Positions 1 to 64,000 of a DNA stretch of 64,000 nucleotides are shown in pieces (position 1 is the first letter of the stretch; the number at the start of each line of letters is the position of its first letter). Both the position numbers and the translations under genes were made by a program. Source of the stretch: Pseudomonas fontis (GTDB taxonomy: Bacteria; Pseudomonadota; Gammaproteobacteria; Pseudomonadales; Pseudomonadaceae); NCBI RefSeq assembly GCF_028656955.1, contig NZ_JAMDGY010000010.1, positions 18,170 through 82,169 on the forward strand, read 5' to 3'. A model generated the notes under the pieces. That model did not search any database, had not been told where the DNA came from, and saw only the letters and a program-made list of their open reading frames with translations.

Positions 1-936
1 GAGGATCGAGATCGGCGGCAGCGTGCCTTCGATGGCGCTGTCGATGAACAACGGCGCCTGCTTCTCTTTCTGCACGCGCTTGCTGGGCTCTGGAGCCTTG
101 ACCGGGGCCGGCATGATGATCGGCGGCGCCTGCTGCTCACGCTCGGCAACATGTTTGCTCAACGCCTGGTCGCGCTCGATGATGCGTTCACGAGCCTTGT
201 TCTGTTCACGCTTGTCGGCCACCACCGGGGCTACGACGTCATGAACCTGGTCGTCCACCTCACGCAGCTGCGCCACCAAGCGCTTGCGCTCATTGCGCGC
301 CGCCCACCAGCGGTTGGCCGCGCCCTGGAACAGCTCGAACAGGTCGAGGGTGATCTTGCCGGTGATGTCCATGACCTTGAACCACGACAGGTCGGTGAAC
401 ACCGTCAGGCCGAACAGGAACAGCGCAATGAACATCAGGGTGCTGCCCTGCACGTTCAAGGCGTTTTTCGCCAGGTCGCCCAGGCTTTCCCCCAGCGCGC
501 CACCGGCAGAGGCCGGCAGGCTCGGGGCGGAATGGAAGTGGATATGCGCCAGCGCAGCGCCGGACAGCACCAGGAACACCAGGCCGATCAGCCGCCAGGA
601 GAACAACCAGCCGCTCCACTGCCAGGGCTGGTGACGCTCGCGGAAGATCTGCCAGGTCTTGATCGCCAGCAGCAGCGGGAAGATGTAGGCGAAGTAACCC
701 AGCACCATGAACAACACATCGGCGAAATAGGCACCGGCACGTCCGGCGGCATTCTGCACCTGCTCGACGTTGCTGGTATGGCTGAAGCCCGGGTCGGCCT
801 GATCGTAGGTCAGCAAGGCCATCCACAGGTACAGGCACAGCGCACCAATGGCGATCAGCGCACCTTCCTTGAGCCGGTAGTGCAGCTGCTGGCGCCAGAG
901 TGGCTGGGGATTGGGTGTTGCGGTGGATTTCTTCAA
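1..936 (-). CDS. ftsK: DNA translocase FtsK, N-terminal part (cut by window edge)
   Basis: FtsK couples septum formation to chromosome segregation: an N-terminal membrane domain, a linker and a C-terminal RecA-like motor. Only the first 312 codons lie in the window; the frame is open to base 1. The protein starts MKKSTATPNPQPLWRQQ, followed by about four to five hydrophobic membrane segments (roughly residues 25-180), then a charged linker rich in Glu, Lys and Arg. The start appears to be TTG at 936, preceded by an AGGAA ribosome site; no ATG fits better. The motor domain and gamma domain are outside the window. The gene is divergent from aat, across a 370-bp gap. Confidence 0.9.
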   Translation of the reverse strand, partial: MKKSTATPNPQPLWRQQLHYRLKEGALIAIGALCLYLWMALLTYDQADPGFSHTSNVEQVQNAAGRAGAYFADVLFMVLGYFAYIFPLLLAIKTWQIFRERHQPWQWSGWLFSWRLIGLVFLVLSGAALAHIHFHSAPSLPASAGGALGESLGDLAKNALNVQGSTLMFIALFLFGLTVFTDLSWFKVMDITGKITLDLFELFQGAANRWWAARNERKRLVAQLREVDDQVHDVVAPVVADKREQNKARERIIERDQALSKHVAEREQQAPPIIMPAPVKAPEPSKRVQKEKQAPLFIDSAIEGTLPPISIL

Positions 937-1306
937 AACGCGTCTATTCCTGCGCTCAATGCGCGTCCAACAGTGGTTGACCCAGGTGAACGGTCAACAA
1001 ACCACTACTTTTAACATTACTGCCCGCCTACCGCCATGGCGGCACGCCGGAACGGGCGTAAACGGGGGCCAATTTCCTATACAGCAATTTGAGCACGCAT
1101 TTTCTTTTGTGACAAAGGCTTATGCGGTGTTTTTGTGCAAGTGTGACAACAAATGTACGGGCAAGTTGCCTGGATGGAACGCTGCCCCACTTATGCACGC
1201 AAGGCCACTGGCAACAATGATTCAGTACAATTCAAGCAATTGACCCGCATTGCCTGGCGCGCGATGCTGGGCGCCCTCCCCTCCTCTGCCCTAGTACCCG
1301 ACGACG
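937..1306. other. Intergenic region between divergent ftsK and aat
   Basis: This 370-bp gap must hold the promoters of ftsK (leftward) and probably aat (rightward). The one striking element is a perfect inverted repeat GTTGACC-N9-GGTCAAC at 976-998, extended outward by AGTG/CACT (973 to 1005) with a two-base bulge. I see no tRNA and no convincing small gene; the open frames across the gap have no recognisable product. From memory, P. aeruginosa has trxB1 between ftsK and aat; no trace of it is visible here. Confidence 0.6.
976..998. promoter_or_regulatory. Inverted repeat upstream of ftsK, possible operator
   Basis: GTTGACC (976-982) and GGTCAAC (992-998) form a perfect 7-bp dyad with a 9-bp spacer, 40 bp upstream of the TTG start of ftsK. 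The outer bases AGTGGTT/AACCACT extend it imperfectly. It is not followed by a T tract, so a terminator is unlikely. The regulator is unknown. Confidence 0.35.
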
Positions 1307-2002
1307 ATGCTGACCTGGCTAAGCCGCTCCAACCTCGAATTCCCCCCTCTGGAAAAGGCCCTGCATGACCCGAACGGGCTGCTCGCCGCCGGTGGCGACC
1401 TGAGTGCCGAGCGTCTGGTCCAAGCTTATCGCCACGGCTGTTTCCCGTGGTACCAGGAGGGCCAGCCAATCCTCTGGTGGTCGCCCGACCCGCGCACCGT
1501 GCTGTTCCCCGACGAACTGCATGTATCGCGCTCGCTGCGCAAAATCATCCGCCAGCAACGTTACCAGGTGACGTTCGACCAGGACTTTGCCGCCGTCATC
1601 GCCAATTGCGCGGCCCCGCGTGACTACGCCGACGGCACCTGGATCACCGACAACATGCAGGCCGCCTATTTCAAGCTGCACAGCGAGGGTTTCGCCCATT
1701 CGGTCGAGGTGCGCGAGAACGGCGAGCTGGTCGGCGGCCTGTACGGGCTGGCCATGGGCAGGCTGTTTTTTGGCGAGTCGATGTTCAGCCGTGCTGACAA
1801 CGCCTCGAAAGTCGGCTTCGTGCACTTGGTCGAACACCTGCAGGCTGCAGGCTTTGTGCTGATCGACTGCCAGATGCCCACCAACCACCTGCACAGCCTT
1901 GGCGCCCGCGCCATTGCCCGCGCCACCTTTGCCGATTACCTGCAGCGCTACCTTGATCAACCCAATAGCGCTACCTGGGTGTGCCAGCACGCCGTTCGCT
2001 AG
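1307..2002 (+). CDS. aat: Leucyl/phenylalanyl-tRNA-protein transferase
   Basis: Aat transfers Leu or Phe from aminoacyl-tRNA to proteins with N-terminal Arg or Lys, creating N-degrons that ClpS hands to ClpAP. The 231-aa protein matches the family's usual length (about 230). Family motifs are visible: GCFPWY at about residues 44-49, WWSPDPR at about 57-63, and FGESMFS further on. The ATG at 1307 has no strong ribosome site but gives the expected N-terminus. ate follows 57 bp downstream on the same strand, and the ClpS/ClpA genes lie 1.2 kb further on. Confidence 0.95.
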
Positions 2003-2059
2003 GCGAGTTTTCATAGCTGGCTTACACTTAAAACAAAAGTACGTCCCGAGGGGTTGATC

Positions 2060-2767
2060 ATGACAGAGCTGGCGCGGCTGAAGTTTTATGCCACTCAACC
2101 CCACGCCTGCAGCTACCTGCCCGGCGAGCAGGCGACCACGCTGTTCCTCGACCCGAGCCAGCCGATGGACGTGAATGTCTATGCCGACTTGTCGGAGATG
2201 GGCTTTCGCCGCAGCGGAGACCACCTGTACCGCCCGCATTGCCAGAACTGCAACGCCTGCGTACCGGCGCGCATCCCGGCAGGCCGCTTCACCCCCAACC
2301 GCCAGCAGAAGCGCATCCTCAAGCGCAACGCCGACCTCACGGTGACCTCGGTGCGCCCAGGCTTCAGCGAAGAATATTTCGAGCTGTACCGGCGCTACAT
2401 CGAACAACGCCATGCCGACGGCGATATGTTCCCGCCGAGCCGCGACCAGTTTTCCACCTTTCTGGTCCGCGACCTGCCATTCTCGCGCTTCTTCGAGTTC
2501 CGCCAAGCCGGCAAACTGCTTGCAGTAGCCGTTACCGACCTGCTGCCCAATGGTATTTCTGCGGTCTACACCTTCTACGAACCCGACGAGGAACGGCGCA
2601 GCCTGGGACGCTATGCAATCCTCTGGCAAATCGGCGAAACCCTGCGCCTGGGCCTGGATGCGGTCTACCTGGGCTACTGGATCAAGAACTGCAAAAAGAT
2701 GAATTACAAGACCCAGTACCGCCCCATCGAACTGCTGATCAACCAGCGCTGGGTTACCCTGAACTGA
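2060..2767 (+). CDS. ate: Aspartate/glutamate leucyltransferase (Bpt/Ate family)
   Basis: This 235-aa protein belongs to the bacterial R-transferase family (Bpt), which in gamma-proteobacteria adds Leu to N-terminal Asp or Glu, feeding the ClpS/ClpAP pathway. Diagnostic are the N-terminal [14 protein letters not shown] and the Cys pair [11 protein letters not shown] at about residues 58-68, plus the C-terminal [15 protein letters not shown] typical of arginyl-transferase folds. ATG 2060 is chosen because GAGGGG sits 6 bases upstream; an in-frame TTG at 2054 overlaps the spacer. It probably forms an operon with aat. Symbol ate is traditional; bpt describes the likely specificity better. Confidence 0.93.
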
Positions 2768-2868
2768 AATCCTTGGCTTGAACCCCACTTTTCGGGCACA
2801 ATGCACGCCACTTTTTAGCCTGGCGCAGTTGCACCGGGCCAGTAACTGGACACCGAGGGCTTTACTGC

Positions 2869-3087
2869 ATGTCGAAAGAAGACAGCTTCGAAATGGAAGG
2901 CACTGTCGTCGACACCCTGCCCAACACCATGTTCCGCGTGGAGTTGGAAAACGGGCACGTCGTTACCGCGCATATCTCCGGAAAAATGCGCAAGAACTAC
3001 ATTCGTATTCTGACCGGTGACAAGGTCCGCGTCGAACTGACGCCGTATGACCTGAGCAAAGGGCGCATTACTTATCGCGCTCGTTAA
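2869..3087 (+). CDS. infA: Translation initiation factor IF-1
   Basis: IF-1 is a single OB-fold (S1-type) protein that binds the ribosomal A site of the 30S subunit during initiation. The 72-aa product has the standard length and near-universal sequence, for example [19 protein letters not shown] at the start and GRITYRAR at the end. It has its own 100-bp upstream gap and is closed by a strong terminator, so it is probably transcribed alone or with ate. Confidence 0.98.
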
Positions 3088-3100
3088 CTGATACAAACGA

Positions 3101-3130
3101 AAACGCCCGGCTATATGCCGGGCGTTTTTG
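3101..3130 (+). terminator. Rho-independent terminator of infA
   Basis: Stem ACGCCCGGC (3103-3111), loop TATAT, stem GCCGGGCGT (3117-3125), then a T run. It lies between convergent infA and clpA. Confidence 0.92.
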
Positions 3131-3182
3131 TTTGTGCTGCTTTTGGCTTTTGTCCGCCGTGGGAAGGGGCCGCCAAGCGGCC

Positions 3183-3210
3183 CATCGCCGGCAATGCCGG
3201 CTCCCACAGG
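3183..3210. repeat. REP element, family A
   Basis: CATCGCCGGCAATGCCGGC followed by TCCCACAGG. The core palindrome GCCGGC-AAT-GCCGGC recurs at several other places in this window. Single copy here, just downstream of clpA. Confidence 0.8.
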
Positions 3211-3213
3211 CCG

Positions 3214-5484
3214 CTAGGCCATTTCAGCGGTGGTCTCGAACTCGAACACCATCTCGCCATCAACCACGTCGATGTGCACCACACCGCCATGCTCCGCCAG
3301 CTCACCGAACAGGATCTCCTCAGCCAGAGGCCGCTTGATCTTGTCCTGGATAAGCCGCGCCATTGGCCTTGCGCCCATCTGGGCATCGTAGCCACCGGCT
3401 GCCAGCCAGCTGCGCGCCGCATCGGAGACTTCCAGCAGGACGCGCTTGTCTTCCAGTTGCGCCTGCAGCTCGGTGAGGAACTTGTCCACCACGCTCTTGA
3501 TCGTCTCGTGACTCAGGCGACCAAACTGGATGATGGTGTCCAGACGGTTGCGGAACTCCGGCGTGAAGCTCTTCTTGATCACTTCCATCGCGTCCGAGGT
3601 GTGGTCCTGGTGCGTGAAGCCAATGGAGGCCCGCGCAGCCGTCTCGGCCCCGGCGTTGGTGGTCATGATCAGGATGACGTTGCGGAAGTCCGCCTTGCGC
3701 CCGTTGTTGTCGGTCAGCGTGCCGTGGTCCATGACCTGCAGCAGCAGGTTGAAGACTTCCGGGTGCGCCTTCTCGATCTCATCAAGCAGCAGCACGCAGT
3801 GCGGATGCTTGGTGATGGCCTCGGTCAGCAAACCACCCTGGTCAAACCCGACATAGCCCGGCGGGGCACCAATCAGGCGTGAAACAGTATGCCGCTCCAT
3901 GTACTCGGACATGTCGAAGCGCACCAACTCTACACCCAGTGCCTTGGCCAACTGCCGCGCCGCCTCGGTCTTACCGACACCGGTAGGCCCGGAGAACAGG
4001 AACGAGCCGACCGGCTTGTCCGGTGCCTTGAGGCCCGCACGGGACAGCTTGATGGCCGTGGCCAGCGAGTCGATCGCCGCATCCTGACCAAACACGGTCA
4101 GCTTCAGGTCGCGCTCCAGGTTACGCAGCAGCTCCTTGTCGGAACTGGTGACGTGCTTTGGCGGAATCCGCGCAATTTTGGCAACAATGTCTTCGACTTG
4201 CGGCACTTCGATGCGCTTCACGCGCTTCTCGACTGGCTGCAGGCGCTGGTAGGCTCCCGCCTCGTCAATCACGTCGATGGCCTTGTCGGGCATATGACGG
4301 TCGTTGATGTAGCGCGCTGCAAGCTCGGCAGCTGCACGCAGGGCCTCATCGCTATACTCGATGCTGTGGTGCGACTCAAAACGCCCCTTGAGCCCGCGCA
4401 GGATGCCCACGGTGTCTTCCACCGATGGCTCACTGACATCGACCTTCTGGAATCGCCGTGCCAGCGCACGGTCCTTCTCGAAGATGCCACGGAACTCCTG
4501 GAAGGTAGTCGAGCCGATGCAGCGGATATCACCCGAAGACAACAGCGGCTTGAGCAGGTTGGACGCATCCATCACCCCGCCCGACGCCGCACCGGCACCA
4601 ATGATGGTGTGGATTTCGTCGATGAACAGGATGGCCTGTGGACGTTTGCGCAGCTCATTGAGCAGCGCCTTGAAGCGCTTCTCGAAATCGCCACGGTATT
4701 TGGTACCGGCCAGCAATGCACCCAGGTCAAGCGAGTAGACCACGCTTTGCGCCAGCAGATCCGGCACCTGGCCGTCAACGATGCGCTTGGCCAGGCCTTC
4801 GGCGATGGCGGTTTTACCGACACCAGCCTCACCCACCAGCAAGGGGTTGTTCTTGCGGCGCCGCGCCAGAATCTGCGCAACACGCTCGACTTCGCTTTCA
4901 CGCCCCACCAGCGGATCGATCCGCCCCTGGCGCGCCAACTCGTTCAAGTTGCTGGCATAAGCGTCCAGCGGGTTGCTCGAAGAGGAGGTCTCGCCGCCCT
5001 CTTCGTCTTGCATTTCCTGCTCACCGTCGGAATGATCACCATGCCCGGGCACCTTGGAGATGCCGTGGGCGATGTAGTTGACCACGTCGATACGGGCAAC
5101 GCTCTGCTGCTTGAGCAGGAACACTGCCTGGCTTTCCTGTTCGCTGAAGATCGCGACCAGCACGTTGGCGCCCGTAACTTCACGTTTGCCCGAGCTCTGG
5201 ACATGGAAGACGGCACGCTGCAGTACCCGCTGGAAGCCCAGGGTTGGCTGGGTTTCGCGGTCCTCGTCGTGCACGGGGATCAATGGCGTGGTGGAGTCGA
5301 TAAACTCTTGCAGGTCGTGTTTGAGTTTGTCGAGGTTTGCGCCGCAGGCACGCAAAACAGTGGCGGCGGCCTCATTATCCAATAGTGCCAGCAGAAGGTG
5401 TTCGACGGTCATGAACTCATGACGTTTCGAACGGGCCTCCTTGAAGGCCAGATTGAGGGTGACTTCGAGCTCGCGGTTTAACAT
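3214..5484 (-). CDS. clpA: ATP-dependent Clp protease ATP-binding subunit ClpA
   Basis: ClpA is the hexameric AAA+ unfoldase that feeds substrates to ClpP and takes N-degron substrates from ClpS. The 756-aa product shows the N-terminal Clp_N domain (residues 1 to about 145), an acidic linker (about 150-175), a first AAA+ module with Walker A GEAGVGKT at 218-225, and a second module with GPTGVGKTE near residue 500, then the C-terminal D2-small domain. It lies 31 bp downstream of clpS on the same strand, so the two are likely co-transcribed. Confidence 0.98.
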
Positions 5485-5514
5485 AGCTTCACCTCATACC
5501 CAAGTGGTCGGCGA

Positions 5515-5877
5515 TTAACCGTCCTTCTCGATTTCACAGAGTAGCGGATGCTGGCTTTCCCTGGCGTATTGGTTGACCTGCATGGCCTTGGTCTCGGCGA
5601 TGTCGCGGGTAAACAATCCGCACACTGCCCGTCCTTCTGTATGGACGGCCAGCATGACCTTGGTCGCCAGCTCGCGATTCAGGTTAAAAAACACCTCGAG
5701 CACTTCGACGACGAAATCCATCGGTGTGTAGTCATCGTTGAACAAAACCACCTTGTACATCGGTGGGGCCTGCAGTGTCGGCTTGGCTTCCTGCACCGCC
5801 AGGCCGGAACTATCGTCCTCATGCGGTTGCGGGCGATCCTGATTGAATGTTAGTCGAATCTGGCTATGTGCATGCAT
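5515..5877 (-). CDS. clpS: ATP-dependent Clp protease adaptor ClpS
   Basis: ClpS binds N-terminal Leu, Phe, Tyr or Trp of substrates and delivers them to ClpA. The 120-aa product has a variable N-terminal extension and the conserved core [21 protein letters not shown] (binding pocket) followed by [20 protein letters not shown] chose ATG 5877 ([11 protein letters not shown]) because it gives the length usual for Pseudomonas; the frame stays open to 5937 but the extra 20 residues look non-coding. The ribosome site is weak. Confidence 0.96.
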
Positions 5878-6106
5878 GGAAAGAATTTCATCATTTCGAC
5901 AGGTTAAGGTAATGGGTTGACCGCCTGACCGACGCACTTAACGTGCCGTCGCCTGACCTTGACTATCGGCAAAACGGTGTTACAACCAATAAGAACCCAC
6001 CGTGGTCGATAAAGATCCGCGCAGTCAACCAGAATTTTCGCAGGTTCATATGCGGATGGAGTGGATGATACTCCAGTGATGGAGTCCTTTGCAGAGGGAT
6101 ATGAGG

Positions 6107-6358
6107 ATGGCAAGCGGTAAAGTCAAGTGGTTCAACAATGCCAAGGGGTACGGCTTCATCAACGAAGAAGGCAAGGACGAAGACCTCTTTGCTCATTATT
6201 CGGCCATAGAAATGGACGGATATAAAACGTTGAAAGCCGGCCAAGCCGTCACCTTCGAGATCATTCAGGGCCCCAAGGGACTGCATGCGGTCAAGATCAG
6301 CGCTCCCGTCAGAGCCGATGCCATTGCCCCCTCACCCACGGTGACCGCCGACGCCTGA
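6107..6358 (+). CDS. cspD: Cold shock domain protein CspD
   Basis: This 83-aa protein is one cold-shock (OB-fold) domain that binds single-stranded nucleic acid. RNP1 (KGYGFIN) and RNP2 (DLFAHYS) are both visible. In E. coli CspD is a stationary-phase inhibitor of replication; here the role is inferred from that and from the conserved position divergent from clpS. ATG 6107 (MASGKVKWF) has GAGGGA 7 bases upstream; the earlier in-frame ATG at 6101 is too close to it. The tail after residue 68 is a family-variable Ala/Pro/Thr stretch. Confidence 0.94.
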
Positions 6359-6378
6359 CCTCCCCAAACAGAAAAAAT

Positions 6379-6413
6379 AAAACCGGCCAGCCCGCAAGGA
6401 CTGGCCGGTTTTG
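6379..6413. terminator. Bidirectional terminator between cspD and icd
   Basis: AACCGGCCAG (6381-6390), loop of about 10 bases, CTGGCCGGTT (6401-6410). A-rich on the left and T-rich on the right, so it can end both convergent transcripts. Confidence 0.9.
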
Positions 6414-6423
6414 GTTGTGTCGC

Positions 6424-7680
6424 TTACATGTGCTTGATCAGCGCATCACCAAAGCCGGACGACGATACCAACGTCGCGCCATCCATCAGGCGCTCGAAGT
6501 CGTAGGTCACGGTTTTTGCGGCAATCGCGCCATTGGTGCCCTTGATGATCAGGTCCGCCGCCTCCAGCCAGCCAAGGTGGCGCAGCATCATCTCGGCCGA
6601 GAGAATCACCGACCCCGGATTGACCTGGTTCTTGCCGGCATATTTCGGCGCGGTGCCGTGGGTGGCCTCGAACATTGCCACGGTGTCGGACAGGTTGGCG
6701 CCTGGCGCAATACCGATACCACCGACCTCGGCCGCCAGGGCGTCAGAGAGGTAGTCACCGTTCAGGTTGAGGGTGGCGATCACGTCATATTCGGCTGGAC
6801 GCAGCAGGATCTGCTGCAGCATGGCGTCGGCGATAGCATCCTTGACGATGACTTCACGGCCGGTTTTCGGGTTCTTGAACTTCATCCATGGGCCGCCGTC
6901 GAGCAGCTCGGCGCCGAATTCGTTCTTGGCGATTTCGTAGCCCCAGTCCTTGAAGGCACCTTCGGTGAACTTCATGATGTTGCCTTTATGCACGATGGTC
7001 AGCGACTTGCGGTCGTTGTCCACGACATATTGCAGGGCTTTGCGCACCAGGCGCTGGGTGCCTTCCTTGGACACCGGCTTGATGCCGATACCGCAGTCCT
7101 GGTCGAAACGGATCTTGGTGACGCCCATTTCTTCCTTGAGGAACTTGATGACCTTGTTCGCCTCAGGGGAGCCGGCCTTCCATTCGATCCCGGCATAGAT
7201 GTCTTCGGAGTTCTCGCGGAAGATCACCATGTCAACGTCGCCCGGTTTTTTCACCGGGGTCGGTACGCCCTGGAACCACACCACCGGGCGCAGGCAGACA
7301 TACAGGTCGAGTTGCTGGCGCAAGGCGACGTTCAGCGAGCGGATGCCACCACCGACCGGGGTGGTCAGCGGGCCCTTGATCGATACCACGTAATCCTTCA
7401 CTGCATCGAGGGTTTCCTGGGGCAGCCAAGTGTCCTGATCATAGACCTGGGTGGCCTTCTCGCCGGCGTAGACTTCCATCCAGGAAATCTTGCGCTTGCC
7501 GCCATAGGCCTTCTCGACCGCAGCATCGACCACCTTGATCATGACCGGGCTGACATCGACGCCGATGCCGTCGCCTTCGATGAACGGGATGATCGGATTG
7601 TCTGGAACATTGAGAGAATGGTCTGCATTGACGGTGATTTTGTCGCCGACTGCCGGAACCTTGATTTTCTGGTATCCCAT
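6424..7680 (-). CDS. icd: Isocitrate dehydrogenase, NADP-dependent, dimeric type
   Basis: Converts isocitrate to 2-oxoglutarate, CO2 and NADPH in the TCA cycle. The 418-aa length and the sequence ([18 protein letters not shown] near the N-terminus, [18 protein letters not shown] around the phosphorylatable Ser, and the NLNGDYLSD segment) match the E. coli-type enzyme, whose active-site Ser is phosphorylated by AceK when the glyoxylate shunt runs. ATG 7680 (MGYQKIKV) is preceded by GGAG. The frame is open 32 codons further upstream, but without a family match. It is divergent from the monomeric isozyme idh. Confidence 0.97.
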
Positions 7681-10319
<2,639 letters not shown>

Positions 10320-10339
10320 GGTTCGCTTGAAGTAACAAC

Positions 10340-10368
10340 AAAAACCCCGGCCACGCACCGGGGTTTTT
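10340..10368 (+). terminator. Terminator of idh
   Basis: AAAAACCCCGG, loop CCACGCA, CCGGGGTTTTT: a perfect 11-bp stem ending in T's. Confidence 0.93.
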
Positions 10369-10393
10369 GCTTTTCTGCAGATCGACTGCGCCC

Positions 10394-10467
10394 CATCGCC
10401 GGCAAGGCCGGCTCCCACAACAGGACCATGCACGTTAACCTCTGTGGGAGCCGGCCTTGCCGGCGAT
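10394..10467. repeat. Pair of inverted REP elements, family A
   Basis: The first copy, CATCGCCGGCAAGGCCGGC+TCCCACA (10394-10419), faces the second, TGTGGGAGCCGGCC+TTGCCGGCGAT (10443-10467), 23 bases apart. The second copy ends 31 bases before the NUDIX gene start, so it probably lies in that gene's leader. Confidence 0.85.
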
Positions 10468-10498
10468 AAGGCCCACCAGCACAACACAGGAACAGACC

Positions 10499-10939
10499 AT
10501 GACCTGGCAACCCCACATCACCGTCGCCACCATCATTGAAGACCAGGGTCGCTTCCTCCTGGTCGAAGAATTCAAGGCCGGCCAACACGTCTTCAACCAG
10601 CCCGCCGGCCACCTCGAAGCCAACGAGAGCCTGCTCCAGGCCGCCCTGCGCGAAACCCTCGAGGAAACCGCCTGGGAAGTCGAGCTGACCGGCATCGTCG
10701 GCATCTACCTCTACACCGCCCCCAGCAACGGCGTGACCTACCAGCGCATCTGCTTTGCCGCGCGCGCGCTCAAGCATCACCCGCAACGCGTGCTGGACAG
10801 CGACATCGTGCGCGCCGTATGGATGACCCGTGACGAGCTACTCGCCGACCCCACCCGCTGGCGCAGCGAACTGGTGCCACGCTGCATCGACGACTACCTG
10901 AACGGCCCGTTGCACAGCCTGACCCTGATCCGCGATTGA
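10499..10939 (+). CDS. nudJ: NUDIX hydrolase, NudJ-like phosphatase
   Basis: The 146-aa protein has a Nudix box, GHLEANESLLQAALRETLEE (about residues 37-56), followed by TAW where many members have TG. The family hydrolyses nucleoside di- or triphosphates and, for E. coli NudJ, thiamine pyrophosphate precursors. The conserved position directly before mnmA and hflD supports the NudJ assignment, since E. coli has nudJ-mnmA-hflD-purB in the same order. ATG 10499 has AGGAA 6 bases upstream. Confidence 0.88.
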   Translation: MTWQPHITVATIIEDQGRFLLVEEFKAGQHVFNQPAGHLEANESLLQAALRETLEETAWEVELTGIVGIYLYTAPSNGVTYQRICFAARALKHHPQRVLDSDIVRAVWMTRDELLADPTRWRSELVPRCIDDYLNGPLHSLTLIRD

Positions 10940-11009
10940 GCCAGCTTTCGCCTTGAGCAGCGCGGCCTGATAGAATCGTTGTCTTTTCCCAGACATGCAT
11001 CCGATACCT

Positions 11010-12130
11010 ATGTCCGAACCTGCGCTTTACGAACCCGAAAAGACACGCGTCATCGTCGGCATGTCCGGCGGCGTGGACTCTTCCGTTTCCGCCCTCCTGC
11101 TGATGGAGCAGGGCTACCAGGTGGAAGGCCTGTTCATGAAGAACTGGGAAGAGGATGACGGCACCGAATACTGCACCGCCCGCGAAGACCTGGCCGACGC
11201 CCAGGCCGTGTGCGACCGCATTGGCATCAAGCTGCACACCGCCAACTTCGCCGCGGAATACTGGAACCACGTCTTCGAGCACTTCCTTGAAGAGTACAAG
11301 GCCGGCCGCACGCCGAACCCGGACATCCTCTGCAACCGCGAAATCAAGTTCAAGGCGTTCCTCGACTACGCGCTGATGCTGGGCGCCGACCTGATCGCCA
11401 CCGGCCACTACGTGCGCCGCCGCGACACCGATGGGCGCACCGAGCTGCTCAAGGGCCTGGACCCGAACAAGGACCAGAGCTACTTCCTGCACGCCGTCGG
11501 CGGCGAGCAGATCGCCCGCACGCTATTCCCGGTTGGCGAACTGGAGAAACCGCAAGTTCGCGCAATTGCCGAGAAACACGGCCTGGCCACCGCCAAGAAG
11601 AAGGACTCGACCGGCATCTGCTTTATTGGCGAGCGACGCTTCAGCGACTTCCTCAAGCAGTACCTGCCGGCCCAGCCGGGGGAAATCCAGACCACCGACG
11701 GCGAAGTGATCGGCCAGCACCACGGCCTGATGTACCACACCATCGGCCAACGCCAGGGCCTGGGCATTGGCGGCCTGAAGGACGCCGGTGACGAGCCGTG
11801 GTACGTGCTGGAGAAAGACCTCAGCCGCAACGTGCTGGTCGTCGGCCAGGGCAACGAGCACCCATGGCTGTTCTCCCGCGCCCTGCTCGCCTCGGAGATC
11901 TTCTGGGTCAACCCGATCGACCTGAGCAGCCCGCGCCGCCTGACCGCCAAGGTGCGTTATCGCCAGAGCGACCAGGGCTGCACCCTGGAAAAGACTGAAA
12001 GCGGCTACCGCGCCGTGTTCGACGAACCCCAGCGCGCGGTCACGCCCGGCCAGTCGGTGGTGTTCTATGACGGTGAAATCTGCCTGGGTGGCGGCGTGAT
12101 CGAAGTCGCCGAAGCCTGGAGCAGCCGTTG

Positions 12131-12131
<1 letters not shown>
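11010..12131 (+). CDS. mnmA: tRNA-specific 2-thiouridylase MnmA
   Basis: MnmA adds sulfur to U34 of tRNA-Lys, -Glu and -Gln, using ATP and sulfur relayed by the Tus proteins. In the 373-aa product the PP-loop GMSGGVDSS is at residues 17-25, and the two catalytic cysteines are Cys108 (in NPDILCN) and Cys204 (in GICFIGERR). An in-frame ATG at 10995 would add five residues; 11010 ([11 protein letters not shown]) is preferred by family length. Its stop overlaps the hflD start, so the two are translationally coupled. Confidence 0.95.
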
Positions 12132-14295
<2,164 letters not shown>

Positions 14296-14312
14296 TTAGC
14301 GCACTGCGTATG

Positions 14313-14338
14313 AACGCCCGGCTGAGCCGGGCGTTTTT
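14313..14338 (+). terminator. Terminator of purB
   Basis: AACGCCCGGC-TGA-GCCGGGCGTT then TTT: a 10-bp perfect stem with a 3-base loop. Confidence 0.93.
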
Positions 14339-14377
14339 ATTGCTGAAGGAAATTTACTTTTTTTCAATAGGTTACAC

Positions 14378-15544
14378 ATGAAATCTGATACTCCACTGCA
14401 GCTTCTGGGCGGCCTGACTGCGCGCGAATTCCTGCGCGATTACTGGCAGAAAAAACCCCTCCTGGTCCGCCAGGCCTTCACCGATTTCGAAAGCCCGATC
14501 GACGCCGACGAACTGGCCGGCCTGGCCCTGGAAGAAGAAGTCGAGTCGCGCCTGGTGATCGAGCACGGCGAACGCCCGTGGGAGCTGCGTCGCGGCCCGT
14601 TCGAGGAGTCCACCTTCAGCGAACTGCCGGAGCGCGAGTGGACCCTGCTGGTCCAGGCGGTCGACCAGTTCGTGCCGGAAGTGGCCGAGCTGCTGGAGCA
14701 CTTCCGCTTCCTGCCAAGCTGGCGTATCGACGACGTGATGATCAGCTTCGCCGCCCCAGGTGGCAGCGTGGGTCCGCACTTCGACAACTACGACGTGTTC
14801 CTGCTGCAAGGCCAGGGCAAGCGCAATTGGAAAGTCGGCCAGATGTGCGACAGCGACAGCCCGCTGCTGGAGCACGCCGACCTGCGCATCCTCGCCGACT
14901 TCGAGCAGACCGACGAGTGGGTACTGGAGCCAGGCGACATGCTCTACCTGCCGCCACGCCTTGCCCACTACGGCATCGCCGAAGACAACTGCCTGACCTA
15001 CTCGGTCGGCTTCCGCGCACCAAGCGCGGCTGAAGTGCTGACCCACTTCACCGACTTCCTCAGCCAGTTCCTGCCGGATGAAGACCGCTACAGCGACGCC
15101 GACGCCCAGCCGGTCGCCGACCCGCACCAGATCCAGCACGACGCGCTGGACCGCCTGAAAGGCCTGCTGGCCGAGCACATGAGCGACGAGCGCCTGCTGC
15201 TGACCTGGTTCGGCCAGTTCATGACCGAGCCGCGCTACCCGGAACTGGTGTCGGGCGAAGAGCTGAGCGAAGAAGAGCTGGTCGACAGCCTGGAACAGGG
15301 CGCGATCCTGATCCGCAACCCGAGCGCGCGCCTGGCCTGGTCGGAAGTCGACGACAACCTGCTGTTGTTCGCCAGCGGCCAGAGCCGTCTGCTGCCGGGC
15401 GAGCTGCGCGAGCTGCTCAAGCTGATCTGCGCGGCTGACGCCCTGCATATCGAAAACCTGGGCCAGTGGCTGGGCGAAGAGCAAGGCCTGATGCTGATCT
15501 GCGAGCTGGTCAAGCAAGGCAGCCTGGGGTTTGCCAATGAATAA
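14378..15544 (+). CDS. roxA: Ribosomal protein uL16 3-hydroxylase (cupin, RoxA/YcfD type)
   Basis: A 2-oxoglutarate/Fe(II) oxygenase of the JmjC-like cupin class that hydroxylates an Arg of ribosomal protein L16. In the 388-aa product the Fe ligands are visible as His134 and Asp136 (GPHFDNYDVF) and His197 (LAHYGIAEDN). The C-terminal half holds the dimerisation and winged-helix regions of the family. A GNAT gene overlaps its stop, which suggests coexpression. Confidence 0.9.
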   Translation: MKSDTPLQLLGGLTAREFLRDYWQKKPLLVRQAFTDFESPIDADELAGLALEEEVESRLVIEHGERPWELRRGPFEESTFSELPEREWTLLVQAVDQFVPEVAELLEHFRFLPSWRIDDVMISFAAPGGSVGPHFDNYDVFLLQGQGKRNWKVGQMCDSDSPLLEHADLRILADFEQTDEWVLEPGDMLYLPPRLAHYGIAEDNCLTYSVGFRAPSAAEVLTHFTDFLSQFLPDEDRYSDADAQPVADPHQIQHDALDRLKGLLAEHMSDERLLLTWFGQFMTEPRYPELVSGEELSEEELVDSLEQGAILIRNPSARLAWSEVDDNLLLFASGQSRLLPGELRELLKLICAADALHIENLGQWLGEEQGLMLICELVKQGSLGFANE

Positions 15545-15971
15545 GATCCAGGTGCGCATTGCCGACTGGCAGAAGGACAACGCCGACATCCGTCGCATTC
15601 GCGAAGCGGTGTTCATCTTTGAGCAGTCCGTGCCACCGGAACTGGAGTGGGACGCTGACGACAACGTGGCGATCCACTTCCTGGCCTACGAAGGCGACTT
15701 CGCCATCGGCACCGCCCGCCTGGTGCTGGACGGCCAGATCGGCCGGGTCTCGGTGCTCAAGGACTGGCGCGGCCTGAAAGTCGGTGATGCATTGATGCAA
15801 GCCGCCATCGTCGAAGCGCAGAACCGCGACCTGAAGCAGCAGATGCTGACGGCGCAGGTGCATGCCACCGCGTTCTATGAACGCCTGGGCTTCAAGGTGG
15901 TCAGCGAAGAGTTCCTCGAGGCGGGCATCCCGCACGTGGACATGGTTCGCGATTCGAAAGAAATGGCCTAA
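15537..15971 (+). CDS. GNAT family N-acetyltransferase
   Basis: A 144-aa GNAT-fold protein with VSVLKDWRGLKVGDALMQ (acetyl-CoA loop region, about residues 70-87) and YERLGFKVVSEEF (motif B, about 118-130). Length and sequence resemble the YjcF/ElaA-like group found in pseudomonads. The ATG at 15537 overlaps the roxA stop by 8 bases, so they are translationally coupled. Substrate unknown; ribosomal or small-molecule targets are both possible. Confidence 0.85.
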   Translation: MNKIQVRIADWQKDNADIRRIREAVFIFEQSVPPELEWDADDNVAIHFLAYEGDFAIGTARLVLDGQIGRVSVLKDWRGLKVGDALMQAAIVEAQNRDLKQQMLTAQVHATAFYERLGFKVVSEEFLEAGIPHVDMVRDSKEMA

Positions 15972-15974
15972 ATG

Positions 15975-16034
15975 CATCGCGGGGCCAGCCCGCTCCCACA
16001 GACACCCCTGTGGGAGCGGGCTGGCCCCGCGATG
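15975..16034. repeat. Perfect 27-bp inverted repeat, REP family B
   Basis: CATCGCGGGGCCAGCCCGC+TCCCACAG (15975-16001), a 6-base loop ACACCC, and the exact reverse complement (16008-16034). This is the second REP family of the window (core GCGGG-CAG-CCCGC). It can form a very stable hairpin after the GNAT gene, and may help end transcription. Confidence 0.9.
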
Positions 16035-16104
16035 AATTCAACACAATCCCCAAACCCTGCACAAATTTGCCATCATGTCCGCTCCACCCGCGGAGATCAT
16101 GGAC

Positions 16105-16839
16105 ATGCCGCTACGCCCCCTGCTCGCCTCCCTGCTATTGACCTTCAGCCTCGGCGCGCTGGCCGCCACCGAAGTGCTGCCGCTCAACCACCGCACCAGC
16201 GCCGAACTCTTGCCCGCCGCACAATCGTTCATCGGCAAGGACGGCAGCGTCAGCACCTTCGAAAACAAGCTGATCGTCAACGCCGAACCAAAGAAGATCG
16301 ATGAGCTGCGCACCCTGCTGCAACAACTCGACACCGCGCCCAAGCGCCTGCTGATCAGCGTCGACAACAACGACAGCAATTTCCAGGACAACCGCGGCAA
16401 CGCCCGGGTCATCCGCTATGGCACGGCCAACCGCGAAGGCGGCCTGCAACAGGTACAAGCCAGCGAAGGCACCCCGGCACTGATCCAGGTCGGCCAGAGC
16501 ATTCCCATCACCAGCACCCAGACTGACGGCTATGGTCGCCTGCAAAGCCAGACCGAGTATCGCAACGTCACCCAGGGCTTTTATGTCACTGCAAACGTCT
16601 CCGGCGAAACCGTTCACCTGAACATCAGCACAAACAATGACCGCATGAGCCAGGAACGTCCTGATGTAGTGAAAGTACAAAGTACCGACACAAAAGTCAC
16701 CGGTCGCCTCGGTGAGTGGATCACCCTGGCAGGGGTCAATCAGCAAAGCCAGTCCGAGCGCAGCGCCTCCGCCCTGAGTTACAGCACGCAACGCGGTGAA
16801 AACATGACATTGCGGGTAAAAGTCGACGCTTTGGACTGA
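16105..16839 (+). CDS. Exported protein with secretin-like N0/N1 and short secretin domain
   Basis: The 244-aa product begins with a clear signal peptide (MPLRPLLASLLLTFSLGALA, cut before ATEV). Residues about 25-85 resemble the NolW/N-domain of secretins (LPLNHRTSAELLP ... IVNAEPKKIDELRTLLQQLD), and the C-terminal half resembles part of the secretin core (PITSTQTDGYG, then GEWITLAGV and MTLRVKVDALD). It is far too short to be a full secretin and lacks a large barrel domain. No secretion genes lie nearby. ATG 16105 is preferred because GGAG is 9 bases upstream; 16075 and 16099 are alternatives. Function not known. Confidence 0.75.
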   Translation: MPLRPLLASLLLTFSLGALAATEVLPLNHRTSAELLPAAQSFIGKDGSVSTFENKLIVNAEPKKIDELRTLLQQLDTAPKRLLISVDNNDSNFQDNRGNARVIRYGTANREGGLQQVQASEGTPALIQVGQSIPITSTQTDGYGRLQSQTEYRNVTQGFYVTANVSGETVHLNISTNNDRMSQERPDVVKVQSTDTKVTGRLGEWITLAGVNQQSQSERSASALSYSTQRGENMTLRVKVDALD

Positions 16840-17363
16840 AGCCGCGCAAATCAAGGCCTCGACCAAAGGCCTTGAAACTGACTGGGGAGTCTCATTAGAC
16901 CAAAGATGTAGTGGCGATAAAAAAGCACTACAAAACATTTGACGACCACAAATGGCAGAGGCATGATGGCCCCGCTCCCGCTAATCAGAGGCCCTGGCAA
17001 GGGCCTTCGAGTCGCACTCCAACTCACCCACCTGAGTCGACTCGTGTCTGTACAGCCCACAAGGCGTGTTTGACGAGATTGCGACTGGAACGAAGTTGTC
17101 CCGAGGGACGGAAGCGCATCAAACGGTACACGGTAACGCCTGATCGAAGCAGTTCGGCATCCACGAGCCACCCTGCCCGACAGTCCGCACCAGGGACCTA
17201 CCTGCTTCCCCTTTCGAACACCAGCGTTCAACCGTCGCACATTTCGCCAGACACGACTTGCGCCTGCTTCTGATGAGCGAGCCATCGGTGCTGCCCCTGT
17301 AATGAACAGCGCAGCCGACAGAGCGAACACTTTTTACCGACCTATGCGACGAGGTTTACTTCC
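16840..17363. other. 524-bp gap: structured leader/promoter region of aceA
   Basis: No convincing gene is visible. Several perfect hairpins are: TCAAGGCCT-N7-AGGCCTTGA (16851-16875, possibly ending the upstream gene but with no T run), TGTAGTG-N12-CACTACA (16907-16932), and AGGCCCT-GGCA-AGGGCCT (16989-17006). The rest presumably holds the aceA promoter and a long 5' leader, or a small RNA. No textbook -35/-10 pair stands out. Confidence 0.5.
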
Positions 17364-18689
17364 ATGGCACTGACACGCGAACAGCAAATTGCAGCCCTTG
17401 AAAAAGACTGGGCCGAGAACCCGCGCTGGAAAGGCGTGACCCGTACCTACTCTGCCGCTGATGTCGTACGTCTGCGTGGCTCGGTGCAGCCAGAGCACAC
17501 CCTGGCCCGCATGGGCGCCGAGAAGCTGTGGAACCTGGTAACCAAAGGTGCCCACCCGTCCTTCCGCCCAGAAAAAGACTTCGTCAACTGCATGGGCGCC
17601 CTGACCGGCGGCCAGGCAGTACAACAGGTTAAAGCCGGTATCCAGGCGATCTACCTGTCTGGCTGGCAAGTGGCTGCCGACAACAACTCGGCCGAGTCCA
17701 TGTACCCAGACCAGTCGCTGTACCCGGTGGATTCGGTTCCAACCGTGGTCAAGCGCATCAACAACTCGTTCCGTCGTGCCGACCAGATCCAGTGGAAAGC
17801 CGGCAAGAACCCGGGCGACGACGGCTACATCGACTACTTCGCACCCATCGTGGCCGACGCTGAAGCCGGTTTCGGCGGCGTACTGAACGCCTACGAGCTG
17901 ATGAAGAACATGATCGAAGCAGGCGCCGCCGGCGTTCACTTCGAAGACCAGCTGGCCTCGGTGAAAAAATGTGGCCACATGGGCGGCAAGGTACTGGTAC
18001 CGACCCAGGAAGCCGTACAAAAGCTGTCCGCTGCCCGTCTGGCTGCCGACGTTGCCGGTGTACCGACCATCATCCTGGCCCGTACCGACGCCAACGCCGC
18101 TGACCTGCTGACCAGCGACTGCGACCCGTACGACCAGCCGTTCGTCCTGGGCGAGCGTACTCCGGAAGGCTTCTACAAAGTCCGCGCCGGCCTGGATCAA
18201 GCCATTGCTCGTGGCCTGGCCTACGCGCCGTATGCCGACCTGATCTGGTGCGAAACCGCCAAGCCAGACCTGGAAGAAGCCCGTCGCTTCGCCGAGGCGA
18301 TCAAGAAGGAATACCCGGACCAGATCCTGTCGTACAACTGCTCGCCTTCCTTCAACTGGAAGAAGAACCTGGACGACGCGACCATCGCCAAGTTCCAGCG
18401 CGAACTGTCGGCCATGGGCTACAAGCACCAGTTCATCACCCTGGCTGGTATCCACAACATGTGGCACGGCATGTTCAACCTGGCGCACGACTACGCTCGC
18501 AACGACATGACCGCGTACGTCAAGCTGCAGGAGCAGGAATTCGCTGACGCTTCGAAAGGCTACACCTTCGTGGCGCACCAGCAGGAAGTGGGCACCGGCT
18601 ACTTCGACGACATGACCACCGTGATCCAGGGTGGCAAGTCTTCGGTAACCGCGCTGACCGGTTCCACCGAAGAAGAGCAGTTCCACTGA
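17364..18689 (+). CDS. aceA: Isocitrate lyase
   Basis: Splits isocitrate to glyoxylate and succinate, the first step of the glyoxylate shunt used on acetate, fatty acids and leucine. The 441-aa product carries the active-site signature KKCGH at residues 201-205 (catalytic Cys203) inside [15 protein letters not shown] 17364 follows GAGG at a normal distance. It stands alone between a long leader and a terminator; malate synthase is not in the window. Confidence 0.97.
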
Positions 18690-18723
18690 TCAGTGATCGG
18701 TTGCTGACATTCGGGTAACACGC

Positions 18724-18757
18724 AAAACCCGGGGCCTGTGATGGGGCTCCGGGTTTT
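18724..18757 (+). terminator. Terminator of aceA
   Basis: AAAACCCGG (18724-18732) pairs with CCGGGTTTT (18749-18757), with an imperfect GC-rich inner stem. Confidence 0.88.
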
Positions 18758-18777
18758 GTGCTTTCTGGCTTGCCACC

Positions 18778-18867
18778 GTGGGAGCCGGCCTTGCCGGCGA
18801 AGCAAGACACAGCCTTGCCAAGACAGGCCGCTTCGCAGCCTATCGCCGGCAACGCCGGCTCCCACAG
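18778..18867. repeat. Pair of inverted REP elements, family A
   Basis: GTGGGAGCCGGCC+TTGCCGGCGA (18778-18800) and TATCGCCGGCAACGCCGGC+TCCCACAG (18841-18867), about 40 bases apart, between aceA and the YhhN gene. Confidence 0.85.
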
Positions 18868-18933
18868 GTGAAGCGCTCCCGCAAACCCGCACAATTGACT
18901 ATCCTTGCAGCACAAGAACTCCAAGGATCGGCC

Positions 18934-19596
18934 ATGTCTCGCCCCATCACCCTGCTGTGCATCGCGCTGTGCGCCGCTGCCTTCTATATATACGCACTCG
19001 CTGGCGGGCATCCGCTACTGGCCTTGTTGGTCAAACCCATTCCCGTGCTCGCCCTGCTGCTGTGGCTGCGCAGCGCGCCCAACGACAGCTACCGCCGCTG
19101 GATTGCCACCGGCCTGGGCTTCTCGGTACTGGGTGACATTCTGCTAGCCTGGCCCGGCGACCTGTTCGTGTTCGGCCTCGCCGCCTTCCTCTGCGCCCAC
19201 CTGGCCTACCTGCGCGCCTATACAGGGCAAAACCGCAACCTCGCACCCTGGGCGCTGCTAGCCTCACTGCTGTGCGGTGGCCTGCTGCTCAACCTGTTGA
19301 TCCGCGGCGGCCTGGGCGAGCTACTGATTCCGGTCAGCGTGTACGCCCTGGCAATCACCGCCATGCTCTGGCGCGCCCTGGCCTGCGCCGGCCTCGCTGC
19401 CCTGGGCGCAGTGGCCTTCGTGTTTTCCGACAGCCTGATCGGCATCGACCGCTTCGTCAGGCCGTTCGCTGCAGCGCAGTACCTGATTATCCTCGCCTAC
19501 TGGCTCGGCCAATGGGCAATCAGCGCCTCGGTGCACCACCGCCAACCGCTCAAAGCATTGATCCAGAGCGCCAACTCCACACCGAAAAGCTGTTAG
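18934..19596 (+). CDS. YhhN family membrane protein (lysoplasmalogenase-like)
   Basis: The 220-aa protein has about eight hydrophobic segments, as expected for the YhhN/TMEM86 family, whose animal member hydrolyses lysoplasmalogen. Family features include GLGFSVLGDILLAWPGDLF (about residues 60-78, with conserved Asp) and VFSDSLIGIDRF near the C-terminus, again with conserved Asp. ATG 18934 follows a CAAGGAT ribosome site. The substrate in bacteria is uncertain. Confidence 0.8.
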   Translation: MSRPITLLCIALCAAAFYIYALAGGHPLLALLVKPIPVLALLLWLRSAPNDSYRRWIATGLGFSVLGDILLAWPGDLFVFGLAAFLCAHLAYLRAYTGQNRNLAPWALLASLLCGGLLLNLLIRGGLGELLIPVSVYALAITAMLWRALACAGLAALGAVAFVFSDSLIGIDRFVRPFAAAQYLIILAYWLGQWAISASVHHRQPLKALIQSANSTPKSC

Positions 19597-19955
19597 AACG
19601 GAGGGTGTAGAAACTTGCAGTTGATGACGACGCAAATGAACTTGACAGCGCACTGTTCAGTACAGATTAAACAGTCGCCCTTAAATGATATCAATTATCA
19701 TTACGAAACTTGGCTTTCATTACGCCAGGCAAGAAACATAATTAACAAAAGGCGGGGCAATGCCCGTATTACGTGGCCTGCAGGGCATTGGCAAAGGGTT
19801 TTGTTCTTAATGCTACGAATAAATTTGCTGCAGAAATTTTACTTGCACCAGGTTTACCCATAAAATCAGCACGATAGATTTCGCTGCGACATATCGTCAC
19901 TGCTCTACTTCTTTTCAAGCTCAGAGACCACTGCTCTCTGTTAAGGATTTTCAGC
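19597..19955. promoter_or_regulatory. nuo operon promoter and leader region
   Basis: This 359-bp gap is clearly more AT-rich than its neighbours. A perfect -35 TTGACA is at 19642-19647, but the -10 17 bases on (GATTAA, 19665-19670) is poor. Two dyads overlap it: ACTGTT-N12-AACAGT (19652-19675) and AATGATA-N5-TATCATT (19684-19702). The second resembles a Fur box. An 82-codon open frame here (19615-19863) has no family features and is not called. Confidence 0.5.
19684..19702. promoter_or_regulatory. Fur-box-like palindrome upstream of nuoA
   Basis: AATGATA-TCAAT-TATCATT is a perfect 7-5-7 palindrome. Its inner part TGATATCAATTATCA matches the Fur half-site arrangement TGATAAT-N-ATTATCA at 12 of 14 positions. 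It lies just downstream of a putative nuo promoter. Iron control of complex I is plausible because the complex holds many Fe-S clusters, but this is inference. Confidence 0.4.
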
Positions 19956-20369
19956 ATGCCCGATTCGACAGGACTCATCGCCCACAACTGGGGCTTTGCC
20001 ATTTTCCTTTTGGGTGTCGTCGGCCTGTGCGCCTTCATGCTCGGTCTGTCCGCCCTGCTCGGCAGCAAGGCCTGGGGCCGCAGCAAGAACGAACCCTTCG
20101 AGTCCGGCATGCTGCCTACAGGCGGCGCCCGCCTGCGTCTATCCGCCAAATTCTATCTGGTCGCGATGCTCTTCGTGATCTTCGATATCGAAGCCCTCTT
20201 TCTCTTTGCATGGTCTGTGTCCGTCCGCGAAAGCGGCTGGACCGGATTCGTCGAAGCTCTCGTTTTCATAGCAATTCTGTTGGCAGGCCTTGTCTACCTT
20301 TATCGAGTGGGGGCGCTTGATTGGGCTCCGGAAGCTCGTCGTAAGCGGCAAGCGAAGCTGAAACAATGA
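19956..20369 (+). CDS. nuoA: NADH-quinone oxidoreductase subunit A
   Basis: NuoA is a small membrane subunit of complex I with three transmembrane helices, at the junction to the peripheral arm. The 137-aa product has the family motif [21 protein letters not shown] (first loop) and [20 protein letters not shown] in TM2. AAGGA lies upstream of ATG 19956. First gene of a 13-gene operon, 10 bp before nuoB. Confidence 0.97.
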
Positions 20370-20379
20370 GGCTTTGGCA

Positions 20380-21057
20380 ATGCAATACAATCTCACCAGA
20401 ATCGACCCGGATGCGCCCAACGAGCAGTATCCAATCGGTGACCGGGAAACCGTCTCCGACTCGCTGCTAGAGGACCAGGTCCACAAGAACATCTTCATGG
20501 GCAAACTTGAAGATGTGCTCAGTGGCGCGGTCAACTGGGGACGTAAGAACTCCCTGTGGCCTTACAACTTCGGCCTCTCCTGCTGCTACGTGGAAATGAC
20601 CACGGCCTTCACGGCGCCCCACGACATCGCCCGCTTCGGCGCGGAAGTCATCCGGGCATCGCCGCGTCAAGCCGACTTCATGGTTATCGCCGGCACCTGC
20701 TTCATCAAGATGGCGCCGATCATCCAGCGCCTGTACGAGCAGATGCTCGAGCCCAAGTGGGTCATCTCCATGGGTTCGTGCGCCAACTCCGGCGGCATGT
20801 ACGACATTTACTCGGTCGTTCAAGGGGTCGACAAATTCCTCCCCGTGGATGTCTATGTGCCTGGCTGCCCGCCTCGCCCTGAAGCATTCCTGCAAGGCCT
20901 GATGCTGTTGCAGGAATCGATTGGCAAGGAGCGTCGCCCTCTTTCGTGGGTCGTTGGCGATCAAGGCGTATACCGCGCCGAGATGCCTTCGCAGAAAGAG
21001 CAGCGTCGTGAACAGCGCATCCAGGTCACCCACCTGCGCAGCCCCGACGAAGTCTGA
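20380..21057 (+). CDS. nuoB: NADH-quinone oxidoreductase subunit B
   Basis: NuoB carries the last Fe-S cluster, N2, which passes electrons to quinone. The 225-aa product shows the N2 ligands Cys68, Cys69, Cys134 and Cys163 ([27 protein letters not shown]). ATG 20380 ([11 protein letters not shown]) is chosen over an in-frame TTG two codons earlier. Confidence 0.98.
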
Positions 21058-21116
21058 TCCAGCGACCTGCTGCCTGTTCACCTGAACAGGCGGCCTGGCT
21101 TCATTCTCACCGTTGA

Positions 21117-22916
<1,800 letters not shown>

Positions 22917-22918
22917 GC

Positions 22919-23416
22919 ATGAATAACACGCTTATCCAAACCGATCGTTTCGCCCTGAGCGAAACCGAGCGCTCGGCCATCGAGCACGAGATGCATCACT
23001 ACGAGGACCCGCGCGCGGCGTCCATCGAAGCCCTGAAGATCGTCCAGAAGGCGCGCGGCTGGGTGCCGGACGGCGCGGTCTACGCGATCGGCGAAGTGCT
23101 CGGCATCCCTGCCAGCGACGTCGAAGGCGTGGCCACCTTCTATAGCCAGATCTTCCGCCAGCCGGTCGGTCGCCACATCATCCGCGTCTGCGACAGCATG
23201 GTCTGCTACATCGGTGGCCACGAGTCGGTGGTCAGCCAGATCCAGAGCGAGCTGGGCATCGGCCTGGGCCAGACCACCGCAGACGGGCGCTTTACCCTGC
23301 TGCCAGTGTGCTGCCTGGGCAACTGCGACAAGGCCCCGGCGCTGATGATCGACGACGACACCTTTGGCGACGTCCAGCCTGCTGGCGTTTCCAAGTTGCT
23401 GGAGGGTTACGCATGA
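22919..23416 (+). CDS. nuoE: NADH-quinone oxidoreductase subunit E
   Basis: The 24-kDa-type subunit holds the [2Fe-2S] cluster N1a near the flavin. The 165-aa product has the four ligands at Cys91, Cys96, Cys132 and Cys136 ([23 protein letters not shown]). Its stop overlaps the start of nuoF (ATGA). Confidence 0.97.
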
Positions 23417-24774
23417 CCATCACTTCCTTCGGCCCGGCCAACCGCATCGCGCGCAGCGCCGAGACACACCCGCTGACCTGGCGCCTGCGTGACGACGGCG
23501 AGCCACTGTGGCTCGACGAGTACCAGACCAAGGACGGCTACGCCGCCGCCCGCAAGGCGTTTGCGCAGATGTCCCAGGACGATATCGTCCAGACCGTCAA
23601 GGACTCCGGCCTGAAGGGCCGTGGTGGTGCGGGCTTCCCGACTGGCGTCAAATGGGGCCTGATGCCCAAAGACGAATCCATGAACATCCGCTACCTGCTG
23701 TGCAACGCGGATGAAATGGAGCCCAACACCTGGAAAGACCGCATGCTGATGGAGCAACAGCCCCATCTGCTGATCGAAGGCATGCTGATCAGCGCCCGCG
23801 CGCTGAAAACCTACCGTGGCTACATCTTCCTGCGTGGCGAATACACCACCGCAGCGCGCAACCTCACCCGCGCGGTCGAAGAAGCCAAGGCCGCTGGCCT
23901 GCTGGGCAAGAACATCCTCGGCAGCGGCTTCGACTTCGAGCTGTTCGTCCACACCGGTGCCGGTCGCTACATCTGCGGTGAAGAAACCGCACTGATCAAC
24001 TCCCTCGAAGGCCGCCGCGCCAACCCGCGCTCCAAGCCGCCCTTCCCGGCCGCTGTGGGCGTGTGGGGCAAACCGACCTGCGTGAACAACGTCGAGACCC
24101 TGTGCAACGTGCCGGCCATCGTCGGCAACGGCACCGACTGGTACAAGTCGCTGGCCCGCGAAGGCAGCGAAGACCACGGCACCAAGCTGATGGGCTTCTC
24201 CGGCAAGGTGAAGAACCCCGGCCTGTGGGAACTGCCATTCGGCGTCTCGGCCCGCGAGCTGTTCGAAGACTGCGCCGGCGGCATGCGTGACGGCTTCAAG
24301 CTCAAGTGCTGGCAGCCTGGCGGCGCCGGTACCGGTTTCCTGCTGCCCGAGCACCTCGACGCGCAAATGTACGCCGGCGGCATCGCCAAGGTCGGGACCC
24401 GTATGGGTACGGGCCTGGCCATGGCGGTCGACGACAGCGTCAACATGGTCTCGCTGCTGCGCAACATGGAAGAGTTCTTTGCCCGTGAATCCTGTGGCTT
24501 CTGCACCCCGTGCCGCGACGGCCTGCCGTGGAGCGTCAAGCTCCTGCGTGCCCTCGAGAATGGCCAGGGTCAGCAGGGCGACATCGAGACCCTGCTGGGT
24601 CTGGTCGGTTTCCTCGGCCCAGGCAAGACCTTCTGTGCCCATGCCCCAGGTGCGGTCGAGCCGCTGGGCAGTGCGATCAAATACTTCCGCCCGGAATTCG
24701 AGGCTGGCATCGCTGCGACGTCCACCGCAGCCCTGCGCCCGGACCTGGCCAAGCCGATAGTTGTCGGCGCATAA
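23413..24774 (+). CDS. nuoF: NADH-quinone oxidoreductase subunit F
   Basis: The 51-kDa-type subunit binds NADH and FMN and cluster N3; it is where electrons enter. In the 453-aa product [18 protein letters not shown] is the NADH/FMN-binding loop, and [11 protein letters not shown] provides three of the four N3 cysteines. ATG 23413 overlaps the nuoE stop. Confidence 0.98.
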
Positions 24775-24907
24775 CGAATAGAACGCGGGTGGTCCGTGCC
24801 ACCCGCTGCTTGGCCAGCTCGCCCGGGGATACCCGCAGCGGGCTGCAGGCACACAAGTTTTCCATTAGCCACGCCCGCACACGCGGGCCAACGAAGAACT
24901 TTGAACC

Positions 24908-27622
24908 ATGGCCACTATCCACGTAGACGGCAAAGAGCTCGAAGTCAACGGCGCAGACAACCTGTTACAGGCGTGTCTGTCGCTAGGCCTCGACATCCCC
25001 TATTTCTGCTGGCACCCGGCGCTCGGTAGCGTTGGCGCTTGCCGCCAGTGTGCGGTCAAGCAGTACACCGACGAGAACGACACCCGTGGTCGTATCGTCA
25101 TGTCCTGCATGACCCCGGCCACCGATGGCAGCTGGATCTCCATCGAAGACGAAGAAGCCAAGGTGTTCCGCGCCAGCGTCGTCGAATGGCTGATGACCAA
25201 CCACCCGCACGACTGCCCGGTGTGCGAGGAAGGCGGTCACTGCCACCTGCAAGACATGACGGTAATGACCGGCCACAACGAGCGCCGCTACCGTTTCACC
25301 AAGCGTACCCACCAGAACCAGGAACTCGGCCCGTTCATCGCGCACGAGATGAACCGCTGCATCGCCTGCTACCGTTGCGTGCGTTACTACAAGGACTACG
25401 CCGGCGGGACTGACCTGGGCGTATTCGGTGCACACGACAACGTGTACTTCGGCCGCGTCGAAGACGGTGCCCTGGAGAGCGAGTTCTCCGGCAACCTGAC
25501 CGAGGTCTGCCCGACCGGTGTGTTCACCGACAAGACCCACTCCGAGCGCTACAACCGCAAATGGGACATGCAGTTTGCCCCGAGCATCTGCCATGGTTGC
25601 TCCAGCGGTTGCAACATCAGCCCGGGTGAGCGTTACGGCGAACTGCGCCGGATCGAAAACCGTTTCAACGGCTCGGTCAACCAGTACTTCCTCTGCGACC
25701 GTGGCCGTTTCGGCTATGGCTACGTCAACCGCGAAGACCGCCCACGTCAGCCGCTGCTCGCCGATGGCCAGAAGCTGAGCCTGGACGCCGCGCTGGACAA
25801 GGCCGCCGACATGCTGCGTGGCCGTACCATCGTTGGTATCGGTTCGCCGCGTGCCAGCCTGGAAAGCAACTTCGGCCTGCGCGAGCTGGTCGGTGCCGAG
25901 TACTTCTACTCGGGTATGGAAGCCGGTGAGCTGGAGCGCGTGCGCCTGGCCCTGCAGGTGCTCAACGACAGCCCGCTGCCGGTGCCGACCCTGCGCGACA
26001 TGGAAGACCACGACGCCGTCTTCGTGCTGGGTGAAGACCTTACCCAGACCGCAGCCCGTGTTGCCCTGGCCCTGCGCCAGTCGGTCAAGGGCAAGGCCGA
26101 AGCCATGGCCGATGCCATGCGCGTACAGCCTTGGCTGGATGCGGCCGTGAAGAACATCGGCCAGCACGCCATGTACCCGCTGTTCATCGCCAGCCTGGCT
26201 GAAACCAAGCTCGACGACGTCGCTGAAGAATGCGTACACGCAGCGCCAGATGACCTGGCCCGTATCGGTTTCGCCGTGGCCCACGCCATCGACCCGAGCG
26301 CCCCGGCTGTTGAAGGCCTGGACGACGACGCCCTGGCCTTGGCCAAGCGCATCGCCGACGCCCTGGTCGCGGCCAACCGTCCGCTGATCGTTGCCGGTAC
26401 TTCGCTGGGCTCCAAGGCCCTGATCGAAGCCGCCGCGAACATCGCCAAGGCCCTCAAGCTGCGCGAAAAAGCCGGCTCGCTGAGCCTGGTGGTTCCGGAA
26501 GCCAACAGCCTGGGCATGGCCATGCTCGGTGGCGAGTCCATCGACGCCGCCCTGGACGCCGTGATCGCCGGTAAAGCCGACGCCATCGTCGTGCTCGAGA
26601 ACGACCTGTTCAGCCGCGTTGCGGCCGCCAAGGTCGACGCTGCCCTGGCCGCTGCCAAGGTGGTGATCGTTGCCGACCACCAGAAGACCGCGACCACCGA
26701 ACGTGCCCATCTGGTCCTGCCGGCGGCCTCGTTCGCCGAAGGCGACGGCACCCTGGTCAGCCAGGAAGGCCGCGCCCAGCGCTTCTTCCAGGTGTTCGAC
26801 CCGACGTACCTGGACGCCTCGATCCTGGTGCACGAAGGCTGGCGCTGGATGCACGCCCTGCGTGCCACCCTGCTGAACAAGCCGGTCGACTGGACCCAAC
26901 TGGACCACGTCACCAACGCTTGCTCGATGGCCACCCCGCAACTGGCCGGCATCGTCAGCGCAGCACCGTCCGCCGCGTTCCGCATCAAGGGCATGAAACT
27001 CGCCCGTGAGCCGCTGCGTTACTCCGGTCGTACCGCCATGCGCGCCAACATCAGCGTGCACGAACCGCGTACCCCGCAGGACAAGGACACCGCGTTCGCC
27101 TTCTCCATGGAAGGTTACTCGGGCTCGGCCGAACCGCGTCAACAGGTGCCGTTCGCCTGGTCGCCGGGCTGGAACTCGCCACAGGCCTGGAACAAGTTTC
27201 AGGATGAAGTCGGTGGTCACCTGCGCGCAGGCGACCCGGGCACTCGCCTGATCGAGTCCCAGGGCGACAAGCTGAACTGGTTCGCCAGCGTTCCGGGCGC
27301 CTTCTCCCCGGCCCGTGGCACCTGGCAGGCGGTGCCGTTCTACCACCTGTTCGGCAGCGAAGAGAACTCCTCGCGCGCCGCTCCGGTACAAGAGCGCATC
27401 CCGCAGGCCTACGTTGGCCTGGCCAAGTCCGAAGCGGACCGCCTGGGTGTCAACGATGGCGCCATGCTCAGCCTGAACGTGGCTGGCCAGACCCTGCGTC
27501 TGCCGCTGCGCATCAATGAAGAACTGGGCGCAGGCCTGGTTGCCCTGCCCAAAGGCCTGGCCGGCATTCCGCCCGCCATCTTCGGTGCATCCGTCGAAGG
27601 CCTGCAGGAGGCAGCACAATGA
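24908..27622 (+). CDS. nuoG: NADH-quinone oxidoreductase subunit G
   Basis: The largest peripheral subunit. In the 904-aa product the N-terminal ferredoxin domain has [2Fe-2S] ligands Cys34, Cys45, Cys48 and Cys67. Then come [16 protein letters not shown] (N5, His-ligated) and [14 protein letters not shown] (N4). The extra N7 motif [14 protein letters not shown], with a fourth Cys before DRGRFGYG, is also present, as in E. coli. The rest is the molybdopterin-oxidoreductase-like domain, without cofactor. A 133-bp gap separates it from nuoF, the longest in the operon; it ends overlapping nuoH. Confidence 0.97.
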
Positions 27623-28626
27623 CCTGGTTCACCCCCGAAGTGATCGATGTGATCATCACCGTGGTCAAGGCCATCGTCGTCTTGCTGGCGGTGGTGGTCT
27701 GCGGCGCGCTGCTCAGCTTCGTCGAGCGACGCCTGCTGGGCTGGTGGCAGGACCGTTACGGTCCGAACCGCGTCGGCCCGTTCGGCATGTTCCAGATCGC
27801 AGCCGACATGCTGAAGATGTTCTTCAAGGAAGACTGGAACCCGCCCTTCGTCGACAAGATGATCTTCACCCTGGCACCGGTCGTGGCCATGAGCGCCCTG
27901 CTGATTGCCTTCGCGATCATCCCGATCACCCCGACCTGGGGCGTCGCGGACCTGAACATCGGCCTGCTGTTCTTCTTCGCCATGGCCGGCCTGTCGGTGT
28001 ATGCCGTGCTCTTCGCCGGCTGGTCGTCGAACAACAAGTACGCCCTGCTCGGCAGCCTGCGGGCATCGGCGCAGACCGTGTCGTACGAAGTGTTCATGGG
28101 CCTGGCGCTGATGGGCATCGTGATCCAGGTCGGCTCGTTCAACATGCGCGACATCGTTGACTACCAGGCGCAAAACCTGTGGTTCATCATTCCGCAGTTC
28201 TTCGGCTTCTGTACCTTCTTCATCGCTGGCGTCGCCGTGACTCACCGTCACCCGTTCGACCAGCCGGAAGCGGAACAGGAACTGGCCGACGGCTACCACA
28301 TTGAATACGCCGGCATGAAATGGGGCATGTTCTTCGTCGGTGAGTACATCGGCATCATCCTGATCTCGGCGCTGCTGGTAACTCTGTTCTTCGGTGGCTG
28401 GCACGGTCCGTTCGGCATCCTGCCGCAAGTTCCGTTCCTGTGGTTCGCCCTGAAGACCGCGTTCTTCATCATGCTGTTCATCCTGCTGCGCGCCTCGATC
28501 CCGCGCCCACGCTATGACCAGGTGATGGACTTCAGCTGGAAGTTCTGCCTGCCGCTGACCCTGATCAATATGCTGGTGACCGCTGCGATCGTGTTGATGA
28601 ACACGCCAGCTGTTGCGGCCCAGTGA
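27619..28626 (+). CDS. nuoH: NADH-quinone oxidoreductase subunit H
   Basis: Membrane subunit of about eight helices lining the quinone chamber. The 335-aa product has the family segments [20 protein letters not shown] (about residues 35-54) and [20 protein letters not shown] (about 212-231) on the loops facing NuoB/D. ATG 27619 overlaps the nuoG stop. Confidence 0.98.
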
Positions 28627-28637
28627 GGATTTGACCC

Positions 28638-29186
28638 ATGTTCAAATATATTGGCGACATCGTTAAGGGCACCGGCACACAGCTGCGCAGCCTGGTAATG
28701 GTGTTCTCCCACGGGTTCCGTAAACGGGACACCCTGCAGTACCCGGAAGAGGCGGTCTACCTGCCGCCGCGCTACCGTGGGCGTATCGTGTTGACCCGCG
28801 ACCCCGACGGCGAAGAGCGCTGCGTGGCCTGCAACCTGTGCGCCGTGGCCTGCCCGGTGGGTTGCATCTCGCTGCAGAAAGCCGAGACCGACGACGGCCG
28901 CTGGTACCCCGAGTTCTTCCGCATCAACTTCTCACGCTGCATTTTCTGCGGCCTGTGCGAGGAAGCCTGCCCGACCACCGCGATCCAGCTCACCCCGGAT
29001 TTCGAAATGGCCGAGTTCAAACGTCAGGACCTGGTGTACGAGAAAGAAGATCTGCTGATCTCCGGCCCCGGCAAGAACCCTGACTACAACTTCTACCGTG
29101 TTGCAGGTATGGCCGTTGCCGGCAAGCCGAAAGGCGCCGCGCAGAACGAAGCCGAGCCGATCAACGTGAAGAGCTTGCTCCCTTAA
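28638..29186 (+). CDS. nuoI: NADH-quinone oxidoreductase subunit I
   Basis: Ferredoxin-like subunit holding clusters N6a and N6b. The 182-aa product shows two 4Fe-4S motifs: [14 protein letters not shown] and [15 protein letters not shown]. An N-terminal amphipathic helix ([20 protein letters not shown]) fits against the membrane arm. Confidence 0.98.
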
Positions 29187-29195
29187 GGAAGAAAG

Positions 29196-29696
29196 ATGGA
29201 ATTCGCTTTCTATTTCGCATCCGGTGTCGCCGTGGTGTCCACCCTTCGGGTGATCACCAACACCAACCCGGTGCATGCCCTGCTCTACCTCATCATTTCG
29301 CTGATCGCCGTGGCGATGACCTTCTTCGCCCTCGGCGCGCCGTTTGCCGGCGCACTGGAAGTGATCGCCTACGCTGGCGCCATCATGGTGCTGTTCGTCT
29401 TCGTGGTGATGATGCTCAACCTGGGGCCGGCTTCGGTCGCCCAGGAGCGCGGCTGGCTCAAGCCGGGGATCTGGCTTGGCCCGGTGATCCTCGGTGCACT
29501 GCTGCTGGCTGAACTGCTGTACGTGCTGTTCAGCACGCAGAGCGGCGCCGGCATCGGCCACACCTCGGTCGACGCCAAAGCCGTCGGTATCAGCCTGTTT
29601 GGTCCTTACCTGCTGGTGGTGGAACTGGCCTCGATGCTGCTGCTCGCCGCAGCGGTAACGGCCTTCCACCTCGGCCGCAACGAGGCGAAGGAGTAA
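29196..29696 (+). CDS. nuoJ: NADH-quinone oxidoreductase subunit J
   Basis: Membrane subunit with about five helices. In the 166-aa product the segment [21 protein letters not shown] corresponds to the conserved TM3 that changes between helix forms in the pumping cycle. It starts 10 bp after nuoI. Confidence 0.97.
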
Positions 29697-29700
29697 TCAC

Positions 29701-30005
29701 ATGCCTGCTATTCCTCTCGAACATGGCCTGGCCGTCGCCGGTATCCTGTTCTGCCTCGGCCTAGTCGGCCTGATGGTGCGTCGCAACATTCTTTTCGTGT
29801 TGATGAGCCTGGAAATCATGATGAACGCCTCTGCACTGGCGTTCATCGTGGCGGGCAGCCGCTGGGGCCAGCCGGATGGACAAGTGATGTTCATCCTGGT
29901 GATCAGCCTGGCAGCCGCCGAGGCCAGTATCGGCCTGGCGATCCTGCTGCAGCTGTACCGTCGCTTCCACACCCTCGACATCGATGCAGCCAGTGAGATG
30001 CGCGG

Positions 30006-30009
<4 letters not shown>
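29701..30009 (+). CDS. nuoK: NADH-quinone oxidoreductase subunit K
   Basis: Small three-helix subunit, MrpC-like, with conserved Glu in [11 protein letters not shown] and [12 protein letters not shown] that belong to the proton path. The 102-aa length is standard. Its stop overlaps the nuoL start (ATGA). Confidence 0.98.
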
Positions 30010-31859
<1,850 letters not shown>

Positions 31860-31898
31860 TATGAATCTTGCGACTTTGCGAAAGGAATTGAGCCCGTC

Positions 31899-33431
31899 AT
31901 GATTTTGCCTTGGCTGATCCTGATCCCCTTCATCGGCGGCCTGCTGTGCTGGCTGGGTGAGCGCTTCGGCGCCACCCTGCCGCGCTGGATTGCGCTGCTG
32001 ACCATGTCCCTGCTGCTTGGTATCGGCCTCTGGCTGTGGGCCAACGGGGACTACACCCTGGCCCCTGCTCCAGGTGCTGCCCCGCAGTGGGCCTATGAGT
32101 TCAAAGTGCTCTGGATCGAGCGCTTCGGCATCAGCCTGCACCTGGCCCTCGACGGCCTGTCGCTGCTGATGATCCTGCTCACCGGCCTGCTCGGTGTGCT
32201 GTCGGTCCTGTGTTCCTGGAAAGAGATCCAGCGCCACGTCGGCTTCTTCCACCTCAACCTGATGTGGATTCTGGGCGGCGTGGTCGGTGTGTTCCTGGCC
32301 CTGGACCTGTTCCTGTTCTTCTTCTTCTGGGAAATGATGCTGGTGCCGATGTATTTCCTCATCGCGCTCTGGGGTCACAGCTCCTCGGACGGCAAGAAGA
32401 CCCGGATCTACGCAGCGACCAAGTTCTTCATCTTCACCCAGGCCAGCGGCCTGATCATGCTGGTGGCCATCCTCGGCCTGGTACTGGTCAACTACGGCAA
32501 CACCGGGGTAATCACCTTCGATTACACCCAGCTGCTCAAGGCTGACCTGCCAGCCGGTACTGAATACCTGCTGATGCTCGGCTTCTTCATCGCCTTCGCG
32601 GTCAAGCTGCCGGTAGTACCGTTCCACTCCTGGCTGCCGGATGCGCACGCCCAGGCACCGACCGCAGGTTCCGTCGACCTGGCCGGTATCCTGCTGAAGA
32701 CAGCGGCCTATGGCCTGCTGCGTTTCGCCCTGCCGCTGTTCCCGAACGCCTCGGCCGAGTTCGCCCCGATTGCCATGACCCTGGGTCTGATCGGGATCTT
32801 CTACGGTGCCTTCCTGGCCTTCGCGCAAACCGACATCAAGCGCCTGATCGCCTTCTCCAGCGTTTCGCACATGGGCTTCGTGCTGATCGGGATCTACTCC
32901 GGCAGCCAGCAAGCCCTGCAAGGCGCGGTGATCCAGATGCTCGCGCACGGTGTGTCGGCAGCTGCACTGTTTATCCTCAGTGGCCAGCTGTACGAGCGCC
33001 TGCACACCCGTGACATGCGCCAGATGGGCGGCCTGTGGCATCGCATTGCCTACCTGCCAGCCATCAGCCTGTTCTTCGCGGCCGCGTCGCTGGGCCTGCC
33101 GGGTACCGGCAACTTTGTCGGCGAGTTCCTGATCCTGATCGGCAGCTTCGTCAGCTCGCCATGGATCACCGCCATCGCCACCACCGGCCTGGTATTTGGT
33201 TCGGTGTACTCGCTGATCATGATCCACCGTGCCTACTTCGGCCCGTCGAAGTCGGACGAAGTGCTGGCTGGCATGGATTCGCGTGAAATGATCATGGTAC
33301 TGGGCCTGGCTGGCCTGCTGATCCTGCTGGGCGTCTTCCCGCAGCCGTTCCTGGACACTTCCGCCGCCACCATGAGCGGTGTGCAGCAGTGGCTCGGCTC
33401 CGCCTTCACTCAACTCGCTTCGGCCCGGTAA
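31899..33431 (+). CDS. nuoM: NADH-quinone oxidoreductase subunit M
   Basis: Second antiporter-like subunit, 510 aa and about 14 helices. [19 protein letters not shown] carries the conserved Glu of TM5, and [19 protein letters not shown] the conserved Lys/His region of TM7-8. AAAGGAATTG lies upstream of ATG 31899; the 39-bp gap after nuoL is free of signals. Confidence 0.98.
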
Positions 33432-33438
33432 GAGCGCT

Positions 33439-34908
33439 ATGGACCTGACGATTCAACACTTTATCGCGCTTGCGCCGCTGCTGATCACCAGTATCACGAT
33501 TGTCGTGGTGATGCTGGCCATCGCCTGGCGCCGCAATCATTCGCAAACCTTCCTGCTGTCGACCATAGGCCTGAACCTGGCCCTGCTGTCGATCATCCCG
33601 ACCCTGAAAGTCGCACCGCTGGCGGTCACCCCGCTGCTCACCGTGGACAACTTCGCCTGCCTGTACATGGCGTTGATCCTGGTGGCCACCCTGGCCTGCG
33701 TCACCCTCGCCCACGCTTACCTGGGTGATGGCGGCAAAGGCTACCCGGGCAACCGCGAAGAGCTGTACCTGCTGCTGTTGCTGTCGGCACTCGGCGGCCT
33801 GGTGCTGGTGTGCGCGCAACACCTGGCGGGCCTGTTCATCGGCCTGGAGCTGCTCTCGGTGCCGGTCTATGGCCTGGTTGCCTATGCGTTCTTCAACAAG
33901 CGCTCGCTGGAAGCCGGCATCAAGTACATGGTGCTGTCGGCTGCAGGTTCGGCGTTCCTGCTGTTCGGTATGGCCCTGCTCTACGCCGACGCCGGAAGCC
34001 TGAGCTTCGATGGCATCGGCAAGGCACTGGCGGCCACCAGCATGCCAAGCCTGATGGCCCAACTGGGCCTGGGCATGATGCTGGTCGGCCTGGCCTTCAA
34101 GCTGTCGCTGGTACCGTTCCACCTGTGGACCCCGGACGTCTACGAAGGTGCTCCGGCACCGGTCGCCGCCTTCCTGGCCACTGCCAGCAAGGTGGCGGTG
34201 TTCGCGGTCGTGGTTCGCCTGTTCATGATCTCCCCCGCTGCCAGCAGCGGCGTGCTGACCACCGTGCTGTCGATCATTGCGGTGGCCTCGATCCTGATCG
34301 GCAACCTGCTGGCGCTGACCCAGAGCAACCTCAAGCGTCTGCTGGGTTACTCCTCGATCGCCCACTTCGGTTACCTGCTGATCGCCCTGGTGGCGAGCAA
34401 AGGCATGGCCGTGGAAGCCATCGGCGTGTACCTGGTCACCTACGTGATCACCAGCCTTGGCGCATTCGGCGTGATCACCCTGATGTCCTCGCCGTACAAC
34501 GGCCGTGACGCAGATGCACTGTACGAGTACCGCGGCCTGTTCTGGCGCCGTCCGTACCTGACCGCAGTACTGACCGTGATGATGCTGTCGCTGGCCGGCA
34601 TTCCGCTGACCGCAGGCTTCATCGGCAAGTTCTACATCATCGCGACCGGCGTCGAGTCGCAGCTGTGGTGGCTGGTCGGTGCCCTGGTAATTGGTAGCGC
34701 CATCGGCGTGTTCTACTACCTGCGCGTGATGGTCACCCTGTACCTGATGGAGCCGAACCTGCGCCGTCACGATGCCCCGTTGAACTGGGAACAGCGCACC
34801 GGCGGCGTCATGCTGCTGGCCATCGCGATCCTGGCCTTCGTGCTCGGCGTGTACCCGCAACCATTGCTGGACCTGGTGCAACATGCAGGCCTGCAGTTGC
34901 TCGGCTGA
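33439..34908 (+). CDS. nuoN: NADH-quinone oxidoreductase subunit N
   Basis: Third antiporter-like subunit, 489 aa, last gene of the operon. Family segments include [19 protein letters not shown] (TM5, Glu) and [19 protein letters not shown] (TM7-8). ATG 33439 ([13 protein letters not shown]) lies 7 bp after the nuoM stop. A strong terminator follows directly. Confidence 0.98.
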
Positions 34909-34925
34909 TTGCTGCTGCAACAAAC

Positions 34926-34954
34926 AACACCCCGCTTCGGCGGGGTGTTTTTTT
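34926..34954 (+). terminator. Terminator of the nuo operon
   Basis: AACACCCCGC-TTCG-GCGGGGTGTT followed by T's: a 10-bp stem with a UUCG tetraloop. Confidence 0.96.
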
Positions 34955-34975
34955 ATGGGCGGGAAACGGCTGGGC

Positions 34976-35254
34976 TCAGCAGCTAAGCTGCTCGGCAGGC
35001 ACCGGTTTCTGCTCCTGCGGTTTCAACGCCGCCTGGCGCAGGTCTGAACCCGCACGCGGCAAGAACACTTCCGGGTCGGGCATCCCGCTCGGCGACAGTT
35101 CATGGGTCATCTCGAATTCGGCACGTACCGCCCAGCCGCAGGCTTCGGTGGTGCACTGCAGGTACGCCACACGCAGGAAGATATGGCGGCCTTCGCTGGT
35201 ACGGATGCGCATACGGCTTTTACAGTGCGGGCAAACCAGTTTGTAAGTACTCAC
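34976..35254 (-). CDS. Ogr/Delta-like zinc-finger transcriptional activator
   Basis: The 92-aa product starts STYKLVCPHCKSRMRIRTSEG after the initiator, with CPHC and a second CTTEAC pair about 24 residues later, i.e. the CxxC...CxxxxC zinc site of the P2 Ogr/P4 Delta family. These proteins activate late-gene promoters of P2-type phages. The GTG start at 35254 is chosen because AGGGGG precedes it; a GTG at 35269 would put that site inside the gene. It faces nuoN tail to tail. The neighbours (CI repressor, holin, gpL) support a phage origin; whether it is active is unknown. Confidence 0.8.
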   Translation of the reverse strand: MSTYKLVCPHCKSRMRIRTSEGRHIFLRVAYLQCTTEACGWAVRAEFEMTHELSPSGMPDPEVFLPRAGSDLRQAALKPQEQKPVPAEQLSC

Positions 35255-35491
35255 ATACGCCCCCTGCACTTCCCGAACAGCAAACCATCTACGTAATTAC
35301 AAGTTGTTGAATCGTTATTCACCTGTAGGATGAAGGGAAAACAACTGAAGGATTTTTTCCTTTTTTGTTTGGATTTTCTCATCATTAGGACCATCTCCTT
35401 CCGGGTAGCAGTCAATGTTACTGAGCTTATTTACTCAATTTGAATATACTTTTACAAGACGCCAAGTAAATATCCGACAGGGATACGCAAA
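35255..35491. promoter_or_regulatory. AT-rich divergent control region between ogr-like and cI-like genes
   Basis: The 237-bp region is far more AT-rich than the surrounding genome, which points to foreign origin. It contains TGAAT-CGTT-ATTCA (35308-35321), AAGGA/TCCTT around a T run (about 35348-35362), and TGAG-N8-CTCA (35422-35437). Any could be a repressor operator; none is a known consensus. Confidence 0.4.
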
Positions 35492-35881
35492 ATGAGTGCG
35501 AGTGGGTTTGCTGCGGTGCTGACCCGCATGAAGATCGTGACTGCCTCCAGTACCGATTCCGGGCTTTCCAGTGCATTGGGCGTAAGCCCCCAAACCTTGA
35601 GCAGCTGGAAGGTACGAGACAGCGTGCCTTACTCGATTTGCATAGAACTGGCGCTACGCCACGGGCTCTCACTCGACTGGCTATTGCTGGGTGAAGGCCC
35701 TCAGTTGCGTGGCCAGCCGGCCCAGGCGTGTGTCAGCGAAGTGCAGTTGCTTGAGCAACTGCGCACCCTGCACCCACTCGACCTGCAGGCCATTACCCTG
35801 GCGGTGCAGGAAAAACACCGCCTGCGCGAACTGGAACAACAGGTGCAGGCCCTGAACCAGCAGTTGCACGCCAAGGCCTGA
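35492..35881 (+). CDS. Phage CI-type repressor, HTH domain protein
   Basis: The 129-aa protein has an N-terminal helix-turn-helix of the bacteriophage CI repressor class: SSALGVSPQTLSSWKVRDSV (recognition region, about residues 26-45) and GLSLDWLLLGEGP (about 61-73), the hallmark end of that domain. The C-terminal part (about 85-129) is a heptad-rich helix (RELEQQVQALNQQLHA), probably for oligomers, and there is no peptidase domain. It therefore cannot be cleaved in the SOS response like lambda CI. It is convergent with the holin gene (12 bp apart). Confidence 0.82.
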   Translation: MSASGFAAVLTRMKIVTASSTDSGLSSALGVSPQTLSSWKVRDSVPYSICIELALRHGLSLDWLLLGEGPQLRGQPAQACVSEVQLLEQLRTLHPLDLQAITLAVQEKHRLRELEQQVQALNQQLHAKA

Positions 35882-35893
35882 GCACCGCGGCGT

Positions 35894-36247
35894 TCAATTG
35901 CCACCGCGCAATCGCCGCACGATATCGCGCAGGTCCGTGCTGTCGACCCAGATCATCACCTTGATGCTGATCGGGATCACCACCACGGCGGCGACAAATG
36001 CGGCCACCCCCCGGTCGAGAAACGGCGCCATCGACAGCACCAGCGGCGAGAACAGATAGCCCACCCCCGCCGACAGGAACAACGAACCCAGGCGTTGCCA
36101 GGCCTTGAGCATGCTCCGGGTACTGGCCACCAGCCAGGCTCCGAGCACTGCACCGAACAGCGCATTGCCATCGACCGGCGGCATGAACGAGGCCAGGCCC
36201 AAGCCGACAAACAGGCTGGAAAGGCTGGCGCTGGTTGGCTCACTCAT
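35894..36247 (-). CDS. Putative phage holin
   Basis: The 117-aa product has about three to four hydrophobic segments (LFVGLGLASFMPP, ALFGAVLGAWLVAS, LGSLFLSAGVGYLF, GVAAFVAAVVVIPISIKVMIW) and a short basic C-terminus (RDIVRRLRGG). Size and topology match putative holins of P2-like Pseudomonas prophages and pyocins, which start with similar MSEP...GNALFGA sequences. The start overlaps the gpL-like stop by 8 bases, the P2 order L-(X)-Y. No endolysin or spanin lies next to it. Confidence 0.7.
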   Translation of the reverse strand: MSEPTSASLSSLFVGLGLASFMPPVDGNALFGAVLGAWLVASTRSMLKAWQRLGSLFLSAGVGYLFSPLVLSMAPFLDRGVAAFVAAVVVIPISIKVMIWVDSTDLRDIVRRLRGGN

Positions 36248-36587
36248 CGCCGCGCGCCCCTGACCGACACTCCACGATATGCAGGCCGCTATGCAATGCC
36301 TGGCGTGTGCGTACCCGTACGGCGCGCAGGTAGCTGCCGGTCAAGCGCGACTGACCGCCACTGGCGGACACATCGTCCAGACGCCGATAGCCCAACGCGC
36401 GCAGGTCCTTGCGCCAGTGTGCAAACAGTTGCCCGACATGGCGCACCGCGCCAAGCGCGGCAACTTCAAGGCGGGCATCGCTGACCTGCGCAGGCAGCTC
36501 GAGCTGCTCGCGCAGCGCGCCAAGATGGATACGCGGCCAAAACGGATCATGGCTGGCCAACCAGTGGCTGCATTTTCTGCTGTGCAT
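36240..36587 (-). CDS. P2 gpL-like head completion protein, shortened
   Basis: In P2, gpL (about 169 aa) completes the filled head. This 115-aa product keeps the N-terminal and middle pattern: DPFWPRIHLGALREQLELP, DARLEVAALGAVRHV, then HWRKDLRALGYRRLDDV and SGSYLRAV-like LTGSYLRAV. The usual C-terminal 50 residues ending in a TVELI-type strand are missing and replaced by a short tail. A good ribosome site (AAGGA) precedes ATG 36587. Likely non-functional for head building, or reused. Confidence 0.6.
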   Translation of the reverse strand: MHSRKCSHWLASHDPFWPRIHLGALREQLELPAQVSDARLEVAALGAVRHVGQLFAHWRKDLRALGYRRLDDVSASGGQSRLTGSYLRAVRVRTRQALHSGLHIVECRSGARGDE

Positions 36588-36621
36588 GGGGATTTCCTTT
36601 TCAGTAAAGGGTGCTGTGGCG

Positions 36622-36888
36622 CTACTGGAGCTTCAACAGGCCGTAGCGCAGCGCCTTGATGACGGCGGCGACCCGTGAACAGACGGCAAATTTCCTGAGG
36701 ATGTTGCCGATGTGGTAGTTCACCGTGGAGGCTTTGCAGCCGAGAATCGTGCCGATCTCCCAGGAGGTCTTGGCCAGGGCGCAGTAGTACAGGACCTGCT
36801 CTTCACGGGGCGTCAGGTGAATCGTGGCGGTACGCTCGATCGGGCCGCTCGCGGGGTTTCGCTTGGGGAGTTGGCTGGAAGCAATCAT
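36622..36888 (-). CDS. LuxR-type DNA-binding protein without sensor domain
   Basis: The 88-aa product consists of a short tail and a complete LuxR HTH: LTPREEQVLYYCALAKTSW (about residues 25-43), EIGTILGCKASTVNYHIGNI (about 44-63) and LRKFAVCSRVAAVIKALRYG. It resembles the C-terminus of LasR/RhlR-class quorum regulators but has no autoinducer-binding domain. ATG 36888 is the first ATG before the domain; the frame is open upstream, but that sequence looks non-coding. It is 34 bp upstream of the gpL-like gene in the same direction, so it may head a luxR-gpL-holin operon. Confidence 0.78.
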   Translation of the reverse strand: MIASSQLPKRNPASGPIERTATIHLTPREEQVLYYCALAKTSWEIGTILGCKASTVNYHIGNILRKFAVCSRVAAVIKALRYGLLKLQ

Positions 36889-37090
36889 GGTGTGCACTAC
36901 GTGAATGGGAATGCACAAACCATACGAAGCGCAGTGGCAAGCGGGCCAGCGACGGCACTTGTAGAGAACGCGGCTACAAAAGCAGGTAACAAAAACCTGC
37001 ACCCTCCTGGGCAACGACAGGCGTGCTCCGACGCCGACTTCGTGCGTCTGATGGTTCATGTCCGCCAGTCGCAGCCGTTGGAGTTGTACG

Positions 37091-39193
37091 ATGCGCCCCC
37101 CTTTGCCCCGCCCTTCTTCCCTTGGCCTGCTCGGCCTGTTCCTCGCCAGTACCCAGACCCACGCCGCCACGCCCGTCGAATTGGACCAGGTGGTGATCGA
37201 CGCCCAGCAGCAGAGCGAGTTGGCCGCCGCCCGCGAACGCCTGCAACAAGTGTCCGGGGCAACCAACCTGGTCGACATGCAGCGCGTGGGCCAGGGCCGC
37301 GTCGCCAGCAACCAGGACGTGCTGGCCTACCAACCTGGGGTGTTTGCGCAATCGGCGGGCAATGATGGGGTCAAGCTGTCGATTCGCGGATCGGGTATCA
37401 ACCGCGCGCCCGGCAGCCATGGCTCCGGGGTCTACACGCTGTTCGACGGCCTGCCGCTGACCGGCCCTGGGGGTACGCCCTATGAGCTGTTCGAACCCCT
37501 GTGGCTGAGCCGTGCCGAAGTGTTACGCGGTGCCAATGGTTTTGATCGGGGCGCACTGGCCCTGGGCGGCGCGATCAACTATGTCACCCATACCGGCTAT
37601 GACGCGGCGCCGCTGGAGCTGCGCTATGAAGCGGGCAGCCGCGGCTACATGAAACGCCATGTCAGCTCCGGCCAGGTGCTGGGCGACCTCGACTACTACG
37701 TGGCCCTGACCGATTCGCAGTACGACGGCTACCAGGAGCACAGCAGCGGCAGTGGCAAAGGCATCGCCGCCAACGTCGGCTACCGCTTCAACCCGAACCT
37801 GGAAACCCGCTTCTACCTGCGCTACCGGGAAACCGAAAATGACCTGGCCGGCCGCGTAACCCAGCAGCAGATCAAGCATGATCCGCGTGCGGCCAACCCG
37901 GTCTACCTGGCCCGCGACGCCAGCCGCCCACAACCGGGCAGTACCTGGCTGGCGAACAAGACCACGTTCTACCTGGAGGACGATTCGCGCCTTGAAGCCG
38001 GGCTGGTCTATCACGACTACCCGATGGACCTGCGTGAAGGCCCGAACCGCCTGAAAGTCGCCTACAGCGATGTCAGTGGCACGCTGAACTACCTGCGCCG
38101 CGACAACCTGTTCGGCCACGAGAGCAAGACCACGATTGGCTGGCGCACCACCAAGCACCTGCCCAATGATGGCGCCTCGGAGTTCGTGCGGGTGCAGAGC
38201 AACCCGGCCATCCCCGTCGGCACCCGTACCCGTGACTTCAGCTATCAAGGCTCCGACACCGTGCTGCACGTGGGCAACGAGCTGGAGCTGATCCCGGACC
38301 TGTGGCTGACCAGCGGCCTGGCGATGATCTACACCCGCCGCGAAAGCGATGTGAGCTATCCGCTTGACGGTGGCAAGGTCAGCCAGCATGACTGGGACTA
38401 CGCGCCGCGCCTGGGCCTGCGCTACGACATCAATCCGCATTTGCAGGTCTACGGCAACCTCAGTCGTTCGGTCGAGCCGCCACATCCATGGGCGTTGATC
38501 TGGAGTTCACCGGCCATTGCCGGCCGGCAGATCCAGCCGATCGAACTGCAAAACCAGACCGCCACCACCTTGGAGCTGGGTGCTCGCGGTGACGCCGACT
38601 GGGGCCGCTGGGACCTTGCCTGGTATTACTCTGCGGTGCGGCATGAACTGCTGACTGTGGAAACCCAGGCCGCCACCTCAACCAGCGCCTCGATTGTCGG
38701 CGAAGCGAATGCCAGCCCGACCCTCCACCAAGGCATCGAAGCCGGCCTCGACAGCCTGCTCTGGGAACGTGCCGCCATTGGCAAGGTCTCGCTGCGTCAG
38801 GCCTACACCTTCAGCGACTTCCACTACCGCGACGATGAGAGGTTCGGCGACAACCGCCTACCGGGCATCCCGATGCACTACTACCAGGCCGAGCTGCGTT
38901 TCGACCACCCGACAGGCTTCTACGCCGGGCTCAACACCCAGATGGCCTCCAAGGTGCAGGTGGACTACGCCAACTCCTACCCGACCGACCCGTATGCAGT
39001 GCTCGGTGCAACTTTCGGCTACGCCTCGCCCAAGCAGGACTGGCAGACCTGGCTCGACCTGCGCAACCTGACCAACGAGCGCTACGCCGCGACGGTCACC
39101 CCGGGTTATGACGACAAGGGGGCGGATGCTGCACGCCTGACGCCGGGTGAAGGCTTCGCTGCCTATGTCGGCGTGGCCTACCGCTGGCAGTAA
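37091..39193 (+). CDS. TonB-dependent outer-membrane receptor
   Basis: The 700-aa product has a signal peptide ending THAA, a TonB box-like ELDQVVIDA at the mature N-terminus, a plug domain (about residues 40-170, with LSIRGSGINRAPGSHGSGVY), and a long beta-barrel that ends in Trp-Gln (VAYRWQ). There is no extra N-terminal signalling domain, so it is not a sigma/anti-sigma transducer. ATG 37091 has GGAG 7 bases upstream. Ligand unknown; a ferric siderophore is likely but copper or other ligands cannot be excluded. No sigma factor or ABC transporter lies next to it. Confidence 0.9.
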   Translation: MRPPLPRPSSLGLLGLFLASTQTHAATPVELDQVVIDAQQQSELAAARERLQQVSGATNLVDMQRVGQGRVASNQDVLAYQPGVFAQSAGNDGVKLSIRGSGINRAPGSHGSGVYTLFDGLPLTGPGGTPYELFEPLWLSRAEVLRGANGFDRGALALGGAINYVTHTGYDAAPLELRYEAGSRGYMKRHVSSGQVLGDLDYYVALTDSQYDGYQEHSSGSGKGIAANVGYRFNPNLETRFYLRYRETENDLAGRVTQQQIKHDPRAANPVYLARDASRPQPGSTWLANKTTFYLEDDSRLEAGLVYHDYPMDLREGPNRLKVAYSDVSGTLNYLRRDNLFGHESKTTIGWRTTKHLPNDGASEFVRVQSNPAIPVGTRTRDFSYQGSDTVLHVGNELELIPDLWLTSGLAMIYTRRESDVSYPLDGGKVSQHDWDYAPRLGLRYDINPHLQVYGNLSRSVEPPHPWALIWSSPAIAGRQIQPIELQNQTATTLELGARGDADWGRWDLAWYYSAVRHELLTVETQAATSTSASIVGEANASPTLHQGIEAGLDSLLWERAAIGKVSLRQAYTFSDFHYRDDERFGDNRLPGIPMHYYQAELRFDHPTGFYAGLNTQMASKVQVDYANSYPTDPYAVLGATFGYASPKQDWQTWLDLRNLTNERYAATVTPGYDDKGADAARLTPGEGFAAYVGVAYRWQ

Positions 39194-39196
39194 CCG

Positions 39197-40258
39197 TCAC
39201 GGCAACTGCACCTGCGGTTTGCCGGCGACGAAAATGCCCCAACTGGACATGAACAAGGCGGCAATCAACGGCCCGATCACGAAGCCGTTGAGGCCGAACA
39301 CCGCCAAGCCGCCGAGGGTGGAAATCAGGATCAGGTAATCGGGCATGCGCGTGTCCTTGCCCACCAGGATCGGCCGCAGGACGTTGTCGACCATGCCGAT
39401 CACCAGCACCCCGAACGCCGTCAGCACCGCCCCCTGCCAGATCATCCCGTTAAGCAGGAAATACGCCGCCACCGGCCCCCAGACGATCCCCGCGCCCACC
39501 GCCGGCAACAGCGACAGGAACGCCATTGCCACGGCCCAGACCAGCACGCTGGGGATGTCGAGGAACCAGAAGATGATCCCGCCCAGCGCGCCCTGGGTCA
39601 CGGCCACCAGCAGGTTGCCTTTCACCGTGGCACGCACCACGCGGTTGAACTTCAGTTGCAGCCGGCGCTTTTGCTGCTCGGCCAACGGCACCGCCGCACG
39701 GATCTTGCGCACCAGTTCCGCGCCGTCGCGCAGGAAGAAGAACAACAGGTACAGCATGATGCCGAAGCTCACCACAAACTCGAAGGTGCCCTGGCCGAAA
39801 CTGAATGCCTGCCCGGCGAAGAACTGGCTGCCTTGCATCGCGCCCTTGGCGATATTGTCGCGCAGCCCTTCCAGGTCGCCCATGCCCATGCGCTCAAGGC
39901 CATTCTGGGCAAACGCGGGCAGCAGGTCCTTGAAGTGTTCGATGTAGCCGGCGATATCCAGCTGGCCGCTTTCGATGCGCTTGTACAGCGTGGCCCCTTC
40001 CTGCACCAGCAGGGTGCTGATGACGATCACCGGCAAGATGGCGATCAACAGGCAGATCAGCAGCGTCATCCCGGCCGCCAGGTTGCGGCGCCAGCCCAGG
40101 CGCAACAACAGGCGTCGTTGCAGCGGCGCGAAGACGATGCCGAGGATCACCGCCCAGAACACTGCACCGTAGTACGGCAACAGGATCCAGATGAAGGCAA
40201 GGGTCACCAGCACCAGTAATACCAGCAGGGCTTTGTGTTGCAGGGCCGTTTCGTTCAT
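39197..40258 (-). CDS. AI-2E/PerM family transporter (YdiK-like)
   Basis: The 353-aa membrane protein has about eight helices: two pairs at the N-terminus, a soluble segment at about residues 95-150 (EHFKDLLPAFAQNGLERMG), and a C-terminal cluster including FLSLLPAVGAGIVWGP and GLNGFVIGPLIAALFMSSW. Family members export autoinducer-2 or act as Na/H antiporters, but most are uncharacterised. ATG 40258 has GGAG in the right place. Its stop lies 3 bp from the end of the convergent receptor gene. Confidence 0.87.
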   Translation of the reverse strand: MNETALQHKALLVLLVLVTLAFIWILLPYYGAVFWAVILGIVFAPLQRRLLLRLGWRRNLAAGMTLLICLLIAILPVIVISTLLVQEGATLYKRIESGQLDIAGYIEHFKDLLPAFAQNGLERMGMGDLEGLRDNIAKGAMQGSQFFAGQAFSFGQGTFEFVVSFGIMLYLLFFFLRDGAELVRKIRAAVPLAEQQKRRLQLKFNRVVRATVKGNLLVAVTQGALGGIIFWFLDIPSVLVWAVAMAFLSLLPAVGAGIVWGPVAAYFLLNGMIWQGAVLTAFGVLVIGMVDNVLRPILVGKDTRMPDYLILISTLGGLAVFGLNGFVIGPLIAALFMSSWGIFVAGKPQVQLP

Positions 40259-40378
40259 GTCCACTCCTTTGTGCTCTGAACGTTAGTGCGCCGCGCATTA
40301 CAGAAAGTGCCCTTGCTCCAGATCAATAAACGCAGATGGCCACAGCGTTAGCATCCTCGCCTTTTGCGCGACCCTACC

Positions 40379-41698
40379 ATGACCCAGTTGCATCGCCCCG
40401 AACTGCTCGCCCCGGCCGGCACCCTGAAGAACATGCGCTACGCCTTTGCCTACGGCGCCGATGCCGTGTATGCCGGGCAGCCGCGCTACAGCCTGCGGGT
40501 ACGCAACAACGAGTTCGACCACGCCAACCTTGCCCTCGGCATCCGCGAGGCGCAGGCCCAGGGCAAGCGCTTCTACGTGGTGGTGAACATCGCCCCGCAC
40601 AACGCCAAGCTCAAGACCTTCCTCAAGGACCTGGCGCCGGTGATCGAGATGGCCCCGGATGCGCTGATCATGTCCGACCCGGGGCTGATCATGCTGGTGC
40701 GCGAGCACTTCCCGCAGATGCCGATCCACCTCTCGGTGCAGGCCAATACGGTGAACTGGGCGAGCGTGGCGTTCTGGCAGCAGATGGGGCTGAGCCGGGT
40801 GATCCTGTCCCGCGAGCTGTCGCTGGAGGAGATCGAGGAAATCCGCCAGCAGGTGCCGGGCATGGAGCTGGAGGTGTTCGTGCATGGCGCCTTGTGCATG
40901 GCCTATTCCGGACGCTGCCTGCTGTCGGGCTACCTGAACCGCCGCGATGCCAACCAGGGCAGTTGCACCAATGCCTGCCGCTGGCAGTACAGCGCCACGC
41001 CGGCCACGGAGAACGAGACTGGCGATATCGTTCGCCATGTTGAACCGACGTTGGGGGTTGGCGCGCCAACCGAGCAGGTGTTCGTGCTGCAGGAAAGCCA
41101 ACGCCCTGGCGAAGACATGCCAGTGTTCGAGGACGAGCATGGCACCTACATCATGAACGCCAAGGACCTGCGTGCCGTGCAGCATGTCGAGCGCCTGGCG
41201 CGCATGGGCGTGCATTCGCTGAAGATCGAGGGGCGGACCAAGTCGCACTTCTACTGCGCGCGCACGACGCAAACCTACCGGCAAGCCATCGATGATGCGG
41301 CCGAGGGCCGCGAGTTCGACCGTTCGCTGATGCTCAACCTGGAGTCATTGGCCCAGCGTGGCTACACCGAGGGCTTCCTGCGTCGGCATGTGCACGATGA
41401 GTATCAGAACTATGAGCGCGGCAGCTCGGTGTCGGAGCGCCAGCAGTTTGTCGGCGAGTTGACCGGGGAACGGGTTGGCGGCCTGGCCGAAGTGCGGGTG
41501 AAGAACCGCTTTGCCCTGGACGACCATCTGGAATTGATGACGCCGCGTGGCAACTACCACTTCGACCTGCACCAGTTGCGTGATCGTCAGGGCAACCCGA
41601 TCGAGGTCGCACCGGGGGATGGGCATGTGGTGTACCTGCCGATTCCGGAGCAGGTGGAGCTGGAGTATGGGTTGCTGCTGCGGGATTTGAATCTGTAG
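40379..41698 (+). CDS. trhP: tRNA 5-hydroxyuridine synthesis protein TrhP (U32 peptidase family, YegQ)
   Basis: TrhP uses prephenate-derived chemistry to hydroxylate U34 of certain tRNAs. The 439-aa U32-family protein begins with PELLAPAGTLKNMRYAFAYG and carries four Cys that fit the family Fe-S cluster, Cys173, Cys180, Cys196 and Cys200 (HGALCMAYSGRC, GSCTNACRW). The C-terminal beta-barrel follows after about residue 340. ATG 40379 is the family start though its ribosome site is poor. A REP pair follows. Confidence 0.9.
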   Translation: MTQLHRPELLAPAGTLKNMRYAFAYGADAVYAGQPRYSLRVRNNEFDHANLALGIREAQAQGKRFYVVVNIAPHNAKLKTFLKDLAPVIEMAPDALIMSDPGLIMLVREHFPQMPIHLSVQANTVNWASVAFWQQMGLSRVILSRELSLEEIEEIRQQVPGMELEVFVHGALCMAYSGRCLLSGYLNRRDANQGSCTNACRWQYSATPATENETGDIVRHVEPTLGVGAPTEQVFVLQESQRPGEDMPVFEDEHGTYIMNAKDLRAVQHVERLARMGVHSLKIEGRTKSHFYCARTTQTYRQAIDDAAEGREFDRSLMLNLESLAQRGYTEGFLRRHVHDEYQNYERGSSVSERQQFVGELTGERVGGLAEVRVKNRFALDDHLELMTPRGNYHFDLHQLRDRQGNPIEVAPGDGHVVYLPIPEQVELEYGLLLRDLNL

Positions 41699-41713
41699 GG
41701 GCAGTGCTGGCCT

Positions 41714-41789
41714 CATCGCGGGACCAGCCCGCTCCCACAGGCCCTACAGATCCAGATAACACTTGTGGGAGCGGGCTAGTCCCGCGATG
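41714..41789. repeat. Pair of inverted REP elements, family B
   Basis: CATCGCGGGACCAGCCCGC+TCCCACAG (41714-41740) and TGTGGGAGCGGGC+TAGTCCCGCGATG (41764-41789), 23 bases apart, between convergent trhP and pvdQ. One compensated change is visible (ACCAG/CTAGT). Confidence 0.88.
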
Positions 41790-41801
41790 GGGCCCTCAAG
41801 G

Positions 41802-44132
41802 TCAAGGCTTGCTGAGCGCCACCTTCGCCCCATCCACCTCACGAATCACCTGCACCCGGTACTGCGGGTCAGCCTTGATCTGTGCCTCGGTGAACGGAAT
41901 GCGCTGCCAGTGCTTGGCCGAAAACGCCTTGGTCTGGTCGCTGCCATGCAGCGAACCCTTCTCGCTCGACTGCGAGAACGCCAGCAAGCCCACGGCCTGC
42001 GGCCCGTGCTCATCAAAGGTGACCAATTGCAGGTAGCTGGTGCCACTCACCACCAGGCGCTTGCCCGGCGCAATCTCGACACTCTGAATGGCGTTGTACA
42101 CGCCCAACTCCGCCGGCCCGCCATGGATCGGCGTGCCATCGCTGGCCTGCTGGATCTGCCCCCAGCGGGTATTGTCGCCCAGCCCGGCATCCGCCACCCG
42201 CTTCGCCGAAGCCAGTACCGCTTCGCGCAATTGCGCTGCTACGGCCGGCTGCTCAATCGCCAGGCCTCGCGGGGTGTGCTGCGGGTCGGCCGGGTCGAAG
42301 GCCACGCGCCAGAAACCACCCTTCTGGCTCAACGCCCGGACGATGTTCTGGAAGTGCACCAGGCCGATACCACTGTCCAGGTTCGCCTGGCCATCCCAGG
42401 TCTTGAGGCTGGAGCACACTGCCTTGAGCTGCGGGTCATCGGCAACCCCGGCGCACCATTGCAGCAGGTCTGGCAGGACCAGCTCGGCCAGGTACACCTG
42501 ATCGTCCATCACCATGTTCTGCAGGTCGGCTGTGCCGATCTTGCCGGCCTTCTCCAGGCTCGCCAGGCGCTGCAAGGCAAAGCGGCTGCGCGGCCCCAGG
42601 GGTTGGTCGTCACGGCTGATCAGCGGCGAGAAGCCCTGCAAGGGCTGCGCCGGGTTGACCATCCAGGCCGAGTCGTTTGAGTGCTGGACGAAGTCCGCAC
42701 GCTCCAGCGTGGGCTGCATCTGCGCCGGGAAGATGCCCGGCTGCGCGGCACGCGGATCAACCTTCCAGTTGCAGGCGCTGCGCGAGCCGTCGAGGACGAT
42801 GACCTCCTGCCCCGCCGCCGGGTCGCTGCACTGCGCCAGCAGCGCCTTGTCGACATACGGCACCACCGACTGGTTCAGGTACAACGTGTTGCCCTTGGCA
42901 TCCACCGCCAGGGTGTTGACCCACGGGATACCCTGCAATTGCTGCACCGAGTGTTGCAAGGCCTTGAGGCTGTCGGCCTGGTTCATGCTGTACCACTGCT
43001 GCAGCACCCGGGTGTTTTCCAGGTTGGCATCGCGCAGGCTGAAGGCCACGCCAGGGGTCCAGTCGAGCTTGCCCGGCCACACCACCACCGGGCCGAAGCT
43101 TGAGCTGTAGACGTCACGGCTGACCTGTTGCAACTTGCCATCCTCACCCTTGACCGTCACCGCCAGGTGCTGGCGGGTGAGCGGCAACGACTTGCCATCC
43201 AGCATGTAGCGGGTCGGGTCTTTCGGGTCGAGCTGCAGGCGGAACACCGTGAAATGCTTGGAGGTGTCGACCGTATGGGTCCAGGCCAGGTGCTTGTTGA
43301 AACCGATATTGATCAGCGGCAGGCCTGGCAACGCAGCGCCCATGACCTCCAGCTTGCCTGGCACGGTCAGTTGCATCTGGTAGAAGCGCATGCCGCCGGC
43401 CCACGGAAAATGCGGGTTGGCCAGCAGCATGCCGCGCCCATTGAAGGAGCGCTCATGGCCGACCGCCACCGCGTTGCTGCCACGTTCCAAGGCAAACTGC
43501 TCACGGCGCGCCTGGGCCTGGGTGAAGGCCTCAGAGTTCAAGGCAGCGGTGGCCTTGGGCGGCGCCGCAGCCACCAGCGCTTCGGCAAACTGGCCGACTC
43601 CGCCTTCGACCAGCAGGCGCCGGGTCAGCTTGACCAGGTCCAGTGCCGTGATCGGCCGCAACCACTCGGCCTGCTGGCACTCGCCTGGCAGGCCCTGGGC
43701 ACGGCGCTCGCTCAATGCCCGGTTGTAACCCTGGGCGTAACCTTCCAGCAGCGCGCGAATCGGCTGCGGTTGCGCCTGCCAGAAACCGAACACCGCCGTC
43801 GGGGTGTTCAGCCAACTGAAGAACAGGTCGCTGGTGAGGTTTTCGCGCTGCTCGAAGGTCTTCTGCTGAGGCCCGAAATAACGCGAGCGCTCCGCGTTGA
43901 CCGTGACCACTTCATTGCCCAGCAGGCACAGGTTGTCCTGTGCGTAGGCATAGCCGATGCCATAGCCCAGGCCGCGTTCATCCTTGGCCAGGATATGCGG
44001 GACGCCGTAGCTGGTACGGCGAATCTCGGCGATGGCATCGCCAGGCGGGGCAACGCGTGCCTGGGCACTCAGGCTAAGGCCGACCAGCAGGGCAGCCAGG
44101 CACAGTGTTGGAAGCGGACGGTCAAGGATCAC
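41802..44132 (-). CDS. pvdQ: Acyl-homoserine lactone acylase PvdQ
   Basis: PvdQ is a periplasmic Ntn-hydrolase that removes the fatty acid from pyoverdine precursors and can also cleave long-chain acyl-homoserine lactones. The 776-aa precursor has a signal peptide ending SAQA, an alpha chain, a spacer, and a beta chain whose nucleophile should be Ser219 in LERGSNAVAVG, made by cut after Gly218. NPHFPW, LPGLPLINIGF and WTHTVD match P. aeruginosa PvdQ closely by memory. The GTG start at 44132 follows CAGGAG; the frame is open 61 codons further, but that part is not a signal peptide. No other pyoverdine gene is in the window. Confidence 0.92.
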   Translation of the reverse strand: MILDRPLPTLCLAALLVGLSLSAQARVAPPGDAIAEIRRTSYGVPHILAKDERGLGYGIGYAYAQDNLCLLGNEVVTVNAERSRYFGPQQKTFEQRENLTSDLFFSWLNTPTAVFGFWQAQPQPIRALLEGYAQGYNRALSERRAQGLPGECQQAEWLRPITALDLVKLTRRLLVEGGVGQFAEALVAAAPPKATAALNSEAFTQAQARREQFALERGSNAVAVGHERSFNGRGMLLANPHFPWAGGMRFYQMQLTVPGKLEVMGAALPGLPLINIGFNKHLAWTHTVDTSKHFTVFRLQLDPKDPTRYMLDGKSLPLTRQHLAVTVKGEDGKLQQVSRDVYSSSFGPVVVWPGKLDWTPGVAFSLRDANLENTRVLQQWYSMNQADSLKALQHSVQQLQGIPWVNTLAVDAKGNTLYLNQSVVPYVDKALLAQCSDPAAGQEVIVLDGSRSACNWKVDPRAAQPGIFPAQMQPTLERADFVQHSNDSAWMVNPAQPLQGFSPLISRDDQPLGPRSRFALQRLASLEKAGKIGTADLQNMVMDDQVYLAELVLPDLLQWCAGVADDPQLKAVCSSLKTWDGQANLDSGIGLVHFQNIVRALSQKGGFWRVAFDPADPQHTPRGLAIEQPAVAAQLREAVLASAKRVADAGLGDNTRWGQIQQASDGTPIHGGPAELGVYNAIQSVEIAPGKRLVVSGTSYLQLVTFDEHGPQAVGLLAFSQSSEKGSLHGSDQTKAFSAKHWQRIPFTEAQIKADPQYRVQVIREVDGAKVALSKP

Positions 44133-44174
44133 GCGAACTCCTGCAGGATCAGGATGGATAGTCATCCTGAAATA

Positions 44175-44197
44175 ACGAAGCCCGGATGAAAAATTTA
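44175..44197 (-). promoter_or_regulatory. Possible iron-starvation (PvdS-type) promoter of pvdQ
   Basis: On the minus strand TAAAT (44197-44193) and CGT (44177-44175) are separated by 15 bases; the PvdS consensus is TAAAT-N16/17-CGT. The spacing is one short. It lies 42 bases before the pvdQ start. Confidence 0.25.
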
Positions 44198-44347
44198 CGT
44201 GTTTTGCGTCGCCCGTTCGTCTTTTTGGGAGAGCAACAACATTTTTTTCTTCAGGGGCTGCAGATTTTGCGATCTCGTTCGTCTTATTAGATGTGAACGG
44301 CAATCGAATACGCAAACTGGACAGGCTCTGGAAAAGGGAGTTTTCAC

Positions 44348-44737
44348 ATGCAGAACCAGCAACAACCGGCCATTGCGCTACGTTTCAAACGCAAGGTCAA
44401 TGCCCCGTTGCAGGGCAAGGTCGACGTGCCGGAGAGCGAAGAACGCGCTGGCAACGAACATATCCGCGAGCTGCTCAGGGCATTCGGGCTGCGTACCAGC
44501 CTGATCCGCCTCAAGGTCATCGATGCCTTGCACCTGGCTGATCGCAATGGCCGCAGTATCGGCGTTCGCGGCATTCACACCCAGCTGGAACAGCTGGATA
44601 TCCCGCTGTCGTTCCTCAGCGTGCGCGAAGTGCTCAAGCGTTTGTGCGCAGAAGGCGTGATCAGCATGGGTATCGACAAATGCTACAGCCTCAACCCCGA
44701 GGCCAGGGCACTGCTCGAACACGGCTATTCGCGCTGA
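44348..44737 (+). CDS. Fur-fold winged-helix regulator lacking metal sites
   Basis: The 129-aa protein has the Fur-like DNA-binding pattern: ELLRAFGLRTSLIRLKVIDAL (about residues 40-60), GRSIGVRGIHTQLEQLDIPLSFLSVREVLKRL (as separate helices, about 66-97) and a short wing EGVISMGIDKCYSLN. It lacks the His/Cys-rich dimerisation half of Fur and Zur, so it probably does not sense metal in the usual way. It is divergent from pvdQ, with 215 bp between. This pairing suggests a role in siderophore or iron control, but that is inference. Confidence 0.75.
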   Translation: MQNQQQPAIALRFKRKVNAPLQGKVDVPESEERAGNEHIRELLRAFGLRTSLIRLKVIDALHLADRNGRSIGVRGIHTQLEQLDIPLSFLSVREVLKRLCAEGVISMGIDKCYSLNPEARALLEHGYSR

Positions 44738-44782
44738 GCGACGGCCGGCACAGGCCGGCCGCCCCAACCGGGTTGTCTACCC

Positions 44783-44971
44783 TCAGAACTTGACTTTGCG
44801 GCGCATGATGCCGTTGACGACAACCACCACCACGGCAATGCCGATGGCGACGTATTGGAACACCTGTTCGCTGATCACACCCTGTTTTTGCAGGTAGGAA
44901 AGCCCCAACATGGCGCCTAGCACCACCAGGGAAATCAGGATCGAGTATTTCAGGCGTTGACCTTGAGTCAT
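44783..44971 (-). CDS. Small two-helix membrane protein
   Basis: The 62-aa product has two hydrophobic helices (YSILISLVVLGAMLGLSYL and FQYVAIGIAVVVVVVNGIM) joined by a polar turn, with a basic C-terminal end MRRKVKF. ATG 44971 has AAGGA 8 bases upstream. No known family; the coding frame is well supported by the ribosome site and by typical codon use. Confidence 0.7.
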   Translation of the reverse strand: MTQGQRLKYSILISLVVLGAMLGLSYLQKQGVISEQVFQYVAIGIAVVVVVVNGIMRRKVKF

Positions 44972-45132
44972 GGAAAAATCCTTGCAGCACAGATGATGAA
45001 GGCCCGGAATCGGCCGGCGGCCATCATACCGCGTGATGCACTGCGGGAGCATGCTTTCCCGGTATTTTCCGTCAGCACTTCTTGAAAGCATGGGGCTCCC
45101 GGGCAAATGCCCAGACCGACGAGTCCACTCCC

Positions 45133-45588
45133 ATGCGTTCGACACTTCTACTCGGCAGCCTCGCGCTGACCACCGCCCTCACCAGCCACGCCTTCGACAC
45201 CACCCAGCACAGTGAAGCGATCCTGCAGCAACTGGGCAACGTGCTGGCCGACACCGCCAGTGCCAGCCAGTGGCAGCAGCTGTGGCAACGTACCCGCGCC
45301 GCCGGGCATTTCGCCAACGGTGACGGCGCGCACTTCACCCTCTCCCAACAGCAGATCCCCAGCCTGGTGAAAAGCACCCTGGATACCGCCGACTCGGTGG
45401 CCCCCGAGCCTGCCACGCTGGCCGTGTACCGCAAGGACTTCCACCCGCAGGTGGTGGGCCAGCAGGGCCAGGCCGCGCTGAGCGCGATTTGCCTGCGCGT
45501 CGACTGGCGCAACCTGCCGCCCAGCCTGCCGGCCAATCCGCAGGCGCACATGAGCCAGGTAAGCCTGTTGCGCACCTGGCCGTGCTGA
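45133..45588 (+). CDS. Putative exported protein of unknown function
   Basis: The 151-aa product has a signal peptide (MRSTLLLGSLALTTALTSHA) and a mature part with a helical stretch (EAILQQLGNVLADTASASQWQ in pieces) and two Cys (Cys121 region and the C-terminal Cys). No family recognised. ATG 45133 gives the signal peptide; an upstream in-frame start at 45082 would bury it. Confidence 0.62.
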   Translation: MRSTLLLGSLALTTALTSHAFDTTQHSEAILQQLGNVLADTASASQWQQLWQRTRAAGHFANGDGAHFTLSQQQIPSLVKSTLDTADSVAPEPATLAVYRKDFHPQVVGQQGQAALSAICLRVDWRNLPPSLPANPQAHMSQVSLLRTWPC

Positions 45589-45831
45589 ACCGCGCGGGTT
45601 GCCCACCCATGTCACATTCGCAAACGAGCGCACACAGGCAGAACAAGGCCCGCCCGTGATCCGCCGCGCCATTACCTACTCGGCAGGTCTGCCGATCCTA
45701 CGAATACTGGGCGCGATGGCTACCGCTGCTGACCCACTTGCACCCTAGCGAACCCAGGCGCCGGTCAACCAGAATCAGTCCCCAGCACCCCAGTGATCCT
45801 CTTTGCTCATACCTTCTACAAGGAAGTCATC

Positions 45832-46212
45832 ATGGAACTCTGCGACCTGAACCGAATCGACATCGACCAACTCCCGCAATCGCTGCAGATGCTGATTGAC
45901 TGCATCGGCCTTGAACATGCCTACCGGCTGACCAGCATCTATGGCGGGCGCCCGAAATACATTCCCAAGCATCGCGAACGCACCAGCCTGGCCGAGATCC
46001 TGCCGGCTGAGGCACTCGATGCCCTGATCAAACGCTACGCCGGGATGGCCCTGGAAATCCCCAAGGCCGACCACTTCAACCGCCAGCTGCGCAACCAGCA
46101 GATCCAGCAGGAAAGCTCGCTTGGCCAGTCGCGTAGCGTACTGGCGGACAAGTACGGGCTGAGCCTGCGCCAGATCGGCAACATCCGTCGTCAGGAAGCG
46201 CTCTCTCGCTGA
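45832..46212 (+). CDS. Mor-family transcriptional activator
   Basis: The 126-aa protein matches the Mor/C family of phage Mu middle- and late-gene activators: DLNRIDIDQLPQSLQ and IGLEHAYRLTSIYGG (dimer region), then a C-terminal HTH, SVLADKYGLSLRQIGNIRRQ (residues about 100-120). AAGGAA lies 7 bases upstream of ATG 45832. No Mu genes are nearby. It precedes two DUF2589 genes in the same direction by 55 bp, so it may regulate or belong to that unit. Confidence 0.8.
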   Translation: MELCDLNRIDIDQLPQSLQMLIDCIGLEHAYRLTSIYGGRPKYIPKHRERTSLAEILPAEALDALIKRYAGMALEIPKADHFNRQLRNQQIQQESSLGQSRSVLADKYGLSLRQIGNIRRQEALSR

Positions 46213-46267
46213 GCGAACCTGCCACACATTCCGCGCATGACGCGCACCCCTAGAGAAGGAAACTCAC

Positions 46268-46918
46268 ATGCCTGATATCGACAGCGGCCTGATCGGCTCC
46301 GTCATCAACGCCCTGCCCCTGGACCGGATGATCTCCGGTCCGTTGCAGGCCATGATCCAAGCCCAGGTCGGGGCCAGCAAGGCCTACGCCGACTTCCTCA
46401 TGGGTGTCTGCATCCAGGATGGCAAGGCGGTCGCCATCCAATTCGACTACGACGAGACCATCACCGATGAGCAGGGGGTATACAAGGGTACCGTCTCGAA
46501 GAAGATGCAGATCCCGCTGCTGGCAGCGATCGCCCACCCGAACATCACCATCGAGGAAGGCAACATCGAGTTTGAGCTGACCATCAGCCAGCAGGCTGAA
46601 GACAGCAGTTCGAACGAGGCCAGTGGCTCGTTTGGCGCCTCGCTGGGCTGGGGGCCGCTGAAGGTCAACGTCAAGGGCCAGGTGGCCAGCAAATCGGCGC
46701 AAACCCGCAAGAGCGATACCCGCGCACGCTACGCCTTCAATACCAAGGTGCGCCGCCAGGACCCGCCAGAAGCCTTGATGCGGGTGATCGACTTCCTCAC
46801 CGACGCGGCCACCAAGCCGGTGGTGATGCCGAACGCCAAGCCGGAAAACCTTGAAGCCTTGCCAACTGACAATGCCCTGCCGATGCCGGATGCCGGCGCG
46901 CAAGACAGCAAGGCCTGA
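46268..46918 (+). CDS. DUF2589 domain protein, copy 1
   Basis: The 216-aa product fits the uncharacterised DUF2589 family. It starts with a hydrophobic-amphipathic stretch (GLIGSVINALPLDRMISGPLQ), then AMIQAQVGASKAYADFLMGV (helix). The middle is beta-rich (ISVPLLAAIAHPN-like IPLLAAIAHPNITIEEG and EFELTISQQ), with a Ser/Asn-rich linker and FGASLGWGPLKVNVKGQVAS; the tail is Pro-rich. There is no signal peptide. Function unknown. Its own terminator-like hairpin follows. Confidence 0.72.
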   Translation: MPDIDSGLIGSVINALPLDRMISGPLQAMIQAQVGASKAYADFLMGVCIQDGKAVAIQFDYDETITDEQGVYKGTVSKKMQIPLLAAIAHPNITIEEGNIEFELTISQQAEDSSSNEASGSFGASLGWGPLKVNVKGQVASKSAQTRKSDTRARYAFNTKVRRQDPPEALMRVIDFLTDAATKPVVMPNAKPENLEALPTDNALPMPDAGAQDSKA

Positions 46919-46947
46919 TCCCCCCGCCCCTTGACCCCCAGCGTGTT

Positions 46948-46974
46948 GCCCCGCCCTTACGGGTGGGGCTTTTT
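46948..46974 (+). terminator. Hairpin between the two DUF2589 genes
   Basis: GCCCCGCCC-TTAC-GGGTGGGGC then TTTTT. One G/T mismatch in the stem. It may end or reduce transcription between the two genes. Confidence 0.75.
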
Positions 46975-47000
46975 GCCGCCAGCATGAGGAGTACCGTGCA

Positions 47001-47570
47001 TTGGAACAGCGCCCGCCCGCTAAAGAGCCGATTGCCTCGAGCGATCTGTGCGATATCACCCGTGGCTTGCAGGAAGCCGCTGCCGCGACCACGAGCCTGA
47101 TTGCGCAGCAGTACATCAAGCTCTTCGACCAGTTCTTCGACTATGACCCCGATGCCTTGGGCACACCGATGAAGGCCAAGATGGTCGAGGTGGCGATGGA
47201 TGATCGGCATACCATGCGGGTGCCGTTGATTGCCCTGGTGTCGCCGCGCGGCCTGGCCCTGGAGCGGATGCAGGTGGATTTGTCGGTGAAGATCCAGAAC
47301 TCCGAGCAGGCGTCCTTTCGCCATGCGTTGGACAATGGTGAGTTGAGCCACGAACGGTTCTTCGTCAAGGTGGGCGCGAACAAGCGCCAGGGGGACACGC
47401 GTGATCCGGATGAAGTGCAGATCCGCTTGCAGTTCCAGGCGTGTGAACCGCCAGAGGCGCTGAACCGGTTGATTGAGGAGTACACCAACCTGATCAGCCC
47501 GATCCGCCAGAGCGAGGCAACCGATGGGCCGCCGAGCAATGAATTCATCGAGGCGGCAACGGTGCGCTGA
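47001..47570 (+). CDS. DUF2589-like protein, copy 2
   Basis: The 189-aa product shares the layout of copy 1: LQEAAAATTSLIAQQYIKLF (helix, about residues 23-42), a beta-rich middle with MRVPLIALVSPRGLALERMQ and VDLSVKIQ, and the shared phrase PPEAL(N/M)R(L/V)I near the C-terminus (copy 1: DPPEALMRVID; here EPPEALNRLIE). No ATG fits; TTG 47001 with GAGGAG 9 bases upstream is the best start. The two copies are only distantly alike, so this is not a recent duplication. Confidence 0.65.
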   Translation: MEQRPPAKEPIASSDLCDITRGLQEAAAATTSLIAQQYIKLFDQFFDYDPDALGTPMKAKMVEVAMDDRHTMRVPLIALVSPRGLALERMQVDLSVKIQNSEQASFRHALDNGELSHERFFVKVGANKRQGDTRDPDEVQIRLQFQACEPPEALNRLIEEYTNLISPIRQSEATDGPPSNEFIEAATVR

Positions 47571-47580
47571 ACACTGGCGT

Positions 47581-47676
47581 TGTAGCCGCTGCCGTCAGGC
47601 TGCGCTGGAGTCCGCCAGGGCTCCCAAAGGCCGCGCCTGCGATGCAGGCGAGCGCAGCCTGGCGGCAGCGGCTACA
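47581..47676. repeat. Large hairpin between convergent DUF2589 gene and tamB
   Basis: Arms at 47581-47606 and 47651-47676 are 26 bases with one mismatch (TGTAGCCGCTGCCG(T/C)CAGG...), enclosing 44 bases with their own GCCTGC-GAT-GCAGGC hairpin. It differs from both REP families here. It may act as a bidirectional terminator. Confidence 0.8.
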
Positions 47677-50600
47677 TCAGAAGTCCCGCTTGTAGAAGAT
47701 GTCCAGCGAGCTGGCGATACCGCTGGCCGCCTCCACATAGACCTTCTTGCTCAACTTGTAACGCAAGGCAATGGTACTCGCCGGCTCGAACACACCCACG
47801 CCATAACGCAGGCTCAGACGCTCGGTCAGGTTGCCGCTGGCGACCACACTGGTGGTGTTGCCGCTGCCCTGGGTATCCAGCTGGAAGTCCTCGATGCCCA
47901 GGCTTGACGCCAACCCGCTGGTCACCCCGGCACTGCCCGCCAGGCCCAACCCAAGCGCCGCCTGGGCGAGCATGTTGTTGTCCTCGCCCGTGGTGCTCAA
48001 CGGCCGCCCCAATACCAGGTAGGACAACGCCTGTTCCTGGCTCATCGCCGGCTCCGAGAACACCTGCGTGGTCGGCTGCTCGGCACTGCCACTCAGGCGG
48101 ATCCCCGCCGTGACATCGTCAGTGACGCGGATCGCCTCGATATCCAGGTAAGGCTGGTCGATAGGCCCGGCAAACAGCAACCGCGCCCGGCGAATGGTCA
48201 GGCGCTGGCCATAGGCACGGTAGCGGCCATCAGACAGGCTCAATTCGCCCCGGGTATCGAGGTTGTCGCCAATGTGCACATGCCCAAGCAGGTTGGCCGT
48301 CAAGCCAAAGCCCTTGAACGACAGCTTTTCCTGGCCAACTTCGACATCGATGTCCATGACCACCGCCATCGGGGTTTTCCCCTCCTCCGTCTGGTGGCCA
48401 ATGATCACCGTGTCGTCCGACACCTTGACCGTGGACGGCGGCAACTCGCGCACCGTGATCTTGCCCTTGGGCACCAGCACCTTGCCGGTCACCGCCAGGC
48501 GCTCGCCTTGCAGGCTGATCTTGAGGTCCGGGGCCATTTCCAGGTCGGCATAGGGTTCAACATGCACCGGCAACCGCTGCCCTTGCAGGTGCAGCTCGAC
48601 AGCCAGGGCCTGGCCCCAGCCAATCTGGCCATTGAGCTGGCCTTGGCCGGCATCGCCGCTTTTCCAGTCGCCGTTGAGCTGCACTTGCTCACCCGCAATC
48701 AACGCCTTCACGCTGAGGTCCTTGAGGTTGACCGGCAGTTCGGCGCCCGCCACCTCCCCGTGGGACAAAGCCAGGCTGCCGTTGACCAGCGGCGCCAGCA
48801 AGGTCCCGGAAATCCGCCCGCTGCCGTTGAGCTGGCCCGCCAGGCGCTCGACCATCGGCATGAACGGCCGGGCTACCGACAGGTCCAGGCCACTGAGGTT
48901 GAAATCACCGCTAAGGGGCTTGTTCTTCGCAATCGGGTCAATGCGCGCCGAGAGCGTCAGATCACCCAGCTTGCCGCCCCGGAACTCCATCTGCGTGTCC
49001 ACCCGGCGTGGCGCCAGGGTGCTTTCAATGCGCAGGGCCTGGTAGGGGAAGTCCAGCCACTGGTCCTTGTCGCGCACCCGCAACGTACCGCCGCTGGCAT
49101 CCACCCGCACAGTGCCCTTGGGGCCACTGGCGGGCAGGTCGAGGTTGATGTCGGCATTGAGCAGCCCCTGCCAGGCGAAGTCCTTGGGCAACCATTGCGC
49201 CAGGCTTTGCAGCGGGAACTGCTTGAGGTGATAGCGCAGGCGCGGCTCCGGCGCCAGGCGTTGGTCTTCACCGCACAGGCTGGCCTGGCCGGAGCGCCAG
49301 CAATGCGCGCCAAAATCGATCTGCCCGTTGGCCAGGCGTTGCAGCTTGGCCGGGCCCTCGAGCCGCCAGTCCTGGCCGCCGGCCTGGATCTCGCCACTGG
49401 CCAGGCGCCCGCGCCAGTTGCCTTTGTCGAACAGGCCATCCAACCCCAGGTCGAGCTTGAGCTGTGGTCCGGCCAAGGCCAGTTGCAGCTGTTGCTGGCG
49501 GATATCGCCCTGGCCCTTGATGTCCAGCGTGCCGAGGTTGCTGTCGCCGGCACGGATACCGCTGGCCTTCAGGGTGATCAGCGCACGCTGGGCGCTGTCG
49601 AGCTTGGCGTCCAGGTTCAGCTGTTGCAGGCGATTCTCCCCTTGCGCCAACTGCTGGCCTTGCACGCTGAGGTTGCCTTGCGGCGCCTTCAGCGTACCGG
49701 CAACGTCAAGCTGCCCCTTGACCTGCCCGCGCAACTGCGGCCAAAGCTGGCCCAGGCGTGGCAGGTTCAGGTTGATCTGCCCGGCAAGGCGTTGTTGCAG
49801 GCTGCCACTGCCGACGATCTGGTTGTCACCCAGGCGAATCTGCAAGGTGCCCAGGGTCCAGTTTTCACCCGCGCCCTCGGCCTTGACCTGAAGCACCGCC
49901 GGTTGCCCGCGCAGCCGCCCCTTGAGGTCGAGGTCGGCATCCAGGCGCAACTGCTCGTTCTTCAGCTCGCCTTTGCTGCGCAATGGGCCGGCCAGCGTGC
50001 CGGGCAGCTCGGCGACCCAGTACGCCGGATTCAACGCCGAAAGGTCCAGCGCCGCATCCCAGGCCACGCCGTCGGCGAACTTCACGCTGACACTGCCGGC
50101 CGCCTTGCCTTGCCCGGCGACCAGCGCCAGCTGCGGCAGGCTGATCTGGCCCAGGTCACCCTTGAACGGGCTGTTGAGGGTAAAGGCGCCGGCCGGGCCG
50201 TCGATATCACCCTTGAACTCACCCTCATAGTTGCCGTCACGGTACTGCACCTGGCCGGTGAAGCGGCGCAGCGTGACCTGTGGCGCATCCTCCAGCGGAT
50301 AGAGGCGCAGCCAAGGGAAGTCCAGCCAGTCGATGCTGGCGTTGGCACTCAGGCCTTTTTGCCAGTCGGCCTTGGCCTTGAGGTTCAGGCGCTGCTCGGC
50401 GGCAGCCGTCAGGTCCAGTGCCGCCAGCTCTGCGCCCTTGGCGTCGACCCGGCCCGCCAGGGTCAAGCCAATCGGGCCCTTCTCCGCCGGCAAGCTGGCC
50501 GCGCCGGCCAGGCGGTAACCCGCTTGCAGATCGCCGACAGCCGTCAGTTGCAGCTGATTGAGCTGGAGCGTGTCCGGCAGGCTGGCGGCCGGCTTGAAAC

Positions 50601-51351
50601 CATCCGCGGTGATCTTCAACTGGGCCGGTAGATGCTCGGCTAGAGGTTGCAGGTCGCCCTGCAAACGCCCATTCAGGTAGCCGGTACTGTCCGCTTTCAG
50701 GGTCAGGGTCTTTTGCAGGTCCCCCGTGACATCCAGCGCCAGTTGCCAGGCCTGGCCATCCACAGCCGGCAACTGCAACTGCCCCTTGGCCTGCAGGGGC
50801 CAGTCGCCAGTAGGCTGCAGCAGGCCCTGCAAACTCAGGCTGAGGTCGTCACGCTGCAGTTCCAGGCTGTCGATCTGCATCCCCGCAACGGTCCAGTGTG
50901 CAGCCAGTTGCAAGCGGCTCAGTTGCTCGCTGCCATCCAGGTGCAAGGTGCCGATCTGCACATCACCCAGCTCGATTGCCAGCGGCAACTGCAACGTAGG
51001 TAGTTGCAACGGGCCGGTGTCCGCCGGGGTTTCGCTGGGAGTGAAGGCAAGGTTGATATCCTTGGCCTTGAGCTGGTCGATGCACAGCGTCATGCGCAGC
51101 AGGCAGGCGGGCGACCAGGCAAACACCGGGGCCACGACTTCGACCCGGTTCCCACCCTGCTCCCACAGCAAGCGGTCCGCTTGCCACTGGCCGGCCAGGC
51201 GGCCCTGGAAGTTGTCCAGTTGCACACCCGGCACATGCCCCAGTGCCCAACGGCTGCCCGCTTCGGTGCCCAGCACCAAAGCCAGGCCTGCGACCACCAG
51301 CAGCAGCAACGCCAGCACGCCCAGGCCGATTCTTTTAAACACACGACTCAC
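47677..51351 (-). CDS. tamB: Translocation and assembly module protein TamB
   Basis: TamB is a very long periplasmic AsmA-like protein, anchored in the inner membrane, that works with TamA and is implicated in outer-membrane protein insertion and lipid transport. The 1224-aa product has an N-terminal anchor (LGVLALLLLVVAGLALVLG, residues about 10-28), long beta-helical repeats with Leu/Gln periodicity, and the C-terminal DUF490 region ending in YVEAASGIASSLDIFYKRDF. Start ATG 51351 overlaps the tamA stop (ATGA-like, 4 bases), so they are coupled. Confidence 0.93.
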   Translation of the reverse strand: MSRVFKRIGLGVLALLLLVVAGLALVLGTEAGSRWALGHVPGVQLDNFQGRLAGQWQADRLLWEQGGNRVEVVAPVFAWSPACLLRMTLCIDQLKAKDINLAFTPSETPADTGPLQLPTLQLPLAIELGDVQIGTLHLDGSEQLSRLQLAAHWTVAGMQIDSLELQRDDLSLSLQGLLQPTGDWPLQAKGQLQLPAVDGQAWQLALDVTGDLQKTLTLKADSTGYLNGRLQGDLQPLAEHLPAQLKITADGFKPAASLPDTLQLNQLQLTAVGDLQAGYRLAGAASLPAEKGPIGLTLAGRVDAKGAELAALDLTAAAEQRLNLKAKADWQKGLSANASIDWLDFPWLRLYPLEDAPQVTLRRFTGQVQYRDGNYEGEFKGDIDGPAGAFTLNSPFKGDLGQISLPQLALVAGQGKAAGSVSVKFADGVAWDAALDLSALNPAYWVAELPGTLAGPLRSKGELKNEQLRLDADLDLKGRLRGQPAVLQVKAEGAGENWTLGTLQIRLGDNQIVGSGSLQQRLAGQINLNLPRLGQLWPQLRGQVKGQLDVAGTLKAPQGNLSVQGQQLAQGENRLQQLNLDAKLDSAQRALITLKASGIRAGDSNLGTLDIKGQGDIRQQQLQLALAGPQLKLDLGLDGLFDKGNWRGRLASGEIQAGGQDWRLEGPAKLQRLANGQIDFGAHCWRSGQASLCGEDQRLAPEPRLRYHLKQFPLQSLAQWLPKDFAWQGLLNADINLDLPASGPKGTVRVDASGGTLRVRDKDQWLDFPYQALRIESTLAPRRVDTQMEFRGGKLGDLTLSARIDPIAKNKPLSGDFNLSGLDLSVARPFMPMVERLAGQLNGSGRISGTLLAPLVNGSLALSHGEVAGAELPVNLKDLSVKALIAGEQVQLNGDWKSGDAGQGQLNGQIGWGQALAVELHLQGQRLPVHVEPYADLEMAPDLKISLQGERLAVTGKVLVPKGKITVRELPPSTVKVSDDTVIIGHQTEEGKTPMAVVMDIDVEVGQEKLSFKGFGLTANLLGHVHIGDNLDTRGELSLSDGRYRAYGQRLTIRRARLLFAGPIDQPYLDIEAIRVTDDVTAGIRLSGSAEQPTTQVFSEPAMSQEQALSYLVLGRPLSTTGEDNNMLAQAALGLGLAGSAGVTSGLASSLGIEDFQLDTQGSGNTTSVVASGNLTERLSLRYGVGVFEPASTIALRYKLSKKVYVEAASGIASSLDIFYKRDF

Positions 51352-53087
51352 AGCTCGGGCCCCATGGAAAAGTGCAAACGTATACCGCCATCGTCATTCA
51401 ACGCCTTGGCCAGGTCGAGGCGGATCGGCCCGACCGGGGAAATCCAGCGCACACCGAAGCCAACCCCGGTTTTCAGGCTCGGCAGGTCAAGGGTATTGAA
51501 GGCGTTGCCCTGGTCGACAAAGGTCGCCAGGCGCCATTTTTCGGCAATCGAATACTGGTACTCGGCACTGCCGGCAACCATGTAGCGGCCACCGATGCGG
51601 TCGCCGTCGCTGTTTTTCGGCGACAGGGTCTGGTAATCGTAGCCGCGCACGCTCTGGTCACCACCGGCGAAGAAGCGCAATGACGGTGGCACCGACTTGT
51701 AGCCGTTGGTGGCGCTGCCGCCGAACTGCACGCGACCGAGAAAGCGGTGGTTCTGGCCCAGGGTGGTCAGGCCCTTGAGCAGCACGTTGCCGTGCAGCAG
51801 GTTGGTGTCCGACATCAACCCTTCCTTGGCCACCTGCGCATCGAATTGCAGACGATAGCCATTGTGCGGGTCGATGCGGTTGTCACTGCGCAGGTAGGAA
51901 TAGCTGATGCCGGGCATCAGCAAGGTACTCAAGCCCGAGTCGTCACCCAGCTTGTACTCTTCGTGCTGCCATTTCAGCGAGATCACCCGCTGCCAGCCGC
52001 TGGGCAATTTGCTGTGCCACTCCGGGCCCACGGTCAGCAGTTTACTGACCGTGTCGGTGCCGGAAATTTCTTCGTTCTGGTAGCCGCCGGCGTAACGCAT
52101 CTTGTCGGTCAGCGGCGGATCGAGCGGTACGTCGTACCACAGGCCGACGTTCTGCCGAGGGGCGGAGAGCTCGGTTTCGATCCCGTAGCTGTGGCCTTGC
52201 GGGTTGACCCAATGGCGGGTCCAGTTGGCCTTGCCGCGCGGACCGACGTCGGTCGAGTAGCCCAGGCCCAAGCCCATGGTGCGCGGTTTGCGGGTTGTGA
52301 GCCGGACCGCGACAGGGATGTCCTGGGCCACTGCTGCGCCAGGCGCGGCATCAACGCGCACGTTTTCGAAATAGCCGCTCGATTGCAGCGCGTTGTTGAG
52401 TTCGGCGATCAATTCGGAGTCATAGGGGGTGCCGTCCTTGAAGGGCACCATGCGTTGCAGCAGGCTTTCGTCGAAGGGTGTGTCGCCGCTGAAATTCACT
52501 TTGCCCAGGTAGAAGCGCGGGCCGCTGTCGTAGACCAGTTCGATGTCTGCCACCCCGGCTGCCGGGTCGACCGCCAGGCGCTGGCGGACAAAGCGGCCGT
52601 TGAAGAAGCCATAGCGCGATGCCTGGTTCTGAATCAGCCGCTTGGCGTCTTCGTAGCTGCCGTGGTTGAGCACCGCGCCACTGCGCAGGGCCGCACTGCT
52701 GGGTATGCGAAACGCCTTGAGTTCGCTGGCCGGCCCTTCGATGCGCACGGTCACGTCACGCAAGTGCACCGGTTCGCCCGGCTCCACGTTCAAGCGCAGG
52801 CGTGGCCCCTGCTCGGCCTTGGCCGGCGGGAGCACCTCACTGTCGATATGGGCCTGGTAATACCCCAAGGCTTGCGCGGCTTTACGGGCCTGCTCTTCGG
52901 CCCCACGACTGAAGCGCAGGAGCGCTTCTTCATCACGGTTGCCGAGGCTGCCGATATAGCCTTCGATATTTGCCTTGAGTTCGTTGTTGGTGGGTTTGAC
53001 CCGGACTACCAGCTCGCTTTGCGCCTGCACCGCGCAACTGGCAACCCATAGAATCAAACCGCAGGTGAAGCGTCCTGAATACGTCAT
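51348..53087 (-). CDS. tamA: Translocation and assembly module protein TamA (Omp85 family)
   Basis: The 579-aa product has a signal peptide (ending AVQA), three POTRA domains (about residues 25-265) and a 16-strand barrel with the Omp85 motif-like FAGGDQSVRGYDYQTLSPK at about 485 (VRGY is the L6 motif). It ends in a barrel strand (LHFSMGPEL). It partners TamB in envelope assembly. First gene of the tamA-tamB pair. Confidence 0.94.
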   Translation of the reverse strand: MTYSGRFTCGLILWVASCAVQAQSELVVRVKPTNNELKANIEGYIGSLGNRDEEALLRFSRGAEEQARKAAQALGYYQAHIDSEVLPPAKAEQGPRLRLNVEPGEPVHLRDVTVRIEGPASELKAFRIPSSAALRSGAVLNHGSYEDAKRLIQNQASRYGFFNGRFVRQRLAVDPAAGVADIELVYDSGPRFYLGKVNFSGDTPFDESLLQRMVPFKDGTPYDSELIAELNNALQSSGYFENVRVDAAPGAAVAQDIPVAVRLTTRKPRTMGLGLGYSTDVGPRGKANWTRHWVNPQGHSYGIETELSAPRQNVGLWYDVPLDPPLTDKMRYAGGYQNEEISGTDTVSKLLTVGPEWHSKLPSGWQRVISLKWQHEEYKLGDDSGLSTLLMPGISYSYLRSDNRIDPHNGYRLQFDAQVAKEGLMSDTNLLHGNVLLKGLTTLGQNHRFLGRVQFGGSATNGYKSVPPSLRFFAGGDQSVRGYDYQTLSPKNSDGDRIGGRYMVAGSAEYQYSIAEKWRLATFVDQGNAFNTLDLPSLKTGVGFGVRWISPVGPIRLDLAKALNDDGGIRLHFSMGPEL

Positions 53088-53152
53088 AGGCGCGGATGCT
53101 ACCAGAGCTTGGCGACAGCTTGGAGACTACTGCCCATCCGGGAACACCGCGT

Positions 53153-53803
53153 TCACGCCTGAACCTGGCGCAAACGCTGGGGATTGGGGTGGAAAAACAC
53201 ATGCTCGCGAATGGGCCCCACGGCAATTTCGCCGATCTCCTGGTAACCCTGGCGCTGATAGAACGCCAGGTAGTGCTCGTTGCCGGTATCCAGCACGATG
53301 CCCTCAGAATGTTCATCATCGGCGCACCAGTCGTGCAGGGCCCCAAGCAACTGCTCGCCGTAGTGATGGCCCTGGAACTGCGGATGGATACCCAGCAGCG
53401 GCAGCACATGCACTGCCTGGCCCGGCAAGCAGGCCATCAGCGCGGCCTGGTAGTCGAGGTAGCGCCGGGTACAGCGAAAACCGGTGCTGAGCACCATGCG
53501 CATGCGCCAGGCCCAGCTTTCGGTGATGCCCAGGCGGCGCAACGGTGGCGCAATCAGGGCAATGCCGATCAAGCGGTCATCGACCAGCAGGCCCAGCGCG
53601 GGCAGCTCCTGGTAGAAATGCTGACGCACCAGCTCACGCACCATGGCGCGTACGCGCTGGTCGTAACCGGAGCGGTCGGCTTCGAACAGGTAGCCAAAGG
53701 TCGGCTCGTGGCGATAGGCGTGGTACAGCAGTAAGCGGGCTTCGCGGCTGTAGCCGCTGTCGAGCAGCCGGATTTCAGCCGGGGCAACAGGCGATTCGGG
53801 CAT
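53153..53803 (-). CDS. GNAT family N-acetyltransferase
   Basis: A 216-aa protein with the GNAT core: LLGIHPQFQGHHYGEQLLGAL (acetyl-CoA loop, about residues 134-154) and FYQRQGYQEIGEIAVG (about 184-199). ATG 53803 is chosen; GTG 53809 and upstream 53827 are possible, since AGGAG is 10 bases before the ATG and only 4 before the GTG. Stands alone between tamA and xthA. Substrate unknown. Confidence 0.82.
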   Translation of the reverse strand: MPESPVAPAEIRLLDSGYSREARLLLYHAYRHEPTFGYLFEADRSGYDQRVRAMVRELVRQHFYQELPALGLLVDDRLIGIALIAPPLRRLGITESWAWRMRMVLSTGFRCTRRYLDYQAALMACLPGQAVHVLPLLGIHPQFQGHHYGEQLLGALHDWCADDEHSEGIVLDTGNEHYLAFYQRQGYQEIGEIAVGPIREHVFFHPNPQRLRQVQA

Positions 53804-53964
53804 GGTCACGGTTCTCCTGAAGGGCATTCATTGCCTTTGAGGGGTGTGTGGCGACAACGTTCACCCCGTACAGGACGTTAGCAGCCGAACCTGCGCACCG
53901 CCATGCTGGCCGAGGCCGCCGATGTCAGCTAGCATCCTGGGTTTTTACCAGGATTGTCGCGCCC

Positions 53965-54777
53965 ATGAAGATCGTCTCGTTCAACATCAACGGCCTGCGC
54001 GCCCGGCCCCACCAGTTGGCCGCGTTGATCGAAAAGCACCAGCCGGACGTGATCGGCCTGCAGGAAACCAAGGTCAGCGACGAGCAGTTCCCGTTCGCCG
54101 AGGTCGAGGCACTGGGCTACCACGTGCATTTCCATGGGCAGAAAGGTCACTACGGTGTCGCCCTGATGTCGCGCCAGGCGCCACTGAGCCTGCACAAGGG
54201 CTTCAGCACTGATGAAGACGACGCCCAGCGCCGCTTTATCTGGGGCACCTTTGCCGACGCACACGGCAACCCGATCACCATCATGAACGGCTACTTCCCG
54301 CAGGGTGAAAGCCGCGACCACCCGACCAAGTTCCCCGCCAAGCAGCGGTTCTACAGTGATCTGCAAGCGTTGCTGGAAGCTCAGTTCAAGAATGATGATG
54401 CGCTGGTGGTGATGGGCGATGTGAACATCTCGCCGCAAGACTGCGATATCGGCATTGGTGCCGACAACGCCAAGCGCTGGCTGAAGACCGGCAAGTGCAG
54501 TTTCCTGCCGGAAGAGCGCGAGTGGATGGCACGCCTGAAGAACTGGGGGCTGACCGACAGCTTCCGGCACCTGTACCCGGACGTGGCGGACCGCTTCAGC
54601 TGGTTCGACTACCGCAGCCGCGGGTTTGAAGACGAGCCCAAGCGTGGGCTGCGGATCGACCTGATCATGACCTCGCAGGCGCTGGTGCCGCGGATCAAGG
54701 CAGCAGGTGTGGACTATGAGCTGCGGGCGATGGAAAAGCCGTCGGACCATGCGCCGATCTGGCTTGAGTTGAGCTGA
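53965..54777 (+). CDS. xthA: Exodeoxyribonuclease III
   Basis: ExoIII is the main apurinic/apyrimidinic endonuclease and 3' exonuclease in base excision repair. The 270-aa product (E. coli 268) has catalytic Glu34 (GLQETKV), [13 protein letters not shown] (Asp/Asn about 151-153), and the terminal SDHAPIW with catalytic His. ATG 53965 ([15 protein letters not shown]) is the standard start. Confidence 0.96.
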
Positions 54778-54857
54778 GGCGCTCGCCAGCCACCGGTTCA
54801 AAAAAGGGCTCGATAGAGCCCTGGATACCTGTGGGAGTAACTGCCCTGCTGCAATCT

Positions 54858-54947
54858 CTGTGGGAGCTGGCTTTGCCAGCGATTGATTGCGGAGCAATCA
54901 CAGGTTATTCGCTAGAGCCTTATCGCCGGCAACGCCGGCTCCCACAG
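54858..54947. repeat. Pair of inverted REP elements, family A (diverged)
   Basis: CTGTGGGAGCTGGC+TTTGCCAGCGAT (54858-54883) is a GCTGGC variant, facing TATCGCCGGCAACGCCGGC+TCCCACAG (54921-54947). Between them is a small hairpin TGATTGC-GGA-GCAATCA. It separates convergent xthA and gor. Confidence 0.82.
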
Positions 54948-54959
54948 GGGCGGTGACAC

Positions 54960-56315
54960 TTAGCGGGTAACCGTACGCATCGTCACAAACTCTTCGGCGG
55001 CCGTCGGGTGCACCCCGATGGTCTCGTCGAACACCTGCTTGGTCGCCCCGGCCTTCAGCGCCACCGCCAGGCCCTGGACGATCTCGCCGGCATCCGGCCC
55101 GACCATGTGGCAACCCAGCACGCGGTCCGTCTCAGCATCGACCACCAGCTTCATCAGGGTCTTCTCCTGCACATCGGTCAGGGTCAGCTTCATCGGCCGG
55201 AAACGGCTCTCGAACACCTGCACCTGATACCCGGCCTCAAGCGCCTGCTCTTCGCTCAAGCCCACCGTGCCAATCGGCGGCTGGCTGAACACTGCCGTGG
55301 GAATGTGCTGGTAGTCCACCGGGCGGTACTGCTCCGGCTTGAACAAGCGCCGCGCCACGGCCATGCCTTCGGCCAGGGCCACCGGCGTCAGTTGCACACG
55401 GCCGATCACGTCGCCAATGGCCAGGATCGACGGCTCGTCGGTCTGGAACTCATCGTTGACCCGCACGTAGCCGCGCTCGTCCAACTGCACTTCGGTGTTT
55501 TCCAGGCCCAGGTTGTCCAGCATCGGCCGGCGCCCGGTGGCGTAGAACACGCAATCGGCAACCAGCTCGCGGCCATCCTTGAGGGTGGCCTTGAGGCTGC
55601 CATCTGCCTGCTTGTCGATACGCTGTATGTCGCTGTTGAACTGCAAGTCCAGGCCACGTTTCTCCAGCTCTTCCTTCAGGTGCGTACGCACCGCGCCATC
55701 AAAGCCGCGTAGGAACAGGTCACCGCGGTACAGCAACGAGGTCTTCGCGCCCAACCCCTGGAAGATCCCGGCGAACTCGACCGCGATGTAGCCACCGCCG
55801 ACCACCAGCACGCGCTTGGGCAGGTCTTTGAGGAAGAACGCTTCGTTGGAGCTGATGGCGTGCTCACGCCCGGGAATATTCGGGATCAGCGGCCAGCCAC
55901 CGGTGGCAATCAGGATGTTCCTGGCCGAATAGCGCGTGCCATCGACTTCCACTTCATGCGGCCCGGTCAGCTTCGCGTGCCCTTCCAGCAGGGTCACGCC
56001 GCTGTTGACCAGCAGGTTGCGGTAGATGCCATTGAGCCGCGCAATCTCACGGTTCTTGTTGGCGATCAGTTGCGACCAGTCGAATTGCGCATCTTCCAGC
56101 GACCAGCCAAACCCGCTGGCCTGCTCGAACTCATCGGAAAAATGCGCGCCATACACCAGCAACTTTTTCGGCACGCAGCCAACGTTGACGCAGGTGCCCC
56201 CCAGGTAGCGGCTTTCGGCAACCGCCACCTTGGCGCCGAACCCGGCAGCAAAACGCGACGCGCGCACACCGCCGGAACCGGCACCAATCACGAACAGATC
56301 AAAATCGTAGGCCAT
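54960..56315 (-). CDS. gor: Glutathione reductase
   Basis: FAD enzyme that reduces glutathione disulfide with NADPH. The 451-aa product has the FAD loop GAGSGG (about 11-16), redox-active Cys42 and Cys47 ([12 protein letters not shown]), the NADPH loop [11 protein letters not shown], and the C-terminal catalytic [11 protein letters not shown] of the partner subunit. ATG 56315 follows GAGGAG; two upstream codons are not needed. The galU terminator lies just upstream. Confidence 0.94.
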
Positions 56316-56366
56316 ACACACTCTCCTCGGCAGGCAGCCAGCATACCGCCAGCGACGCCCAGAAAC

Positions 56367-56392
56367 AAAAAAGCCACCCGAAGGTGGCTTTT
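56367..56392. terminator. Terminator of galU
   Basis: AAAAGCCACC-CGAA-GGTGGCTTTT: an 8-bp GC stem with A/T flanks on both sides; on the minus strand it ends galU. Confidence 0.9.
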
Positions 56393-56413
56393 CAACAGGG
56401 TTCAGCGACTGGA

Positions 56414-57253
56414 TCAGTACGCCTTGCCCGTCTTGTAGAAGTTCTCGAAGCAGAAGTTGGTCGCTTCGATGTAGCCTTCGGCGCCACCGCAGTCGAAACG
56501 CTTGCCCTTGAACTTGTAGGCAATCACGCAGCCATCCTGGGCCTGCTTCATCAGCGCGTCGGTGATCTGGATTTCACCGCCCTTGCCTGGCTCGGTCTCT
56601 TCGATCAACTTGAAGATGTCCGGAGTCATGATGTAGCGGCCGATGATCGCCAGGTTCGACGGTGCATCTTCCGGCTTTGGCTTCTCGACCATGTTGCGCA
56701 CACGGTACAGGTCGTCGCCGATCAGGTCGCCAGCGATCACGCCGTACTTGCTGGTTTCCTCTGGGTCGACTTCCATGATTGCAACGATGGTGCAGCGATA
56801 CTGCTTGTACAGCTTGACCATCTGCTTGAGGACGCCATCACCGTCCAAGTTGACGCACAGGTCGTCAGCCAGCACCACGGCAAACGGCTCGTCGCCGATC
56901 AGCGGGCGACCGGTGAGGATCGCGTGGCCCAGGCCTTTCATTTCGGTCTGGCGGGTGTAGGAGAAGGAGCACTCGTCCAACAGGCGACGGATACCGACCA
57001 GGTATTTTTCCTTGTCGGTGCCCTTGATCTGGTTTTCCAGCTCGTAGCTGATGTCGAAGTGGTCTTCCAGTGCACGCTTGCCACGACCGGTAACGATGGA
57101 GATCTCGTTCAGCCCAGCGTCCAGCGCTTCTTCAACGCCGTACTGGATCAGTGGCTTGTTCACCACCGGCAACATTTCCTTGGGCATGGCTTTTGTTGCA
57201 GGCAGGAAGCGTGTGCCGTAACCGGCCGCCGGGAACAAGCATTTCTTGATCAT
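56414..57253 (-). CDS. galU: UTP-glucose-1-phosphate uridylyltransferase
   Basis: Makes UDP-glucose for LPS, exopolysaccharide and trehalose routes. The 279-aa product has the nucleotidyltransferase N-terminus [20 protein letters not shown] (about residues 7-26) and [12 protein letters not shown] (metal-binding Asp). ATG 57253 ([12 protein letters not shown]) is preferred over an in-frame start five codons earlier. Confidence 0.96.
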
Positions 57254-57453
57254 AAAAGTCCTTAACAAGGGCTGTGCATACGTAATTCGGCGCAGTCTAA
57301 TCAGGCGGCGGTCACCTTACAATGCCCCCCCGCAACTGGCCGATGCCAAAATAGAGAAATTCTAGTGTAGATAGTTCCCGCAGCTTGCAAATAATGCCCG
57401 CCGGACGGGGGCAAGGCACGCCATCACGCGCCCGCCCCGCCCAGTGTGTAGGG

Positions 57454-58371
57454 CTACTTTCCAGTGCCCTGGCCGATCAGCACACCCCCGACCGTCTGCC
57501 CGTAGAGATTCACGCCATCATTGGCATGGAACTTCACCCGGGTTTTCTCCACGGAGCCGTCAACCAGGCGCGGATCCTGCGGCCGTTCGTGGCTATTGAC
57601 GAACGCCGCGACGTCCCAGGCCTGCTGATCGCTCAGGGAGCCAGGCTTGCCCAACGGCATGTTGTACTTGATGAAGGATGCAGCCGTATTGATCCGGTGC
57701 ATGCCGGCACCCCAATTGTAGGAGTCCTTGCCCCACAACGGCGGCATGACGTAGTCGGCACCGACCTTCTGGCCTTCACCATTGCCGCCATGGCACAGCG
57801 CGCACTGCGCCTGGAACACTTCGGCGCCGCGCTTGAGGTCATAGCCGCCGGCGGGCGGGTTCACATCCGGGTAGCCACGCCCCGCCGGCTCGACACCGAT
57901 GGGCGCCTTGCTCGCCAGCCAGTAGGCGTACACCGACAGCGCGGTGATCTCCGGGCTGTCGGCCGCAGGCGGCGTACCATTCATGCTGAACTGGAAGCAG
58001 CCCTGCAGGCGCTCGGCGAAGGTGTTGACCTTGTCGTTTTTCTTGCGATAGGCCGGGTACATCGGGTAGGCGCCCCACAGCGGCGCCGAATGCGCCAGGC
58101 GGCCTTGGTCGATGTGGCAATTGCTGCAATTGAGGCCATTGCCGACGTATTTCGGCGCCAGGCGCTTGGTGTCGACAAACAGCGCATAGCCATCACGGAT
58201 CATCTTGCCGTAGGCGTTGTCGGGCAGCTCCTTCTCGGAAGGCGGAACAAAGAACGGCGTTTTGCTGGCCGGCGGTACTTTCAGTTGCGACTGGTCTTCC
58301 ATCGCAATTGGTGCAGCGTGAGCCTGGCCGAACGCCAGCGCCAATGAGGCAATCAGTAGCGTCTTCATCAT
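57454..58371 (-). CDS. tsdA: Thiosulfate dehydrogenase (tetrathionate-forming), diheme cytochrome c
   Basis: TsdA oxidises two thiosulfate to tetrathionate in the periplasm. The 305-aa precursor has a signal peptide (ending QAHA), heme sites CSNCH (residues 82-86) and CALCH (190-194), the unusual axial Cys125 of heme 1 in LQGCFQFSMNGTPPA, and Met238 (KYNMPLG) as a likely ligand of heme 2. NWGAGMHRINTAASFI and AWDVAAFVNSHERPQDPR are typical of the family. It overlaps tsdB by 4 bases. Confidence 0.88.
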   Translation of the reverse strand: MMKTLLIASLALAFGQAHAAPIAMEDQSQLKVPPASKTPFFVPPSEKELPDNAYGKMIRDGYALFVDTKRLAPKYVGNGLNCSNCHIDQGRLAHSAPLWGAYPMYPAYRKKNDKVNTFAERLQGCFQFSMNGTPPAADSPEITALSVYAYWLASKAPIGVEPAGRGYPDVNPPAGGYDLKRGAEVFQAQCALCHGGNGEGQKVGADYVMPPLWGKDSYNWGAGMHRINTAASFIKYNMPLGKPGSLSDQQAWDVAAFVNSHERPQDPRLVDGSVEKTRVKFHANDGVNLYGQTVGGVLIGQGTGK

Positions 58372-59015
58372 TTGCCCCCCTGGGTCGCGCCATTGGCAAA
58401 GTAGGCGGCAACCGCCTTGACTTCATCTTCACTCATGGCCTTGGCGACGCCAGCCATCATCTGGTTGGGATCATTGCTGCGACTGCCATCACGCCAGGCA
58501 TTGAGCTGGGCGACCAGATAGGCCGCCGGCTGATGGGCCAGTGGCGGGAAGTGCTCGCCGACACCGCTGCCTCCCGGCCCATGGCACTGCACGCAGCCAG
58601 GGATCTGCCGACTCCAGTCGCCATACAGTGCCAGTGCCTGGGTAGGGTCGCTGGCCATCTGTTGACGGTGCAGGTCGGGTGCAGCGGGTGCGGGCATGGC
58701 GGCCAGCCAGGCGGTCACCGCGCTGACTTCGTCATCGCTCAGGGCCTTGGCCAGCGGCTCCATGATCGGGTTCTTGCGACTACCACTGCGAAAATCCGCC
58801 AACTGTTTGCTCAGGTAGCCGGCGGACAGGCCCGCCAACCGGGGAAACCCGGCGGCCGCCATGCCCAGCCCATCCGGGCCGTGGCAACTCATGCAAGCCA
58901 TCGCCGCAGGGTTTTGCCCACCCTGGCTGAAGACCTTCTGGCCCTCTGCAGCGTGGGCACTTGGCAGGGAAAACAACAACAGGCTACTCATCAGGACGCG
59001 ATTCAACGGAATCAT
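58368..59015 (-). CDS. tsdB: Diheme cytochrome c4-like electron partner TsdB
   Basis: The 215-aa product has a signal peptide (ending AHA) and two class-I cytochrome domains with CMSCH (residues 41-45) and CVQCH (141-145), each followed by a distal Met (PIMEPLAKALS and QMMAGVAKAMS). TsdB takes electrons from TsdA in Pseudomonas stutzeri, where the order is also tsdB-tsdA. ATG 59015 is chosen since GGAG lies 6 bases upstream; the upstream in-frame ATG at 59027 has none. Confidence 0.85.
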   Translation of the reverse strand: MIPLNRVLMSSLLLFSLPSAHAAEGQKVFSQGGQNPAAMACMSCHGPDGLGMAAAGFPRLAGLSAGYLSKQLADFRSGSRKNPIMEPLAKALSDDEVSAVTAWLAAMPAPAAPDLHRQQMASDPTQALALYGDWSRQIPGCVQCHGPGGSGVGEHFPPLAHQPAAYLVAQLNAWRDGSRSNDPNQMMAGVAKAMSEDEVKAVAAYFANGATQGGK

Positions 59016-59047
59016 CAGCCGCTCCATTTTTCTAGTTATATGCTTAG

Positions 59048-59068
59048 GCCTATACATCATAAGCCTAT
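59048..59068 (-). promoter_or_regulatory. Paired ATAGGC repeats upstream of tsdBA
   Basis: ATAGGC occurs twice on the minus strand (59068-59063 and 59053-59048), 15 bases start to start, followed by AT-rich sequence 33 bases before the tsdB start. Possible activator site or promoter element. Confidence 0.35.
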
Positions 59069-59174
59069 GGAGTGTAGGGCTTTTCCCACACACAGGACAA
59101 ACGTCCGCAATGAACTGAAAAATCAGCTACGCAACTGAATCGTTTAAGGCGTCACACTGGCTGGTAGCCTGGTT

Positions 59175-59528
59175 TTACTTGGAAATACACTCGGTGGCGG
59201 CGTTCTTGACGTCACTCAGGCGCAAGGGGAAATTGTTCAATCGTTCGTGCAATTTGATGGCGCTGCCACTGGAGCGCTCACTGACATTCAACACCGCCGC
59301 TGGTGATGAGTCAGAGAGTTTCTGCGGCACGATCACGCGGATCTCATTGCCCTGGCGCTCTACCTGCAAAGGCCCGCGGCTATCGGCCAGGCGCGTCTGC
59401 ACGCACTGCACGTAGTCCTGTGGTGACTTGCCGGAGATCACGCTCAGTGTCTCGGGGGATTGCTCCAGATCCTTGACGCTCGCACATCCGCCCAGCGCAA
59501 CTGCCAGCGCCGCAACAACCCATTTCAT
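59175..59528 (-). CDS. Putative lipoprotein of unknown function
   Basis: The 117-aa product has a lipoprotein signal (MKWVVAALAVALGGCASVKD) with lipobox LGGC, Cys15 being the lipid site. The mature part has QDYVQCVQTRLADS and ends NAATECISK; the two Cys could form a disulfide. ATG 59528 follows GGAGGGG. No family recognised beyond that. The longer open frame to 59798 overlaps the DUF1883 gene on the other strand. Confidence 0.75.
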   Translation of the reverse strand: MKWVVAALAVALGGCASVKDLEQSPETLSVISGKSPQDYVQCVQTRLADSRGPLQVERQGNEIRVIVPQKLSDSSPAAVLNVSERSSGSAIKLHERLNNFPLRLSDVKNAATECISK

Positions 59529-59685
59529 CGAAACCCCTCCATAAAAGAAAAACGTATGACAGCGCCCAGGCGTTTTTGCTCCCTTCGATGGCAGTTTTAT
59601 CCTTGGCCGGGCACGAAGACCGACAGTGTACCGCGACATCATGCTATCGTTTTGATTTGCCAAAAGATCCCTTGTGGAGAGCGAC

Positions 59686-59988
59686 ATGAAATTCGTACAC
59701 CAGCGCGAGCACCTCAATGAAGACGACATCGTTGTCGTCCACTGCTCCCAGCGCTGCAACATCCGCCTGATGAACGACGCCAACTTCCGCAGCTTCAAGA
59801 ACGGCGGGCGGCATACCTATCACGGCGGCGCCTTCGTCGACTTCCCAGCCAAGATCACCGTGCCGAGCGATGGCTTCTGGAACATCACTATCGACACCGT
59901 GGGCCCGCGTGCCCTGTCGGCCGTGACCAAGCCAACCTTCACCCACACCATCAAGATCATCCGCCGCTCGTCGTCGAAACTGAGATAA
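59686..59988 (+). CDS. DUF1883 domain protein
   Basis: The 100-aa protein fits DUF1883: HQREHLNEDDIVVVHCSQRC near the start, IRLMNDANFRSFKNGG, then beta-rich GFWNITIDTVG. ATG 59686 has GGAG 6 bases upstream. It is followed after 5 bp by a 56-codon gene. Function unknown; in some bacteria the domain occurs fused to TIR domains, as I recall. Confidence 0.82.
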   Translation: MKFVHQREHLNEDDIVVVHCSQRCNIRLMNDANFRSFKNGGRHTYHGGAFVDFPAKITVPSDGFWNITIDTVGPRALSAVTKPTFTHTIKIIRRSSSKLR

Positions 59989-59993
59989 GCCCC

Positions 59994-60164
59994 ATGAGCC
60001 AGACCACCAAGTACGTCATCAAGTACAAACTCGACGGCGAGCAGCGCTTCGACTTCGCCATCCTGCCGGACAACTCGCCGGAGCAGGTCATGGCAGCACT
60101 GAAGAGCCTGCACGGCGACGATGCTGCCAAGATCACCGACATCAAGGTGAGCAAGGCACTGTAA
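59994..60164 (+). CDS. Conserved-looking small protein, 56 aa
   Basis: The product begins MSQTTKYVIKYKLDGEQRF and ends with ITDIKVSKAL; it has a likely beta-beta-alpha-beta layout with helix PEQVMAALKSL. The start is 5 bp after the DUF1883 stop, within ribosome-coupling distance, and codon use is normal for the genome. No family recognised. Confidence 0.65.
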   Translation: MSQTTKYVIKYKLDGEQRFDFAILPDNSPEQVMAALKSLHGDDAAKITDIKVSKAL

Positions 60165-60211
60165 TCGCTTGAAGGGCTACACCCCGCGCAACAGCAAGGA
60201 GAACTCAGGCA

Positions 60212-61285
60212 ATGAGCCAATGGCCGGACCACCGCATCCTCGATTTGCTGGGTATCGACGTACCGATCATTCAGGCGCCCATGGCCGGTGCCCAAGGCTC
60301 ATCCATGGCCATCGCCGTCAGCAATGCCGGCGGCCTGGGTTCCCTGCCCTGCGCCATGCTCTCGCACGAGCAATTGCGCCAGGAGCTTGAAGCCTTCGCC
60401 CAGGCCTGCAGCGGGCCGCTCAACGTCAACTTCTTCTGCCACCAGCCACCCGAGCCCGACACCGCACAGGCAGCGCGCTGGAAGCAGGCACTCAAGCCCT
60501 ATTACGACGAAGTGGGCGCCGATTTCCAGGCGCCGACACCGGTGTCCAACCGTGCGCCGTTCGATGAGGCCGCTTGCGCGCTGATCGAAGCGTACAGGCC
60601 CGCCGTGGTCAGCTTCCATTTCGGCCTGCCGCGTCCAGACCTGCTCAAGCGCGTCAAGGCGACCGGGGCGATTGTCCTGTCCAGCGCCACCACCGTGGCT
60701 GAAGCGGTCTGGCTGCAAGCCAACGGCTGCGACGCGATCATTGCCATGGGCTATGAAGCCGGCGGCCACCGCGGCATGTTCCTGAGCAGCGACATCAACA
60801 GCCAGGTCGGCACCCTTGCACTGGCGCCCCAGGTGGTTGATGCAGTCCAGGTACCGGTGATTGCCGCCGGCGGCATCGGCGATGGCCGGGGCATTGCGGC
60901 GGCATTCGCCCTGGGCGCATCCGCCGTGCAACTGGGCACCGCCTATCTGTTTTGCCCCGAGGCGAAAGTTTCTGCGGCCCATCGGCACGCCCTGGACACC
61001 GCCTGCGAAAGCGACACGGCACTGACCAACCTGTTCACCGGTCGCCCGGCACGCGGCATCTGCAACCGGATCATGCGCGAGTTGGGGCCGATGAGCGACC
61101 TGGTACCGGCCTTCCCCCTGGCCGGCGGCGCGCTGATGCCGATTCGCGCGATCACCGACGCACAAGGCAACAGCGACTTCAGCAACCTCTGGTCCGGTCA
61201 GGCCTTGCGCCTGGCCCAGGCCCTGCCCGCTGCGCAACTGACCCGAAAACTGGCGGATGATGCACTCGCCGTGCTACGACGCTGA
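60212..61285 (+). CDS. Nitronate monooxygenase family flavoprotein
   Basis: The 357-aa protein fits the FMN-dependent NMO/2-nitropropane dioxygenase family: PIIQAPMAGAQGSSMAIAVS (about residues 18-37, FMN phosphate region), GYEAGGHRG (about 181-189, with the catalytic-type His) and IAAGGIGDGRGIAAAFALGA (about 222-241). Such enzymes oxidise nitronates such as propionate-3-nitronate. It lies 47 bp after the 56-aa gene and before the mod promoter. Confidence 0.87.
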   Translation: MSQWPDHRILDLLGIDVPIIQAPMAGAQGSSMAIAVSNAGGLGSLPCAMLSHEQLRQELEAFAQACSGPLNVNFFCHQPPEPDTAQAARWKQALKPYYDEVGADFQAPTPVSNRAPFDEAACALIEAYRPAVVSFHFGLPRPDLLKRVKATGAIVLSSATTVAEAVWLQANGCDAIIAMGYEAGGHRGMFLSSDINSQVGTLALAPQVVDAVQVPVIAAGGIGDGRGIAAAFALGASAVQLGTAYLFCPEAKVSAAHRHALDTACESDTALTNLFTGRPARGICNRIMRELGPMSDLVPAFPLAGGALMPIRAITDAQGNSDFSNLWSGQALRLAQALPAAQLTRKLADDALAVLRR

Positions 61286-61312
61286 AACAGCACTTCCCGT
61301 TTGCCAGGTAAT

Positions 61313-62122
<810 letters not shown>

Positions 62123-62123
<1 letters not shown>

Positions 62124-62803
62124 TGCCACTGGACGCCAGCGACTTCGGCGCTATCTGGCTGACGTTCAAACTGGCGTCGCTGACCACCCTCATCCTGCTG
62201 ATCATCGGCACCCCTATCGCCTGGTGGCTGGCGCGCACGCGCTCCTGGCTTCGCGGGCCGATCGGGGCCGTGGTGGCACTGCCGCTGGTGCTGCCACCGA
62301 CGGTGATCGGCTTTTACCTGCTGATCACCCTCGGCCCGCACGGCTGGGTCGGCCAGGCCACCCAGGCCCTGGGCCTGGGCACCGTGGTGTTCAGCTTTAC
62401 CGGGCTGGTGATTGGTTCGGTGGTCTATTCGATGCCCTTTGTCGTGCAACCCCTGCAGAATGCCTTCAGTGCCATTGGCGAGCGCCCGCTTGAGGTCGCA
62501 GCGACCCTGCGCGCCAGCCCCTGGGACTGTTTTTTCACTGTGGTGCTGCCCCTGGCCCGGCCAGGCTTCATCACTGCGAGCATCCTCGGTTTCGCCCACA
62601 CGGTGGGCGAATTCGGCGTGGTGTTGATGATTGGCGGCAATATCCCGGACAAGACCCGCGTGGTCTCGGTACAGATCTACGACCACGTTGAAGCCCTGGA
62701 ATACGCCCAGGCCCACTGGCTGGCCGGCTCCATGCTGGTGTTCTCGTTCCTCGTGCTGCTGGCGCTGTACACCAGCCGCCGTGGCCGTGAAGGTTGGAGT
62801 TGA
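62123..62803 (+). CDS. modB: Molybdate ABC transporter, permease
   Basis: Inner-membrane permease of 226 aa with five to six helices and the EAA loop (ALEVAATLRASPWDCFFTVVLP in parts: RPLEVAATLRASPWD, about residues 128-142) that contacts ModC. The start overlaps the modA stop by one base (TGATG). Confidence 0.95.
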
Positions 62804-62806
62804 TTG

Positions 62807-63895
62807 ATGAGCACACCGATTCATGCACGCCTGCAGGTCGCCTGGCCGGGGTTCGCGCTGGACGTTGACCTGCACCTGCCTGGGCGCGGGGTCAGCGCCC
62901 TGTTCGGCCATTCCGGCTCCGGCAAGACCACCTGCCTGCGCTGCCTGGCCGGCCTTGAACGGGCCGATAACGCCTATATCGAGGTAGGCGGTGAAGTCTG
63001 GCAGGACTCCTCGCGTCAGTTGTTCATCCCGCCACACCAGCGCCCGATTGGCTACGTGTTCCAGGAAGCCAGCCTGTTCCCGCACCTGTCGGTGCGCGGC
63101 AATCTCGAGTTTGGTTGGCGACGTATCGCGGCCAGCGCGCGCAAGGTCGGCCTTGAGCAGGCTTGTGAGCTGCTGGGCATCGATCATCTGCTTGAGCGCA
63201 AGCCTGACACCCTCTCCGGTGGCGAGCGCCAGCGCGTCGGCATCGCCCGGGCGTTGCTGACAAGCCCGCGCCTGTTGTTGCTTGATGAGCCGTTGGCGGC
63301 GCTGGATGGCCCACGCAAGCGCGAGATCCTGCCCTACCTGGAGCGTCTGCACGACGAGCTGCAGATCCCGCTGGTGTATGTCAGCCATGCCCAGGACGAA
63401 GTTGCCCGGCTGGCCGACCACCTGGTGCTGCTGGAGCAGGGCAAGGTCCAGGCCAGCGGCCCGATTGGCCAGACCCTCGCGCGCCTTGACCTGTCGCTGG
63501 CACAGGAAGAAGACGCCGGGGTGATTATCGAGGGCCGGGTGGCTGCCAGTGATGAGAGCTACCAGTTGCTCGACCTGCAGTTGCCGGCCAGTGCGCTGGT
63601 GCTGCGCATCAATCACGCGCCGCTGACGTTCGGCGCACGCCTGCGGGTCAAGGTGCAGGCACGTGATGTCAGCCTGAGCCTGGAAGAGGACGCGCGTTCG
63701 AGCATCCTCAATCGCCTGCCGGTGCGCGTCTGCGGCCTCAAGACCAGCCATGACAACGCGCAGGTACTGGTCAGCCTGGATGCCGAGGGCAGTCCGCTGC
63801 TGGCCAGGGTCACGCGTTTCTCCTGCGACCAGCTGGGCCTGCACGAAGGGCAGCAACTATGGGCGCAAATCAAGTCGGTGGCATTGCTCGGTTGA
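62807..63895 (+). CDS. modC: Molybdate ABC transporter, ATP-binding protein
   Basis: ATPase of the importer. The 362-aa product has Walker A GHSGSGKT (residues 34-41), the signature [16 protein letters not shown] and Walker [13 protein letters not shown] (all before about 170), and a C-terminal MOP domain (about 290-360) that binds molybdate and gives feedback control. ATG 62807 follows GGAG; a TTG three bases earlier is less likely. Confidence 0.95.
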
Positions 63896-63935
63896 CCTGC
63901 CCTGGGCCTCCAATACACCAGGGCTGGGAGGTTTC

Positions 63936-63962
63936 CTGTGGGAGCGGGCCTTGACCCGCGAT
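63936..63962. repeat. REP element, family B, single copy
   Basis: CTGTGGGAGCGGGCC+TTGACCCGCGATCG, after modC. Partner copy not seen before the window ends. Confidence 0.75.
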
Positions 63963-64000
63963 CGAGTGCGCAGCGCTCGCCAAGCCTGCGTTCATGGTCA

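What the first reader, a model, noticed from the sequence alone, without database searches (positions are those of the whole stretch)
45832..47570. Mor activator plus two tandem DUF2589 proteins: candidate undescribed system
A Mu-type Mor activator stands 55 bp before two DUF2589-family genes, with no phage structural genes around. The two DUF2589 proteins share layout (N-terminal helix, beta-rich middle, PPEAL phrase) but differ strongly, so they may form a hetero-complex. A terminator-like hairpin between them could set a fixed ratio. The block lies between an exported protein and tamB. DUF2589 has no known function as far as I recall.
Basis: partly seen in the sequence, partly recalled or inferred. 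Interest (0 to 1): 0.7.

Follow-up and report, generated by a model that had tools for sequence, protein, structure and literature searches.

The report
Paired DUF2589 genes beside lysis enzymes
This Pseudomonas genome carries a phage-type activator gene followed by two unstudied sister genes that, in many relatives and in some phages, sit next to enzymes that cut bacterial cell walls, so the trio is likely the control-and-membrane half of an unrecognised cell-lysis or toxin-release device whose cutting enzyme is not found next to it in this strain.

Summary
In detail: a Mor-family gene (45832-46212) is followed by two DUF2589 genes, A (46268-46918) and B (47001-47570), both over the Pfam cut-off. 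DUF2589 nearly always comes in twos (47 of 50 distinct positive genomes give two separate matches). Mor is found before A in 67 of 79 fetched loci. The new fact is the neighbourhood: in all 31 stretches taken from unnamed positive genomes, 21 carry a phage-type peptidoglycan hydrolase within 3 kb of the pair, and none beyond 4.5 kb (five enzyme families in the Pfam-checked set). In 20 mor-containing loci a pesticin-type lysozyme gene faces away from mor, 164-180 bp off. The pair also occurs in phages, in some beside a holin or endolysin. A, unlike B, has a conserved amphipathic beta-hairpin; neither has a transmembrane helix. Best reading: a Mor-switched lysis or toxin-release cassette in which A/B act at the membrane for a cytoplasmic endolysin; the window keeps a form without the enzyme. 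The ratio-setting hairpin is not conserved (2 of 68). Function is untested, and many phage copies do not lie in lysis operons.

The parts
45133..45588 (+). EXP: exported-looking 151-aa protein (signal-peptide-like start, two invariant Cys in 14 aligned sequences), likely a periplasmic inhibitor or immunity protein for the pesticin-type lysozyme of relatives (inferred)
   Evidence: Homologue found in 65 of 68 mor-containing loci (window included); end to end with the lysozyme gene in L044, L051, L056; least conserved member (median identity to window 45% and 40% in the two locus groups against 66-78% for Mor, A, B); alignment. No Pfam or PDB match.
45832..46212 (+). Mor-family transcription activator (126 aa)
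   Evidence: PF08765 42.2 bits; phrog_836 2.6e-26
46233..46245 (+). GCGC dyad just before the ribosome-binding site of A; role unknown
   Evidence: Similar dyad within 75 bp upstream of A in 35 of 67 relatives, against 7% of background windows (1004 of 14397) (position read)
46268..46918 (+). DUF2589 gene A (216 aa)
   Evidence: PF11655 78.2 bits, cut-off 23; no transmembrane-like segment (max KD19 1.03)
46622..46687 (+). part of A that encodes the conserved amphipathic beta-hairpin (residues 119-140, tip GWGPF or similar in most A proteins)
   Evidence: Alternation reached by 5 of 100,000 permutations; 40 of 41 gap-free nonredundant A proteins individually p<0.05; low AlphaFold confidence here
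46948..46974 (+). terminator-like hairpin between A and B; not conserved
47001..47570 (+). DUF2589 gene B (189 aa, TTG start), without the hairpin arm
   Evidence: PF11655 56.9 bits

Best explanation
The window holds a Mor-family activator gene and two tandem DUF2589 genes, a pair that in several bacterial lineages sits beside phage-type cell-wall-cutting enzymes and also occurs in phages, and that likely serves as the membrane-side partner of such an enzyme in a regulated cell-lysis or toxin-release cassette. Proposed steps, all inferred from anatomy: (1) Mor is made on a signal and would switch on its own promoter region, the divergent lysozyme gene where present, and the A-B pair. (2) A and B, which show no transmembrane helix or signal peptide, would assemble together in the cytoplasm; the conserved amphipathic hairpin of A would insert into or lie on the inner membrane. 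(3) That would let the cytoplasmic, signal-less endolysin reach the wall, so that a fraction of cells lyses and frees enzymes, toxins, DNA or vesicles. (4) The exported neighbour EXP would inhibit stray lysozyme in the periplasm. In the window's lineage the lysozyme gene beside mor is absent while EXP, Mor, A and B remain, so here the device would either work with another lysozyme of the cell or be a remnant with a changed use. Shown here: gene content, pairing, neighbourhood, divergent lysozyme in relatives, shared sites, hairpin pattern. Not shown: any activity.
For: Pairing: 47 of 50 distinct positive genomes give two separate DUF2589 matches. Hydrolases: all 31 stretches taken from unnamed positive genomes, 21 with a hydrolase within 3 kb and no hydrolase hit beyond 4.5 kb, by seven phmmer queries. 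In 26 hand-picked loci, 16 ORFs in 16 loci (GH24 lysozyme 7, GH19 4, pesticin 3, muramidase 1, amidase_3 1) among 149 ORFs within 3 kb, 0 of 129 ORFs beyond 4.5 kb, Fisher p 3e-5. Pesticin: in 50 Pseudomonas genomes stand-alone pesticin lysozymes occur in 4 of 23 with DUF2589, each about 0.7 kb from it, and in 0 of 27 without (Fisher p 0.04); three of those 27 have weak partial hits inside long ORFs. Divergent lysozyme: 20 of 68 mor loci, 164-180 bp from mor. Shared site GTAA-N2..4-TTCC: in the mor-A gap of 22 of 22 and before mor in 15 of 22 relatives of that setting, background 0.0004 per 150 bp; the pattern was read off the same alignments. A, B and seven tested hydrolases lack transmembrane or signal segments by hydropathy. 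Other lineages have LuxR-type regulators near the pair (GerE in 9 of 149 near ORFs) and a barnase-like exported RNase. Phages: holin directly before B-A (L202), endolysin before A (L201).
Against: The window itself has no lysozyme near the pair, and no pesticin match was found in its genome; other lysozyme families were not searched there. 10 of 31 unselected stretches show no recognised hydrolase nearby (three of them Pseudomonas stretches, two shorter than 5 kb), and 48 of 68 mor loci, the window included, have no pesticin gene. In the viral contigs B-A often follow recombination genes (RecT-like by eye), or lie between terminase genes, with the presumed lysis genes on the other strand, which does not suit a simple late lysis gene. 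In L202 a holin is already there, so A/B need not be the pore. The family is also in Archaeoglobus, which to my knowledge has no murein. Structure models are weak and match nothing clear. Beta alternation fits any amphipathic hairpin; other strands of A and B score as high or higher. The 5' half of the shared site before A overlaps the mor stop codon; the site is absent in the window.
Confidence: 0.42

Rival explanations
1. A and B are regulators or protectors of lysis (antiholin, releasin-like or timing proteins, or superinfection exclusion) rather than the pore; they hold the endolysin or holin in check until Mor or another signal changes the balance.
For: They occur beside a holin match in L202 (a similar ORF in L203 by eye) and with recombination or packaging genes in other viral contigs; the window keeps A, B and EXP but not the lysozyme, as expected if they protect; Mu itself uses a membrane-tethered cytoplasmic releasin (PMC9239132, abstract).
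Against: Apart from weak matches, no holin family was recognised in the bacterial cassettes that were scanned. In 20 loci Mor stands between A-B and the lysozyme, with shared sites in most, which looks like co-induction rather than opposition.
Confidence: 0.22
2. The pair builds or loads a delivery particle for antibacterial effectors (lysozymes, RNase, peptidases), with EXP and similar genes as immunity proteins.
For: Effector-like neighbours: pesticin lysozyme, M35-type peptidase, sub-cut-off M91, barnase-like RNase, Tle1-like phospholipase; EXP is end to end with the lysozyme and is the least conserved member.
Against: No spike, sheath, tube, VgrG or baseplate family is among the 25 commonest of 146 families in 149 near ORFs (the rest were not shown); A and B match no PDB fold clearly and no PHROG structural family.
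Confidence: 0.13
3. A general cellular or phage housekeeping pair (stress, nucleic-acid or membrane repair) that became linked to lysis genes by shared mobility, with no part in lysis.
For: Presence in Archaeoglobus and in replication or packaging regions of phages; sporadic distribution, for example 9 of 398 genomes of the phylum; basic conserved stretch behind the hairpin.
Against: Five hydrolase families beside it and none found in more distant ORFs, and the strict divergent spacing of the lysozyme from mor, are hard to get from mobility alone.
Confidence: 0.15

Closest known systems
Type 10 secretion (holin/endolysin/spanin lysis cassettes that release toxins; PMC10847048, abstract read)
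   Same: Regulated chromosomal endolysin genes next to toxin or effector genes; a cytoplasmic endolysin needs help to reach the wall
   Different: Built around a holin and spanins (my knowledge and the listing); here the constant part is a pair of proteins without transmembrane helices, and the window lacks the endolysin
Phage Mu lysis with the releasin gp25 and no holin (PMC9239132, abstract read)
   Same: Mu is the source of the name Mor; its lysis is helped by a non-holin accessory protein
   Different: gp25 is DUF2730 with an N-terminal transmembrane domain and frees a SAR endolysin; A and B are DUF2589, show no transmembrane segment, and the seven hydrolases tested beside the pair are not SAR-like by hydropathy
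Explosive cell lysis by the pyocin-cluster endolysin of P. aeruginosa (PMC4834629, abstract read)
   Same: Pseudomonas, a phage-derived endolysin, possible vesicle or DNA release
   Different: That enzyme lies in the R/F-pyocin cluster; no tail genes were noticed beside the bacterial DUF2589 pairs
Pesticin (PDB 4aqn and others)
   Same: Same lysozyme domain, E 1.4e-18
   Different: The Pseudomonas gene has the killing domain only, matching residues 196-350 of the pesticin chain; the receptor-binding and translocation part (recalled) is missing

Membership tests
DUF2589 (PF11655) | Profile score over the Pfam cut-off | tested here: met
   A 78.2 and B 56.9 bits, cut-off 23
Mor activator (PF08765) | Profile score over the Pfam cut-off | tested here: met
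   42.2 bits, cut-off 24.9
Mor activator (PF08765) | Binds a dyad and activates the downstream promoter | not testable with these tools
   Only shared candidate sites in relatives, none in the window
Phage-type lysis cassette / T10SS | Endolysin gene in the cassette | tested here: not met
   Window: none seen between EXP and the tamB-like gene, no pesticin hit in the genome. Relatives: hydrolase within 3 kb in 21 of 31 unselected stretches
Phage-type lysis cassette / T10SS | Transmembrane holin | tested here: not met
   A and B max KD19 1.03 and 0.92, Mor 0.86, EXP 1.17 (its signal-like start), against 2.02 for the L202 holin
Phage-type lysis cassette / T10SS | Spanin genes | tested here: inconclusive
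   None noticed in the window block, no dedicated search; weak Rz-like hits near the pair in some viral contigs only
Phage-type lysis cassette / T10SS | Causes lysis when expressed | not tested
   Needs the bench
Beta-pore-forming proteins (works-like only) | Amphipathic hairpin that inserts into membrane | tested here: inconclusive
   Conserved alternation; no fold match, low-confidence model
Candidate anti-phage defence (PADLOC) | Match to a PADLOC model | tested here: inconclusive
   No match for Mor, A or B at E up to 1; the library holds only what was described by 2023

The most novel reading that the evidence does not exclude
DUF2589 A/B is a new class of holin substitute: a two-protein, water-soluble pore-former that uses a beta-hairpin instead of transmembrane helices to release interchangeable endolysins, shared by bacteria and phages and switched by Mor or LuxR-type regulators; it would be the core of a widespread prophage-independent lysis and toxin-release system.
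Probability: 0.2. Interest if true: 0.88.

Novelty: new variant of a known kind. Interest (0 to 1): 0.62.

Why it matters
DUF2589 is a family with no assigned role: one paper in the held library mentions it, and only as an expression result. Tying it to endolysins of five families and to phages gives it a testable role. If right, it adds a lysis module without a classical holin to bacteria such as Pseudomonas, Pectobacterium and Vibrio, with possible roles in vesicle and DNA release, altruistic toxin release and biofilm, and gives a new accessory lysis part to look for in environmental phages.

Tried and rejected
Rejected: the A-B hairpin as a conserved ratio setter (2 of 68). Rejected: that the pair is confined to Pseudomonas or absent from phages; the first viral scans, with window A and L137 A, found nothing, later ones did, and one with L199 found none. 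Isolate phage records gave only one unverified faecal contig. AraC-type regulators are no more common near the pair than far from it (4 of 149 and 4 of 129), so I do not count them.

Led nowhere: AlphaFold models of A (pLDDT 62) and B (72), without clear PDB matches; PADLOC and NCBIfam; PDB search with EXP and with Mor; paper searches for Mor in Pseudomonas, for chromosomal lysis cassettes and for pesticin-like genes beside holins (listings only). The match of phage family 3 to an 'endolysin' PHROG falls on that profile's C-terminal part, outside the stretch that the GH24 lysozyme matched, so I do not count it as a lysozyme. L141 has an M15-endolysin-like ORF by eye, but Pfam gave no support, so it is not counted. 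L210 shows B-A, a small membrane protein and a lysozyme-like ORF by eye only.

Limits: the 26 loci were picked by hand after I had seen the neighbourhoods; left out were, among others, loci with an enzyme (L185, L191, L193, L194, L115) and without one seen then (L135, L143, L187, L199). I therefore repeated the count on all 31 stretches taken (21 with, 10 without), which also found enzymes that my ORF choice had missed (L144, L187, L196, L199). Many loci are related (GH24 cases of enterobacteria; viral contigs largely of one environmental group), so counts are not independent events. G166 gave one DUF2589 match, G398 two pieces of one gene, G080 a broken pair.

Full report
What is there. The window codes for a Mor-family activator (45832-46212), then two DUF2589 proteins, A (46268-46918) and B (47001-47570, TTG start); all three pass their Pfam cut-offs and each has a plausible ribosome-binding site by eye. 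Before them lies an exported-looking 151-aa protein that I call EXP (45133-45588), with no Pfam match. Mor also matches a PHROG of late transcriptional activators at 2.6e-26.

Is it more than chance? The order EXP, mor, A, B is kept. In 79 loci fetched from named genomes by similarity to A, Mor is found in 67, B in 78 and EXP in 64; with the window included the call counts Mor in 68 and EXP in 65 of those. The Mor match ends 59-101 bp before the A match in all but two of the 68. The pair lies in two settings: beside the tamB-like gene, as in the window, or in other places of the chromosome. Of the 50 distinct positive genomes 47 give two separate matches; the others are G080 (broken pair), G166 (one match) and G398 (two pieces of one gene). 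In most Pectobacterium loci the two genes stand some 4-5 kb apart.

The neighbourhood. Reading ORFs around the pair showed phage-type peptidoglycan hydrolases again and again, and Pfam confirmed them: Pesticin PF16754 (L044, L198), Phage_lysozyme PF00959 (L102, L137, L189), Muramidase PF11860 (L113, L115), Glyco_hydro_19 PF00182 (L136, L140, L145, L186), Amidase_3 PF01520 (L138). Near: LuxR-type GerE 9, Phage_lysozyme 7, GH19 4, Mor 4, Pesticin 3. Far: none of these hydrolases among the 25 families shown, and no far ORF matched any of seven hydrolase queries, while 16 near ORFs in 16 loci did (Fisher p 3e-5). To remove the bias of my choice I repeated the search on all 31 stretches taken from unnamed positive genomes: 21 have a hydrolase within 3 kb of a DUF2589 gene, 10 have none, and no hydrolase hit lies beyond 4.5 kb. 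Of the ten, three are Pseudomonas stretches and two are shorter than 5 kb. The loci are not independent: 11 of the 21 are GH24 cases of one family.

Pseudomonas detail. In 20 of 68 mor-containing loci, a lysozyme gene of the pesticin type faces away from mor, 164-180 bp from it, and in the three read in detail it runs end to end with EXP. It has only the killing domain of pesticin (match to residues 196-350 of PDB 4aqn) and no signal or transmembrane segment. In 50 Pseudomonas genomes stand-alone versions occur in 4 of 23 genomes with DUF2589, each about 0.7 kb from it, and in 0 of 27 without (Fisher p 0.04); three of these 27 have weak partial hits within ORFs of 885-1032 aa. The window's genome has none. 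EXP is the least conserved member (median identity to the window 45% and 40% in the two groups, against 66-78% for Mor, A and B), as one might expect of an inhibitor that follows its enzyme; this is inference. In 22 loci of the second setting a site GTAA-N2..4-TTCC, read off the alignments, stands in the mor-A gap in 22, its 5' half overlapping the mor stop codon, and before mor in 15, with a background of 0.0004 per 150 bp; the window has none.

Other lineages. Mor is also beside the pair in a Vibrio plasmid (25.4 bits, cut-off 24.9) and, below the cut-off, in L140, where the order is Mor-like, A, B, GH19 (18.4 bits). Several enterobacterial loci carry a LuxR-type regulator, the GH24 lysozyme, small membrane proteins and a signal-peptide-bearing barnase-like RNase (best PDB E 7.6e-6 for the L189 copy). 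A conserved protein of about 90 aa accompanies many A genes and has no Pfam or PHROG match where tested.

Phages. A scan with A of L202 met 145 stretches in viral contigs, of which 141 code for a relative. Of 81 loci examined my ORF caller found A in 79; in 72 of these B stands directly (62) or next-but-one (10) upstream. L202 is a phage structural region (portal, head protein) with a holin match (phrog_2359, 8.8e-7) directly before B-A; L201 has an endolysin (phrog_315, 3.8e-36) before A. Against a simple lysis role, many of these contigs have B-A behind recombination genes (RecT-like by eye) or, in three near-identical ones, between terminase genes, with weak Rz-like spanin matches on the opposite strand. 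Isolate phage records gave one unverified contig only.

The proteins. Neither A nor B has a transmembrane-like segment (max KD19 1.03 and 0.92, against 2.02 for the L202 holin). In 44 nonredundant A proteins, residues 119-140 alternate hydrophobic and polar positions around a GWGPF-like tip; 5 of 100,000 permutations reach this, and 40 of 41 gap-free sequences do so on their own at p<0.05. B shows no comparable arm between its strands (top 0.49), though core strands of both proteins alternate as strongly or more. The pattern would suit a membrane-inserting hairpin, but also a packing or assembly arm. AlphaFold gives a helix, strands and a helix with the arm at low confidence (A pLDDT 62, B 72), and no PDB fold matches clearly.

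How it most likely works. Mor would be the switch; the endolysin is the likely cutter where present; A and B are likely the constant partners that act at the membrane for a cytoplasmic enzyme; EXP is likely the safety catch. The swap of five enzyme families beside one constant pair is what one expects of lysis cassettes, where the cutter is exchangeable and the gate-keeper is not. All function is inferred. The window keeps the switch, the pair and EXP but no enzyme nearby, so in this strain the device may use another lysozyme, or be a remnant.

Known or new. DUF2589 appears in one paper of the held library, as lactate-induced genes of Archaeoglobus (passage read). The nearest known kinds, T10SS, Mu lysis and explosive cell lysis (abstracts read), share the logic but rest on other parts. 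Membership of a classical lysis cassette is not met in the window (no endolysin, no holin); working like one remains open.

Noticed in passing
L106:6118-8630 and L100:2843-8630: In most Pectobacterium loci a large synthetase-like gene sits between B-lysozyme-membrane protein and A, while one species keeps them compact, as if the gene had been inserted into the cassette.
   Followed up: partly
L189:9556-10038 and L102:9783-10271: Exported barnase-like RNase in the DUF2589 operon of enterobacteria (PDB E 7.6e-6 for L189); no barstar-like gene was noticed by eye.
   Followed up: partly
L137:8996-9262, L184:9019-9285, L136:10316-10582, L113:9906-10190: Conserved protein of about 90 aa (VKRIVVG...RCLSxxPKG...GEHQVVLQ) beside A, without Pfam or PHROG match for the L137 copy.
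   Followed up: partly
window 46233-46245: GCGC dyad before the ribosome-binding site of A, seen in 35 of 67 relatives; may be a 5' leader structure.
   Followed up: no
L111:7198-8070 and L098:1841-2842: Membrane proteins beside the pair in two bacteria, bestrophin-like by eye; PF14023 Bestrophin-like was found in two near ORFs.
   Followed up: no
window 44348-44737 (+) and 44783-45145 (-): Two small ORFs upstream of EXP without Pfam match over the cut-off; the first is kept in relatives of the same setting.
   Followed up: no
L115:2431-2661 and L198:6359-6598: Small zinc-ribbon-like protein between a DUF2589 gene and the hydrolase in two distant loci (weak Pfam matches for L198).
   Followed up: no
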